DNA from: Chitinophaga pinensis
Lineage (GTDB): Bacteria; Bacteroidota; Bacteroidia; NS11-12g; UBA955
DNA length: 48,218 nt
Direction: 5' to 3'
Assembly (NCBI GenBank): GCA_945888525.1
Contig: CAMDAF010000015.1
Coordinates: 1-48,218 of the forward strand
Shown here: positions 1 through 48,218 of the stretch, in pieces
Layout: each line of letters starts with the position of its first letter
How positions within the stretch are numbered: the stretch's first letter is position 1
Translations under genes and position numbers: made by a program
Notes under the pieces: generated by a model
Told to the model about the DNA's origin: nothing
The model's database searches: none
The model's input: only the letters and a program-made list of their open reading frames with translations

Positions 1-523
1 AACCCGCATCAGATATGCCAACATTTGAGATTGGTCTAATTTCTTCCGTTTCTTTTGCTTTTGCTTGCTCAATTTTATCGTTCGCATTCTTAACGCGTTC
101 GCCATCCGCTTTGGTTTCGTTGATGCTTAGTTCAACATCTCTGCTTTTATCCACTTTGTAAGGGATTTCATAAGCTGTAACCTCCTCGCCACTAATTATT
201 TGCTTCATGGCCAATTCTCTTTTTTGAGCCATACCCAACTCATTTTCCAATTTGCTTATTTTTTTTAAAACTTCATTTTTCATTTTACCGTCAAAAGTTT
301 GACTGTATCCAGGGGCATAATCTTTCACACCAGGGAAAAGGGTAAAAATACCCCAGCTGATGAGTGAAAACAATAGTAAACCGGCAGAACCAATAAGCAA
401 AACGTTAAAAGGAGTAAGGCTAAGAGAAGTCTTTTCCTGTAGATTTGTTTCATTTATTATCAGAAGCCTATATCGGTTACTAAGTTTTTTTAATAATTTT
501 CTCCTGTTTTGTTTCTTATCCAT
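1..523 (-). CDS. M23-type peptidase-family envelope protein, N-terminal part (truncated by window edge)
   Basis: An open frame starts with ATG at 523 on the minus strand and runs without a stop to base 1, giving about 174 residues. It begins MDKKQNRRKLLKKLSNRYRL, has one membrane segment at about residues 43-65, then FPGVKDYAPGY and a charged, probably coiled-coil stretch with KISKLENELG. This N-terminus (short basic cytoplasmic tail, one transmembrane helix, a P-G-x-x-x-Y-x-P-G-Y type motif, coiled coil) is what I know from Bacteroidota proteins ending in a LytM/M23 peptidase domain. The peptidase domain would lie outside the window, so the catalytic part is inferred. The gene is divergent from porW/sprE, and both it and the PBP downstream of porW point to cell-wall work. 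Alternative: another coiled-coil envelope protein. Confidence 0.6.
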   Translation of the reverse strand, partial: MDKKQNRRKLLKKLSNRYRLLIINETNLQEKTSLSLTPFNVLLIGSAGLLLFSLISWGIFTLFPGVKDYAPGYSQTFDGKMKNEVLKKISKLENELGMAQKRELAMKQIISGEEVTAYEIPYKVDKSRDVELSINETKADGERVKNANDKIEQAKAKETEEIRPISNVGISDAG

Positions 524-546
524 GTAAAAAAATGCTCGGCAAATAA

Positions 547-554
547 TAAATTTG
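547..554 (+). promoter_or_regulatory. -7 promoter element for porW/sprE
   Basis: TAAATTTG matches the Bacteroidota -7 consensus TAnnTTTG. It lies in the divergent intergenic region, about 38 nt before the TTG start at 593, which leaves a leader of roughly 30 nt. Confidence 0.5.
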
Positions 555-592
555 CGTTTTCAAAGTTAATAGGTTTTGTCAAAGAATAAAAA

Positions 593-3142
593 TTGTTCAA
601 ATTAAAATATACATATCTTTTTTGCGTTTTCCTCACGGTTCAAGCAAATGCACAGTCATGGTTTTCAAAACAATGGCACAGCTCTGTGTCGCATTACAAT
701 TATTTCTACAACGCTAATCTATTGGTGTCTAATACCAGAGAAGAAACCGTTGTTGCGTTTAAAGACAATTATAAGGATGTTTTGTCTTTATATCCTATGC
801 TCGATCAAGCGTCTTTAAAAGGAAATGCGTCTAAAATGGATGAGGTCATAAAAAAATGCTCTCACATCATCGAAAAACACGGAAAGGGGAAATGGGTTGA
901 TGATGCTTATCTATTGATGGGGGATGCTCAATTGTTTAAAGGAGATTTTTACACTGCTGTGGAAGTATACGAATATGTAGCAGGTTCATTTAAATCAAGC
1001 ATACCAGCAGCTCAAGCAGAGATCAATTTAATTACCACCTATATTTTAATGGGCAAATTTGATGATGCAGAAGCACTTTATACAAAATTACTTTCAAAAA
1101 AAGATTTCCCTTTGGTTTTGAAAACCCAACTGGATATTGCAGGTGCTGCAGTTAATATCAAGCAGAAGAAATACCCCAACGCGATTAAATTGCTTGAAGC
1201 TGCCATTCCGAAAGTAAAGCACAAAATCCAAAAAGTGCGTTACAATTTTGTGCTGGCTCAGCTGTATGCATTGAATAAAAACAATATTCAAGCGGGTGTT
1301 CGCTATAAGAAAGTAATCAAACTTAATCCGCCTTACCAATTTGCTTTTAATGCAAAGTTAAATATGGCCAAAGCAATAAACATCAAAAACCGAGGCGAAG
1401 TAAAAAATGCCAAATTGGTGTTAAGAGAGATGCTTCGTGATGATAAAAACTTAGAGTATTTCGATCAAATTTATTTCGAATTGGGCAATCTTGAATTGGC
1501 CGATAAAAGTGAAGCCGCTGCGGCTGTCGAATACACCAATTGTCTGCGTTCTAATGGAACAGATATGGGTATAAAAAGCAATGCCTATTTAGCGCTTGCC
1601 GATATTTATTTTAAGAAGCAAGATTATGAAAACGCTCAGGTATTCTATGACAGTGCTGCAAGAACTATAGACCCTACGCATCCGGATTATAAAAAGATAC
1701 AAGACAAGAATTTGGTCTTAAATGAGTTGATTAAACATTTGGTTAATATCCGAGAAAAAGACAGTTTGTTGCGTTTGGCAGACAACGAAAAATTGCGTGA
1801 GAAAACAATAGACAAACTCATTAAACAAGAAAAGGAAAAGGCTGAGCAAGACAAGTTCAACCAAGAAGCTAAAAAGAACCAATTAAACAGCATTGACAAT
1901 TCAAATGGTGTCGTAACAAGCACCAATTTTCCATTTTACAACATGTCCTCTCGCACCAAGGGGCTTCAAGATTTTCAAAGAATTTGGGGCGCGCGTGAGT
2001 TAATGGATTTTTGGGCAGTGGGTAGCAATAAATCTGAACTTTGGAAGAAAATTGACAATGAGCAAAAGAGCAATGACCTTGGAAGTGAATTGAAAAAAGC
2101 TGCGATGGAGAAGGCGCCGAATGAACGTAAAAAGTATTATGAGAATTTGCCTTTCACCAAGTTGGAAAAACAACAAATGAAAGACGATTTAGCTGAATCT
2201 TATTTTTTAGGTGCGAATGTCTATTACCAAGACTTGAAGGAATACGACAAGGCCAAAAAAATGTTAGAGGAGTTAAATGCCAAACACCCAGACAACAAAT
2301 TTCAAATCAATGCTTGGTATTTATTAGCACGAATTGCCCAAGATCAAAAGAATATGGAGCGCGCTAATTATTTCATTGAATTGATCAGCAAACAAGATCC
2401 TAAGTCTAATTTTTTAAGTGTTCTTTTAAACCAAGATCAAATTGACAGTGCAACAGAAGTAATTGCGGCAGATGATGTCATTGAAATTTTATATTCAAAA
2501 GCCTATACCGCTTTTAAATCAAAAAAGTATGAAGACGCAATGAAGTTCAAGGCTGAAAATGACTTGAAATTTCCCGGTAATCCTTTGCAGGTGAATTTTG
2601 ATTATATTGAAGCTTTGATATTTGGCGAGCAAGGACAATTCAAACCTTTTCAAGTTAAATTGCAGGCAATTGCAGACAATTATCCAAACACAGCCATTGC
2701 CAATCAAGCAATCCAAACCATAGAATTGTTGAAGATCAAGAGTGGCGAAATTGTTGTTCAAAAGAGCAGCGGAAAATATATCTACAACCCTAGCTCTGAT
2801 CAGTTTTATATGCTTTTGGTGCCCAAAAATACCGACATGACACCGCTGAAAATTGCATTTTTAAATTACAACAAATCATTCTTTGCCAATGAGGGTCTAA
2901 AGGTAACCACTTCTTTATTGGCTGATCAATATCAAATCTTAATTGTCAATAATTTCAAAGGAATGGATCTTGCTAAAAATTATATAACTCAGATGCTTGC
3001 AAATGCTAACTTTTTTAGTGATTTAAAAATTACTGACACCACTTTACAGTACCTTATTAGCAAGGAAAACTTTACCATTTTAATTACTGAGAAATTAATT
3101 AGTGATTATGAATCGTTCTTCAAAACAAACTATACTTTTTAG
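593..3142 (+). CDS. porW: PorW/SprE-like TPR protein of the type IX secretion system
   Basis: An 849-residue tetratricopeptide protein. Residues 1-21 form a signal peptide ending QANAQ. Mature N-terminal features are SVSHYNYFYNAN, KMDEVIKKCSHIIEKHGKGK and WVDDAYLLMGDAQLFKGDFY. Helical TPR pairs fill most of the rest, with a Lys/Glu-rich linker near 395-430. The C-terminus (LISKENFTILITEKLISDYE) resembles the end of SprE proteins. PorW/SprE is needed for T9SS secretion and gliding, and is thought to link the outer-membrane translocon to the PorLM motor. The only in-frame start is TTG, because TAA lies at 587-589. Family members known to me are usually lipoproteins, but no lipobox cysteine is visible here (Cys11 is inside the hydrophobic core). 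A PBP1A-like gene follows 9 bp later and is probably co-transcribed. Confidence 0.8.
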   Translation: MFKLKYTYLFCVFLTVQANAQSWFSKQWHSSVSHYNYFYNANLLVSNTREETVVAFKDNYKDVLSLYPMLDQASLKGNASKMDEVIKKCSHIIEKHGKGKWVDDAYLLMGDAQLFKGDFYTAVEVYEYVAGSFKSSIPAAQAEINLITTYILMGKFDDAEALYTKLLSKKDFPLVLKTQLDIAGAAVNIKQKKYPNAIKLLEAAIPKVKHKIQKVRYNFVLAQLYALNKNNIQAGVRYKKVIKLNPPYQFAFNAKLNMAKAINIKNRGEVKNAKLVLREMLRDDKNLEYFDQIYFELGNLELADKSEAAAAVEYTNCLRSNGTDMGIKSNAYLALADIYFKKQDYENAQVFYDSAARTIDPTHPDYKKIQDKNLVLNELIKHLVNIREKDSLLRLADNEKLREKTIDKLIKQEKEKAEQDKFNQEAKKNQLNSIDNSNGVVTSTNFPFYNMSSRTKGLQDFQRIWGARELMDFWAVGSNKSELWKKIDNEQKSNDLGSELKKAAMEKAPNERKKYYENLPFTKLEKQQMKDDLAESYFLGANVYYQDLKEYDKAKKMLEELNAKHPDNKFQINAWYLLARIAQDQKNMERANYFIELISKQDPKSNFLSVLLNQDQIDSATEVIAADDVIEILYSKAYTAFKSKKYEDAMKFKAENDLKFPGNPLQVNFDYIEALIFGEQGQFKPFQVKLQAIADNYPNTAIANQAIQTIELLKIKSGEIVVQKSSGKYIYNPSSDQFYMLLVPKNTDMTPLKIAFLNYNKSFFANEGLKVTTSLLADQYQILIVNNFKGMDLAKNYITQMLANANFFSDLKITDTTLQYLISKENFTILITEKLISDYESFFKTNYTF

Positions 3143-3151
3143 ATAAATAAT

Positions 3152-5395
3152 ATGAACAAAAATGCGGTAAGTAACAGCAATCAAAAGTTTTGGAAAATAT
3201 TTCTATACACCCTTTTGTTTGTTCCTGTATTCTTTATTTTGGTTAACTTCGGTGTGCTTGGTTCAATGCCCGATATTGAAGAGTTAGAGAATCCAAAGAG
3301 CGCATTGGCCAGCGAATTGTATAGTGAGGATGGTGTGATGATTGGTCAATACTTCATACAAAAACGTTCTTATTTAGGGTATAATGACATTCCAACGGAC
3401 ATGTTTGATGCTTTGATTTCAACTGAGGATGAGCGGTTTTACGAACATTCTGGTATTGATGTAAAACGCTTACTTGGTGCCGTCGTTAGACTTGGTGCTT
3501 CAGGAGGTGCAAGCACAATAACGCAGCAATTGGCTAAAAACTTATTTCACTATGATGATGGAAAGCGCCCCAATATCTTTATCCGTTTAACTCAAAAATT
3601 AAAAGAATGGGTTATTGCAGTTCGATTGGAGAGAAGGTATACCAAAGAGGAAATCGCAACCATGTATTTAAACACCGTTCAATTTTCTGGAAATTCATAC
3701 GGAATTAAATCGGCTGCTAAAGAATTCTTCAACAAACAGGCTATTGATTTGAAGACCCAAGAATGCGCGGTTTTGGTTGGTGTTTTAAAGGCAATTACCG
3801 TTTATAATCCGAAACGGAATCCCAACAATTCAACCGCCAGACGTAATATAGTTTTGGGTCAAATGTTAAGAAATAAAAAATTAACGAACGAAGATTATGA
3901 GCGCTTGAAAGCCTTGCCAATTGTATTGGATTATCAATATGAGGATCATAATGAAGGTCTTGCTGTGTATTTCAGGGAATGGTTAAAACGCGATCTAACG
4001 AAATGGTGTAAAGAACATAAAAAGCCAAATGGCGAAAATTACAACCTTTATAAAGATGGTTTGAAAATTTATACCACCATCAATTCAAAATTACAGCAAT
4101 ACGCCGAGGAGGCTGCTTTTAAACATTTAAAAGATTTACAAGGGCAATTTGATAAATCGTGGGCAAATAAAGAACCATGGAGGGACGAAAATTGGAAAGT
4201 TTTGTCTAATTATCCTCTTGCCGAGTTAAAGAAAACGCCGAGATATTATGCTTTAAAACAAATGTATGATGGTGACACTGCAAAAATTATGAAGGTGTGC
4301 AGAACCAAAACCAAGATGACGGTGTTTTCTTGGAACGGCGATAGAGATACCAGCATGAGCCCATTAGATTCTGTTAAGTATATGAAAAAGTTCCTACATA
4401 CAGGGTTTATAGCCATTCAGCCAAGTACTGGTCAAGTAAAGGCATGGGTAGGCGGTATTAACCACCATTATTTTCAATACGACCATGTCAATAGAAGCGC
4501 TGGAAGGCAAGTTGGTTCAACTTTCAAACCTTTTGTTTATGCCTTAGCAATCGACAATAAATTATCACCTTGCATTCAGTTTCCAAACGTGCCACCTCCA
4601 TATCCAAATTGGACAGTGCACAACAGTGATGGCAGCTCAGGTGGAACTATGAATATGTATAGAGGTTTGGCCAATTCAACAAACTGTATTGTGGCCCAAT
4701 TGATGTACACCATGGGTGCCAATGCGCCAGCAAATGTTATAGACTTTGTAAGGAAAATGGGTATTGATTCGGCAAAATTAGATCCAGTACCATCCATTTG
4801 TTTGGGTGTTACAGACATTTCACCTTATGATATGGCGGGCGCTTTTTCAACATTTGCAAACAAAGGCTATTGGGTTGAACCAAGTTATTTAACGCGAATT
4901 GAAGATAAAAATGGCAATATTTTGGCTGAATTTGGCAGCACAGACATCAAGCAAATTATGACCGAAGAAAAGGCCTATGTCATGTGTCAATTGCTTGAAG
5001 GTGTAGTCCAAAGAGGCACTGCACAGCGTTTGAGAGGCAAATATGGCGTTGAGGGTTGGATAGGAGGTAAAACAGGAACCACCCAAAGCAATAGCGACGG
5101 ATGGTTTATGGGCGTTACCAAAGACCTAGTATGTGCAACTTGGGTGGGTTGTGATAGCCGCAAAGTGCGTTTCAGATCAACCAACCTTGGACAAGGCGCC
5201 CATGCGGCACTTCCAATATTTGCTTATTTTATTAAGAAAGCAAAAGAAGATCCTAAGTTGGATATTAATTTACTTCCAATAGACCGGCCGGCTCAGGAAT
5301 TAAGCACCGAATTTAACTGCAACCAGTACCAAGAAGAAGGCGATGTTGAGGAATTTGGTTCCGGAGGTGGCGGCGATTTGGATTTGGGAATCTAG
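3152..5395 (+). CDS. Class A penicillin-binding protein (PBP1A-type, transglycosylase/transpeptidase)
   Basis: A 747-residue bifunctional peptidoglycan synthase. A short cytoplasmic tail and one membrane helix (about 14-36) precede a GT51 glycosyltransferase domain (about 60-240) with EDERFYEHSG and GASTITQQLAKN and the helical motif LKEWVIAVRLERRYTKEEI. The transpeptidase domain (about 400-700) carries the three penicillin-binding motifs: S456-T-F-K459, S-T-N in LANSTNCIV, and K640-T-G-T643. The acidic/Gly-rich tail (GDVEEFGSGGGGDLDLGI) is low complexity. It polymerises lipid II and cross-links peptides in the periplasm. It follows porW by 9 bp, so the two likely share a transcript. No convincing hairpin terminator is visible after its stop. 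Confidence 0.93.
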   Translation: MNKNAVSNSNQKFWKIFLYTLLFVPVFFILVNFGVLGSMPDIEELENPKSALASELYSEDGVMIGQYFIQKRSYLGYNDIPTDMFDALISTEDERFYEHSGIDVKRLLGAVVRLGASGGASTITQQLAKNLFHYDDGKRPNIFIRLTQKLKEWVIAVRLERRYTKEEIATMYLNTVQFSGNSYGIKSAAKEFFNKQAIDLKTQECAVLVGVLKAITVYNPKRNPNNSTARRNIVLGQMLRNKKLTNEDYERLKALPIVLDYQYEDHNEGLAVYFREWLKRDLTKWCKEHKKPNGENYNLYKDGLKIYTTINSKLQQYAEEAAFKHLKDLQGQFDKSWANKEPWRDENWKVLSNYPLAELKKTPRYYALKQMYDGDTAKIMKVCRTKTKMTVFSWNGDRDTSMSPLDSVKYMKKFLHTGFIAIQPSTGQVKAWVGGINHHYFQYDHVNRSAGRQVGSTFKPFVYALAIDNKLSPCIQFPNVPPPYPNWTVHNSDGSSGGTMNMYRGLANSTNCIVAQLMYTMGANAPANVIDFVRKMGIDSAKLDPVPSICLGVTDISPYDMAGAFSTFANKGYWVEPSYLTRIEDKNGNILAEFGSTDIKQIMTEEKAYVMCQLLEGVVQRGTAQRLRGKYGVEGWIGGKTGTTQSNSDGWFMGVTKDLVCATWVGCDSRKVRFRSTNLGQGAHAALPIFAYFIKKAKEDPKLDINLLPIDRPAQELSTEFNCNQYQEEGDVEEFGSGGGGDLDLGI

Positions 5396-5725
5396 CGTTT
5401 TTGACTTTAATTATGTATTGACTAAAATCGAATTTAATGTAAATTTTTAGTCCTATTTTCACTTTAGTTGCGTTGTTTTTGTCACATAGATTTTTTAATT
5501 TGTTCATATTGGGTTACATCGGCTAGTTTATAATAGCTTAATCAATAGAGTTTTATTTAACCTATTTCTTATCAATTATCAATGGGAATTGACGTCTGTA
5601 AAAATGCGTTCTAAAGTTATTGAATTCTTACTTTGTATCAATAATTTTCATCTTTAATTAATACCATTGTTATTTTCATTTTACCTTAAAAGAGGTATTT
5701 CGCTGAGATCAAAATCAATGCATCA
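5396..5725. other. AT-rich intergenic region upstream of the phosphatase-like exoprotein gene
   Basis: This 330-bp stretch has no open frame of note. It is A/T-rich and contains only near matches to TAnnTTTG (for example TTACTTTG near 5630). I see no clear terminator, riboswitch or repeat. It presumably carries the promoter and a long leader for the 1702-aa gene. Confidence 0.5.
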
Positions 5726-8700
5726 ATGAAAAGAAATTTAACAAAAATGATTGGACTCTTGCTCTGTTTAATTACGAGCAAAGCGTCCGAGGCACAAATT
5801 AGTTTATTGCAGGACTACTCTAACAAGGTTTCTGCAACTATTGGCACTTTCCAAGGAATTAATTTCCGTGAAAGTGGATTCTCAGGTATGTATCCAATTC
5901 CTAATACCAACGGTAAAGAGTTTTGGGTAATATCAGACAGAGGCGTTAACGTAGATGCGGCATCAGCCAATCCGTCTACTTGCCGTCCTACTTACGACAA
6001 GATTTATGGATTCGCGAACTATGTACCAAAAATACATAGAGTACGTGTTTCTGGTGACTCAGTTCAAATTTTACAAACCATCACCATGAAGCGTCCAAAC
6101 GGAACAGGTGCTTCAGGATTGTTGAATCCAACAGGTTTTGGTAGCACTGCCGCAGAACTTATATCTACTGATACAGTTTTGAATTGCGCTAATTTTAACA
6201 AAAAAACAGTCGCAAAAGATGTTTGGGGTATTGACGCTGAAGGTTTAGTCGTTGATAAAGACGGAAACTTTTGGATATGTGAAGAAGGTGGTCCAACCAT
6301 TTGGAAATTAAATCCAAATGGCGTTGTCTTAAAAAGATACACACCTTATGCAAACTTATTTGGGGCTCAACCTGAGGATGTATTAATTGACTCATGTTTT
6401 AAATACCGTAAAAACAACAGAGGTTTTGAAGGTATTGCTTTGGCCCCGAATGGTAAAATATATGCAATTATTCAAAGTCCAATTTTATATCCAAACAAAA
6501 CAGTTGGAGAAGGCACTAGAGTGCATAGAATATTAGAAATCGATCCAGCTACAAACGCACAAAGAATGATCGTTTATTTAAACGATGGTATTATCGGTGC
6601 TTCTGGTTCTAACCAAATTCGTTTGCGCGATTGGAAAATCGGCGACATGGCTGCCATTAATGACAGCACATTTTTAGTTCTTGAAGCTGCACTTAGAGGC
6701 ACAACTGATATTAAAAAAGTATACACCATCAATATCAATGGCGCTACTTCTGTTAATTCTGGATTATACAGTGGTGTAACTCTAGAAGCTTTAGTAGATT
6801 CTTCAGGTTTAGCAAACAACAGCATCAAACCAGTTAAGAAAAAATTATTCATGAACTTATTGTCTAATTCATGGCCTGCAATTTTAGAAAAGGCTGAAGG
6901 ATTAGCAATTATCAATGATAGTACCATCGCAATTTGCAATGACAATGATTATGGCCAAATGGCATCTCTTCCAGACAATGGCATAGCGATGGCAACAGGT
7001 ATTACAGGTCACGTTTTTGTATACAGCCTAAAAGGTATTAACAAATTAAAAGATTACAAAGCACCTAAAACAGTTTTGGTTCCTGGTATCACAGGTTCAA
7101 ACTCATCACAATCTCCATATATATTGCCATTAACTCCAGGTGCATCGTTTACTTCATTGTTAACTGCAGGAGATGCAATTGGTTCATACAAAATGGCTGG
7201 TTTGGGTGACGGTATGGGTGCATACGACAATGGAAATGGTACATTTACAATGTTGTTGGCACACGAAGCTGGAAGCACAGCAGGTGTTGTTCGTGCACAT
7301 GGTAATACAGGTGCATTTGTATCTAAATGGATCATCAACAAATCAAACTTATCAATTGTAGGTGGTTCAGATTTAATTAAAGATATGTACTTATGGAACG
7401 GAACTGGCTACACCAAATACAATGCAGGAAGTCCGGCACCAATAGGGTTTGGACGTTTTTGTTCAGCAGATCTACCAGCGGTATCAGCATTCTATAATGC
7501 AGCTACAGGCCTAGGAACTCAAGAACGTATATTCATGAATGGTGAAGAAATCGGTAGTGAAGGAAGAGGATTCGCTCACATAGCAACTGGTGCAAACGCT
7601 GGTTCAACTTATGAATTGCCATACTTAGGTAAATTCTCATGGGAAAATGCAGTAGCAAGTCCAGTTTCTAGCAACAAAACAATTGTAGCTGGAACAGACG
7701 ATGCAACTCCAGGTCAAGTTTACTTCTATGTAGGAACAAAAACCAATACTGGTAACGAAATCAGCAAAGCAGGTTTAAGCAATGGTAAATTATATGGTGT
7801 TGCGGTAGCAGGTTTAACACTTGAATCAAGTTCAAGCATCCCAGCTGCTAACACTACCTTTACATTGGTTGATTTAGGTCAAGTTCAAAACACGACAGGT
7901 GCTGCATTAAACACAGCAAGTAATATTGCAGGTGTAACCAATTTCTTAAGACCAGAAGATGGTGCATTTGATCCAAGTAATCCAAGAGATTTCTATTTTG
8001 TTACGACAAATTCATTTACAAGTCCAAGCAGAATGTGGAGATTGCGTTTTACAGATCCTGCAAATCCAGAATTGGGTGGAACAATCACAGCTGTACTAGA
8101 CGGAACAGAAGGACCAAAAATGATGGACAACATAAGCATCGACAATTATGGTCATATCTTAATTCAAGAAGATCCAGGATTCCAAACATATTTGGCTAGA
8201 ATCTGGGAGTATACAATTGCTACTGATGTTGTTGTTGCAACAGCTGAGCATGATGCTACAAGATTCTCATTGGGTGGTTCAAACTACTTAACACAAGACG
8301 AAGAGTCATCAGGAATCATAGATGTTCAAGGTATCTTAGGTGCAGGAATGTTCTTATTATACGATCAAGCGCACTATGCAGTAGCAGGTGAGCAAATGGA
8401 AGGTGGTCAATTATTGTCTTATTTCAATCCAGAGACTTTCAAATCTAATCCTGAAATTGCTTTGTCAGGCAACAGCATTAATATAGTAGATGGTGATTTA
8501 TTGCCTTCAGCTACAGACAATACCGATTTTGGTAGATTGGCTGGTGCTCAAACTAAAACGTTCACAATTAGCAATGCTGGACCAGGTACTCTTACCATTT
8601 CAGACATTCAATTTAAAGGTTTAAATTTATCAGATTTTTCATTGGTAAACCCTCCAGTGTTTCCTTTGAATTTGTTAGCCAATAACAACCAAACAATAAC

Positions 8701-10834
8701 CGTTAAATTTTCTCCAAATGCTGGTGGATTAAGAACAGCAACTTTAAATATTTTAAGCAATGACTTTGACGAATCAGTTTTTGATATTGCATTACAAGCT
8801 ACAGTTATCGCTCCTGGCATGACAGGTTTAAGCTCATCACAATCTCCATATTTATTGCCATTAACTCCAGGCGCATCGTTCACATCGTTGTTAACCGCAG
8901 GAGATGTAATTGGTTCATATAAAATGGCTGGTTTGGGCGACGGTATGGGTGCATACGACAATGGAAATGGTACATTTACAATGTTGTTGGCACACGAAGC
9001 TGGAAGCACAGCAGGTGTTGTTCGTGCACATGGCAACACAGGTGCATTTGTTTCTAAATGGGTTATCAACAAATCAAACTTATCAATGGTAAGTGGTTCA
9101 GATTTAATTAAAGATGTATACTTATGGAACGGAACAACATATACCAAATACAATGCAGGAAGTCCAGCAGCATCAGGTTTTGGACGTTTTTGTTCAGCAG
9201 ATCTACCAGCAGTATCAGCATTCTACAATGCAGCTACAGGCTTAGGAACTCAAGAGCGTATATTCATGAATGGTGAAGAATCAGGTAGTGAAGGTAGAGC
9301 ATTTGCTCATATTTCAACTGGTGCAAACGCGGGTTCTACTTACGAATTGCCATACTTAGGTAAATTCTCATGGGAAAATTCAGTAGCAAGTCCAGTTTCT
9401 AGCAACAAAACAGTTGTAGTTGGAACAGACGATGCTACTCCAGGTCAAGTTTATTTCTATATTGGAACAAAAACCAACACTGGTAATGATATAGAAAAAG
9501 CAGGTTTAAGCAATGGTAAATTATATGGTGTTGCGGTAGCGGGTTTAACACTTGAGTCAAGTTCAAGTGTTCCAGCAGCTAACACTACATTTACTTTAGT
9601 TGATTTAGGTCAAGTTCAAAACACAACAGGTGCTGCATTAAACACAGCAAGTAACACTGCAGGTGTAACCAATTTCTTAAGACCAGAAGATGGTGCTTGG
9701 GATCCTAGCAATCCAAAAGATTTCTATTTTGTTACAACCAACTCATTTACAAGTCCAAGCAGAATGTGGAGATTGCGTTTTACAGATCCTGCAAATCCAG
9801 AATTGGGTGGAACAATCACAGCGGTATTAGACGGAACAGAAGGACCAAAAATGATGGACAACATAAGCATCGACAATTATGGTCATATCTTAATTCAAGA
9901 AGATCCAGGATTCCAAACATATTTGGCTAGAATCTGGGAATATACAATTGCTACTGATGTTGTTGTTGCAACAGGTGAGCATGATGCTACAAGATTCTCT
10001 GCAGGAGGATCAAACTTCTTAACCCAAGACGAAGAGTCATCAGGAATTATTGATGTTCAAGGAATCTTAGGTGCAGGTATGTTCTTATTATACGATCAAG
10101 CGCACTATGCAGTTGCAGGTGAGCAAATGGAAGGTGGTCAATTATTGGCTTACTACAACCCAGAGACCTTCAAATCTAGTCCTGAAATTACCATCAGTGG
10201 TAACGACGAAGAAATAAAGAATGGCGATAAATATCCAGTAAACTACGACAATACTGATTTTGGTACTGTGGTTAAAGGAAGCAATCTTGTTAAAACTTTT
10301 GAAATCAAAAACAATGCAGTTGGAACTTTGAAAATTACTGGTATCAGTATTTCAGGTGTAAATGCATCAGAATTTGTATTAGAAGGATTGCCAACATTCC
10401 CATTAACGATTGCTTCTGGTTCAGTTCAAACAATCACTGTTAGATTCACTCCAAACAGTGCTGGCTTGAAAACTGCAGTAATGAATGTTGTAAGCAATGA
10501 CTTTGATGAGGCTGCATACAGCTTTAACATCCAAGGTTTAGCTAGTCTTTCAACTTCAATTGATCAATTGGCTAATGAGAATGGCGTTAAGTTGTATCCT
10601 AATCCAAGCAATTCAGCAGCTGAATTAAGTATGGAAATCAAAGAAGCTGGTTCAGTGTCAGTTAAGGTTTTCAACGTAAATGGCCAAGAAGTAATGGAAG
10701 GATTTGAGCAAACACTTGAGTCAGGCAAACAATCAATTAAAATGAACACAGCAAACTTAAACGCAGGTGTTTATTTAGTTGAAGTAAGCATAAACGGAAG
10801 TATCAGTCGTTTGAAAATGACTGTAATGCATTAA
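5726..10834 (+). CDS. Secreted esterase-like phytase / tandem PhoX-like protein with T9SS type A sorting domain
   Basis: A 1702-residue exoprotein. Residues 1-24 are a signal peptide (ending KASEAQ). Residues about 40-440 form an esterase-like phytase beta-propeller (GINFRESGFSGMYPIPNTNG, FWVISDRGVN, DAEGLVVDKDGNFWICEEGG, NRGFEGIALAPNGKIYAI, EKAEGLAIINDSTIAICNDN). Two PhoX/DUF839-like units follow with a period of 577 residues (about 453-1029 and 1030-1606). Each has LGDGMGAYDNGNGTFTMLLA, HEAGSTAGVVRAHGNTGAF, GEE.GSEGR, YLGKFSWEN, LRPEDGA, MMDNISIDNYGHILIQEDPG, and then an ASH/choice-of-anchor-D Ig-like module (FTISNAGPGTLTISDIQ, ILSNDFDE). Residues about 1620-1702 are a type A sorting domain (KLYPNPSNS, VKVFNVNGQEV, LNAGVYLVEV). 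The likely role is phosphate release from organic phosphate at the cell surface. Substrate is not shown by sequence alone. Confidence 0.82.
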   Translation: MKRNLTKMIGLLLCLITSKASEAQISLLQDYSNKVSATIGTFQGINFRESGFSGMYPIPNTNGKEFWVISDRGVNVDAASANPSTCRPTYDKIYGFANYVPKIHRVRVSGDSVQILQTITMKRPNGTGASGLLNPTGFGSTAAELISTDTVLNCANFNKKTVAKDVWGIDAEGLVVDKDGNFWICEEGGPTIWKLNPNGVVLKRYTPYANLFGAQPEDVLIDSCFKYRKNNRGFEGIALAPNGKIYAIIQSPILYPNKTVGEGTRVHRILEIDPATNAQRMIVYLNDGIIGASGSNQIRLRDWKIGDMAAINDSTFLVLEAALRGTTDIKKVYTININGATSVNSGLYSGVTLEALVDSSGLANNSIKPVKKKLFMNLLSNSWPAILEKAEGLAIINDSTIAICNDNDYGQMASLPDNGIAMATGITGHVFVYSLKGINKLKDYKAPKTVLVPGITGSNSSQSPYILPLTPGASFTSLLTAGDAIGSYKMAGLGDGMGAYDNGNGTFTMLLAHEAGSTAGVVRAHGNTGAFVSKWIINKSNLSIVGGSDLIKDMYLWNGTGYTKYNAGSPAPIGFGRFCSADLPAVSAFYNAATGLGTQERIFMNGEEIGSEGRGFAHIATGANAGSTYELPYLGKFSWENAVASPVSSNKTIVAGTDDATPGQVYFYVGTKTNTGNEISKAGLSNGKLYGVAVAGLTLESSSSIPAANTTFTLVDLGQVQNTTGAALNTASNIAGVTNFLRPEDGAFDPSNPRDFYFVTTNSFTSPSRMWRLRFTDPANPELGGTITAVLDGTEGPKMMDNISIDNYGHILIQEDPGFQTYLARIWEYTIATDVVVATAEHDATRFSLGGSNYLTQDEESSGIIDVQGILGAGMFLLYDQAHYAVAGEQMEGGQLLSYFNPETFKSNPEIALSGNSINIVDGDLLPSATDNTDFGRLAGAQTKTFTISNAGPGTLTISDIQFKGLNLSDFSLVNPPVFPLNLLANNNQTITVKFSPNAGGLRTATLNILSNDFDESVFDIALQATVIAPGMTGLSSSQSPYLLPLTPGASFTSLLTAGDVIGSYKMAGLGDGMGAYDNGNGTFTMLLAHEAGSTAGVVRAHGNTGAFVSKWVINKSNLSMVSGSDLIKDVYLWNGTTYTKYNAGSPAASGFGRFCSADLPAVSAFYNAATGLGTQERIFMNGEESGSEGRAFAHISTGANAGSTYELPYLGKFSWENSVASPVSSNKTVVVGTDDATPGQVYFYIGTKTNTGNDIEKAGLSNGKLYGVAVAGLTLESSSSVPAANTTFTLVDLGQVQNTTGAALNTASNTAGVTNFLRPEDGAWDPSNPKDFYFVTTNSFTSPSRMWRLRFTDPANPELGGTITAVLDGTEGPKMMDNISIDNYGHILIQEDPGFQTYLARIWEYTIATDVVVATGEHDATRFSAGGSNFLTQDEESSGIIDVQGILGAGMFLLYDQAHYAVAGEQMEGGQLLAYYNPETFKSSPEITISGNDEEIKNGDKYPVNYDNTDFGTVVKGSNLVKTFEIKNNAVGTLKITGISISGVNASEFVLEGLPTFPLTIASGSVQTITVRFTPNSAGLKTAVMNVVSNDFDEAAYSFNIQGLASLSTSIDQLANENGVKLYPNPSNSAAELSMEIKEAGSVSVKVFNVNGQEVMEGFEQTLESGKQSIKMNTANLNAGVYLVEVSINGSISRLKMTVMH
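7085..10546 (+). repeat. Two-copy in-frame tandem repeat, period 1731 bp, within the phosphatase-like gene
   Basis: Copy A is about 7085-8815 and copy B about 8816-10546. The anchor CTCATCACAATCTCCATAT sits at 7102 and again at 8833, exactly 1731 bp (577 codons) apart. Protein identity is very high over the PhoX-like part and clearly lower over the ASH module that ends each copy. DNA identity is patchy: 8097-8208 and 9828-9939 are identical by eye over 112 bp, while other parts differ at many third positions. Confidence 0.9.
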
Positions 10835-10854
10835 TCCATTTAAAGTTCTATAGT

Positions 10855-10893
10855 AAGTCAGTGTGCTTTTTCGAAGGCACACTGACTTTTTTT
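10855..10893 (+). terminator. Rho-independent terminator after the phosphatase-like gene
   Basis: A perfect 12-bp stem, AAGTCAGTGTGC (10855-10866) with GCACACTGACTT (10877-10888), has a 10-nt loop and a run of T to 10893. It separates the exoprotein gene from the cytochrome operon. Confidence 0.9.
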
Positions 10894-10905
10894 ATTTGAA
10901 GACCT

Positions 10906-12813
10906 ATGAAAATTAAATTTTTTACCATATTCGCCACCTTATTCGGCCTCATTTTTATGGCTGCTTTCCGCAATGATGATGATTCCGATGTTTATAAATC
11001 AACTTACTCGTATTTTTTAAATGCTTTTGAAAACTCAAGTGATCGCATGCAACGTTATGCTGGTTTAGGAGAAGTTAATGAAGACAGTTTGAGGTCTTTG
11101 ATTCATCAAGCCCGCATGGATTTAAAGCCTCTTGATTTCTGGTTTCGATATGCCAATCCAATCCAATACAAATTGATCAATGGACCCTTGCCAGTGGAAT
11201 GGGAAACAGAAGTTTTTGAAAAATATGAAAAACCTTACAAAAGAATTGGGAGCGGTTTAACACTGGCAGAAATTGCCCTAAACGATAAGGACACTCAGAA
11301 TGCATTGAAATACATTGGCTCTATTCATACAGCATTAAATCATTTTAAACCAGATTCGATGTTAGATCTTTTCAAAACAGCAGACCATTTTGCTTTTTGC
11401 AACAGATTATACATACTAAATTTATCGACTCTTTATACCACTGGTTTTGAATGTCCTGATCAAGATCAAATCATACCTGAATTATTAAGTATGCTAAAAG
11501 CGGTAAAGACAATTTACTCAGCCTACACAAATACCTATACACAAAACCCACTAAGTGAAGAATACTTAGACAAATATGATGCTTGTATCCGTTGGGTGGA
11601 AAACCAAGCAATGGATCCGCAGTTGTTTGACCATTTTACTTTTATTTCTCAATACGTCAATCCATTATACCGCTTGCAAGCGACATGGGTGCTTAAAAAT
11701 GACTTTAGGTCCAAAAGCATGCTTGATTATACCATAAATAAAGAAGCACAATCAATTTTTGATAAAGAAATATATAAAGGGCAAAATTCCAAGGGCGTTT
11801 TCTTAAGGGTAAACAATCCTAACGATTTAAATAGAATTGAGCAATTAGGCCGACTATTATTCAATGAGCCCTTGTTGTCTGGCAATGTTCAAAGGAGTTG
11901 TGCGTCTTGCCACAAACCTGAACAAGGTTTTACAGATACCACACAAGCCACGGCTTTAGCATTCAATTATAAAGGCAAACTTAAACGCAACGCACCTAGT
12001 CTGCTAAATGCTGAGTACAACCATTTAATTATGCAGGATGGTAAACATTTAACGCTACAAGAACAAGCACTTTTTGTAATTACCAATACAAACGAGATGA
12101 ATTGTCCTGAATCATTAATCATGAAAAGGATTTTATCATGCAAGACCTACAAAGTAATGCTGACAGATTTAAGTAAATTGACCCCACAAGAACCTGTGCC
12201 ATCTATAACCCATATATTGTCTGCCCTAACCTATTACTATTCTAAATTTAATGCTGCCAAATCATCGTTTGATAATGCTATGGAACTTAAATCAGATTTA
12301 TCTTTAGAGGCAAAACGTGGGTTTAATCTTTTTATGTCGAAAGCCCAATGCGCGACTTGTCATTTTTTACCACTTTTTAATGGCGTAAAGCCACCATTTG
12401 TAGGTTCAGAATTTGAAGTTTTGGGCGTACCTGACGATACAGCCTTTACAAAATTTGGGGCAGACTCTGGTCGGTACCTAATCAATCCAAGTTTTGAAAC
12501 ACTATACGCGTTCAGAACTGGAACCTTGAAAAACATTTACAGAACCTCGCCATACATGCACAATGGTGTATATAAAACCCTTAGGGATGTTGTGGTATTC
12601 TATAATGAGGGCGGAGGAAATGGAAGGGGCTTGAACATAAGCAATCAAACACTTGCTTCTGATAAATTAGAATTAACGGAGCAGGAGATTTCAGAAATCT
12701 TAGTTTTTCTGAACACATTGAATGAAAATTACTCAATAGACAAACAAGCTATTGAATTGCCAAAATCAAAACAACAAAAATTTAACAACAGAGTTTTAGG
12801 AGGAATATATTAA
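10906..12813 (+). CDS. Di-haem cytochrome c peroxidase-family protein with long N-terminal extension
   Basis: 635 residues with an uncleaved-looking or weak signal sequence at 1-22 (KIKFFTIFATLFGLIFMAAF). Residues about 25-280 are an all-helical extension without haem motifs. The peroxidase region follows with two CxxCH sites: C332-A-S-C-H336 in CASCHKPEQGFTD, and C482-A-T-C-H486 in CATCHFLPLFNG. Other family motifs are GRLLFNEPLLSGN, RNAPSLLNAEYN, the FRTGTLKNIYRTSPYMHNGV block, and the C-terminal ELTEQEISEILVFLNTL. CCP/MauG family members reduce hydrogen peroxide or oxidise protein or small substrates in the periplasm; which applies here is unknown. The stop codon overlaps the start of the next cytochrome gene by one base (TAATG), so the pair is translationally coupled. 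Confidence 0.88.
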   Translation: MKIKFFTIFATLFGLIFMAAFRNDDDSDVYKSTYSYFLNAFENSSDRMQRYAGLGEVNEDSLRSLIHQARMDLKPLDFWFRYANPIQYKLINGPLPVEWETEVFEKYEKPYKRIGSGLTLAEIALNDKDTQNALKYIGSIHTALNHFKPDSMLDLFKTADHFAFCNRLYILNLSTLYTTGFECPDQDQIIPELLSMLKAVKTIYSAYTNTYTQNPLSEEYLDKYDACIRWVENQAMDPQLFDHFTFISQYVNPLYRLQATWVLKNDFRSKSMLDYTINKEAQSIFDKEIYKGQNSKGVFLRVNNPNDLNRIEQLGRLLFNEPLLSGNVQRSCASCHKPEQGFTDTTQATALAFNYKGKLKRNAPSLLNAEYNHLIMQDGKHLTLQEQALFVITNTNEMNCPESLIMKRILSCKTYKVMLTDLSKLTPQEPVPSITHILSALTYYYSKFNAAKSSFDNAMELKSDLSLEAKRGFNLFMSKAQCATCHFLPLFNGVKPPFVGSEFEVLGVPDDTAFTKFGADSGRYLINPSFETLYAFRTGTLKNIYRTSPYMHNGVYKTLRDVVVFYNEGGGNGRGLNISNQTLASDKLELTEQEISEILVFLNTLNENYSIDKQAIELPKSKQQKFNNRVLGGIY

Positions 12814-13166
12814 TGATAAAATACAGTTTACTTTTAATTTTAACCATTGGCATCTTTAGTATGTGTGCTAATAAAAAATCGGTCCAGTTTGAATTTCCTG
12901 AAAGCATGTCTGAAACTTTAAAAAATGCAAATCAGGCTAATGTAGAGAAAGGCTTAGCCTTGTATAGAATAAGCTGCGCTAAATGCCATACAGATACGGT
13001 AAAAGGCAAGGAACGGATACCTGATTTTACATCCGAACAACTATCGAACTATGAGTTCAGGTTTGCCAACAAAAAACATGAAAATAATTTGGGTGAAACA
13101 CAAGTAACCCAAGACGAATTGATTTTAATTAATATGTTTTTTGCTTACAAAAAGAAGAATAAATAA
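12813..13166 (+). CDS. Small mono-haem cytochrome c, probable lipoprotein
   Basis: 117 residues. Residues 1-18 are hydrophobic and end ..GIFSMC18, an imperfect lipobox with Met at -1, so membrane anchoring is likely but not certain. One haem site is present: C55-A-K-C58-H59 in YRISCAKCHTDTVKG. A downstream IPDFTSEQL segment resembles the axial-ligand region of small class I cytochromes, although no Met ligand is obvious there. The gene overlaps the upstream peroxidase gene by one base, so it is a likely electron donor or acceptor for that enzyme. It ends just before a palindromic terminator. Confidence 0.75.
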   Translation: MIKYSLLLILTIGIFSMCANKKSVQFEFPESMSETLKNANQANVEKGLALYRISCAKCHTDTVKGKERIPDFTSEQLSNYEFRFANKKHENNLGETQVTQDELILINMFFAYKKKNK

Positions 13167-13177
13167 ATATTAGGCAT

Positions 13178-13213
13178 AAAAAAATCCGATTAGTTAACTA
13201 ATCGGATTTTTTT
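13178..13213. terminator. Bidirectional terminator, perfect 36-bp palindrome
   Basis: The sequence is a perfect inverted repeat centred at 13195/13196 (core ATCCGATTAGTTAACTAATC), with A7 on the left and T7 on the right. It can therefore terminate both the cytochrome operon (plus) and the rplM-tsf operon (minus), which converge here. Confidence 0.9.
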
Positions 13214-13231
13214 AAATATTGTTTATTTTAA

Positions 13232-14068
13232 TTAAGCACCAAGAGCGATACGTTTGAAGCTTACAACAGTAAGTCCAGCTTCAGTATCAGCCAACATTTT
13301 TGCAATGCTTTTGCTGCTGTCTTTTACAAACTCTTGGTTTAAAAGTGTGTATTCTTTGTAAAATTTATTCAATCTGCCTTGCGCAATTTTCTCAGCCATT
13401 TCAGCTGGTTTGCCTTCTGCGATAGCTTGTTCTTTACCAACTTCAATTTCTCTTGCGATGGTTTCAGCTGGAACTTGAGCCTCATTCAAAGCAAGTGGGT
13501 TCATAGCAGCGATTTGCATTGCTGTATCTTTACCTGCATTCGTATTGGCTTCAGAAGGCGCGTTGTTCATTTCTACCAATACACCCATTTTGTTTCCAGC
13601 GTGTATGTAAGCGATTACGTTTTCACCATTGATGATAGCGTATTTAGAAACGTCCATTTTCTCACCTGTTTTACCCATCTCATCCATTAAGCGTTGCTCA
13701 AAAGTAAGAGAACCGATTGATAATGCTTTTAAAGCATCAGCATCAGCTGGTTTGTTGGTAAGGGCTAGGTTAGCGATTTCATATGCTAATTTTACGAAGT
13801 CTTCGTTTTTAGCAACGAAGTCAGTTTCGCAATTCAATTCAACCACTATACCTGTTTTACGGTCTTCAGAAGTTAAGGCGATAACAGCACCTTCTTGAGC
13901 TGCTCTATCTGCTCTGTTTAAAGAGATTTTTTGTCCTTTTTTTCTAAGGTTATCGATAGCTGCATCGAAATCACCATTGCTTTCTATTAGGGCTTTTTTA
14001 CAGTCCATCATTCCAGCACCGGTCATTTGGCGCAATTTATTTACATCTGCTGCACTAATTGTTGACAT
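13232..14068 (-). CDS. tsf: Translation elongation factor Ts
   Basis: Recognised by the N-terminal UBA-like domain with VNKLRQMTGAGMMDCKKAL, followed by the core with ELNCETDFVAKNEDF and the C-terminal FYKEYTLLNQEFVKD. It is the guanine-nucleotide exchange factor for EF-Tu. I chose the ATG at 14068 (MSTISAADVNK, the usual Bacteroidota beginning, 278 aa). An in-frame ATG nine bases upstream at 14077 would add MSS. It is the last gene of the rplM-rpsI-rpsB-tsf operon and ends at the palindromic terminator 13178-13213. Confidence 0.97.
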   Translation of the reverse strand: MSTISAADVNKLRQMTGAGMMDCKKALIESNGDFDAAIDNLRKKGQKISLNRADRAAQEGAVIALTSEDRKTGIVVELNCETDFVAKNEDFVKLAYEIANLALTNKPADADALKALSIGSLTFEQRLMDEMGKTGEKMDVSKYAIINGENVIAYIHAGNKMGVLVEMNNAPSEANTNAGKDTAMQIAAMNPLALNEAQVPAETIAREIEVGKEQAIAEGKPAEMAEKIAQGRLNKFYKEYTLLNQEFVKDSSKSIAKMLADTEAGLTVVSFKRIALGA

Positions 14069-14098
14069 ACTACTCATGTTAAATGTTTTGAAAATTGA

Positions 14099-14851
14099 TT
14101 AAGCCTCAGCTGTTGCTTCTTTTTCTGCTTTAGATTTCTCTATTTCAGCTGAATCTTTTTCTTTTTTACGGTCTAATTGTCCTTCTTCGATTGCTCTTAC
14201 AATTACATCAACAATTAATTTGATTGATTTAGAAGAGTCATCGTTGCTAGGGATAGCGAAATCGATGTTGGTAGGATCACTATTGGTATCCACCATAGCA
14301 ATGGTAGGGATATTTAATTTGATGGCCTCAGCTACAGCCAAGTGCTCTCTTTTAACGTCAACGATAAATAGAGCAGAAGGAAGGCGAGACATATCAGCGA
14401 TACCACCAAGCACTTTAGCTAATTTAGCTTTTTCGCGCTCTAGCATCAATTTTTCTTTTTTGTTGATGTTTGCATACGTGCCATCTACAGCCATCTTATC
14501 AATGGTCTGCATTTTTTTGATCGATTTACGTACGGTAGCAAAATTGGTTAACATACCACCCAACCATCTTTCGCAAGCGAAAGGCATGTTGGTTTGAGCA
14601 GCAGCTTCTTTGATGATTTCTTTTGCTTGTTTTTTGGTGGCTACAAATAAAATTTTGCGACCAGACTTAACCATGTTTCTAACGGCTGAAGCTGCTTCAT
14701 CCAATTTTAACGAGGTTTTGTTCAGGTCTATGATGTGAATTCCATCTTGCTCCATGAAAATGTAAGGAGCCATCTTTGGATTCCATTTGCGGGTAAGGTG
14801 GCCAAAATGACAACCTGCTTCCAATAATTGTTCTTGTGATACTGAAGACAT
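14099..14851 (-). CDS. rpsB: 30S ribosomal protein S2
   Basis: 250 residues with the S2 signatures LLEAGCHFGHLTRKWNPKM, FMEQDGIHIIDLNKT, CERWLGGMLTNFATV and PSALFIVDVKREHLAVAEA. The C-terminal tail is highly charged (KSKAEKEATAEA). It is a component of the small ribosomal subunit. It sits 12 bp after rpsI and about 30 bp before tsf, the classic rpsB-tsf pairing. Confidence 0.98.
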   Translation of the reverse strand: MSSVSQEQLLEAGCHFGHLTRKWNPKMAPYIFMEQDGIHIIDLNKTSLKLDEAASAVRNMVKSGRKILFVATKKQAKEIIKEAAAQTNMPFACERWLGGMLTNFATVRKSIKKMQTIDKMAVDGTYANINKKEKLMLEREKAKLAKVLGGIADMSRLPSALFIVDVKREHLAVAEAIKLNIPTIAMVDTNSDPTNIDFAIPSNDDSSKSIKLIVDVIVRAIEEGQLDRKKEKDSAEIEKSKAEKEATAEA

Positions 14852-14863
14852 TTGAATATAGTA

Positions 14864-15250
14864 TTAGCGTTTGCTGAATTGAAATCTTTTTCTTGCTTTC
14901 TTTTGACCAGGTTTTTTTCTTTCAACCATTCTGTCATCTCTAGTTAATAAACCTAGTGGTTTTAGAGCAATACGGTTTTCTACGTTCAATTCACAAAGTG
15001 ATTTAGAAATAGCCAATCGGATAGCTTCTGCTTGTCCTGTTACGCCGCCGCCATCAACATTTATTTTGATGTCTAACTTTCCAATATTGTCAGTTACTTG
15101 TAATGGTTGAACCACTTTGAACTGATTAACCAATGTTGTAAAATATTGGTCGTATGGTTTGTTGTTGATAAGAATATCACCATTGCCGGCTTTTACATAA
15201 ATGCGGGCAACAGCTGTTTTTCTTCTTCCTGATGTGTTTGATACTTCCAT
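14864..15250 (-). CDS. rpsI: 30S ribosomal protein S9
   Basis: 128 residues beginning MEVSNTSGRRKTAVARIYVK and ending with the family motif PGQKKARKRFQFSKR, whose terminal basic tail reaches the P site. The GGGVTGQAEAIRLAISKSL segment is also typical. It lies between rplM (16 bp upstream) and rpsB. Confidence 0.98.
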   Translation of the reverse strand: MEVSNTSGRRKTAVARIYVKAGNGDILINNKPYDQYFTTLVNQFKVVQPLQVTDNIGKLDIKINVDGGGVTGQAEAIRLAISKSLCELNVENRIALKPLGLLTRDDRMVERKKPGQKKARKRFQFSKR

Positions 15251-15266
15251 GAATGATCTGTATGGA

Positions 15267-15713
15267 TTATTTTATCTTTAATTCGGTTGGTTGTTGAGCA
15301 TGGTGAGGATGTTGATCGCTGTCGTATACGAACAGACTTCTATACATTTCAGCACCTAGCTTGTTTTTTGGCAACATGCCTTTTACCGCTTCCTCGATTA
15401 GAGCAATTGGTCTTTTGTTTACCAAATCTGAAGCAGAGATTCTCTTCTGTCCACCTGGGTAGCCAGAGTAAGTAATATACTCTTTAGAGTTGATTTTGGT
15501 TCCAGATAATTTCACTTTTCCAGCATTCAACACAATAACGCAATCGCCATTGTCAGAATGAGGGGTGTAATCTGTCTTATTTTTGCCGATTAAAGCAGAA
15601 GCGATTTGAGAAGCCAAACGGCCTAATACTTTTTCGCTCGCGTCAACTACATAAAATTTCTTGTTTATGCTTGTTTTGTTGGCGTAAATGGTTTTATAAC
15701 TAATTGAATCCAC
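15267..15713 (-). CDS. rplM: 50S ribosomal protein L13
   Basis: 148 residues with L13 motifs: VVDASEKVLGRLASQIASAL, GDCVIVLNAGKVKLSGTK, and GMLPKNKLGAEMYRSLFVY. The start is the ATG at 15713 (MDSISYKTIYANKTS). It is the first gene of the ribosomal operon, with a -7 promoter box about 30 nt upstream. Confidence 0.98.
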   Translation of the reverse strand: MDSISYKTIYANKTSINKKFYVVDASEKVLGRLASQIASALIGKNKTDYTPHSDNGDCVIVLNAGKVKLSGTKINSKEYITYSGYPGGQKRISASDLVNKRPIALIEEAVKGMLPKNKLGAEMYRSLFVYDSDQHPHHAQQPTELKIK

Positions 15714-15744
15714 GACTTTGGGTGTTGATAAAAATTTGGGACGG

Positions 15745-15752
15745 CAAAATTA
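15745..15752 (-). promoter_or_regulatory. -7 promoter element of the rplM operon
   Basis: Read on the minus strand this is TAATTTTG, a match to TAnnTTTG. The G lies 32 nt upstream of the rplM start, giving a leader of roughly 25 nt. Confidence 0.6.
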
Positions 15753-15799
15753 GATAATCATATTCGAAATACCAAACACCTTTTGAATTTTTATTCTAA

Positions 15800-16927
15800 T
15801 TACCTTGAAAGGACATCGTAAACCTTTGATAGTATTGGTGTTTGGCTTTTCCAATCATATTTCTCAAAAACGGTTTTTTTGCCGTTTTTAGCCAATAGTT
15901 CACTTTTTTCGACAGCCATGTGCATAGCGATTAGCTCTTTTTTCAGTTTTTGCGCATCTAAAGGGTCTATGCAAACCCCGCAGTTATTTTCTTCGATAAC
16001 TTCTCTATAAAGTGGAAAATTTGAGGTAATAATTGGCAATCCACAACGCATATATTCGAACAATTTTGTAGGGTAACTTTCAATAGAATTCTTCATTGGC
16101 CAAATCAGACATAATCCAATGTCCATATTTTTTGCCATCTTATAACCTTCTTCCAAGGGCATACGTCCATAAAAATGGATTTGATTTTCAATTTCTTTAT
16201 AATATTCTAGAGCTTTGATTTTTTTATCCAAGTCTGAATACAATTCACCGACACAATGAAAATCTGCCCGAATTCCTTCTTTATTTAATAGGTTTATTGC
16301 TTCCAATATTTGTAAAATGCCTCTATTCTCAAGTATGATGCCTATATAAAAGAGATTCAAAGTGTCTTTAAACTCAGTCTTCTCAAATGGCTCAAAGAAA
16401 TTGGTGTCGCAGAAATTTTGAACAGTTGAAATGTGCTTGCTTTTGCTCAAATACCTTTTTTCGTAGGAGCGCTCTGCCAAAATAATATAAAAAACCTTAC
16501 ACGCAATTTTTTCGAAAAATGCAAAAATATTAAACACCAGTTTTTGTCTTTTAATCCAAGGTTTGTCAAATAAGTCCTCTGCAATATTTTCATGGATGTC
16601 TAAAATGACTTTTTTGCCAAACAGCCTTAGAAGTATTCCGCAAGGAATTAACTCTGGGTCGTGCAAATGGTAAATACGGGCATTAACTTTTATCGCTTTA
16701 AAAAACATAAACAACCATCCAAATAGAATTCTAAATTTCAGGTTGTGGTAGCGTTTAAATGGAATGATACGAATCTTGTCTTTAATTTCTTCTTTCGGGT
16801 GCACCGCAATTAAGGTAACCGCGTACGTTTGACTTAAAAATCTACACATCCGGTAAAAGATTCGGGTATCTAAGGCAAAATGCACCGAACTAAGATGGCA
16901 GATTTTTATGGGTGTGTTTTCAGACAA
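15800..16927 (-). CDS. Glycosyltransferase, GT4/GT1-type (GT-B fold)
   Basis: The C-terminal half has the GT4 donor-binding block ESYPTKLFEYMRCGLPIITS with the spaced Glu residues and the following REVIEENNCGVCIDP. The N-terminal half begins IKICHLSSVHFALDTRIFYR, a common opening in Bacteroidota GT4 enzymes, and has IYHLHDPELIPCGILLRLFG. It transfers a sugar from an activated donor in cell-surface polysaccharide or lipid synthesis; donor and acceptor are unknown. I place the start at TTG 16927 (M-SENTPIKICHLSS, 375 aa). The ATG at 16963 lies upstream of a TACCTTTG promoter box and at the edge of a dispersed repeat, so it is unlikely. It stands alone between the ribosomal operon and a gene-free region. 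Confidence 0.85.
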   Translation of the reverse strand: MSENTPIKICHLSSVHFALDTRIFYRMCRFLSQTYAVTLIAVHPKEEIKDKIRIIPFKRYHNLKFRILFGWLFMFFKAIKVNARIYHLHDPELIPCGILLRLFGKKVILDIHENIAEDLFDKPWIKRQKLVFNIFAFFEKIACKVFYIILAERSYEKRYLSKSKHISTVQNFCDTNFFEPFEKTEFKDTLNLFYIGIILENRGILQILEAINLLNKEGIRADFHCVGELYSDLDKKIKALEYYKEIENQIHFYGRMPLEEGYKMAKNMDIGLCLIWPMKNSIESYPTKLFEYMRCGLPIITSNFPLYREVIEENNCGVCIDPLDAQKLKKELIAMHMAVEKSELLAKNGKKTVFEKYDWKSQTPILSKVYDVLSR

Positions 16928-16932
16928 GGGTG

Positions 16933-16940
16933 CAAAGGTA
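16933..16940 (-). promoter_or_regulatory. -7 promoter element of the glycosyltransferase gene
   Basis: On the minus strand this reads TACCTTTG. Its last base is 6 nt before the TTG at 16927, so transcription would begin at or next to the proposed start codon. Confidence 0.5.
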
Positions 16941-16962
16941 GGGAAGAAGCAAGAGCGATGCA

Positions 16963-17005
16963 AGGGGTTAGGGGATAGCTCCCGAAAGCTTTCGGGATAG
17001 GGTTT
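16963..17005 (-). repeat. Dispersed palindromic repeat, copy 1
   Basis: The core TCCCGAAAGCTTTCGGGA (16980-16997) is a perfect palindrome. Read on the minus strand the wider element runs AAACCCTATCCCGA ... TCGGGAGCTAT then CCCCTAACCCCT. The same flanks and core recur at 20388-20424 between sdhA and sdhB, which marks it as a dispersed intergenic repeat rather than a single-use terminator. Confidence 0.75.
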
Positions 17006-17242
17006 AGGTGGGAGAGCTCTTGATTGTTATGATCTTAGGTTTACGTTATTTCTCAGTCATTCTTTCTTCATTTTTGGGCGCCTTTTCTCGCCCTCTGTCT
17101 CCGCTTTCGCTCCGGCTTTGTGGCCAAAGCGCCACAAGAGCTGCACGGCGGTCTTCGGGGCGCGCATTATGCTGATTATATTATTTTCGCAATTAATATG
17201 CTTTGATATAATATGCATTATGAATTAATTGATTTTCAACTT

Positions 17243-17270
17243 ACCCTCCCGAAGGCTTTCGAGACTAACC
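17243..17270. repeat. Degenerate third copy of the dispersed palindromic repeat
   Basis: ACCCTCCCGAAGGCTTTCGA followed by GACTAACC preserves the palindrome core and the CTAACC flank of the copies at 16963-17005 and 20388-20424, with several mismatches. Confidence 0.45.
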
Positions 17271-17314
17271 TATCAGCTTTACGAATGCCTGCCCTCCTCA
17301 ACCCTCTTGTTTCA

Positions 17315-17357
17315 CCCTGCATGGTGATTGTTGCTTTGAACAATCTCTCGTGCAGGG
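17315..17357. repeat. Long imperfect hairpin in the gene-free region
   Basis: The outer stem is CCCTGCA (17315-17321) with TGCAGGG (17351-17357). The inner stem is GATTGTT (17326-17332) with AACAATC (17339-17345). They are separated by a small internal loop, and the terminal loop is GCTTTG. There is no T-run on either side, so it is not a standard terminator. It may be the remnant of a mobile element or a structured RNA. Confidence 0.5.
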
Positions 17358-17451
17358 CTCTTGCTGTCTTTTCAAAACAAGTTCAAAATTCCTTTGTTAC
17401 TTATAATGAATTTAAATAAGTCCAACTTTTTACTTTTATCAAATAAAAGGA

Positions 17452-17459
17452 TAAATTTG
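17452..17459 (+). promoter_or_regulatory. -7 promoter element of the sdhCAB operon
   Basis: TAAATTTG matches TAnnTTTG, with its last base 65 nt before the sdhC ATG, giving a leader of about 60 nt. Confidence 0.6.
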
Positions 17460-17524
17460 CGGCGAATTCAAAATTTAAAACTTTGAATCGAAAACCATTA
17501 AATAATCGAAATAACAAGTAATAC

Positions 17525-18295
17525 ATGAATTGGCTAACAAATTTTCTTAAATCAAGTATCGGTAGAAAGCTACTGATGGCCTTAACTGGCTTTTTCCTTT
17601 GTGCATTCCTATTGGTTCACCTAATAGGCAATATGCAGTTGTTTAAACACGACCATGGTCTTGCTTTCAATACCTATGCAGTGTTTATGACCAGCAATCC
17701 AATTATTAAGTTTACTTCTTATGGACTATATGCCACCATTTTATTTCACGCTTTCTGGGGTTTATACTTGGTTAATACCAACCGCAAAGCCCGTCCGGTT
17801 AATTATGCTATAATTGATGGCAAAGCAAACAGCTCATGGAACAGCAGATGGATGGGTGTTCTTGGAACCATCATCCTTGCCTTTATCGTGTTCCACATGG
17901 CTGATTTTTGGGCGGAATACAAATTCGGTGAAGTGCCATATGTTCAATATTCACAAGACCTCAATACTTTAGAAGTAACTGCAATGCCTACAGATGCTAT
18001 TGATTCCAAAAAGATTCAATTCACTGAGAGCAATGTTGAAATTACCATCGTTAAAAATTTATACCAAGAAGTTGCCGTTGCTTTTAGAGAATGGTGGATT
18101 GTTTTGTTGTACGTTCTTGCCATGGCATCTATCTCTTTTCACTTGGTGCACGGTTTTAAAAGTGCTTTCCAAACTTTAGGATTTAACCACAAAAAATACA
18201 ATGGTCTAATCAACTTCATTGGAGTGTGGGTATTCGGTATCATCATTCCAATTTTATTTGCCGCAATGCCGGTGTATTTTTTCATTAACCAATAA
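17525..18295 (+). CDS. sdhC: Succinate dehydrogenase cytochrome b558 subunit
   Basis: 256 residues with about five membrane helices (near 13-35, 57-80, 110-130, 187-207 and 222-245). The beginning FLKSSIGRKLLMALTGFFLC, followed by LVHLIGNMQLF, and the YGLYATILFHAFWGLYLV and SFHLVHGFKSAFQTLGF blocks supply the conserved histidines for haem b ligation. It anchors the SdhAB catalytic pair and passes electrons to menaquinone. This one-subunit, large-anchor form is typical of Bacteroidota and Gram-positive b558 enzymes. sdhA follows 21 bp later. Confidence 0.95.
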   Translation: MNWLTNFLKSSIGRKLLMALTGFFLCAFLLVHLIGNMQLFKHDHGLAFNTYAVFMTSNPIIKFTSYGLYATILFHAFWGLYLVNTNRKARPVNYAIIDGKANSSWNSRWMGVLGTIILAFIVFHMADFWAEYKFGEVPYVQYSQDLNTLEVTAMPTDAIDSKKIQFTESNVEITIVKNLYQEVAVAFREWWIVLLYVLAMASISFHLVHGFKSAFQTLGFNHKKYNGLINFIGVWVFGIIIPILFAAMPVYFFINQ

Positions 18296-18316
18296 CCTAA
18301 GCTAAAGATTTTATAT

Positions 18317-20320
18317 ATGTCAAATATTTTAGATTCAAAAATCCCTGAGGGTCCAATAGACCAAAAATGGACCAAATATAAATCCAGTGTTGCGCTGGTT
18401 AACCCTGCAAACAAAAGAAGTATTGAGATCATTGTTGTAGGTACTGGTTTGGCCGGTGCTTCTGCGGCAGCTACTTTGGCTGAAATGGGTTACAAAGTGA
18501 AAGCTTTCTGCTTCCAAGATTCTCCTAGACGTGCGCACTCAATTGCCGCACAAGGAGGTATCAATGCAGCTAAAAATTATCAAAACGACGGAGACAGTGT
18601 TTTCCGTTTATTTTACGATACCATTAAAGGTGGCGACTACCGTGCACGTGAAGGCAATGTTCACCGTTTGGCTGAAGTGAGCAGCAGCATCATCGACCAA
18701 TGTGTGGCTCAAGGTGTTCCTTTTGCTCGTGAATACGGTGGAATGTTAAGCAACCGTTCATTTGGTGGTACTCAAGTTCAAAGAACTTTTTATGCAGCTG
18801 GACAAACTGGTCAACAGTTGTTGTTGGGTGCTTACAGTGCTTTGCAAAGACAAGTTGGCATGGGTAATGTTACCATGCACACCCGTCACGAAATGATGGA
18901 TGTTGTAACCATCGATGGAAAGGCCAGAGGTATTATAGCCCGCGATTTGGTAAGTGGTAAATTGGAAAGACATTTCGGTCACGCAGTAGTTTTGGCTACT
19001 GGTGGATACGGCAACGTTTTCTTCTTATCAACCAATGCAATGGGAAGTAACGTAACTGCTGCTTGGAAAGCGCACAAAAAAGGTGCATTCTTTGGCAATC
19101 CTTGCTTTACACAAATTCACCCAACTTGTATTCCAGTATCTGGAGATCACCAATCAAAGTTAACCTTGATGTCTGAGTCTTTGAGAAACGACGGACGTAT
19201 ATGGGTGCCAGCGCGCAAAGAAGATGCTGAGGCTGTAAGAGCTGGTAAATTAAAACCAAATGATATTACTGAAGAAAATAGAGATTACTATTTAGAAAGA
19301 AGATACCCTGCTTTTGGTAACTTGGTTCCAAGAGACGTGGCATCAAGAGCGGCGAAAGAAAGATGCGATGCTGGTTTTGGTGTTAACAAAACTGGTCAAG
19401 CGGTATACCTAGATTACGCTGCAGCAATTGAGCGTTATGGTAAAATTGAAGCAACCAAAAAGAACTTAAACAACCCAGATAAAGCAACTTTAATCGTTTT
19501 AGGTAAAGCCGTTGTTAAAGAAAAATATGGCAACTTGTTCGATATGTATGAGCAAATTACTGGTGTTAATCCATACAACGAACCAATGCAAATTTACCCT
19601 GCGGTGCATTACACCATGGGTGGATTGTGGGTTGATTACAACTTAATGACCACTGTTCCTGGTTTGTATGCAATTGGTGAAGCGAATTTCTCTGACCACG
19701 GTGCCAACCGTCTTGGAGCTTCTGCTTTGATGCAAGGTTTGGCAGATGGATATTTTGTATTGCCTTACACCATCGGTGCCTATTTAAGCACAGATATCAG
19801 AACCAAAGCAATCCCAACAGACCATGAAGCATTTGTTGAAGCTGAAAATAAAGTTAAAGCGGTTATCGACCACTTAATCAACGTAAAAGGAACCAAGTCT
19901 GTAGATTACTTCCACAAAATTTTAGGTAAGATTATATGGAATGAATGTGGTATGTCGAGAAACGCAGAAGCTTTGAAAAAAGCCATCAGCGATGTTCAAG
20001 CTTTACGTGCTGAGTTCTGGTCTAGCGTTCGTGTTCCTGGAACTGCAGATGAATTCAATACCGAACTAGAGAAAGCAGGACGTGTTGCTGACTTCCTAGA
20101 ATTGGGCGAATTGATGTGTAAAGATGCTTTAGAGAGGAATGAAAGTTGTGGCGGTCACTTCCGTGAAGAATACCAAACCGAAGAAGGTGAAGCATTAAGA
20201 GATGATGAAAATTTCAGTTTCGTTTCAGCTTGGGAATTGACAGGTGACAACCAATGGAACTTGCACAAAGAAGAATTAAAATACGAGAATATTAAAATTG
20301 CAGCACGTAGCTATAAGTAA
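18317..20320 (+). CDS. sdhA: Succinate dehydrogenase / fumarate reductase flavoprotein subunit
   Basis: 667 residues. The FAD-binding Rossmann motif V-G-T-G-L-A-G lies near 41-47. [11 protein letters not shown] carries the histidine (His74) expected to bind FAD covalently. HPTCIPVSG and the substrate-site [12 protein letters not shown], plus [18 protein letters not shown], complete the signature. It oxidises succinate to fumarate in the TCA cycle at the inner face of the membrane. It lies 21 bp after sdhC. Unusually, 110 bp containing repeats separate it from sdhB. Confidence 0.97.
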
Positions 20321-20348
20321 GGTTGTTAGTTATTTAGTGACTACAAAA

Positions 20349-20385
20349 ACCAATAACCAAAAACCAATAACAATTAACCAATAAC
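20349..20385. repeat. Three ACCAATAAC direct repeats between sdhA and sdhB
   Basis: ACCAATAAC occurs at 20349, 20363 and 20377, a regular 14-bp spacing, immediately before dispersed repeat copy 2. Confidence 0.7.
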
Positions 20386-20387
20386 TT

Positions 20388-20424
20388 AAACCCTATCCCG
20401 ATAGCCATCGGGACCTAACCCCTA
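20388..20424 (+). repeat. Dispersed palindromic repeat, copy 2 (within sdhAB)
   Basis: The core TCCCGATAGCCATCGGGA (20396-20413) is flanked by AAACCCTA on the left and CCTAACCCCTAT on the right. It has the same flanks as the copy at 16963-17005, in the opposite orientation. It ends 6 bp before the sdhB start. Confidence 0.75.
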
Positions 20425-20430
20425 TAAAAA

Positions 20431-21177
20431 ATGAAGATTACATTAAAAGTCTGGAGACAAAAAAACAATGCTGCTAAAGGGCAGTTTGAAACCTATAAAT
20501 TAGACCATGTTTCTGAGGATATGTCCTTTTTGGAAATGTTCGATGTATTGAACGAACAGTTGATCAACGAAGGCAAAGAGCCTGTAGTGTTTGACCACGA
20601 TTGCCGTGAAGGTATTTGCGGTAGTTGCTCAATGTACATCAATGGCAGACCACACGGTCCAAAAAATGCTGTTACAACTTGTCAATTGCATATGCGTTCA
20701 TTCAAAGATGGTGACATCATCGTAGTTGAGCCATGGAGAGCAGCGGCTTTCCCTGTTCTTAAAGACTTGTCAGTTGACCGTTCATCGTTCGACCGAATTA
20801 TGTCAGCCGGTGGATTTGTAAGTGTTAACACAGGAAACGCTCAAGACGCAAACAATTTACCAATCGGTAAAGAAATAGCGGACGAAGCTTTCTCAAGCGC
20901 AGCATGTATCGGTTGTGGAGCTTGCGTAGCTGCTTGTAAAAATGCAAGTGCGATGTTGTTCGTGTCTGCTAAAGTATCTCAATTGGCTTTATTGCCTCAA
21001 GGTCAGCCAGAAGCTAGAAAACGTGTTCTTGCAATGGTTAACCAAATGGATGCAGAAGGTTTTGGCGCTTGTACCAATACAGGTGCTTGTTCTGCAGAAT
21101 GTCCTAAAGAAATAAGCTTAAGCAATATCGCTAGAATGAACAGAGAATATCTTTCAGCTGGCATCATCGCTGAGTAA
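20431..21177 (+). CDS. sdhB: Succinate dehydrogenase iron-sulfur subunit
   Basis: 248 residues carrying all three clusters: [2Fe-2S] at C58, C63, C66 and C84 ([16 protein letters not shown] ... TTC); [4Fe-4S] at C159, C162, C165 plus C169 ([11 protein letters not shown]); and a third set at C214, C220 and C224 ([12 protein letters not shown]). It carries electrons from FAD in SdhA to the haem anchor. The start [10 protein letters not shown] is typical for the Bacteroidota enzyme. A strong terminator follows directly, marking the operon end. Confidence 0.97.
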
Positions 21178-21198
21178 TAGCATAAATATTTGATTTGA

Positions 21199-21230
21199 AA
21201 TGGCTGCCTAATCCGCAGCCATTTTTTTTT
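21199..21230 (+). terminator. Rho-independent terminator of sdhCAB
   Basis: Stem AATGGCTGC (21199-21207) / GCAGCCATT (21215-21223), 7-nt loop, and T-run to 21230. Confidence 0.92.
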
Positions 21231-21244
21231 AGATTAATTTTTTC

Positions 21245-21252
21245 TAACTTCG
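21245..21252 (+). promoter_or_regulatory. Probable -7 element of the Uma2 gene
   Basis: TAACTTCG differs from TAnnTTTG at one base. It ends 6 nt before the ATG at 21259, so the transcript would be nearly leaderless. Confidence 0.35.
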
Positions 21253-21258
21253 TGGTTC

Positions 21259-21864
21259 ATGAAATCAAATGAACCTATAACAGATTACGCCAAGTTGGAT
21301 CCAAATGGGTCGTATTCGTTTCTAGATTACATGCGTTGGCAGTTTAAAGAACGGGTCGAATTGATTAAGGGGAAGCTCTATAAAATGAGCCCTGCAGCCA
21401 ATATTAACCACCAAACGGTCTCTGCAAATATTAGCCGGTTGTTATTTAATTATTTTTTAAATAAACCTTGTCGTGTTTTTGCAGCGCCTTTTGATGTTAG
21501 ACTTTTTCCTAAAACCGATGGGAAAGACCAAACCGTTGTTCAACCTGATTTATGCGTGGTTTGTGATGAGAAAAAACTCGACAAACAAGGTTGTGTCGGT
21601 CCGCCCGATTTAATTGTTGAAATTCTTTCGCCCTCAAATAGCCAGCACGACTTGAATACAAAATTCAATTTGTACCAAGAAGCCAAAGTACAAGAATATT
21701 GGATAGTCGATACACAGAACAAAACGCTGATTGTTTATACCCTGCACAAGGGTAAATACCAAGGTTCAAAAATCTATACCGAAGAAGAAACATTTAACTC
21801 CATTTTATTCCCAGAACTCAACATCACAATGAAGGAGGTTTTTCTTCACGTTAAAGAATATTGA
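21259..21864 (+). CDS. Uma2 family (DUF820) putative PD-(D/E)XK endonuclease
   Basis: 201 residues with the Uma2 signature: an N-terminal YMRWQFKERVELIKGKLYKM segment, then FDVRLFP, VVQPDLCVVCDEKKL, PDLIVEILSPSN and EYWIVDTQNKTL. The Asp in QPDL and the acidic residue in VEILSPS fit the nuclease core. The family is widespread and restriction-endonuclease-like, but its biological role is mostly unknown. The gene starts after the sdh terminator. It ends 12 bp before the GH92 gene, with no functional link known to me. Confidence 0.88.
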   Translation: MKSNEPITDYAKLDPNGSYSFLDYMRWQFKERVELIKGKLYKMSPAANINHQTVSANISRLLFNYFLNKPCRVFAAPFDVRLFPKTDGKDQTVVQPDLCVVCDEKKLDKQGCVGPPDLIVEILSPSNSQHDLNTKFNLYQEAKVQEYWIVDTQNKTLIVYTLHKGKYQGSKIYTEEETFNSILFPELNITMKEVFLHVKEY

Positions 21865-21876
21865 GTTGATATCACC

Positions 21877-24702
21877 ATGATTAAAAAAGCAATTTATGCA
21901 CTTGTAAGTGTATTGGCAATTGGCTTAAATGCCCAAAACAACTACACCCAATACGTAAACCCTTTTGTGGGCACTGATGGCCACGGTCACACGTTCCCAG
22001 GTGCTACAACGCCCTATGCTATGGTGCAATTAAGTCCCGACACCAGAATAGATGGCTCATGGGACGGATGCAGTGCTTACCATTACAGCGACAGCATAAT
22101 TTACGGATTTTCACATACCCATTTAAGTGGCACAGGTTGCAGCGACTATGGAGATATTGCTTTCATGCCCACCTTTGTCAATAAAGCCATTGAGCCCATT
22201 TGGAATTTGGCCAAACTCTCTTACACTTTTTCTCATAAAAATGAAAAAGCCAGTCCAGGTTACTACAGCGTTAAACTCGATAATGGTATTTTAGTTGAAC
22301 TAACTTCAACGGCTAGAGTTGGACTTCAGAAATACACCTATTCTCAAGATGGATATGCTTGGATAACCCTCGATTTGAAACACCGCGACATCTTGTTAGA
22401 AGGAAAGATCACCCAAATAGACAAGCACACCTTTAGTGGCTTAAGGCGCTCAGAGGCTTGGGCGGTCGATCAATTGTTATTTTACTATTTTCAAGTAAGT
22501 AGAGATGCTGATCAAATACAACTAACGAAAGACAGCAGCGGGCAAACCAAAATTAACCTGGGTTTTCAAGTTAAAAAAGGGGAGTCAATTTTAGTTAAAA
22601 CAGCCTTGTCTGCAGTCGATGAAAAAGGCGCTCAAAACAACCTTGAAGAGGAATTGGCCCATTGGGATTTTAAGAAGGTGAAAGACGAGGCCAATAACGC
22701 TTGGAACCTTGAGCTAAACAGAATAAAAGTTTATGGTGGCAGCTTGGTAGAAAAGAAGAATTTTTACACCGCACTTTACCATTGTATGATGCACCCCAAT
22801 GTTTTAAACGATGTGGATGGCCGTTATATGGGAAGAGATAAAATGATCCATGTGGCGGAAGGATTTAATTACTACTCTGTGTTTTCACTATGGGATACCT
22901 ACAGAGCTTTGCACCCTTTATTGAACATCATTGACAAAAAACGTTCACACGATTTTATCATGACATTTAACGCCCAATACCAAGAAGGTGGGCGCTTTCC
23001 AATGTGGGAATTATGGGGCAATGAAACCAATTGCATGATTGGTTTTCACAGTGTGAGCGTTATTCAAAATGCCTACTTAAGAAATGTCATAAATAAAGAT
23101 GAGTTGAGTGGTTTGTATCCAGGCATAGTATCTGAAACGATGAATAATAGAACGGGATTGGACAAATTCAGATTGAAAGGATATTTGTCAGCTGAAGATG
23201 AAAGTGAAAGTGTTTCAAAAACACTCGAATACAGTTACAACATGCATTGTGCATCAAGCATTGCCAGTTTTCTAGGGAAATATGAGGATGCTCAAAAATA
23301 CCAAGCGTTTGCCGAGTCTTGGCGCAATATCCGCAATGTGAATACTGGATTTATGACCCCGAGAGTGAATGGGGGATGGTTGCCGGACTTTGACCCCAAG
23401 CAAGTGAACAACCATTTTACAGAAGCCAACGCCTGGCAATACACCTTTGCAGTTCAACACAATTTGGAGGCAATTTATGACCTTAATTTGTTGTCAAAAT
23501 TATTTAACACCGACTCAAAAACCACAGGCCGGGAGCAAGCAGACATTACGGGTTTGATTGGTCAATACGCGCATGGAAATGAACCCAGCCACCACTTTGC
23601 TTACCTGTTTAACAACATCGATTCTACGTCTAAATATGTAAAAAGAATTTGCCGCGATTTTTATAAACCGACGCCTGATGGTTTGTGCGGCAACGAAGAC
23701 TGTGGGCAAATGAGCGCTTGGTATGTCTTCAGTGCCATGGGTTTTTATCCTGCCAATCCTTCAGAGCATAAAATGGTTTATGGCAACATGTTGTTCGACA
23801 GTGTGCGCTTTGTTCAGGGCGATGGATCTGCAGTAATTTATAAGAACAAAAAACCCAAGAGCAGTGAAGATTTGCTTAAAAGTTCAAGCATAAAATACTT
23901 CGGGAATTCAAAAGCCTATTATTTCGGATATGATCAATTTCGAATAAGCGAGGAATGGGTCCGCAATGCCTTGTCTGCGCCGGTAATCCACTCAGCTGGA
24001 GAGGTATTTAGAGACACCATAATGGTTCGCATAAGCAGCAACAATAAGGCAGAAATGGGCGATAAAATTTATTACACTTTGGATGGGTCTGAACCTACAA
24101 GTAAATCGCTGTTATATGTAGATGGACAAGTTTTAAAGATTAGTCAATCTTGTTTACTAAAGGCAAAATCTATTCTTTCTGAGCAGTTGAGTAGTCCTAT
24201 TGTTATGGCTAGATTCCACAGGTATTACAACGACTATTCCATTCAATACAATTGCACGTATAACAAGCAATATACTGCTGGCGGTGATAAAGGATTGATA
24301 GATGGGTTGATAGGCGATGTTGACTGGAGAAAAGGTAGATGGCAGGGTTATCAGTCCCAAGACTTTGAGGTGGTGATAGACTTGAAAAAGGCAATGTTTT
24401 TTGACACAGTTAAAATTGGATTTTTACAAGACAAACGTTCATGGATTTTTTTACCTGATAAGATTAGTGTTTATGGCTCAGAAGATTCCGTGCATTTTGA
24501 AGAATTAAATATAGGTGATTACGTGCTCGATGAGCGCGACATGACGGTAGGACGCTACCCAATGGTGTTCTCAGGATTCAAGAAAACTACACCTTTCCGC
24601 TATTTAAAGGTGTTTGTTAAAAACTATGGAAAGATTCCAGCCTGGCATCCGGGGGCTGGAGGAGATGCCTTTATTTTTGTGGATGAGATTGAGATCAAAT
24701 AA
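21877..24702 (+). CDS. GH92 family alpha-mannosidase with C-terminal chitobiase-C-like and F5/8-type domains
   Basis: 941 residues with a signal peptide at about 1-19 (ending GLNAQ). The GH92 core (about 20-690) shows YVNPFVGTDGHGHTFPGATTP, SGTGCSDYGDI, LWDTYRALHPL, FPMWELWGNETNCMIG, GNEPSHHFAYLFN and the signature GLCGNEDCGQMSAWYVFSAM. A CHB_HEX_C-like segment (about 705-775, KIYYTLDGSEPTSKS) and a discoidin/F5/8-type domain (about 785-941, FDTVKIGFLQDKRSW) follow. GH92 enzymes are calcium-dependent exo-alpha-mannosidases that trim host or yeast mannans and N-glycans. No T9SS tail is present, so a periplasmic or surface-lipoprotein-independent location is likely. No SusC/SusD neighbours are present, so it is not in a classical utilisation locus here. 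Confidence 0.92.
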   Translation: MIKKAIYALVSVLAIGLNAQNNYTQYVNPFVGTDGHGHTFPGATTPYAMVQLSPDTRIDGSWDGCSAYHYSDSIIYGFSHTHLSGTGCSDYGDIAFMPTFVNKAIEPIWNLAKLSYTFSHKNEKASPGYYSVKLDNGILVELTSTARVGLQKYTYSQDGYAWITLDLKHRDILLEGKITQIDKHTFSGLRRSEAWAVDQLLFYYFQVSRDADQIQLTKDSSGQTKINLGFQVKKGESILVKTALSAVDEKGAQNNLEEELAHWDFKKVKDEANNAWNLELNRIKVYGGSLVEKKNFYTALYHCMMHPNVLNDVDGRYMGRDKMIHVAEGFNYYSVFSLWDTYRALHPLLNIIDKKRSHDFIMTFNAQYQEGGRFPMWELWGNETNCMIGFHSVSVIQNAYLRNVINKDELSGLYPGIVSETMNNRTGLDKFRLKGYLSAEDESESVSKTLEYSYNMHCASSIASFLGKYEDAQKYQAFAESWRNIRNVNTGFMTPRVNGGWLPDFDPKQVNNHFTEANAWQYTFAVQHNLEAIYDLNLLSKLFNTDSKTTGREQADITGLIGQYAHGNEPSHHFAYLFNNIDSTSKYVKRICRDFYKPTPDGLCGNEDCGQMSAWYVFSAMGFYPANPSEHKMVYGNMLFDSVRFVQGDGSAVIYKNKKPKSSEDLLKSSSIKYFGNSKAYYFGYDQFRISEEWVRNALSAPVIHSAGEVFRDTIMVRISSNNKAEMGDKIYYTLDGSEPTSKSLLYVDGQVLKISQSCLLKAKSILSEQLSSPIVMARFHRYYNDYSIQYNCTYNKQYTAGGDKGLIDGLIGDVDWRKGRWQGYQSQDFEVVIDLKKAMFFDTVKIGFLQDKRSWIFLPDKISVYGSEDSVHFEELNIGDYVLDERDMTVGRYPMVFSGFKKTTPFRYLKVFVKNYGKIPAWHPGAGGDAFIFVDEIEIK

Positions 24703-24761
24703 ATTCATAAACGAATTGAATGCGTTTGTCGAATTCAATTAAAAACATATTCTGACTATAC

Positions 24762-24769
24762 AATCTTTG
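24762..24769 (+). promoter_or_regulatory. Weak -7 element upstream of the AIM24-family gene
   Basis: AATCTTTG matches TAnnTTTG at the TTTG half only partly aligned with TA. It ends 4 nt before the ATG at 24774. Confidence 0.3.
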
Positions 24770-24773
24770 CAAC

Positions 24774-25571
24774 ATGATTGAAAACCACGAAATAGACTTT
24801 CGCATTCTCGGTGAAGAAATGCAATGCGTAGAAATAGAATTAGATCCTCAAGAAACTGCTATCGGTGAAAGTGGTAGCTTTATGATGATGGACAGAGAAA
24901 TACAAATGGAAACCATATTCGGTGATGGTACCCAGCAAACGGGTGGTTTCTTAGGCAAATTGATGTCGGCAGGTAAAAGGGTTTTAACTGGCGAAAGTTT
25001 GTTCATGACCGCCTTCACCAATGCAGGCAATGGTAAGAAGAAAGTAACGTTTGCGGCACCTTATCCGGGTAAAATTATTCCTATGGATTTGTACAGACAC
25101 AATGGAAAAATTATCTGTCAAAAAGATGCATTCTTATGTGCTGCAAAAGGTGTTTCAGTAGGCATAGAATTTCAAAGAAAACTCGGTACTGGTTTGTTTG
25201 GGGGCGAAGGTTTTATCATGCAAAAATTAGAAGGCGATGGAATGGCCTTTGTTCACGCTGGCGGCCATGTAATTGAACGTGAATTACAAGCCGGTGAAAT
25301 GATAAAAATTGACACAGGTTGTATTGTGGCATTTACCCAAACCGTAGATTATGACATACAGTTTGTTGGTGGAATTAAAAACACAATTTTTGGTGGAGAA
25401 GGTTTGTTTTTTGCAACCTTACAAGGTCCCGGAAAAGTATGGATACAAAGTTTGCCAATAAGCCGTTTGGCTTCTAGGATTATAGCCTATGGGGGCATTG
25501 GTGGAAGACGAAGAGAAGAAGGATCAATCTTAGGTGGATTGGGCAATTTGTTGGATGGTGATGGTGTATAA
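24774..25571 (+). CDS. TIGR00266/AIM24 family protein
   Basis: 265 residues. The family pattern is clear: an N-terminal EIDFRILGEEMQCVEIELDP, then ETAIGESGSFMMMDREIQME, GESLFMTAFTNAG, VTFAAPYPGKIIPMDL, FVHAGGHVIERELQAGE, IKIDTGCIVAFTQTVDYDI and GEGLFFATLQGPGKVWIQSL. It is a double beta-barrel fold, Gly-rich and without signal peptide or membrane helix, so it is probably cytoplasmic or membrane-associated. The bacterial function is unknown; the yeast relative AIM24 is mitochondrial. The Gly/Arg-rich tail (GGIGGRRREEGSILGG) is common in this family. Confidence 0.9.
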   Translation: MIENHEIDFRILGEEMQCVEIELDPQETAIGESGSFMMMDREIQMETIFGDGTQQTGGFLGKLMSAGKRVLTGESLFMTAFTNAGNGKKKVTFAAPYPGKIIPMDLYRHNGKIICQKDAFLCAAKGVSVGIEFQRKLGTGLFGGEGFIMQKLEGDGMAFVHAGGHVIERELQAGEMIKIDTGCIVAFTQTVDYDIQFVGGIKNTIFGGEGLFFATLQGPGKVWIQSLPISRLASRIIAYGGIGGRRREEGSILGGLGNLLDGDGV

Positions 25572-25632
25572 GCTTGATCAATTTAATAAATAAAATTTCC
25601 AAGTAATAATTCCCGATTTTTGTTCACTTAAA

Positions 25633-26262
25633 ATGACCAAAAAAGAAAAGATTAGTTTTATACTTCCAACCTTGGAGTCTTTGTACCCTGAGGTGCCAAT
25701 TCCACTCGACCACAAGGATCCTTTTACTTTATTGGTGGCGGTTTTGCTTTCTGCGCAGTGCACAGACAAAAGGGTCAATCTAATTACTCCTGGATTGTTT
25801 CAGCGCGCCGACAACCCGCACGATATGTTGAAGTTGGAGGTTGAAGAAATAAGGGAAATTATAAAACCTTGCGGCTTATCGCCTGCCAAATCAAAAGCCA
25901 TTTGGGGCTTAAGCAATATCATTATTAACGAACACAATGGAGAAGTTCCCCAAACATTTGAGGCGTTAGAACGCTTGCCAGGTGTGGGACATAAAACGGC
26001 TTCTGTGGTGATGTCTCAAGCCTTTGGTTTTCCTGCCTTTCCCGTGGACACACACATTCACCGATTGGCCACCCGTTGGGGATTGACCAATGGTAAAAAT
26101 GTTGAGCAAACAGAAAAAGATCTTAAGAAATTAATGCCAATCGATTTGTGGAACAAAGGTCATTTACAAATTATATTTTTTGGTAGAGAGTATTGTCCAG
26201 CCAGGGCACATGACCCTATAAAATGCCCAATTTGTTCTGTCGTTGGATGTAAGGGAAAATAG
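25633..26262 (+). CDS. nth: Endonuclease III (DNA glycosylase/AP lyase)
   Basis: 209 residues. The helix-hairpin-helix LPGVGHKTASVV carries the catalytic lysine, and FPVDTHIHRLATRWGL carries the catalytic aspartate. LLVAVLLSAQCTDKRVN is also characteristic. It removes oxidised pyrimidines in base excision repair. The C-terminal cysteines are C-x9-C-x2-C-x4-C (in YCPARAHDPIKCPICSVVGC) instead of the E. coli C-x6-C-x2-C-x5-C, so whether a 4Fe-4S cluster forms is uncertain. lipB follows after 67 bp with its own promoter. Confidence 0.95.
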   Translation: MTKKEKISFILPTLESLYPEVPIPLDHKDPFTLLVAVLLSAQCTDKRVNLITPGLFQRADNPHDMLKLEVEEIREIIKPCGLSPAKSKAIWGLSNIIINEHNGEVPQTFEALERLPGVGHKTASVVMSQAFGFPAFPVDTHIHRLATRWGLTNGKNVEQTEKDLKKLMPIDLWNKGHLQIIFFGREYCPARAHDPIKCPICSVVGCKGK

Positions 26263-26290
26263 GGTTTTACTGATTGTCATTCGGCTTAAT

Positions 26291-26325
26291 TTTGTAGCGT
26301 AAAAAACTTCTTTTGCCTATCTTTG
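26291..26325 (+). promoter_or_regulatory. Promoter of lipB (-33 TTTG and -7 TATCTTTG)
   Basis: TTTG at 26291-26294 and TATCTTTG at 26318-26325 are separated by 23 nt, close to the Bacteroidota -33/-7 pattern. The -7 box ends 4 nt before the lipB ATG (26330), so the predicted transcription start falls on or near the start codon. Confidence 0.65.
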
Positions 26326-26329
26326 CCCC

Positions 26330-27034
26330 ATGCAAAATGTAATACTTCACGATCTTGGTTTAATGGACTATGAAGAGGTGTGGCAGTTGCAAAAAGACAT
26401 CTTCAATCAATCTATTGAAGAGAAAATTCAAGGTAAAATACCACAACAGCATTTATTGGTTTGCGAGCACCCACATGTTTACACATTTGGCAAAAGCGCC
26501 AATCAGGAAAATTTGCTTTTGTCTGAAGCCGAATTAAAGAATAAAGAAATTTCAGTTTATGACATAGAACGTGGCGGCGATATAACCTACCACGGCCCTG
26601 GGCAATTGGTGGTGTATCCAATATTCGATTTGGAACAGTTAAATATTGGCGTCAAAAAGTTTGTTTTTAACATTGAACAAAGTATTGTCAATGTATTGCA
26701 GAACCATGGAATCAGCTGCGAGCGCATTGACGACAGAATTGGCATTTGGCTTGATAAGGGAAAATCAAATGAACGCAAAATTGCCGCCATTGGGATTAAA
26801 TGCAGCCGACACATCAGCATGCATGGATTGGCCCTGAATGTAAACACCGATTTAAGTTTGTTCAAGAACATTATTCCTTGTGGGATTGCCGATAAGGGTG
26901 TTACGAGCATAAAAGATGAACTTGGTCGGGAAATTTCAATGGTCGATATAAAAAATGAAATGGTCAAAGAATTTTCCGCTAATTTTGAAATCAATATTAG
27001 AAGCCCTGAAACTATTTTAGGGTACAACAATTAA
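26330..27034 (+). CDS. lipB: Lipoyl(octanoyl) transferase LipB
   Basis: 234 residues with LipB motifs: LLVCEHPHVYTFGKSANQEN, RGGDITYHGPGQLVVYPIFD, KIAAIGIKCSRHISMHGLAL, and NIIPCGIADKGVTS containing the catalytic cysteine and the Lys that follows it. It moves the octanoyl group from acyl carrier protein to lipoyl domains of 2-oxoacid dehydrogenases, in the cytoplasm. lemA begins 16 bp after its stop, so the run lipB-lemA-TPM-TPM-exonuclease may be co-transcribed from the lipB promoter. Confidence 0.96.
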   Translation: MQNVILHDLGLMDYEEVWQLQKDIFNQSIEEKIQGKIPQQHLLVCEHPHVYTFGKSANQENLLLSEAELKNKEISVYDIERGGDITYHGPGQLVVYPIFDLEQLNIGVKKFVFNIEQSIVNVLQNHGISCERIDDRIGIWLDKGKSNERKIAAIGIKCSRHISMHGLALNVNTDLSLFKNIIPCGIADKGVTSIKDELGREISMVDIKNEMVKEFSANFEINIRSPETILGYNN

Positions 27035-27050
27035 AAAACACAACAAAAAA

Positions 27051-27656
27051 ATGAAAAGAGGAACGATTATTTTATTATCAGTTTTAGGTTTTTTCGCATT
27101 AATAGCCTTTAACGGATGCAGCACATTTAACACCTTGTCGACCAAAGACGAGGCAGTAACTGGTCAATGGCAGCAAGTAGAAGTAGCTTACCAAGCGCGT
27201 ATGGACAAAACTAAAAACTTGTTTGAAATCGTACAAAGTGCAGCTGATTTTGAAAAGCAAACCTTAACCGATGTAATTGCGGCAAGAAGCAAAGCGACAT
27301 CGATTAATATTGATGCAAGCAATTTAACTCCAGAAAAATTGGCTGAATTTCAAAAAGCACAAGATGCCTTTGGAACTTCCTTGGGCCGTTTGATGGCAGT
27401 AGCTGAGCAATACCCTCAACTACAAGCCGTAGGTGCATTCAGGGATTTTCAAGCCCAATACGAAGGCATGGAAAACAGAATTGCAACTGAGCGCAGAAGA
27501 TTTAACGAATTGGGCCAAGACTTTAACACATCCATCAGACGTTTCCCAAGAAACATCTGGGCTGGAATATTTGACTTTAACAGAAGAGGATATTTTGAAT
27601 CATCTGAAGGTGCTGAAGTAGCGCCCGATATCAAATCGATGAGAGAAGGCAAGTAA
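27051..27656 (+). CDS. lemA: LemA family protein
   Basis: 201 residues with an N-terminal membrane/signal segment (GTIILLSVLGFFALIAFNGC), where Cys could be a lipobox residue. The LemA coiled-coil core follows: VTGQWQQVEVAYQARMDKTKNL and VIAARSKAT, and near the C-terminus FQAQYEGMENRIATERRRFN. LemA proteins expose a helical bundle outside the membrane; their function is poorly known. It is followed 14 bp later by two TPM-domain genes, a neighbourhood that recurs in Bacteroidota. Confidence 0.93.
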   Translation: MKRGTIILLSVLGFFALIAFNGCSTFNTLSTKDEAVTGQWQQVEVAYQARMDKTKNLFEIVQSAADFEKQTLTDVIAARSKATSINIDASNLTPEKLAEFQKAQDAFGTSLGRLMAVAEQYPQLQAVGAFRDFQAQYEGMENRIATERRRFNELGQDFNTSIRRFPRNIWAGIFDFNRRGYFESSEGAEVAPDIKSMREGK

Positions 27657-27670
27657 GCCTAATTTTAAAC

Positions 27671-28108
27671 ATGAATGTAAAGTCATTTTTTACCGATGAG
27701 CAAAGCAAGCTCATACAGCAAAGTATTGCAGATGCTGAACGCATGTGCAGTGGCGAAATTCGCGTGCACATTGACATCAGGTGTAAAGGTGACGTTATGG
27801 TTCAAGCAAAAAAGGTGTTTGAAAAGCTTAAAATGCACAAAACAGCTGAGCGCAATGGGGTATTAATATACCTGGCTTTGGCCGATAAAAAAATGGCCAT
27901 TTTAGGTGATAAAGGCATCAATGAAAAAGTGCCAGAAGGATTTTGGGACTTGGCCTATTCCAGTATGCGCAATTTCTTTGCAGAAGCAAATTATACAGAA
28001 GGATTGGTAGTTGGTATTGGTATGGCAGGAGAGAAATTAAGAACCTATTTCCCTTACCAAAAGGATGACAGCAACGAATTAAGCAATGAGATCAGTTATG
28101 GCGATTAA
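27671..28108 (+). CDS. TPM domain-containing protein, soluble
   Basis: 145 residues with the TPM-fold core: FTDEQSKLIQQSIADAERMC, SGEIRVHIDIRC, KTAERNGVLIYLALADKKMA, ILGDKGINEKVPEGFWDLA and YTEGLVVGIGMAGEKL. No signal peptide or membrane helix is visible. The TPM domain is found in thylakoid TLP18.3 and in membrane-associated bacterial proteins. It precedes a second, membrane-type TPM gene in the LemA-TPM-TPM set. Confidence 0.88.
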   Translation: MNVKSFFTDEQSKLIQQSIADAERMCSGEIRVHIDIRCKGDVMVQAKKVFEKLKMHKTAERNGVLIYLALADKKMAILGDKGINEKVPEGFWDLAYSSMRNFFAEANYTEGLVVGIGMAGEKLRTYFPYQKDDSNELSNEISYGD

Positions 28109-28109
28109 A

Positions 28110-28910
28110 ATGATTAAAACCTTGCCAAGACCTCTTTGGAAACACGCTTATTATTTACTGACTTTGCTTTCGGTTTTTGCATTTTCTCAATTGGCATTTG
28201 CACAATCGGAAGGACTTCCTGAAAAACCCAATCCACCGCGGTTAATCAATAACCTTTCACAAGAATTTCCTGATTTTTTCTCAGCGGAAGAAACAGCCTT
28301 ATTAGAAGCCAAGTTAGAAGAGTTGTCAAACAGCAGCTCCAATCAAATTGTAGTGCTTGTGGTAGACGATTTGAATGACATGGAACCATGGGCTTACGCC
28401 ACCGAGTTGGGACAAAAATGGGGTGTTGGTCAGGGCAAGGATGACAACGGCATCGTAATCTTGATTAAACCCACAAAAACTGGTATTGGAAGAAAAACAC
28501 ATATTGCTGTTGGCTATGGCTTGGAAGGTGCAATCCCCGATTTAACCGCCAATAGAATTGCGGAAGAGGAAATTAATCCTTTGCTAAAAGAAGGTCGAAA
28601 TTTTGAGGCTGTAGATAAGGGCATCACTGTTTTAATTGCTTTGGCCAAGGGCGAGTACAATTACAAAACCTATGATAAATCTTCAAAAAAGGTTCCCGGA
28701 GGCTTGATTTTTAAATTAATTGTTATTATCTTAGTGCTCATATTGTTTTCCAGAAAGAATAGGGGCGGTGGTATGAGCATTGGAAGAGGGGGCGTGTTTA
28801 TGGCTCCAATGTTTGGAGGCTTTGGTGGCGGATCAGGTGGAGATAGTGGTGGATTTGGCGGATTCGGCGGTGGAGGCTTCGGTGGTGGCGGTTCTGGTGG
28901 CAGTTGGTAA
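28110..28910 (+). CDS. TPM domain-containing membrane protein with Gly-rich tail
   Basis: About 266 residues from ATG 28110, 1 nt after the upstream stop. In-frame ATGs at 28086 and 28098 would overlap the previous gene. A signal peptide (YYLLTLLSVFAFSQLAFAQ) leads to a TPM domain with DFFSAEETALLEAKLEELS, NQIVVLVVDDL, WGVGQGKDDNGIVILI and the HIAVGYGLEGAIPDLTANRI motif. One membrane helix near LIFKLIVIILVLILF is followed by a long GGFGGGSGG-type tail ending GGSW. This architecture (signal, TPM, helix, Gly-rich end) is typical of the YgcG-like group. Its function is unknown, with proposed roles in envelope or photosystem repair by analogy only. Confidence 0.9.
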   Translation: MIKTLPRPLWKHAYYLLTLLSVFAFSQLAFAQSEGLPEKPNPPRLINNLSQEFPDFFSAEETALLEAKLEELSNSSSNQIVVLVVDDLNDMEPWAYATELGQKWGVGQGKDDNGIVILIKPTKTGIGRKTHIAVGYGLEGAIPDLTANRIAEEEINPLLKEGRNFEAVDKGITVLIALAKGEYNYKTYDKSSKKVPGGLIFKLIVIILVLILFSRKNRGGGMSIGRGGVFMAPMFGGFGGGSGGDSGGFGGFGGGGFGGGGSGGSW

Positions 28911-28925
28911 ACCCAATTATTACTG

Positions 28926-29645
28926 ATGTTAAAAAATGTATTATTACAAGATTTATTGGTTTTAGATCTTGAAACCGTTTCTCAATTTGCCACATTCAAT
29001 GAATTGGATGAAGATTGGCAAGAGCTTTGGACTAAAAAAGCAGGTGCTGTAAACAATGCAGATGTAAACGCTTCTTTGGTTTACGACCGTGCGGCTATTT
29101 ATGCTGAATTTGGAAAGATTATTTGCATTGGCTTAGGTATATTTCATCTGGTAGACGGAGAAATAAACTTGAAGGTTAAGTCTATTGCCGGACATGATGA
29201 AAAGGCTATTTTACTCGAATTTGTAGACTTGCTAAACACCCATTTTAATATAGATGGAAAGCATCGATTGGTGGCACACAACGGCAAAGAGTTTGACTTT
29301 CCTTTTTTGTGCCGACGCATGCTGATTCATGGAATAGAAATTCCGAATCTGCTAAACATCGTAGGAAAAAAACCATGGGAAATTATGCATTTGGACACCA
29401 TGGAATTGTGGAAGTTTGGAGACTACAAAAACTACACATCTCTTAATGTTTTGGCAAAATGCTTCGGCATCCCTTCGCCAAAAGACGATATTGATGGAAG
29501 CATGGTAGGGCATACCTATTGGCAGCAGAATGACCTTGATAGAATATCAGTTTATTGTAAAAAAGACATTGTTACCACTGCGCAAATCTTAATGAAATAC
29601 AAGCATTTAGCTCTAATTGCGCCTGATAAAATAAAAATTTCATAG
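28926..29645 (+). CDS. 3'-5' exonuclease related to the PolB exonuclease domain
   Basis: 239 residues of DnaQ-like fold. Exo I is LLVLDLETVSQF (Asp and Glu). Exo II is HNGKEFDFPFLCRRML (Asn and Asp). A C-terminal Exo III-like YCKKDIVTTAQIL supplies the last acidic residue. FGKIICIGLGIF and HLDTMELWKFGDYKNYTSLN are also typical of this predicted-exonuclease family (PF10108-like). It probably processes DNA or RNA 3' ends. It starts 15 bp after the TPM gene. Confidence 0.9.
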   Translation: MLKNVLLQDLLVLDLETVSQFATFNELDEDWQELWTKKAGAVNNADVNASLVYDRAAIYAEFGKIICIGLGIFHLVDGEINLKVKSIAGHDEKAILLEFVDLLNTHFNIDGKHRLVAHNGKEFDFPFLCRRMLIHGIEIPNLLNIVGKKPWEIMHLDTMELWKFGDYKNYTSLNVLAKCFGIPSPKDDIDGSMVGHTYWQQNDLDRISVYCKKDIVTTAQILMKYKHLALIAPDKIKIS

Positions 29646-29665
29646 TTCAGACAACCTTTTTTGAT

Positions 29666-29673
29666 TATTTTTG
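29666..29673 (+). promoter_or_regulatory. -7 promoter element for the 709-aa T9SS protein
   Basis: TATTTTTG matches TAnnTTTG and lies 34 nt before the GTG start, giving a leader of about 28 nt. Confidence 0.5.
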
Positions 29674-29707
29674 TCTAATAATTCGAAGAATTATTTTTTC
29701 TAGAACC

Positions 29708-31837
29708 GTGACCCTTAAACTACACAAAGCACATCTCCTAACTGGAATTTTCTGCCTTTGGGCATTGATTTCCCATGCAACGCGTCCAACGGTTCAGCCA
29801 TCTAATCTTAGCATTAACAACATTAATTGCAATTCAGTGAATCTTAACTGGACGGATGGTGATGGCAAAATGAGGATAATTGTTGCGCGCGAAGGTTCAA
29901 TGCCTAGCTTTACACCCACGGATGGAACTGCCTATAGTCCAGACCCTACATTTGGTCAAGGTACAGAATACGACGCTCCAAATAAAAATTATATAGTTTT
30001 CAATGGTACAGGTATAAATTATGTTTTGGTTAAAAATTTATTGCCAGGAAAAACCTATTATTTTGTGATGTATGAGCACGATAATGACCCTACAAGTACT
30101 TTGTACTTAACAGCCAATGCGCCATCGATAAGTGTTACGACTTATGATGCTACTTTGGCTTTTACTACCACTGTTTTAGACAGTTGTCAAATGAGCAACC
30201 GTTTTACGTTTACAAATACCTCTACATCTACTATCCCAGGGGTTAAATACTACTTTGATTTTGGCAGTAATGACACCACCTCTAAAACCCCCGTTACACA
30301 TCATTTTACAGCGGCTGGTTTGGTAAATGTTTACGTTAAATTAATCACATCCTATACAGGTTGTCCGTCATCTTATGTCAGGAATGTTAGGATTTTTCAA
30401 AAGAAAATAGCGTATATTGATAGAACCTTATTTAAAGATACCCAATGCTTAGAGAATAATTATTATCAATTGGAAACCAAGCCAATTATTGGTCAATTCC
30501 CATTAAGCAATCAATACAAATGGTTTATGGGCAATGGCGATTCGTCGACTTTCCCGAAACAGAAATACAAGTACAAAACCAGCGGTGTCTTTAAAATTCA
30601 GTTGGAACTCACAATTTATTTTAACAATTTAATTACCAATTGTAAAGATACATTAAGTTATGATGTTACAGTTCTTCCAAGTCCTGTAGGAAGTTTAAGT
30701 ATTAACGATACCATTCAATGTATAAAACACAATAAATTTATTTTCAATAACCCTGACAACTCTTTAAATTATTTTAAATGGTATTTTGGGGATAATGACT
30801 CAAGCGATCTTCAAACTGTGACTCACCGTTATAAATCAGTTGGAACCTATAAAGTCATACACATTGCCTTTGCTAACACTGGATGTAAAGGACGGGATAC
30901 GGTAGATGTTGTAGTTTTACCCGATTTGAATAGTGGTTTTGCGGGCTTAGATACTTTTTATTGCGCAAGCAACACCATTGATGTTTTGATACCCAATGTA
31001 AGTGGCGGAACTTTCTCAGGATACCCAACTAACGGCAATGATTTAACCCCAAATACGCCAGGCTCTCACAGTTTAACTTATATACTACAAGACAAATATT
31101 GCAGCGACACAAGCACGCAAAATTTTAGAATAGCGCCAGTTCCCGATCCTTATATAGGAAGAGATACGGCGATTTGTTCTGCTTTGAATTACAATATTAG
31201 CACCACTGAGCCAGGCACCTATTTATGGAACACAGGCGCTACCACTTCAATTATTTCGGTGTCTAATACTGGCACCTATTCTGTTGATGTGACATTGGGT
31301 AAATGCTCTGCTTCCGATACCATGAGCATTGTATTTAGCAAGGCGCCAAAAGTTCGGTTGGGTTCTGATACAGTTCTTTGCAAGGGCGGTGGATTGTGGT
31401 TAAATGCAAGTTCACCAAAATCTACTTATTTGTGGAGTACTGGTAGCACCGATAGTGCCATATATGCATTTAATGCAGGCAAATACAAGGTAACTGTTAG
31501 CAATCCTTGTGGGCAAGTTCAAGATTCAATATTTATCTTTCAGCAAAACGAATATTGCGATTTGTTTATGGCCAATGCGTTTTCGCCAGGCAATGACTGG
31601 GTCAACAATGTATTTATTCCAAGAGGCAGAAATATCTCGGTTAAATTATTCCAAATTTACAACCGTTGGGGAGAATTGGTTTTTGAAACAGACCAAGACA
31701 ATGTTGGTTGGGATGGCAAATACCAAGGGGAATATGTGCAAGAAGGATTGTATATCTGGAAATTGTTTTACAATACAGCAAACGGTCCTTACATTAAGAA
31801 GAACAACGCTTTCGGGCAGATTCTCCTAATCAAATAA
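29708..31837 (+). CDS. Secreted FN3/PKD-repeat protein with T9SS type B sorting domain
   Basis: 709 residues from a GTG start. Signal peptide LLTGIFCLWALISHA is followed by an FN3-like domain (about 30-145), three PKD-like modules with paired aromatic motifs (YYFDFGSNDTTSKTPVTHHF, YKWFMGNGDSST, FKWYFGDNDSSD), and two Ig-like modules with repeated DTxIC/DTVLC and YLWNTGATTS / YLWSTGSTDS motifs. The C-terminus (FMANAFSPGNDWVNNVF, LFQIYNRWGELVFET, GWDGKYQGE, GLYIWKLFY ... GQILLIK) is a gliding-motility-associated type B domain. It is probably a surface adhesin or matrix protein. Its end converges on rocD with only 17 bp between stops and no visible terminator. Confidence 0.88.
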   Translation: MTLKLHKAHLLTGIFCLWALISHATRPTVQPSNLSINNINCNSVNLNWTDGDGKMRIIVAREGSMPSFTPTDGTAYSPDPTFGQGTEYDAPNKNYIVFNGTGINYVLVKNLLPGKTYYFVMYEHDNDPTSTLYLTANAPSISVTTYDATLAFTTTVLDSCQMSNRFTFTNTSTSTIPGVKYYFDFGSNDTTSKTPVTHHFTAAGLVNVYVKLITSYTGCPSSYVRNVRIFQKKIAYIDRTLFKDTQCLENNYYQLETKPIIGQFPLSNQYKWFMGNGDSSTFPKQKYKYKTSGVFKIQLELTIYFNNLITNCKDTLSYDVTVLPSPVGSLSINDTIQCIKHNKFIFNNPDNSLNYFKWYFGDNDSSDLQTVTHRYKSVGTYKVIHIAFANTGCKGRDTVDVVVLPDLNSGFAGLDTFYCASNTIDVLIPNVSGGTFSGYPTNGNDLTPNTPGSHSLTYILQDKYCSDTSTQNFRIAPVPDPYIGRDTAICSALNYNISTTEPGTYLWNTGATTSIISVSNTGTYSVDVTLGKCSASDTMSIVFSKAPKVRLGSDTVLCKGGGLWLNASSPKSTYLWSTGSTDSAIYAFNAGKYKVTVSNPCGQVQDSIFIFQQNEYCDLFMANAFSPGNDWVNNVFIPRGRNISVKLFQIYNRWGELVFETDQDNVGWDGKYQGEYVQEGLYIWKLFYNTANGPYIKKNNAFGQILLIK

Positions 31838-31854
31838 ATAGATTTTAATATAAT

Positions 31855-33096
31855 TTAAGCAGTTGTTTCTGCAACGATTGTGCGTTCAATAATGTCGCAG
31901 CAAGCATTCACTTGTTCTTCGGTAATGACCAATGGAGGGGCAAAACGGATGATATGGTCGTGTGTTTGTTTTGCCAATAAGCCATTTTCTTTAAGTGCCA
32001 AACAAATATTATAAGCCGTTTTATTTTCGCCATAAGGTTTAATAACTACCGCATTTAATAGACCTTTTCCTCTAACTGTTTCAATATGATCTGAGGGTAT
32101 ATTTCGAAGACGGGCTCTAAATATCTCACCCATTTTCTGGGCGTTTTCTGCCAAGTTTTCGTCTGTTACCACTTTTAAGGCTTCCATTGCGACAGCGCAA
32201 GCCAATGGATTTCCGCCAAAGGTACTGCCGTGCTCGCCTGGTTTAAGTGTCATCATCACCTCATTGCTAGACAATACAGCAGAAACTGGAAGCACACCAG
32301 CTCCAAGCGCTTTTCCTAAAATAAGAATATCTGGTTTTACATCTTCATGGTCGCAGGCCAAAAGTTTGCCGGTTCTGGCAATGCCTGTTTGAACTTCGTC
32401 AGCAATCATTAAAACATTGTGTTCGGTACAAAGTGCTCTTACCGCTTTTAGGTAGCCTTCATCTGGCACAACAACGCCGGCCTCACCTTGTATGGGCTCT
32501 AGCATAAAACCAGCTACATTAGGGTCTTTAAGCGCTAGGCGCAAGGCATCAATATTGTTGTAAGGGATAATTTCAAAGCCAGGGGTAAATGGCCCAAAGC
32601 CTGAGTAACTTGTCGGGTCAGTGCTTGAACTCACAGCAGCAATGGTTCTTCCCCAGAAGTTGTTTTCAGCGAATAGGATTTTAGCTTGATTTTTAGCAAT
32701 GCCTTTTACGTCGTAAGCCCATTTACGGCACAATTTAAGGGCTGTCTCACCACCTTCAACGCCCGTATTCATTGGTAGTACTTTGTCGTAACCAAAATAC
32801 TTGCAGATAAATTCAGCATATTCTCCAAGCAAATCGTTGTGAAAGGCACGCGATGTTAGGGTAAGTTTTGAAGCTTGTTTGTTTAAAGCACCTATAATTC
32901 TTGGGTGGCAATGGCCTTGGTTAACAGCGCTGTATGCTGAAAGGCAGTCGTAGTATTGCTTGCCATCGACATCCCAAACATAAACACCTTCACCTCTTTC
33001 AAGGACCACTGGCAATGGATGGTAATTATGCGCATTGTAGTGTTCTTCGAGGTGTATATAGTATTCGGATTTAGAATTTGTGGGCGTCGGCATCAT
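31855..33096 (-). CDS. rocD: Ornithine aminotransferase
   Basis: 413 residues of class III PLP aminotransferase. The PLP lysine is in [78 protein letters not shown] and [15 protein letters not shown] are class hallmarks. The beginning ([40 protein letters not shown]) matches ornithine-oxo-acid transaminase rather than ArgD. It converts ornithine and 2-oxoglutarate to glutamate semialdehyde and glutamate. The first ATG (33096) is 5 nt from a perfect TATCTTTG box; the second ATG at 33093 is also possible. Confidence 0.94.
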
Positions 33097-33101
33097 GGGT
33101 G

Positions 33102-33109
33102 CAAAGATA
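33102..33109 (-). promoter_or_regulatory. -7 promoter element of rocD
   Basis: On the minus strand this reads TATCTTTG. It ends 5 nt before the first ATG, consistent with a leaderless or near-leaderless transcript. Confidence 0.6.
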
Positions 33110-33206
33110 ATTGATAAACCTGAGACAGTCCATAATTAAGTCAAATCAAAAGGGTTTTCATGTCTAAAAGGACACGTACCTGACGGCTTAAAAAGTTGCT
33201 AAATAA

Positions 33207-33232
33207 AAAAGGACAGCCTAAGCTGTCCTTTT
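33207..33232 (-). terminator. Terminator of sucD (potentially bidirectional)
   Basis: The stem AAAAGGACAGC / GCTGTCCTTTT has a 4-nt loop (33218-33221) and follows the sucD stop by 17 bp on the minus strand, with a T-rich run beyond it on that strand (A6 plus ATA on the plus strand). Confidence 0.85.
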
Positions 33233-33249
33233 AAAATCAATTATTTTAT

Positions 33250-34140
33250 TTAAGCGTTTGCTTTAGCGCCAAGTATTTCTGCCATTTTAGCACCAATTTC
33301 AGCGGGAGACTCAACAACGTGAATTCCACATTCGCGCATGATAGCCATTTTCGCAGCAGCTGTATCATCTTTACCACCAACAATAGCGCCAGCGTGCCCC
33401 ATTCTGCGTCCTGCAGGAGCAGTTTGTCCAGCGATAAAGCCTACCACTGGTTTTGTGCCGTGTGCTTTTATCCATCTCGCAGCTTCTGCTTCCATTCCAC
33501 CGCCAATTTCACCAATCATGATGATGCCATCGGTGTCCGGGTCGTTCATTAACATTTCTACTGCTTCTTTTGTACTTGTACCAATAATTGGATCGCCACC
33601 GATGCCAATTGCAGTGCTTTGTCCAAGACCGGCTTTGGTAATTTGGTCAACTGCCTCGTAGGTAAGGGTACCCGATTTAGAAACGATACCGATTCTACCT
33701 GGATTAAAAATAAATCCTGGCATGATACCAACTTTAGCACCACCTGGCGTCATCACACCTGGGCAGTTTGGTCCAATCAAAGTGCAAGACTTAGAATTTA
33801 AATATTCTTTAACTTTCACCATGTCTTTAGTTGGGATTCCTTCAGTGATGCAAACGATTACAGCGATGCCGGCATCTGCAGCTTCTAGAATTGCATCAGC
33901 GGCAAATGCTGGTGGAACGAAAATAATCGTTACGTTAGCACCTGTAGCTGAAACGGCTTCTTGAACGGTGTTGAAAATTGGTTTGTTCAATTCCGGATGC
34001 GCGGTTCCGCCTTTGCCTGGTGTAACACCACCAACAACATTGGTTCCGTATTCGATCATCTGAGTTGCGTGAAAGGTGCCTTCTTTACCTGTGAAGCCCT
34101 GAACGATCACTTTAGAGTCTTTTCCTACTAATACTGACAT
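33250..34140 (-). CDS. sucD: Succinate-CoA ligase (ADP/GDP-forming) alpha subunit
   Basis: 296 residues from ATG 34140 ([20 protein letters not shown]). CoA-binding Rossmann domain: [20 protein letters not shown] and [54 protein letters not shown] and the phospho-histidine loop [12 protein letters not shown] identify the alpha chain. It makes ATP or GTP from succinyl-CoA in the TCA cycle. The ATG at 34161 would precede the predicted transcription start (-7 box at 34159-34166), so I reject it. The beta subunit gene is not adjacent. Confidence 0.96.
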
Positions 34141-34158
34141 TATTATACAATTTTGGTG

Positions 34159-34166
34159 CAAAAATA
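34159..34166 (-). promoter_or_regulatory. -7 promoter element of sucD
   Basis: On the minus strand this reads TATTTTTG, ending 18 nt before the ATG at 34140. Confidence 0.55.
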
Positions 34167-34201
34167 GCTGAAAAACTCTGAAATATTCAACTTTAAATAT
34201 T

Positions 34202-34209
34202 TAGTTTTG
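34202..34209 (+). promoter_or_regulatory. -7 promoter element of the YbjN-like gene
   Basis: TAGTTTTG matches TAnnTTTG and ends 22 nt before the ATG at 34232. Confidence 0.5.
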
Positions 34210-34231
34210 CAGACTCAATAAAAAACAAGTT

Positions 34232-34702
34232 ATGGACTTCGAAAGCTATTCGCAATTAATAGAATCAACATTTGCCTTTCTAGGCTTAAATCCTATGGAA
34301 ACAAGGGCTGCAGAAAAAGGTCAATGGATAATTTACAATGGCGACACTGAAATTTACATCGATTTATGGGAAGTAGAAAAAGAAAATGCTTGGTTGTATT
34401 TCGAATCTGATGAACCAGTATTTGCATTTCAAGTGGTTTCTCCAGTGTGTTTATTGCCAGAAAATGGACATGAACAGCTGTATGAAGAATTGCTTCACAA
34501 CAATTTAAACATGTTGTATGCTTCTTATATTATTAACAAGGATCAAAATATGTTGGCGGTTAAATTTAGACGACCAGCAAAGGGTTTGACGCAAGAAGAG
34601 ATTATAGAATCTATAGAGAGTATTGGTTTTTATTCCGAGTCAACTTATAAGGCATTGGAAGACCGTTACACGATTGGTAAAATAGTTCCCGAAGAAAATT
34701 AA
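34232..34702 (+). CDS. YbjN domain-containing protein
   Basis: 156 residues, acidic, without signal peptide or membrane helix. The fold has alternating short strands and two long helices (QLIESTFAFLGLNPM; YEELLHNNLNMLYASYIIN; QEEIIESIESIGFYSESTY), with IYNGDTEIYIDLWE and MLAVKFRRPAKGL in between. This matches the YbjN / type III secretion chaperone-like superfamily. Family members bind or stabilise partner proteins; the partner here is unknown. It is divergent from sucD and about 78 bp upstream of the ECF sigma factor. Confidence 0.7.
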   Translation: MDFESYSQLIESTFAFLGLNPMETRAAEKGQWIIYNGDTEIYIDLWEVEKENAWLYFESDEPVFAFQVVSPVCLLPENGHEQLYEELLHNNLNMLYASYIINKDQNMLAVKFRRPAKGLTQEEIIESIESIGFYSESTYKALEDRYTIGKIVPEEN

Positions 34703-34716
34703 AAAAAATTAGATCC

Positions 34717-34736
34717 TCAGGCAACCTATAGCCTGA
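34717..34736. repeat. Short hairpin between the YbjN-like and sigma-factor genes
   Basis: TCAGGC (34717-34722) pairs with GCCTGA (34731-34736) around an 8-nt loop. No T-run follows, so termination is doubtful. It could attenuate or separate the two genes. Confidence 0.35.
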
Positions 34737-34779
34737 AAAATTCTTCTAAAGGTAAATTGAATTGTAATTCAAGGTGTAA

Positions 34780-35328
34780 ATGGCAGACAATCATACAGAT
34801 AAACTAAATACCATTTTAGCAGAATGTATTGATAATCAGCCAAAAGCGCAAAAACAGTTATTTGATTTACTAGCTCCAAAAATGTATAGCGTTTGTTTGC
34901 GTTATGCGAAGGATGAAGATGAAGCGAAAGATATTTTGCAAGAAAGTTTCATAAAAGTTTTTAAAAACTTAACGAAATTTGAGCACAAAGGGTCTTTTGA
35001 GGGATGGGTAAAAAGAATTTTTATCAATACCAGCATCGAGTTCTACCGCAAAAATCAAAAACAAAACATCGTTGACAGTATTGATGACGTTGCAGAACGA
35101 CCAATTGACAGCCATACCATTTCAATATTAAAGACAGCAGATTTAATGAAATTGGTAAACAGATTGCCAAATGGGTACCGCACAGTTTTCAATTTATTTG
35201 CTATTGAAGGTTATTCTCATGATGAAATTTCAAAACTCTTGAATATCAGTGAGAATACGAGTAAAAGTCAATTGCATAAAGCGCGCATACATTTGCAAGA
35301 GTGGGTATTAAAAGGAAATTTAAAGTGA
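34780..35328 (+). CDS. ECF-type RNA polymerase sigma factor
   Basis: 182 residues. Region 2 covers about 25-90 (LFDLLAPKMYSVCLRYAKDE, DEAKDILQESFIKVFKNLTK, GSFEGWVKRIFINTSIEFYR). Region 4 covers about 125-175 (LVNRLPNGYRTVFNLFAIEG, SHDEISKLLNISENTSKSQL). There are no regions 1 or 3, as in all ECF factors. It likely directs RNA polymerase to a small regulon that may include the two genes downstream. It overlaps the next gene, whose N-terminus looks like an anti-sigma partner, by four bases when the GTG at 35325 is used. Confidence 0.93.
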   Translation: MADNHTDKLNTILAECIDNQPKAQKQLFDLLAPKMYSVCLRYAKDEDEAKDILQESFIKVFKNLTKFEHKGSFEGWVKRIFINTSIEFYRKNQKQNIVDSIDDVAERPIDSHTISILKTADLMKLVNRLPNGYRTVFNLFAIEGYSHDEISKLLNISENTSKSQLHKARIHLQEWVLKGNLK

Positions 35329-36194
35329 AAGTAAACAACACGAACGAAGAATTATTTGATGGTCTTTTTAAACAAGACCTAGGAAACGCGAGTTCTCCTG
35401 TGCCAACGGGTGCTTGGGAAGGCATTTCGAGTTCATTAAGCTCAAGTGCCAGCGTTGCCGGAGTTGCAGTAAAAACTGCACTATGGATGAAGGCAGCTAT
35501 AAGTGCTGCAGTCATTGTCGGTGTGTCTGTCGCAGCATATCAATACAACGTTAGCACTGAACAAAAAATAGCTTTGCTAAATCAAGACGTAATTTCTAAT
35601 GCAGATTCAAAAAATGAGCAAGCAAGTGGGATTATGTCGAATTCTGATTTGAATTTAAAAAATCAAAACGATCAGCCTAAGATTGAATCTATCAAATTAA
35701 TTGATCCTGTGCAGCTTGAAGAGTATCCTGACCAAGTTCAGGCCCGCTTTGATGATTTTGATATTGATTTGCCTCAAGCAGCAGAAGATTATGTTGCTAA
35801 AGGCATTCAAGAAACAAGAGAAGGCAAGCCGGAAACAAATAATGACGGGTTAGATAATTTGGTTGTGGAAGAGCCTCAAGCAGTATTTTTAATCGATCCG
35901 TCAATTAAAGACACTTCTTACATTGAAGTTCCCGATGCGTTTACCAATGATGGCGACGGCATTAACGATACCTATCTTATCAAATTGATAGGAGAAGAAA
36001 GGGTTGAAATAATCATATATACCGCTGAAAATCAGATAATTTTTAGAACCAAAAACAAATATGCAGCTTGGGATAGCCGCATGCCAAATGGTGATTTGGC
36101 ACCTGAAGGTTTTTATTTTGTAAAGGTTATCTATAAATACAAAAACAAGATAGAATCAAGTCCAATTATCCGACGAATTACTTTAATCAGATAA
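35325..36194 (+). CDS. Membrane anti-sigma-like protein with T9SS type B-like C-terminal domain
   Basis: 289 residues from GTG 35325 (MKVNNTNEELFDGLFKQDLG); an in-frame GTG at 35301 is possible but lies deeper in the sigma gene. The N-terminal cytoplasmic part (1-45) has the anti-sigma-like pattern ELFDGLFKQDL ... P-x-G-A-W-E-G-I. One membrane helix lies at about 49-72 (WMKAAISAAVIVGVSVAAYQ). An acidic linker follows. The end (about 205-289) is a gliding-motility-associated domain: VPDAFTNDGDGINDTYLIKL, VEIIIYTAENQIIFRTKN, AAWDSRMPNGDLAPEGFYFV, PIIRRITLIR. The overlap with the sigma gene supports a sigma/anti-sigma pair. Function is inferred; the sorting-like domain would face the periplasm. 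Confidence 0.75.
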   Translation: MKVNNTNEELFDGLFKQDLGNASSPVPTGAWEGISSSLSSSASVAGVAVKTALWMKAAISAAVIVGVSVAAYQYNVSTEQKIALLNQDVISNADSKNEQASGIMSNSDLNLKNQNDQPKIESIKLIDPVQLEEYPDQVQARFDDFDIDLPQAAEDYVAKGIQETREGKPETNNDGLDNLVVEEPQAVFLIDPSIKDTSYIEVPDAFTNDGDGINDTYLIKLIGEERVEIIIYTAENQIIFRTKNKYAAWDSRMPNGDLAPEGFYFVKVIYKYKNKIESSPIIRRITLIR

Positions 36195-36225
36195 AAATTT
36201 GGAAAATTAAAAAAATGAATATAAT

Positions 36226-39200
36226 ATGCAATCTCAAATTAATATGAATATCAAGCAAAATATAATCCGTCTGACAAGGGCTTGGGGCTTAGTGCTCACA
36301 ATGCTTCTGACGTATTCTTATGCGAATGCGCAGTGTAGCTTTACTGCTTCATCTCCAGCCTGTATTGGAGAACCAATCCTTTTTAACTGTAATTCGCCTG
36401 GGGCGAGCAATATGGTTTGGGATTTTGATGGCATCGGAAGCAACAACACATCACTTACTCCAACTTTTGTGTTTAACACAGCTGGAAATAAGGTAATCAA
36501 ACTCACCTTAAAGTTGGCGAACGGCAGCAACTGTTCATATACTTTAAATGTTGTAGTTAATCCAAAACCCAAGGTAGATGTAAAATTGATTGTGAAGCAA
36601 ACCCAATGTTTTGCCAACAACAGTTTTTGTTTTACAGATAGCAGCAAATCAATGGCGTCTGGTGGCACCATTTGTAGCACCACAGTGGTATTTGACGATG
36701 GTACAAAATACACCTTCGGTGGCAATGGCCCTAGAAGTTTTTGTCATTCATTTCAAGATCCTGCGGGTGGTACTTACGGTATGACCGTTGAGGTTATAGA
36801 TTGCAATGGTTGTATAACAAAAACCAGATACAATGCAGTTGCTATTGTTCAGCCTTCATTGGGCTTGAACTTCACATCACCACAACCTAAACGTTGTGAC
36901 AGTGTGCAATTGTGTGTTACCAATAAATCTACAGTTCCTTTAGACAGTATCCAATCTTTCTCATGGGATTGGGGTGATGGCAAAATAGACAATGGAAACA
37001 AAAATACCAACAACCTTTGGAGAGCCAATATTCCAAACGGAATTTGCCATTGGTTTAAGTCTCAAGGTCCAAACGGTGGTAACTTTAATACTGTTTTAAC
37101 AGTTACAACCAATTTTGGATGTACAGAAAAATTTAAGTTTGTGGCATCCGCTACCAACTTAATTGTTAAGCCTGTAATTATCGCTGACTTCGACTCCTTG
37201 TGTGTCAACGATGCAACTTTTAGCTTTAAGTTGAAAGATGGACCAATCCCACAAGCAGCCAATCCTTTGTATATTTATGAGTTGCCACCTATTCCAGCGA
37301 ACCTCACTAGGAATTGGACTGGTACCCATAAATTTGGAGGTTTAGGACCATATCAAGTAACATTCTCTTTTACACACAGTATTCCTGGTTGTGGAAGAAC
37401 AGTATATGATACCATCCTAGTTATAGGACCACTATCTATTATTGAGGGATCAGTTGCCTCAGGCATGCGTTTCTTAGAAGACACACAAAGATACCAATGT
37501 GTTATTAAAGACACTGTTCACTTCTATAACTTCTCTAAATTCTACCACAACGACTACAATAAGGTAGACGACGACTCACTTGTTTTGATTTATGACAGTG
37601 GTATTGTGAACAAAATTACACGCGTATTGTTGCCGTCAAATACAACATTTGACCCGTCAATACACGAACGTATCTACCCAGGATTTAACCGTCCTTTGGT
37701 TCACTCCTTTATTAAAGGCAAGCCAGGATCTCCAGATGGGCCGCCGCCAGTATTAAAAAGAGCGAATCAAAAAAGAGGTAACGAGTGTACCACGAGATTA
37801 TGGGATTTTGATGATGACTATTGTGAAAAATGTACAACAGATACAAAATACGGAATCAACGTAGGTAAAAACTGTAAGTACAGCAAAGATTCATTGCCGT
37901 CGCACTGGTATACGCCTTGGGATTCATTGTACCAAACCCGTTTTGGTTTAACATCTGAGAGCGTGTTGAACTACAGCTCTGACTCGGGCTTGTGTTACCA
38001 AAAGAAAATGTGGGCTGACGATTCAGTAGCAATTATCAGAGACACTTTCTTATTCTACGGTAACAATGCCTTAGCAAATAAAACAAAAGACTCCAGTATT
38101 TTCTCAAGCATTACCAATAAAACAATGGTTGCTACGCAAATATCTGGACCGGCTCAAATAGACATGACCACTGCGACCAAGTTTTACTTGCAAGCAGGTG
38201 ACACCGTTTATATAGACTTTAAAAATGGTCTTCCACCAAATCGATTTGTTGGACCTCGTTACCTTACGGTGCAGCCAGGAAATACTTTGGTTATTAAAAA
38301 TAGTACAGATAAGGCGCTTTATAATGTTTGGGTCATTTATACCCAAGATACGATTCCTTTGTTTATGGTAAAAGGTTACCATAACGTATGGAAAAAAGAA
38401 AGAATTCAAGGCTATAATCTTGGAGACAGTGTTAATGCTGCTGCCCACAGACAAAAATTCTACGCTGGAACTACAGTTAAGTGTTTCAATGTTAGATTGA
38501 ACCACAAAGACTTCTGTCACCCATTGGCTTGCGAACACGAAGCGATTGCTCAACTTGCTTTGCAACCACCTAGTGCTAAAAAACTAAGAAAAATTGGTAC
38601 CCAATGTTTGGGAGGTGACCAAGACAATTATGGTTTAACATTTATTTTAGATGATACCAAGCCAGGCTGCATGCGCACTTGGGCTGAAATCAACTTCGAT
38701 ACAGCTTTAAACAAAACCAAATGGGAAGCCTTGGTTGGTGCAAACTTAACTCCAGGAGCTGTTTCAATGGGTGGTTTGCCTCCAATTAATCCTCCTTACC
38801 AAGTTCCAACTCCAGGTTATCAAATTAATGGTCCTGCAGGAAATAGATTCTCTAAACAATTTACTGTAGATGATATCAAAGATACCATCACTGGTTATAT
38901 CAATGTTGGTTTATTGGTAGGAAATGGCATGTGGCCAACCAGCGGAGCTAATTATCCATCTAATTGCGTAGATACCCAATACTACCCTAAGTTTGCCCGT
39001 TTCCCTATATTGGATAACCGTTTCAGAATTGTTAAACCAAAAGAGGGAGAAGAGTTTACTAAAATTTGTAAACGCGACACTTTAAGCATGACTACTTTGG
39101 CTTGGAACAGAACTTATGTTCCTGACGTAGAAGAAGCAACTTGGAGCTTAGAAGGTCCGAACGTTGGCAAATACTATAACACCTATTACAGATTAGCTGT

Positions 39201-41730
39201 AACTGAACGTTACAAAAGATTCGCTCGTTTGAAAGGTGACAAAACAAAGCTAAATGACTCAACCATTTTAGAAGACAGATTGGAAATTGTTAAAACATCT
39301 TCATTTGGTGGTAAAACAAAAACCACTGACTCTGTTGAGTTTAGAACTGCTAAGGTATTAAAATGGCATACTGAGGCTGATATCACCCCGGTATTTGACA
39401 TCATTAAATTGATTTTACAGGCCAATAAAATTGACATCTATGAATTGTCTCCAGCTCAATTGAACCAATTAATTTGGAATGGTCTTGGTACCTTCGGAAA
39501 GCCTTTTACAGGATCTAGAGGTTGTTTAGACACCACTGGTTTTGGTCGATTTATCAGATTCTATAAAGTAGCAGACAAAAAAGATTCAATGCACTTTAGA
39601 GATTCTACCTTATTGCCAATTGATAAGATCAAAGGTTGGGATGGCAAAATTTACAATGCCTACAGCTTCGTTCCTCAATATTCAGGTTATTATGGCGCTA
39701 ACTTTGGCTTAAGAAGCAATGCACCTGAAAACTGTACCAAGAAATTGGGTACATTGAAAAAAGTTCTTGTAGGTTTCTATGGCGTAATGAATTACACCGA
39801 TACAATTTTGTGCCATGGTCAGTCAGTTACTGCTCAGCCACAATTTAGATACTTTAACGTATACCCAGAACTGAACGTTATTTGTAATATAACAGGTAAT
39901 TCCTTGCTCGATTGTGTTGACTATTGGAGAAACCGTATTTCTGAGGCAGGCAACATAAATAGAGAAGGTTACACAAGACATGACTTAAACAAACGCGATG
40001 ATGGTACTGACCCTAAATCTACTTTTGGTGGTTTCCCTTGGTCTGTTACCGGATTAGATAATGCGCCTGGTCAAACCTTGATTTTAGGTGGTGGAACAGG
40101 TAGCAAATACTACAACCAAGATACAGGTTTATCTTACTTAATCAGAACTGCCGCTTCAGACAGTTTAGGTTGTAAAGACACCATCCCTCAAAAAATCTAT
40201 GTTACTGCTTTAAGAGCTAATTTCAGATTAGACCAAACACGTCCTCAGTGTAACACCATCGTCGAGTTGTTTGACTCTTCATACATACAAGATCCTTGTA
40301 TTGCTGAATTGGGTTCTCCTTGCGATAGAATTATCAAATGGACTGTTGATTGGGGCGATAAAAACAAAAACTCTATCAACTCGTTCTTTAATAATCTGCC
40401 AGGTAAGATAGGTCACGATTACACCAAGAACGGATACTTCTGGATTAAATGGAGAGTTGAAACCGAATTGGGTTGTGTGGCTTTTGATTCTGCAAGAATT
40501 TACATTCCAGGTCCGGTTCCTGAGTACGATCGATTTATGCCAACCAAGTATTGCGTAGGTGAGAAAGTTGTTTTCTCTAACTTAAGTAAACACATGAGAG
40601 CAGATAGCAGCATCTGGATTTGGGAATTTGGCGATAACGTAGTAGCATCTCAAAGAGATACCATTACCAAAGCCAATGACACAACTTACCATAAATACGC
40701 TGCTCCTGGTAGATACTACATTAAGTTGACACAGTTCTACCAATTGAAGATTGGTGGCTCAACCAAAAACTGTTATGTATCTTACCCTGATACCACCAAT
40801 GGTGATACCATGTTCTTTATTGATATCTATGCTTATGATACCACAAAAGTATTGGCTAAACCAATGAAGGTCTGCTTGGGTGATACCATAACATTTACAG
40901 GTAATGTTAAACCTTTAGGTCGCTACACGTCTTATGTATGGAACTTCGGTATAACAAGCACTGATACTTCAATCTTAAAAGATACAGTAACCAAGAAAGT
41001 GTATGCTACGCCAGGTAAATATACCGTGAAGTTTATGGGTGACGTAACGTCCGCTCCGACTACTGGTAAGATATGTGCGATGCAAGACAGTGTCATCGTG
41101 GAAGTACAGGGTGTAACTGCCGACTTTGATGTTGACTCTACACGCAAACCTATATTCTGTTTCAACAATACGTCCAAAGCATCCTCAGGTAATGTAATAA
41201 ATAACCGTTGGAGCTTCTACAATCCAGTTGATTTGATGAGTTTGCCAACGGTAGCAAGAGTGTTTATTCCTAATGGTAAAAACACTGGCGACTACAACAA
41301 CCCACAGATCTGCGAAGACTACAGAGATTCACTTGGTGCATACTGGGTATGTCTTGAAGCTGAAAGCGACAATGGATGTAAAGACACCATTTGCAAACGA
41401 ATGTTCAATAACTTCAAAGCAATTGTTCGTCCACCAAACGTATTCACTCCAAACGGTAAGTTTGATGGAAAAGACGATGAAGGATTGGTAGGTAATGAAG
41501 TATTCAATATCTTAATTGAAGGTGAAGACAAATACGATTTGGTAATCTTCGACCGTTGGGGTGTTAAAGTATTTGAGTCTGCGGATAAAACCAACGACTG
41601 GAATGGTAAAGTAAAAAACACTGGCGCTGAATGTCCAGATGGAACTTACTACTACATCTTGAAATACCGTTACAAAGGCATTGATAAAGACGAACCAATA
41701 TTGAATGGTGTCGTTAAAATCATCAGATAA
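36226..41730 (+). CDS. Giant PKD-repeat surface protein with T9SS type B sorting domain
   Basis: 1834 residues. A signal peptide ends at about 36 (LVLTMLLTYSYANAQ); ATG 36244 is an alternative start that shortens it by six residues. The protein is Cys-rich, with PKD-like modules at both ends (MVWDFDGIGSNNTSLTPTFV, FSWDWGDGKIDNGN, WTVDWGDKNKNSINSFFNN, WIWEFGDNVVASQRDT, YVWNFGITSTDTSI) and a long central part of no recognised family. The C-terminus (FTPNGKFDGKDDEGLVGNEV, YDLVIFDRWGVKVFE, NDWNGKVKNTGAECPDGTYY, GVVKIIR) is a full type B domain. It starts 31 bp after the anti-sigma-like gene and ends at a terminator, so the three genes form one unit. It is probably surface-anchored or released adhesin-like material. 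Confidence 0.87.
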   Translation: MQSQINMNIKQNIIRLTRAWGLVLTMLLTYSYANAQCSFTASSPACIGEPILFNCNSPGASNMVWDFDGIGSNNTSLTPTFVFNTAGNKVIKLTLKLANGSNCSYTLNVVVNPKPKVDVKLIVKQTQCFANNSFCFTDSSKSMASGGTICSTTVVFDDGTKYTFGGNGPRSFCHSFQDPAGGTYGMTVEVIDCNGCITKTRYNAVAIVQPSLGLNFTSPQPKRCDSVQLCVTNKSTVPLDSIQSFSWDWGDGKIDNGNKNTNNLWRANIPNGICHWFKSQGPNGGNFNTVLTVTTNFGCTEKFKFVASATNLIVKPVIIADFDSLCVNDATFSFKLKDGPIPQAANPLYIYELPPIPANLTRNWTGTHKFGGLGPYQVTFSFTHSIPGCGRTVYDTILVIGPLSIIEGSVASGMRFLEDTQRYQCVIKDTVHFYNFSKFYHNDYNKVDDDSLVLIYDSGIVNKITRVLLPSNTTFDPSIHERIYPGFNRPLVHSFIKGKPGSPDGPPPVLKRANQKRGNECTTRLWDFDDDYCEKCTTDTKYGINVGKNCKYSKDSLPSHWYTPWDSLYQTRFGLTSESVLNYSSDSGLCYQKKMWADDSVAIIRDTFLFYGNNALANKTKDSSIFSSITNKTMVATQISGPAQIDMTTATKFYLQAGDTVYIDFKNGLPPNRFVGPRYLTVQPGNTLVIKNSTDKALYNVWVIYTQDTIPLFMVKGYHNVWKKERIQGYNLGDSVNAAAHRQKFYAGTTVKCFNVRLNHKDFCHPLACEHEAIAQLALQPPSAKKLRKIGTQCLGGDQDNYGLTFILDDTKPGCMRTWAEINFDTALNKTKWEALVGANLTPGAVSMGGLPPINPPYQVPTPGYQINGPAGNRFSKQFTVDDIKDTITGYINVGLLVGNGMWPTSGANYPSNCVDTQYYPKFARFPILDNRFRIVKPKEGEEFTKICKRDTLSMTTLAWNRTYVPDVEEATWSLEGPNVGKYYNTYYRLAVTERYKRFARLKGDKTKLNDSTILEDRLEIVKTSSFGGKTKTTDSVEFRTAKVLKWHTEADITPVFDIIKLILQANKIDIYELSPAQLNQLIWNGLGTFGKPFTGSRGCLDTTGFGRFIRFYKVADKKDSMHFRDSTLLPIDKIKGWDGKIYNAYSFVPQYSGYYGANFGLRSNAPENCTKKLGTLKKVLVGFYGVMNYTDTILCHGQSVTAQPQFRYFNVYPELNVICNITGNSLLDCVDYWRNRISEAGNINREGYTRHDLNKRDDGTDPKSTFGGFPWSVTGLDNAPGQTLILGGGTGSKYYNQDTGLSYLIRTAASDSLGCKDTIPQKIYVTALRANFRLDQTRPQCNTIVELFDSSYIQDPCIAELGSPCDRIIKWTVDWGDKNKNSINSFFNNLPGKIGHDYTKNGYFWIKWRVETELGCVAFDSARIYIPGPVPEYDRFMPTKYCVGEKVVFSNLSKHMRADSSIWIWEFGDNVVASQRDTITKANDTTYHKYAAPGRYYIKLTQFYQLKIGGSTKNCYVSYPDTTNGDTMFFIDIYAYDTTKVLAKPMKVCLGDTITFTGNVKPLGRYTSYVWNFGITSTDTSILKDTVTKKVYATPGKYTVKFMGDVTSAPTTGKICAMQDSVIVEVQGVTADFDVDSTRKPIFCFNNTSKASSGNVINNRWSFYNPVDLMSLPTVARVFIPNGKNTGDYNNPQICEDYRDSLGAYWVCLEAESDNGCKDTICKRMFNNFKAIVRPPNVFTPNGKFDGKDDEGLVGNEVFNILIEGEDKYDLVIFDRWGVKVFESADKTNDWNGKVKNTGAECPDGTYYYILKYRYKGIDKDEPILNGVVKIIR

Positions 41731-41750
41731 TAATTATCTAAACACTTTGG

Positions 41751-41777
41751 AAGGCCAACCCTTATGGGTTGGCTTTT
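41751..41777 (+). terminator. Terminator after the giant PKD gene
   Basis: GCCAACCC (41754-41761) pairs with GGGTTGGC (41766-41773) around TTAT, followed by TTTT. It ends the sigma/anti-sigma/PKD unit before mnmE. Confidence 0.9.
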
Positions 41778-41823
41778 CTTGTTTATATGCCCAATGTTCT
41801 TCTGCTTTCTGAATTTCCAAGTG

Positions 41824-41831
41824 TATATTTG
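41824..41831 (+). promoter_or_regulatory. -7 promoter element of mnmE
   Basis: TATATTTG matches TAnnTTTG and ends 8 nt before the mnmE ATG at 41840. Confidence 0.55.
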
Positions 41832-41839
41832 CAGTGCTT

Positions 41840-43246
41840 ATGTATACTGCTAACATTTTTCCGGACGATACCATAGTTGCGCCCGCTACTGCAAATGGCC
41901 TTGCTGCTTTGGGTGTTATTCGTGTATCTGGAAAAAATTCTTTTACAATAGTCAATCAAGTGTTTAAGGGTAAGGATTTACAAAAGCAAGCTACCCATAC
42001 CATTCATTATGGTCATATAATAGATGGAGCTGAACTTATTGATGAAGTATTGGTTTCTGTATTTAAAGGGCCTAAGAGTTTTACAGCCGAAGACAGCATT
42101 GAAATAAGTTGCCATGGTTCGCCTTATATACAAAGGCAAATAGTAGAATTGTTAAGCCGCCACGGGGCCCGTTTGGCAGAGCCGGGGGAGTTTACCATGC
42201 GTGCTTATTTGAATGGACGACTTGATTTAGCGCAAGCTGAAGCCGTTGGTGATATTATTGCTTCTGAAAACCGCTCACAACTCGATTTGGCCCTTAAACA
42301 AATGCGGGGTGGCTTGTCTAATAGCTTACAAATATTGCGTGTTGGTTTGCTCGATTTTATTTCTTTAATTGAACTTGAATTGGATTTTGGAGAGGAGGAT
42401 GTTGAGTTTGCAGACCGCAGCAAATTGCGCGCGCAGGTTGGCGAATTAATGCTTGCGATTCGTCCGTTGTTAGAGAGTTTCAAATATGGAAATGCCATTA
42501 AGAATGGAATCCCAGTGGCCATAGTTGGTAGACCTAATGCAGGTAAATCATCTTTGCTTAATGCCTTATTAAGTGAAGAGCGTGCAATTGTTTCTGAAAT
42601 AGCTGGTACTACCCGCGACACCATAGAAGAAGAAATACATATTGAAGGTATTAGTTTCCGTTTTATCGATACAGCAGGTATACGTTCTACAGAAGATAAG
42701 ATTGAAAAAATTGGTATAGAGAAAGCCATTCAAAAAATAACCGTGGCCAGTATTGTCTTGTATATTTACGATTTGTCTACCATTTCACTTGATGCGCTAA
42801 AGTTTGATATTGAAATGATAAAATCGAAAAATTCACAAGCACAAGTTTTGGTTTTGGGCAATAAGCTCGACCAAACACCTTCGATTGAATTGAATGAACT
42901 TACTTCTGCTTTAAAGACTGAAGAGATAAACCACCATTTTGAAATTTCATTAAACGAAGCAAAGTTTGAGGTTTTGCATCAATTACGCAAAATGCTTTGG
43001 GACATGGCTCAATTGAACCAAAACTCATCAGACACCATAGTTACCAATACGCGTCATTACAACTGCTTAAAAGAAGCCATAGAGGCTTTAGAGCATGTGT
43101 TGATCTTGATGGACCAATCGGCCAGCAGCGACCTACTTGCCTTTGAATTAAAAAGGGCAGTTTATGCCATTGGCGACATCACGGGGCAGATAAGCAACGA
43201 TGAGGTGTTAGGGAATATATTTGGGAAGTTTTGTATAGGAAAGTAG
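41840..43246 (+). CDS. mnmE: tRNA uridine-5-carboxymethylaminomethyl modification GTPase
   Basis: 468 residues. The N-terminal tetrahydrofolate-binding domain opens DDTIVAPATANGLAALGVIR and has GSPYIQRQIVELL and GEFTMRAYLNGRLDLAQAEA. The G domain holds VGRPNAGKSSLLNALL (G1), EIAGTTRDT (G2), DTAGIR (G3) and LGNKLD (G4). The C-terminus ends GNIFGKFCIGK with the conserved catalytic cysteine. With MnmG it modifies wobble uridines in tRNA. I use ATG 41840; a GTG two codons earlier lies within the promoter footprint. The last codons are part of a probable integration site for the element that follows. The family C-terminus is intact. Confidence 0.97.
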   Translation: MYTANIFPDDTIVAPATANGLAALGVIRVSGKNSFTIVNQVFKGKDLQKQATHTIHYGHIIDGAELIDEVLVSVFKGPKSFTAEDSIEISCHGSPYIQRQIVELLSRHGARLAEPGEFTMRAYLNGRLDLAQAEAVGDIIASENRSQLDLALKQMRGGLSNSLQILRVGLLDFISLIELELDFGEEDVEFADRSKLRAQVGELMLAIRPLLESFKYGNAIKNGIPVAIVGRPNAGKSSLLNALLSEERAIVSEIAGTTRDTIEEEIHIEGISFRFIDTAGIRSTEDKIEKIGIEKAIQKITVASIVLYIYDLSTISLDALKFDIEMIKSKNSQAQVLVLGNKLDQTPSIELNELTSALKTEEINHHFEISLNEAKFEVLHQLRKMLWDMAQLNQNSSDTIVTNTRHYNCLKEAIEALEHVLILMDQSASSDLLAFELKRAVYAIGDITGQISNDEVLGNIFGKFCIGK

Positions 43247-43265
43247 ATGTATAAAGTATACAAAA
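43229..43265. other. Probable attachment (att) core at the 3' end of mnmE
   Basis: TTTTGTATA (43229-43237, inside the FCI codons of mnmE) is an inverted match to TATACAAAA (43257-43265). A smaller inverted pair, TGTATA/TATACA, lies at 43248-43262. Inverted 6-9 bp arms around a short spacer are what tyrosine recombinases bind at core sites. The integrase starts 150 bp further on, in the same orientation as mnmE. The second att copy would be outside the window, so the boundary is inferred. Confidence 0.5.
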
Positions 43266-43282
43266 ATAAAACACATATAAAT

Positions 43283-43297
43283 CATTGTTAAACAATG
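43283..43297. repeat. Short inverted repeat in the int upstream region
   Basis: CATTGTT (43283-43289), one spacer base, AACAATG (43291-43297). It is a possible protein-binding site within the att region. Confidence 0.45.
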
Positions 43298-43366
43298 TAT
43301 TATGAATTGTTTTATGGTTTTGTCATAAGTTTGTTTTGTCTTATTATTAGTTTATTTTGATGTTTT

Positions 43367-43415
43367 TTGTACCTTTGTTGTACCTTGAAAGTTTGAGGTA
43401 CAAATTGAGGTACAA
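43367..43415. promoter_or_regulatory. Operator-like array of TTGTACC / GGTACAA sites over the int promoter
   Basis: TTGTACC occurs at 43367 and 43378. Its reverse complement GGTACAA occurs at 43397 and 43409, the last ending 2 nt before the int ATG. The -7 element TACCTTTG (43370-43377) lies inside the first site. Two sites in one direction facing two in the other, over a promoter, fit an integrase arm-type/autoregulatory region or a repressor operator. Confidence 0.6.
43370..43377 (+). promoter_or_regulatory. -7 promoter element of the integrase gene
   Basis: TACCTTTG matches TAnnTTTG and ends 40 nt before the ATG, giving a leader of about 35 nt. Confidence 0.55.
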
Positions 43416-43417
43416 AA

Positions 43418-44563
43418 ATGATTGTTAAAGTAAAATTAAGAAAAAGGAAAATTTCAGGAGGTAGGGAGAGTTTGTATTTGGATTTTTATCCTCCAGTTTT
43501 AAATGCAGAATCAGGGGAATTCACCCGTAGAGAATTTTTAAACTTATATGTTTTTGAAAATAACAATAATCCTTTACATAAAAGACACAATAAGGAGGCA
43601 TTACAAATTGCAGAACAATGCAGGCAAAAGCGAGAGAATAATTATAACAAGCCTGAGATTTATACGGAATTTGAAAAAGAGCAGTTAATTAAGCAGAAAA
43701 ATGGAGAAAAGGATTTTGTTGAATATTTCAAATCACTATGTGACAAACGAAAGACTTCTAACCATGATAATTGGGTTTCTGCATATGGTTACTTAGTTAA
43801 ATTCACCAATGGAGTTTTAAGATTCTCAGATGTAGATGAAAAATTTTGCAATGACTTTAAGGATTTTCTGCTTAATGTTCAGAGTAAAAGGAGTGACAAA
43901 AGAAAGTTATCTCAAAATTCAGCTGTTTCCTATTTTAATAAATTAAAGGCAACCCTAAAGCAAGCATATAAAGATGGATTGTTGTCTTTTGATTTGAATA
44001 GCAAAATTTCTTGTATTGATTCTACTGAAATTATGAAGCAAACTTTAACTATAGAAGAACTACGTTTATTAGCCAAGTCAGAATGCAGATATAAAGGCTT
44101 GAAGAATATTGTTTTGTTTGCAGGGTTAACAGGATTGCCATATAAAGAAATGCAAAATCTTCTCTGGAAACAGGTTGAAAATTCTGAATCTTTTGGTATA
44201 AGAATTAAAATGGTTCGACAAAAAACTGGTAAGCCTTTACTTATAAATATTTCAGAACAAGCACTGCAATTAATGGGAGAAAGAGGAGAGCCTGATACAA
44301 AAGTTTTTAAAGGTTTAAACAATAAAGATAGATATTACTATTTCCCATTATGGTTGGCTGAAGTAGGAATAAAAAAGACAATGACATTTCATGATTTAAG
44401 GCATACCTATGGTTGTTTGCAAATAGAATTTGGCGTGGATGTATATACTTTACAAGGTAACATGGGGCACTCAACACCAAGGCAAACCATGATGTATGGG
44501 AAAATAAGTGATATGAGAAAAAGAGAAGCCGCAGAAAAAATAAAAGTTGAAATTAGCAATTAA
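43418..44563 (+). CDS. int: Tyrosine recombinase (integrase) of the integrated element
   Basis: 381 residues. An N-terminal arm-binding-like domain (VKVKLRKRKISGGRESLYLD) and a core-binding SAM-like domain (about 90-185; EYFKSLCDKRKTSNHDNWVS, FLLNVQSKRSDKRKLSQNSA) precede the catalytic domain. Catalytic residues seen: H325-D-L-R328-H in TFHDLRHTYG, H351 in GNMGHSTPRQT, and Tyr360 in MMYGKIS. The usual first arginine position falls in FAGLTGLPYKEMQNL, where Pro241 stands instead, as in Bacteroidota CTnDOT-type integrases, which also lack it. It probably catalyses site-specific integration and excision at the mnmE 3' end. The next gene starts 9 bp after its stop. Confidence 0.9.
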   Translation: MIVKVKLRKRKISGGRESLYLDFYPPVLNAESGEFTRREFLNLYVFENNNNPLHKRHNKEALQIAEQCRQKRENNYNKPEIYTEFEKEQLIKQKNGEKDFVEYFKSLCDKRKTSNHDNWVSAYGYLVKFTNGVLRFSDVDEKFCNDFKDFLLNVQSKRSDKRKLSQNSAVSYFNKLKATLKQAYKDGLLSFDLNSKISCIDSTEIMKQTLTIEELRLLAKSECRYKGLKNIVLFAGLTGLPYKEMQNLLWKQVENSESFGIRIKMVRQKTGKPLLINISEQALQLMGERGEPDTKVFKGLNNKDRYYYFPLWLAEVGIKKTMTFHDLRHTYGCLQIEFGVDVYTLQGNMGHSTPRQTMMYGKISDMRKREAAEKIKVEISN

Positions 44564-44572
44564 TAAAACATC

Positions 44573-45319
44573 ATGTTTTCAATAAGTACAGCAATAAGAA
44601 GGAAATCGCTTCCTAATAATGAACTAGAATTGTTGGATGATAGCGATAAAAACAAGTATGAGCTATACAATGAAAATTATTATGATATTTATGGTAATGT
44701 TGTAAAGGAAGCATCCGAAAGTGATTATAAACGGGAATTTATTTTATTGTTGGAGAGAAATGATTTAGAGATTGAAGAAATTTTAAATCATCATTATTTC
44801 AAATCTAACAGTCAGCAAAAGTTTCTAAATTATTTGAAAAATTTATCTCAATTTGATAACCTAAATAATGGTGTTAAACATAGTATTATTGAATGGCTAA
44901 ACAAAGAAATTCTTCCTTCAAATAATGATACACTGGAAGAGGAATCAAAAGTTATTAAACTTGAGAAGCCTAATAATGTAATAGAATCTACCATTGATGA
45001 ATATTTAGCTGAGTTTAATCAAAAAACAATGATTGATGATGAAAATTATTTTGTTTTAAAAGAAGCTTTAAAATTTTATTTCGAGAATGACATTTTTAAA
45101 AATGACATAGGAAAAATAAAAGTAAAAAATATTAATGTAAAGACATTTGCGCATGCGCTTAAAGCACTATTTAAGATGCTTAAGTCCAAGAAAAAGTTAG
45201 ATTTTAATTACTTAAAGTTTGCAAAAGACCATATTTCCCTTTTTGAAGATACTGATTTTGACGAAAGGAATTATACAAAGTCCAGTTTGTATAAATATTT
45301 TACAAATAAAAAAATCTAA
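44573..45319 (+). CDS. Hypothetical protein, co-transcribed with the integrase
   Basis: 248 residues, Asn/Lys/Glu-rich, with no signal peptide or membrane helix. I do not recognise a family. Predicted from composition to be mostly helical. The final segment (LDFNYLKFAKDHISLFEDTD and NYTKSSLYKYFTNKK) has a well-defined pattern that could be a conserved domain. It lies 9 bp after int with no terminator between, so it is likely expressed with it, and may be an accessory factor of the element. Its base composition is clearly A/T-richer than the backbone genes. Confidence 0.65.
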   Translation: MFSISTAIRRKSLPNNELELLDDSDKNKYELYNENYYDIYGNVVKEASESDYKREFILLLERNDLEIEEILNHHYFKSNSQQKFLNYLKNLSQFDNLNNGVKHSIIEWLNKEILPSNNDTLEEESKVIKLEKPNNVIESTIDEYLAEFNQKTMIDDENYFVLKEALKFYFENDIFKNDIGKIKVKNINVKTFAHALKALFKMLKSKKKLDFNYLKFAKDHISLFEDTDFDERNYTKSSLYKYFTNKKI

Positions 45320-45378
45320 CTATTAGTAAAACATAGATTTGAAGCTGTATTATTATTAATAGTATGGTAAAATTTCTT

Positions 45379-45756
45379 TTACTCTAGTTTAGCATAGTAC
45401 ATTGCAATATTTATGTTATCCTTATTGAACGATATTAATGTATCATATTCGAATCCCTTTTTTTTGCCTTTTTGACTAGTAAATGCAAACCAAAAATTCT
45501 GAACCCCATCAGTAAAATAAATAAACCCATTAACTTTCTTCATTACACTGTAATTATTCGTTTTTGTAATACCGTCTTTTATTACTGATATCAGGATAGT
45601 TGAGTCAGTAATGACAATATCTCCAGTTGATTTAATGAAAATCCCTGTAGAAAAATAAGCACCATAGGTATATTTGATTTTTGAGTTGTTTGTATCAGCG
45701 CTTAAGGAAAGTGACGTAATTGCAAAAATTGCAAAAAGGAATATATTTTTTTTCAT
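45379..45756 (-). CDS. Small exported protein, cargo of the element
   Basis: 125 residues with a clear signal peptide (KKNIFLFAIFAITSLSLSAD). The mature part alternates short beta-like segments (IKYTYGAYFSTGIF, DIVITDSTILISVI, NGFIYFTDGVQNFWFAFTSQ, NINIAMYYAKLE) and has no cysteine, suggesting a small beta-rich periplasmic or secreted protein. No family recognised. It is the only gene on the minus strand of the element, set between int-linked and replication-linked genes, which is a usual place for cargo. Confidence 0.6.
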   Translation of the reverse strand: MKKNIFLFAIFAITSLSLSADTNNSKIKYTYGAYFSTGIFIKSTGDIVITDSTILISVIKDGITKTNNYSVMKKVNGFIYFTDGVQNFWFAFTSQKGKKKGFEYDTLISFNKDNINIAMYYAKLE

Positions 45757-45902
45757 AATATTTTACTGATTTATAGTTTCGAGAAAAGGTAAAAATGTCG
45801 GATTTCTGTTAAATTAAAATTGAATTTCTATTTCAATATCCTACGAACATAGGCAAAAGTGATTAATAAAAAAAGTCAATAATTCCTTTATTGGTGAGAT
45901 GT

Positions 45903-45946
45903 CCACCAAATACACCAAATACACTTTTTAGACCACCAAATACACC
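45903..45946. repeat. Iteron-like CACCAAATACAC repeats upstream of the helix-turn-helix gene
   Basis: CACCAAATACAC starts at 45904, 45913 and 45934. The first two overlap by three bases, and the third is 21 bp (two helical turns) after the second. They lie 33 bp before the start of the HTH gene and upstream of a primase-helicase, so they could be a repressor operator or a replication-origin element. Confidence 0.6.
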
Positions 45947-45978
45947 TTTTTTATTTGAAGAAATTTTAAATAAAAAAT

Positions 45979-46341
45979 ATGTATAATCCATTTGAAAGTA
46001 TCGATGCCAGATTAAGCAACATAGAGTGCTTATTGCATCAATTTAAGGAGTTGCCAATTGAAAGTGTAACCCAATCTAAAGAAGACGAGTTTCTTACAAC
46101 AGAGGAAACTGCAAAATTTCTAAGCCTTGCAGTCTCAACAATTTATGCCCTCAATCATAAAGGGGAATTACCAGTAATGAAAAGAGGTAAACGCTGTTAT
46201 TTTTCTAAAAAGGAATTATTGGACTACTTAAGGAAAGGGAGAAGCAAAACATTAAAGGAAACGGAGGAAGAAGCGAATCAGTATTTCACAAACAAAGAAA
46301 AAAGCAAGAAAAAGAAAGGGGGATATTATGAAAGACCCTAG
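45979..46341 (+). CDS. Excisionase/AlpA-like helix-turn-helix DNA-binding protein
   Basis: 120 residues. N-terminal amphipathic part (NPFESIDARLSNIECLLHQF) that could be a short coiled coil. MerR-type winged-helix motif at about 38-86: EFLTTEETAKFLSLAVSTIY, ALNHKGELPVMKRGKRCYFS, KKELLDYLRKG. The tail is very Lys/Glu-rich. Such small proteins in Bacteroidota mobile elements act as excisionases or as activators of the replication genes. It overlaps the primase-helicase gene by 14 bp, so the two are translated together. Alternative: a general transcription regulator. Confidence 0.83.
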   Translation: MYNPFESIDARLSNIECLLHQFKELPIESVTQSKEDEFLTTEETAKFLSLAVSTIYALNHKGELPVMKRGKRCYFSKKELLDYLRKGRSKTLKETEEEANQYFTNKEKSKKKKGGYYERP

Positions 46342-48218
46342 ATTAAGCATATTTGAAAGTGTAACTGGATCAACAATAGAAAGTTTGACATTTTTAGAAA
46401 TAATCAATCAGATAAGAAGTGTTGAATTTCTATTAACAATAGAGGAAATACAGGAGAAGAAGGCAATTGGGCAAAAGAAAGAGGCTGATGCATTGAAAAA
46501 GTCATTGCCTGCATTTACGCCTTCAGGTGTGTTCAATTTAAATCATAGGGCAAGTTCATTAATAGAATATTCTGGTATTTTACATTTGGATATTGATAAG
46601 CAAAGTATAGGTACTTTAATAAAACTTGAAAATGAACTTAGATTGGATAAAAGTGTTTTAGCCTTTTTTAGAAGCCCTTCTGGAGATGGCTTGAAAGTTT
46701 TCTTTTTGCATAATGGAAATTCAGATAAGCACTCAGAAAATATACAAAAACTAACAGCGATTTATTATAAAAAATATAGGATTGAGGCAGATGCATCTTG
46801 TAAAGATGTTGGTAGACTTTGTTATTTCTCCCATGATAAAAATGCTTATTATAATGAGAATGCAGAGCCATTTCCTTTTTCAAAGGAATACAATAAGCTG
46901 GATAGCATTTTGATTGCTTTTAAAAACGAAAACGACTATGCTTTTATTGAAGGCCAAAGAAATGAATTCATTTTCAAATTTGCAATAAGTTGTAAGTCAA
47001 AAAGCATTAACAAAGAAGAGGTTATTTTATATGCGGTTAGTTATTTTGTAGAAGATGATTTTGACTCAAATGAAATAAAAAATGCTATAAATAGTGCATA
47101 TAGTAAAGACTATGAAAGCAAGAATAAAACAACACTAAATTTTTCTAAGTACAACCAGATTGAAGAAGTATTGTCAGCTTTAGGCTATAAATTTAAACTT
47201 AATACTGTTAAACAAAACATTGATTGTTGGATAAATGACCAATGGGTTGATTTGTCTGAAATCATACTAAATGATATAATTAGGGCCGTTAATAGAATAG
47301 GTGTAAAAGCAAAGGATAATGAAATTAAAACAATACTTTTCAGTTCGTCCTCAGAAAAATATGACCCATTTAAAGACTATTTAAACAATTTAGAGCCTTG
47401 GGATGAGCGTGATTATATTGGGGATTTATGGGAAACCTTGTGTTTAGGAAAAGAATTTGAAATTTATTTTAGAAAATGGATTGTATTAGTAGTTGCTAGC
47501 ATGGAAGATTTAACAATAAATAATCCTTATGTTTTTACTCTGATTGGCCCGCAAGGCGTAGGGAAAACAAGGTGGCTAGGTAAATTAATTCCTGAAAAAC
47601 TAAGGTCATATATGTTTCAAGGTATATTGGATTTAAAAGACAAAGACTCAAAAATTACAATTGCAGAGAATCTAATTATTAATTTAGATGAAATGGATGC
47701 TATTGACAGAAGCGATATTGCAAGGCTCAAAGAATTAATTACCAGTAATGGATACAAAGTTAGAGCGCCATATGGTAAAATGCAGGAATACAGAAGTCGA
47801 AGGGCATCTTTTTGTGCTTCACTTAATAACATGAATTTCTTGATAGATAAATCAGGTTCGCGACGATTTTTAATTATTGAACTAAATTCTTCTGTAGATC
47901 ATAAACATAATATAAATATTGATGGTGTTTATGCTCAGGCTTTGTATATTTATAAAGATGGTTATTCATTGTTTTTTAATGATGAAGAGGCTAGGGAAAT
48001 TCAAGAGCGAAATGAAATCTATAATTCATATTGTTTAGAGGATGAATTGTTAAATGAATATTTAAGAAAGCCAGAAGATGGTGAGGTTTGTCGAAGCATG
48101 TCGGCAACAGATATAGCAAAGTATATTGCAGACAAAGATTTATCCTTTAGACCTACTTCAAGGTCAAATAGTATTATCGGTTCAATATTATCAAATAAAG
48201 GATTTGAAAAAACAAAAT
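46328..48218 (+). CDS. VirE-N/VapE-type primase-helicase (truncated by window edge)
   Basis: Open from ATG 46328 to the right edge (630 codons, no stop). Residues about 50-190 resemble the BT4734/VirE N-terminal domain, a primase-like fold: LHLDIDKQSI with D88 and D90, FFRSPSGDGLKVFF and the motif DVGRLCYFSHD. Residues about 360-560 are the VapE/SF3-like ATPase: LEPWDERDYIGDLWETLC, GPQGVGKT (407-414, Walker A), LIINLDEMDAI (Walker B, D454/E455), ELITSNGYKVRAPYG, RRASFCASLNNMNFL and SGSRRFLIIEL. A C-terminal helical part (LEDELLNEYLRKPEDGE) resembles DUF3874. It likely replicates the excised element. It overlaps the HTH gene by 14 bp. Confidence 0.85.
   Translation, partial: MKDPRLSIFESVTGSTIESLTFLEIINQIRSVEFLLTIEEIQEKKAIGQKKEADALKKSLPAFTPSGVFNLNHRASSLIEYSGILHLDIDKQSIGTLIKLENELRLDKSVLAFFRSPSGDGLKVFFLHNGNSDKHSENIQKLTAIYYKKYRIEADASCKDVGRLCYFSHDKNAYYNENAEPFPFSKEYNKLDSILIAFKNENDYAFIEGQRNEFIFKFAISCKSKSINKEEVILYAVSYFVEDDFDSNEIKNAINSAYSKDYESKNKTTLNFSKYNQIEEVLSALGYKFKLNTVKQNIDCWINDQWVDLSEIILNDIIRAVNRIGVKAKDNEIKTILFSSSSEKYDPFKDYLNNLEPWDERDYIGDLWETLCLGKEFEIYFRKWIVLVVASMEDLTINNPYVFTLIGPQGVGKTRWLGKLIPEKLRSYMFQGILDLKDKDSKITIAENLIINLDEMDAIDRSDIARLKELITSNGYKVRAPYGKMQEYRSRRASFCASLNNMNFLIDKSGSRRFLIIELNSSVDHKHNINIDGVYAQALYIYKDGYSLFFNDEEAREIQERNEIYNSYCLEDELLNEYLRKPEDGEVCRSMSATDIAKYIADKDLSFRPTSRSNSIIGSILSNKGFEKTK

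Follow-up and report, generated by a model that had tools for sequence, protein, structure and literature searches.

Why should a protein encoded between a sigma factor and a very large secreted cargo end in a domain that resembles a secretion signal? The question is raised by a three-gene operon in the window (the whole stretch of 48,218 nucleotides that was analyzed), which encodes an ECF sigma factor, a single-pass membrane protein (the middle protein) whose C-terminal CHU_C domain resembles those of type B substrates of type IX secretion (T9SS), and a 1834-aa T9SS cargo (Table 1). The sigma factor matches Pfam Sigma70_r2 (2.4e-14) and Sigma70_r4_2 (2.7e-16) as well as TIGR02937 (1.6e-26), with no Pfam match to region 3 at E up to 1; having regions 2 and 4 without region 3, it is of the ECF type. 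The GTG start of the middle protein at 35325 overlaps the stop codon of the sigma gene as GTGA, so a further GTG upstream, at 35301, is probably not the start. In its strict form, the promoter pattern has two matches in the whole genome: the operon site, and an antisense site within an ORF that we rejected as a chance match. A relaxed form of the pattern occurs 5' of the sigma gene in 55 of 78 loci, compared with a mean of 0.3 and a maximum of 2 under Markov resampling; 5' of the cargo gene, it occurs in none of 75. Because the pattern precedes the sigma gene and never the cargo gene, the sequence data support a single operon that includes the cargo.

Table 1. Features of the sigma factor operon, with positions in the window.
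Feature	Position	Strand	Basis or remark
Candidate ECF-like promoter, GGCAACC-N16-CTTCT	34720..34747	+	ends 32 bases 5' of the sigma ATG
ECF sigma factor, 182 aa	34780..35328	+	Pfam and TIGR02937 matches
Putative anti-sigma factor (middle protein) with CHU_C-like extracytoplasmic domain, 289 aa	35325..36194	+	CHU_C; GTGA overlap
Putative cytoplasmic anti-sigma segment, residues 1-38, predicted helices 7-20 and 30-38	35325..35438	+	alignment, structure model
Single transmembrane helix, approximately residues 52-74	35478..35546	+	Kyte-Doolittle
Disordered tether, approximately residues 75-197	35547..35915	+	low pLDDT in model
CHU_C / type B CTD-like domain without NRWG	35916..36191	+	CHU_C 3.9e-9; model; fold matches
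T9SS cargo, 1834 aa, 49 Cys, PKD domains, C-terminal CHU_C with DRWG motif	36226..41730	+	
Cargo type B sorting domain (CHU_C)	41431..41670	+	residues 1736-1815, 3.2e-15

The operon recurs elsewhere: two families of one order have it conserved behind an ECF-like promoter, and at least 15 other families of the class share the anti-sigma architecture. The order sigma, middle protein, cargo is kept in 51 of 58 family loci, a biased rate given that these loci were picked for a short or very long CHU_C frame, and all 75 complete middle proteins of the order have a CHU_C match (E up to 0.01). Because gene order and domain are both retained in this way, the arrangement is not due to chance, and the operon described in the original prediction is borne out.

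The original prediction also cast the middle protein as an anti-sigma factor with one membrane helix and its N-terminus inside the cell, and all three features are supported. The protein has one hydrophobic stretch (residues 52-71, Kyte-Doolittle peak 1.87); a peak of at least 1.6 is found in 122 of 132 members, with a second such window in four. A crude charge test gives an N-in topology in 125 of the 132, and a crude run test detects a hydrophobic run within the first 40 residues in none of them. By a similarly crude test, the position of the hydrophobic stretch of the middle protein does not fit a cleavable Sec signal peptide. The tether that follows ranges from 112 to 294 residues across the 132 members (median 193). 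A sigma gene lies directly 5' of 54 of 57 CTD-type proteins from other families, and an N-terminal profile, built from 37 CTD-type members and one further protein (L124), also retrieves class members ending in beta-barrels. Because a sigma gene adjoins nearly all of these proteins, and because their N-terminal profile is common to barrel-ended anti-sigma factors, we consider an anti-sigma role supported, in which the N-terminal segment would bind sigma.

The barrel-ended relatives are of further interest for the layout. Ten of the 18 long types were scanned, and OMP_b-brl was matched in all ten (E up to 0.01), eight of them above the cut-off. In the genome of the window itself, L124 has the N-terminus common to the family and a long C-terminal part without a Pfam match, and another protein, L126, has a sub-threshold barrel match and no match to the N-terminal profile; a barrel-type relative in the same genome offers weak support. 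In layout and N-terminus, the middle protein resembles the dual membrane-spanning (Dma) anti-sigma factors of Bacteroidota. In the accessible text of their description, these combine a sigma-binding domain at the N-terminus, a single membrane helix, a long disordered tether and an outer-membrane-directed C-terminal module, which is a beta-barrel, and their genes likewise adjoin those of the sigma factors (PMC13088901). The middle protein ends instead in a relative of type B sorting domains, and its gene is often followed by that of a T9SS cargo; the likeness to Dma1-3 (B. thetaiotaomicron) is one of description only.

This C-terminal domain matches Pfam CHU_C at 3.9e-9 (36.9 bits, with a gathering score of 27). 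On TIGR04131 it scores 26.8 bits, under the model cut-off of 35, as does the cargo with 32 bits. In the structure model, block-mean pLDDT is 87-97 from residue 201 onward, and a structure search with the domain model returned T9SS CTD folds among its matches. Streptococcal protease domains score equal to the T9SS CTDs in this search, and, because Ig-like folds are common, we did not accept the non-T9SS matches as relatives. In many members outside the genus of the window, the domain is preceded by an extra two-Cys or PKD-like region (seen by eye, in half of the alignment rows), and PKD_4 matches are found in 8 of 75 middle proteins. An origin of the domain as a copy from its own cargo is unsupported, with a score of 101 against that cargo and of 93, 91 and 87 against others in the genome; two more comparison domains (L001 and L002), whose boundaries were wrong, are left out of this count.

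The domain had been thought to carry the full type B pattern, which is wrong: the NRWG motif is missing from the middle protein (IIIYTAENQIIF, as against LVIFDRWGVKVF in the corresponding stretch of the cargo), as is the P of TPNGDG, and the TIGR04131 score is below its cut-off. An NRWG-like motif is found in only 2 of 132 anti-sigma CTDs, compared with 58 of 59 operon cargos, while the other sorting motifs are retained; with a looser test, the counts are 10 of 153 and 166 of 171. According to the accessible portions of two papers, each of five type B motifs was required for secretion of SprB in F. johnsoniae, and PorP/SprF barrels are bound by type B CTDs (PMC12618676, PMC9143113). NRWG is probably one of these five motifs. 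The loss of NRWG in 130 of the 132, with the rest kept, is as in a mimic that is not exported, and the earlier idea of a decoy gains from it.

The cargo matches Pfam PKD_4 (8.9e-24) in addition to CHU_C (3.2e-15). A phylum profile search among 395 genomes retrieved it from its own genome only, in a first look that scored two candidates per genome and leaves its absence from the others unproven. A model of 1190 residues from near the N-terminus has a mean pLDDT of 69 and is mostly beta; Foldseek ranks Ig-like filaments highest, GhpA of Aureispira among them, with TM-scores of ~0.2. We assigned no function from the model.

From the parts, their conservation, gene order, promoter pattern, cargo link and motif loss, all of them sequence-based, we arrive at a reading to which we give about an even chance: the middle protein would be a Dma-like anti-sigma factor, the outer module of which, a sorting domain no longer fit for export, reports type B export capacity, such that cargo synthesis coincides with the ability to export it. 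The cytoplasmic N-terminal segment would hold the sigma factor, which would drive its own operon, cargo included. Having kept its fold and most motifs, the domain would probably still meet type B partners while remaining unexported; it might dock on a PorP/SprF-like barrel shuttle, on the SprA translocon or on the cargo. As long as there are unoccupied export sites, the domain would presumably be docked, sigma released and cargo made; when cargo crowds these sites, it would displace the domain and sigma would be held, a direction suggested by its homeostatic sense. Docking may free sigma by pulling or by proteolysis. The whole genome has 2 PorP/SprF matches, both on contigs other than that of the operon, versus 35 CHU_C matches, so shuttles could be limiting.

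In a rival explanation, the CHU_C-like domain, although of sorting-domain origin, would be an Ig-like sensor of a general kind that responds to a signal from the envelope or cell wall; the cargo would be a co-regulated surface protein, and export would go unsensed. Such a sensor would fit a widespread fold from which the NRWG hallmark is gone, the extra two-Cys or PKD-like region that many members appear to have, and the lack of a type B cargo as next gene in 18 of the 35 CTD-type loci that were chosen blindly. We nevertheless find it unlikely, as the remaining sorting motifs are conserved near the extreme C-terminus, and as the link to cargo is specific to the CHU_C-like module: the gene that follows on the same strand encodes a type B CTD in 17 of those 35 loci and in none of 20 blindly chosen controls, i.e., loci whose related anti-sigma factor is without a CHU_C-like domain (Fisher 1.3e-4, uncorrected for kinship). 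With all loci pooled, the counts are 33 of 54 and 0 of 32, the added batch (14 of 16) coming mostly from families that were already positive. The link is present in 9 of 15 families, the other six having none, and involves six cargo clusters among which kinship was undetected outside the CTD; a tree test for independent gains, which was underpowered, gave one supported pair. These counts support the link to T9SS cargo made in the original prediction. A survey of T9SS-positive and T9SS-negative genomes was proposed alongside it. SprA is present in 50 of 50 genomes carrying the protein, but we dropped this co-occurrence as evidence, since 380 of 390 genomes of the class have SprA. In a small sample of three SprA-negative genomes with an N-terminal match (G071, G307 and G299), none of the three loci concerned (L378, L388 and L389) is CTD-type.

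The flagellar anti-sigma factor FlgM exits the cell via the machine that it regulates. A working T9SS could similarly engage the middle protein and draw it out, stripping it from sigma and switching on a late cargo gene, and the placement of the domain at the very end of the protein, where a sorting signal would lie (in 122 of 132 members, at most 10 residues follow it), its presence in 75 of 75 middle proteins and the frequent occurrence of T9SS cargo within the sigma operon would all agree with this. We judge it improbable, however, as a membrane helix anchors the anti-sigma factor, no early hydrophobic run was detected by the crude test in any of the 132 members, and NRWG is lost; SprB secretion needed each of five type B motifs, as reported in the accessible text (PMC12618676). 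That the periplasmic ligand of the domain is instead the cargo itself, making the anti-sigma factor a sensor of unexported cargo in an assembly or quality check, would suit the adjoining genes and the CHU_C-type domains on both proteins, but is likewise improbable, as cargo clusters that have no detected kinship outside the CTD could share only the CTD as ligand.

The original prediction knew of no described system with this logic. Kin of the layout are in fact known, in Dma (PMC13088901) and PorA (PMC7712824), while a literature search covering few subscription journals found no paper joining a T9SS domain to an anti-sigma factor. In the PorA-PorXY-SigP system of Porphyromonas gingivalis, going by the available text, a CTD-bearing protein, PorA, acts upstream of SigP and feeds ECF sigma control of T9SS genes, and the authors suggest feedback from machine activity; the activator of PorY, also upstream of SigP, "remains to be determined" in their words (PMC7712824). 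PorA differs in having a signal peptide and a cell-surface location, in acting through a two-component route and not as an anti-sigma factor, and in its CTD, which is type A by the tally of type B proteins in that paper (PMC7712824). Type B substrates, as described in the portions available, share the CHU_C / TIGR04131-like domain at the extreme C-terminus (PMC12618676, PMC9143113); unlike them, the middle protein is anchored by a membrane helix where they have a signal peptide, and has lost NRWG. In cell-surface signalling, too, an anti-sigma factor of the inner membrane (FoxR) is under the control of a partner in the outer membrane, the TonB-dependent transducer FoxA (PMC11637429, accessible text), but the three genes here have no FecR domain (no Pfam match at E up to 1) and include no TonB-dependent transducer. 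The setting of the SM6 ECF promoters of Flavobacterium psychrophilum is similar in that an ECF sigma/anti-sigma pair is found among ECF-type promoters serving the T9SS genes GldN and PorU, and dissimilar in that the promoter consensus has a CGT box and that the accessible text describes no CTD-bearing anti-sigma factor (PMC9723704).

For the class as a whole, we tentatively propose, at somewhat less than an even chance, an anti-sigma family that senses type IX secretion directly, through an NRWG-less sorting domain, itself unfit for export, competing with cargo for shuttle or translocon, each sigma factor coupling its own large cargo to free capacity. One stem would then have three links to the outer membrane: a fused beta-barrel, a neighbouring beta-barrel gene, or a sorting domain able to dock on a PorP/SprF barrel. 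The arrangement of the operon suggests a checkpoint that ties synthesis of a secreted protein to its export, and bears on how Bacteroidota keep the production of their very large surface proteins in step with type IX export. A sorting-domain mimic on a family of anti-sigma factors would offer a direct, testable export sensor, and the consistent loss of a single motif amounts to a natural experiment that could separate the part of a type B domain responsible for export from the part that only docks.

In line with the original prediction, an ECF sigma factor gene, a middle gene and a large cargo gene were found together in one stretch with the expected layout, the middle gene most likely starting at a GTG that overlaps the sigma stop codon. 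Pfam matched regions 2 and 4 in the sigma factor, CHU_C in the middle protein, a candidate anti-sigma factor (36.9 bits against a cut-off of 27), and PKD and CHU_C in the cargo; NCBIfam TIGR04131 scored 26.8 for the middle protein and 32 for the cargo, both below its cut-off of 35. The genome assembly (2.4 Mb, 63 contigs) holds 35 CHU_C matches, 32 of them above the cut-off, with the middle protein among them.

Coordinates of the operon and of other features in the window and the same genome
Feature	Location	Strand	Length (aa)	Remarks
ECF sigma factor	window 34780-35328	+	182	
Middle protein	window 35325-36194	+	289	
Cargo	window 36226-41730	+	1834	
YbjN-like gene	window 34232-34702			Pfam 2.2e-5
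Phytase-like/PhoX protein	window 5726-10834		1702	Phytase-like esterase, PhoX and type A T9SS sorting domains; gene adjoins di-haem cytochrome c peroxidase gene
Second cargo copy	L123:1729-6840, contig C50		1704	No adjoining sigma or anti-sigma gene; promoter pattern absent
Looser sigma/anti-sigma-like pair L126 and next gene	L126:1879-5389, contig C9			Pair directly followed by gene whose sorting domain is type A-like (Por_Secre_tail 1.3e-4, below cut-off)

A family search covered 70 genomes, from which 58 loci were taken for a short or very long CHU_C frame, and all three genes occurred together in 51 of these. A contig end interrupts six of the seven exceptions (L064, L075, L080, L086, L088, L090), and the seventh (L076) is a cargo copy from a genome whose operon sits elsewhere (L146). 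The same trio was found in a sister family of the order. A second scan covered named genome records of the order, whose titles call them MAGs or bins. Of its 72 cargo loci, 55 had sigma and middle protein genes within the three nearest upstream frames, 12 had less than 2,000 bases of upstream sequence and 5 deviated: two are cargo copies without the pair (L162, L163), one has a cargo-like gene upstream (L212), and two have the middle protein with sigma absent from the three nearest upstream frames (L177, L213). The cargo is itself conserved, with 50 percent mean column identity over 26 sequences.

Upstream of sigma lies GGCAACC, followed after a spacer of 15-18 bases by C(T/A)TCT. A relaxed form of this pattern was found 5' of sigma in 55 of 78 stretches, in most cases at a distance of 57-63 bases from the sigma start, against a chance expectation, from Markov resampling of the same stretches, of 0.3 on average and 2 at most. 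Because the pattern stands before sigma and never before the cargo (0/75), the three genes are probably transcribed from a single promoter. Considering its ECF form and the position of its gene, we infer that this sigma factor uses the GGCAACC promoter. The same pattern occurred in 5 of 41 loci of other families, many of which show GCAAC-type variants by eye. In the window's genus, the YbjN-like gene immediately precedes the sigma promoter; genes similar by eye occupy this position in the sister family, and most other genera of the window's family lack one.

By alignment, the middle protein carries a short motif (FDxLFKxxL...PPxGVWExV) at its N-terminus, followed by a single membrane helix, a tether and the CHU_C-like domain; this domain was matched in 75/75 members of the order (E up to 0.01). 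Together with 57 members of other families, these make up a set of 132 proteins of the same layout, here called CTD-type. Their tethers span 112-294 residues (median 193). A Kyte-Doolittle peak of at least 1.6 occurs in 122 of the proteins (a second such peak in 4), a crude charge test gives an N-in helix for 125, and in 122 no more than 10 residues separate the domain's end from the C-terminus. In three loci (L243, L261, L263) the N-terminal sigma-holding motif stands, by eye, in two to four tandem copies before the membrane helix. In the AlphaFold model, a pair of N-terminal helices precedes a disordered tether, and a beta-sandwich starting near residue 199 is predicted with confidence. Foldseek ranked PorZ first, and its first 21 matches also included PorU and, from translocon complexes, the sorting domains of NucA, RemA and RemZ. 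VIA-align gave Z 8.8 against PorZ (86 aligned, rmsd 3.0) and Z 8.3 against the NucA domain (73 of 75 aligned, rmsd 2.2); since streptococcal protease domains reach Z 9.6, the fold by itself does not point to T9SS alone.

What sets the anti-sigma domains apart is the NRWG-like motif, which in profile-aligned columns is present in 26/26 and 32/33 cargo domains versus 1/75 and 1/57 anti-sigma domains; conservation of the T, P, D, N, W and Y positions is 84 percent or higher in both anti-sigma sets. Across all proteins collected, a looser pattern occurred in 10 of 153 anti-sigma factors versus 166 of 171 others. Of the five others that lack it, three are anti-sigma fragments (L064, L086, L301) and two read NLWG. 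In F. johnsoniae, SprB secretion requires each of five conserved type B motifs, and domains of this type are collected by PorP/SprF barrels, with crosstalk (PMC12618676). NRWG would be one of these five motifs. In P. gingivalis, the type B protein PG1035 binds PorP and appears to retain its CTD (PMC9143113). Given the loss of NRWG, the retention of the other positions and the need for each type B motif in secretion, the anti-sigma domain looks like a sorting domain able to dock and unable to leave.

The link to cargo was analyzed on a set of 93 loci, of which three (L363, L392, L126) were dropped for want of an N-terminal match; open frames of at least 90 aa, taken largest first, served as genes, so that small genes can escape. 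For a blind batch, CTD-type loci (L326-L365) and controls (L366-L385; 12 barrel, 8 short) were picked from match lists with their downstream genes still unseen. The next same-strand gene carried a type B domain in 17 of 35 assessable CTD-type loci versus 0 of 20 controls (Fisher 1.3e-4, treating loci as independent and ignoring kinship). A later batch, drawn mostly from families already seen positive, gave 14/16, and three early loci gave 2/3; pooled, the counts are 33/54 CTD-type, 0/17 barrel and 0/15 short. By family the link holds in 9 of 15, all nine already within the blind batch: in every locus of f65, f66, f67, f76, f90, f95 and f106, in 4/5 of f75 and in 7/8 of f8. No type B domain was found on the next same-strand gene in f7, f61, f71, f83, f86 or f116; in L332 (f86) a type B gene is the third downstream. 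All three f71 loci (L326, L336, L354) have a second, different sigma gene 3' of the anti-sigma gene, and two more genes of 240-249 and 603-606 aa. Clustered without their last 110 residues (E 1e-20, 40 percent coverage), the 33 cargos and eight cargos of the order form six clusters. One genome (G114) has two operons of sigma, CTD-type anti-sigma factor and type B cargo (L257, L258), with cargos in different clusters.

An N-terminal profile built from 37 CTD-type members and L124 matched in 61 of 296 phylum genomes and, rebuilt with members of two further families, in 271 of 395 class genomes. The family comprises three kinds: long (barrel), short (neither module) and CHU_C-like-bearing. The long kind had OMP_b-brl at its C-terminal end in 10/10 scanned of 18 loci (E up to 0.01, 8 above cut-off), the layout of the dual membrane-spanning Dma anti-sigma factors (PMC13088901). 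The window's own genome has one long-kind pair by N-terminus, L124, whose C-terminal part is barrel-like by eye and without any Pfam family match; the looser pair L126 has a barrel match below threshold and no N-terminal profile match. The short kind (some 250 residues long and lacking both barrel and CTD) was followed by an OMP_b-brl_2 barrel gene in 7 of 10 scanned of 15 loci (E up to 0.01, 5 above cut-off), resembling a Dma protein whose barrel has become a separate gene. Among the short-kind controls (L378-L385), the next gene encodes a small outer-membrane beta-barrel, with OMP_b-brl_2 in 7/8 (E up to 0.01). The third kind accounts for 55 of 58 loci from the class-level search, a share biased upward by the CTD-type members that went into the profile, and among 30 loci from the phylum-level search for L226 (the window), L231 and L253. 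In a quick tree whose deep branches are not resolved, the partner sigmas separate from three other sigmas of the genome, and the module kinds cluster (14 changes versus 33.7 when shuffled).

We propose that the protein would span the two membranes if its domain docks on the translocon or on a PorP/SprF barrel, much as a Dma protein does but with a borrowed barrel. Real cargo would compete with it for the same docking site, and such sites may be scarce, since the genome has 2 PorP/SprF matches versus its 35 CHU_C matches. Nearly every genome of the class sample has SprA, so its presence gives no support. In the FoxR system (PMC11637429), an outer-membrane partner alters anti-sigma factor proteolysis, though there partner binding protects the anti-sigma factor. 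The sign of the response is deduced: because sigma raises cargo production, negative feedback would need the docked domain to release sigma and the displaced domain to keep it held. The cargo, mostly beta, Cys-rich and PKD-like, is possibly a surface filament or adhesin.
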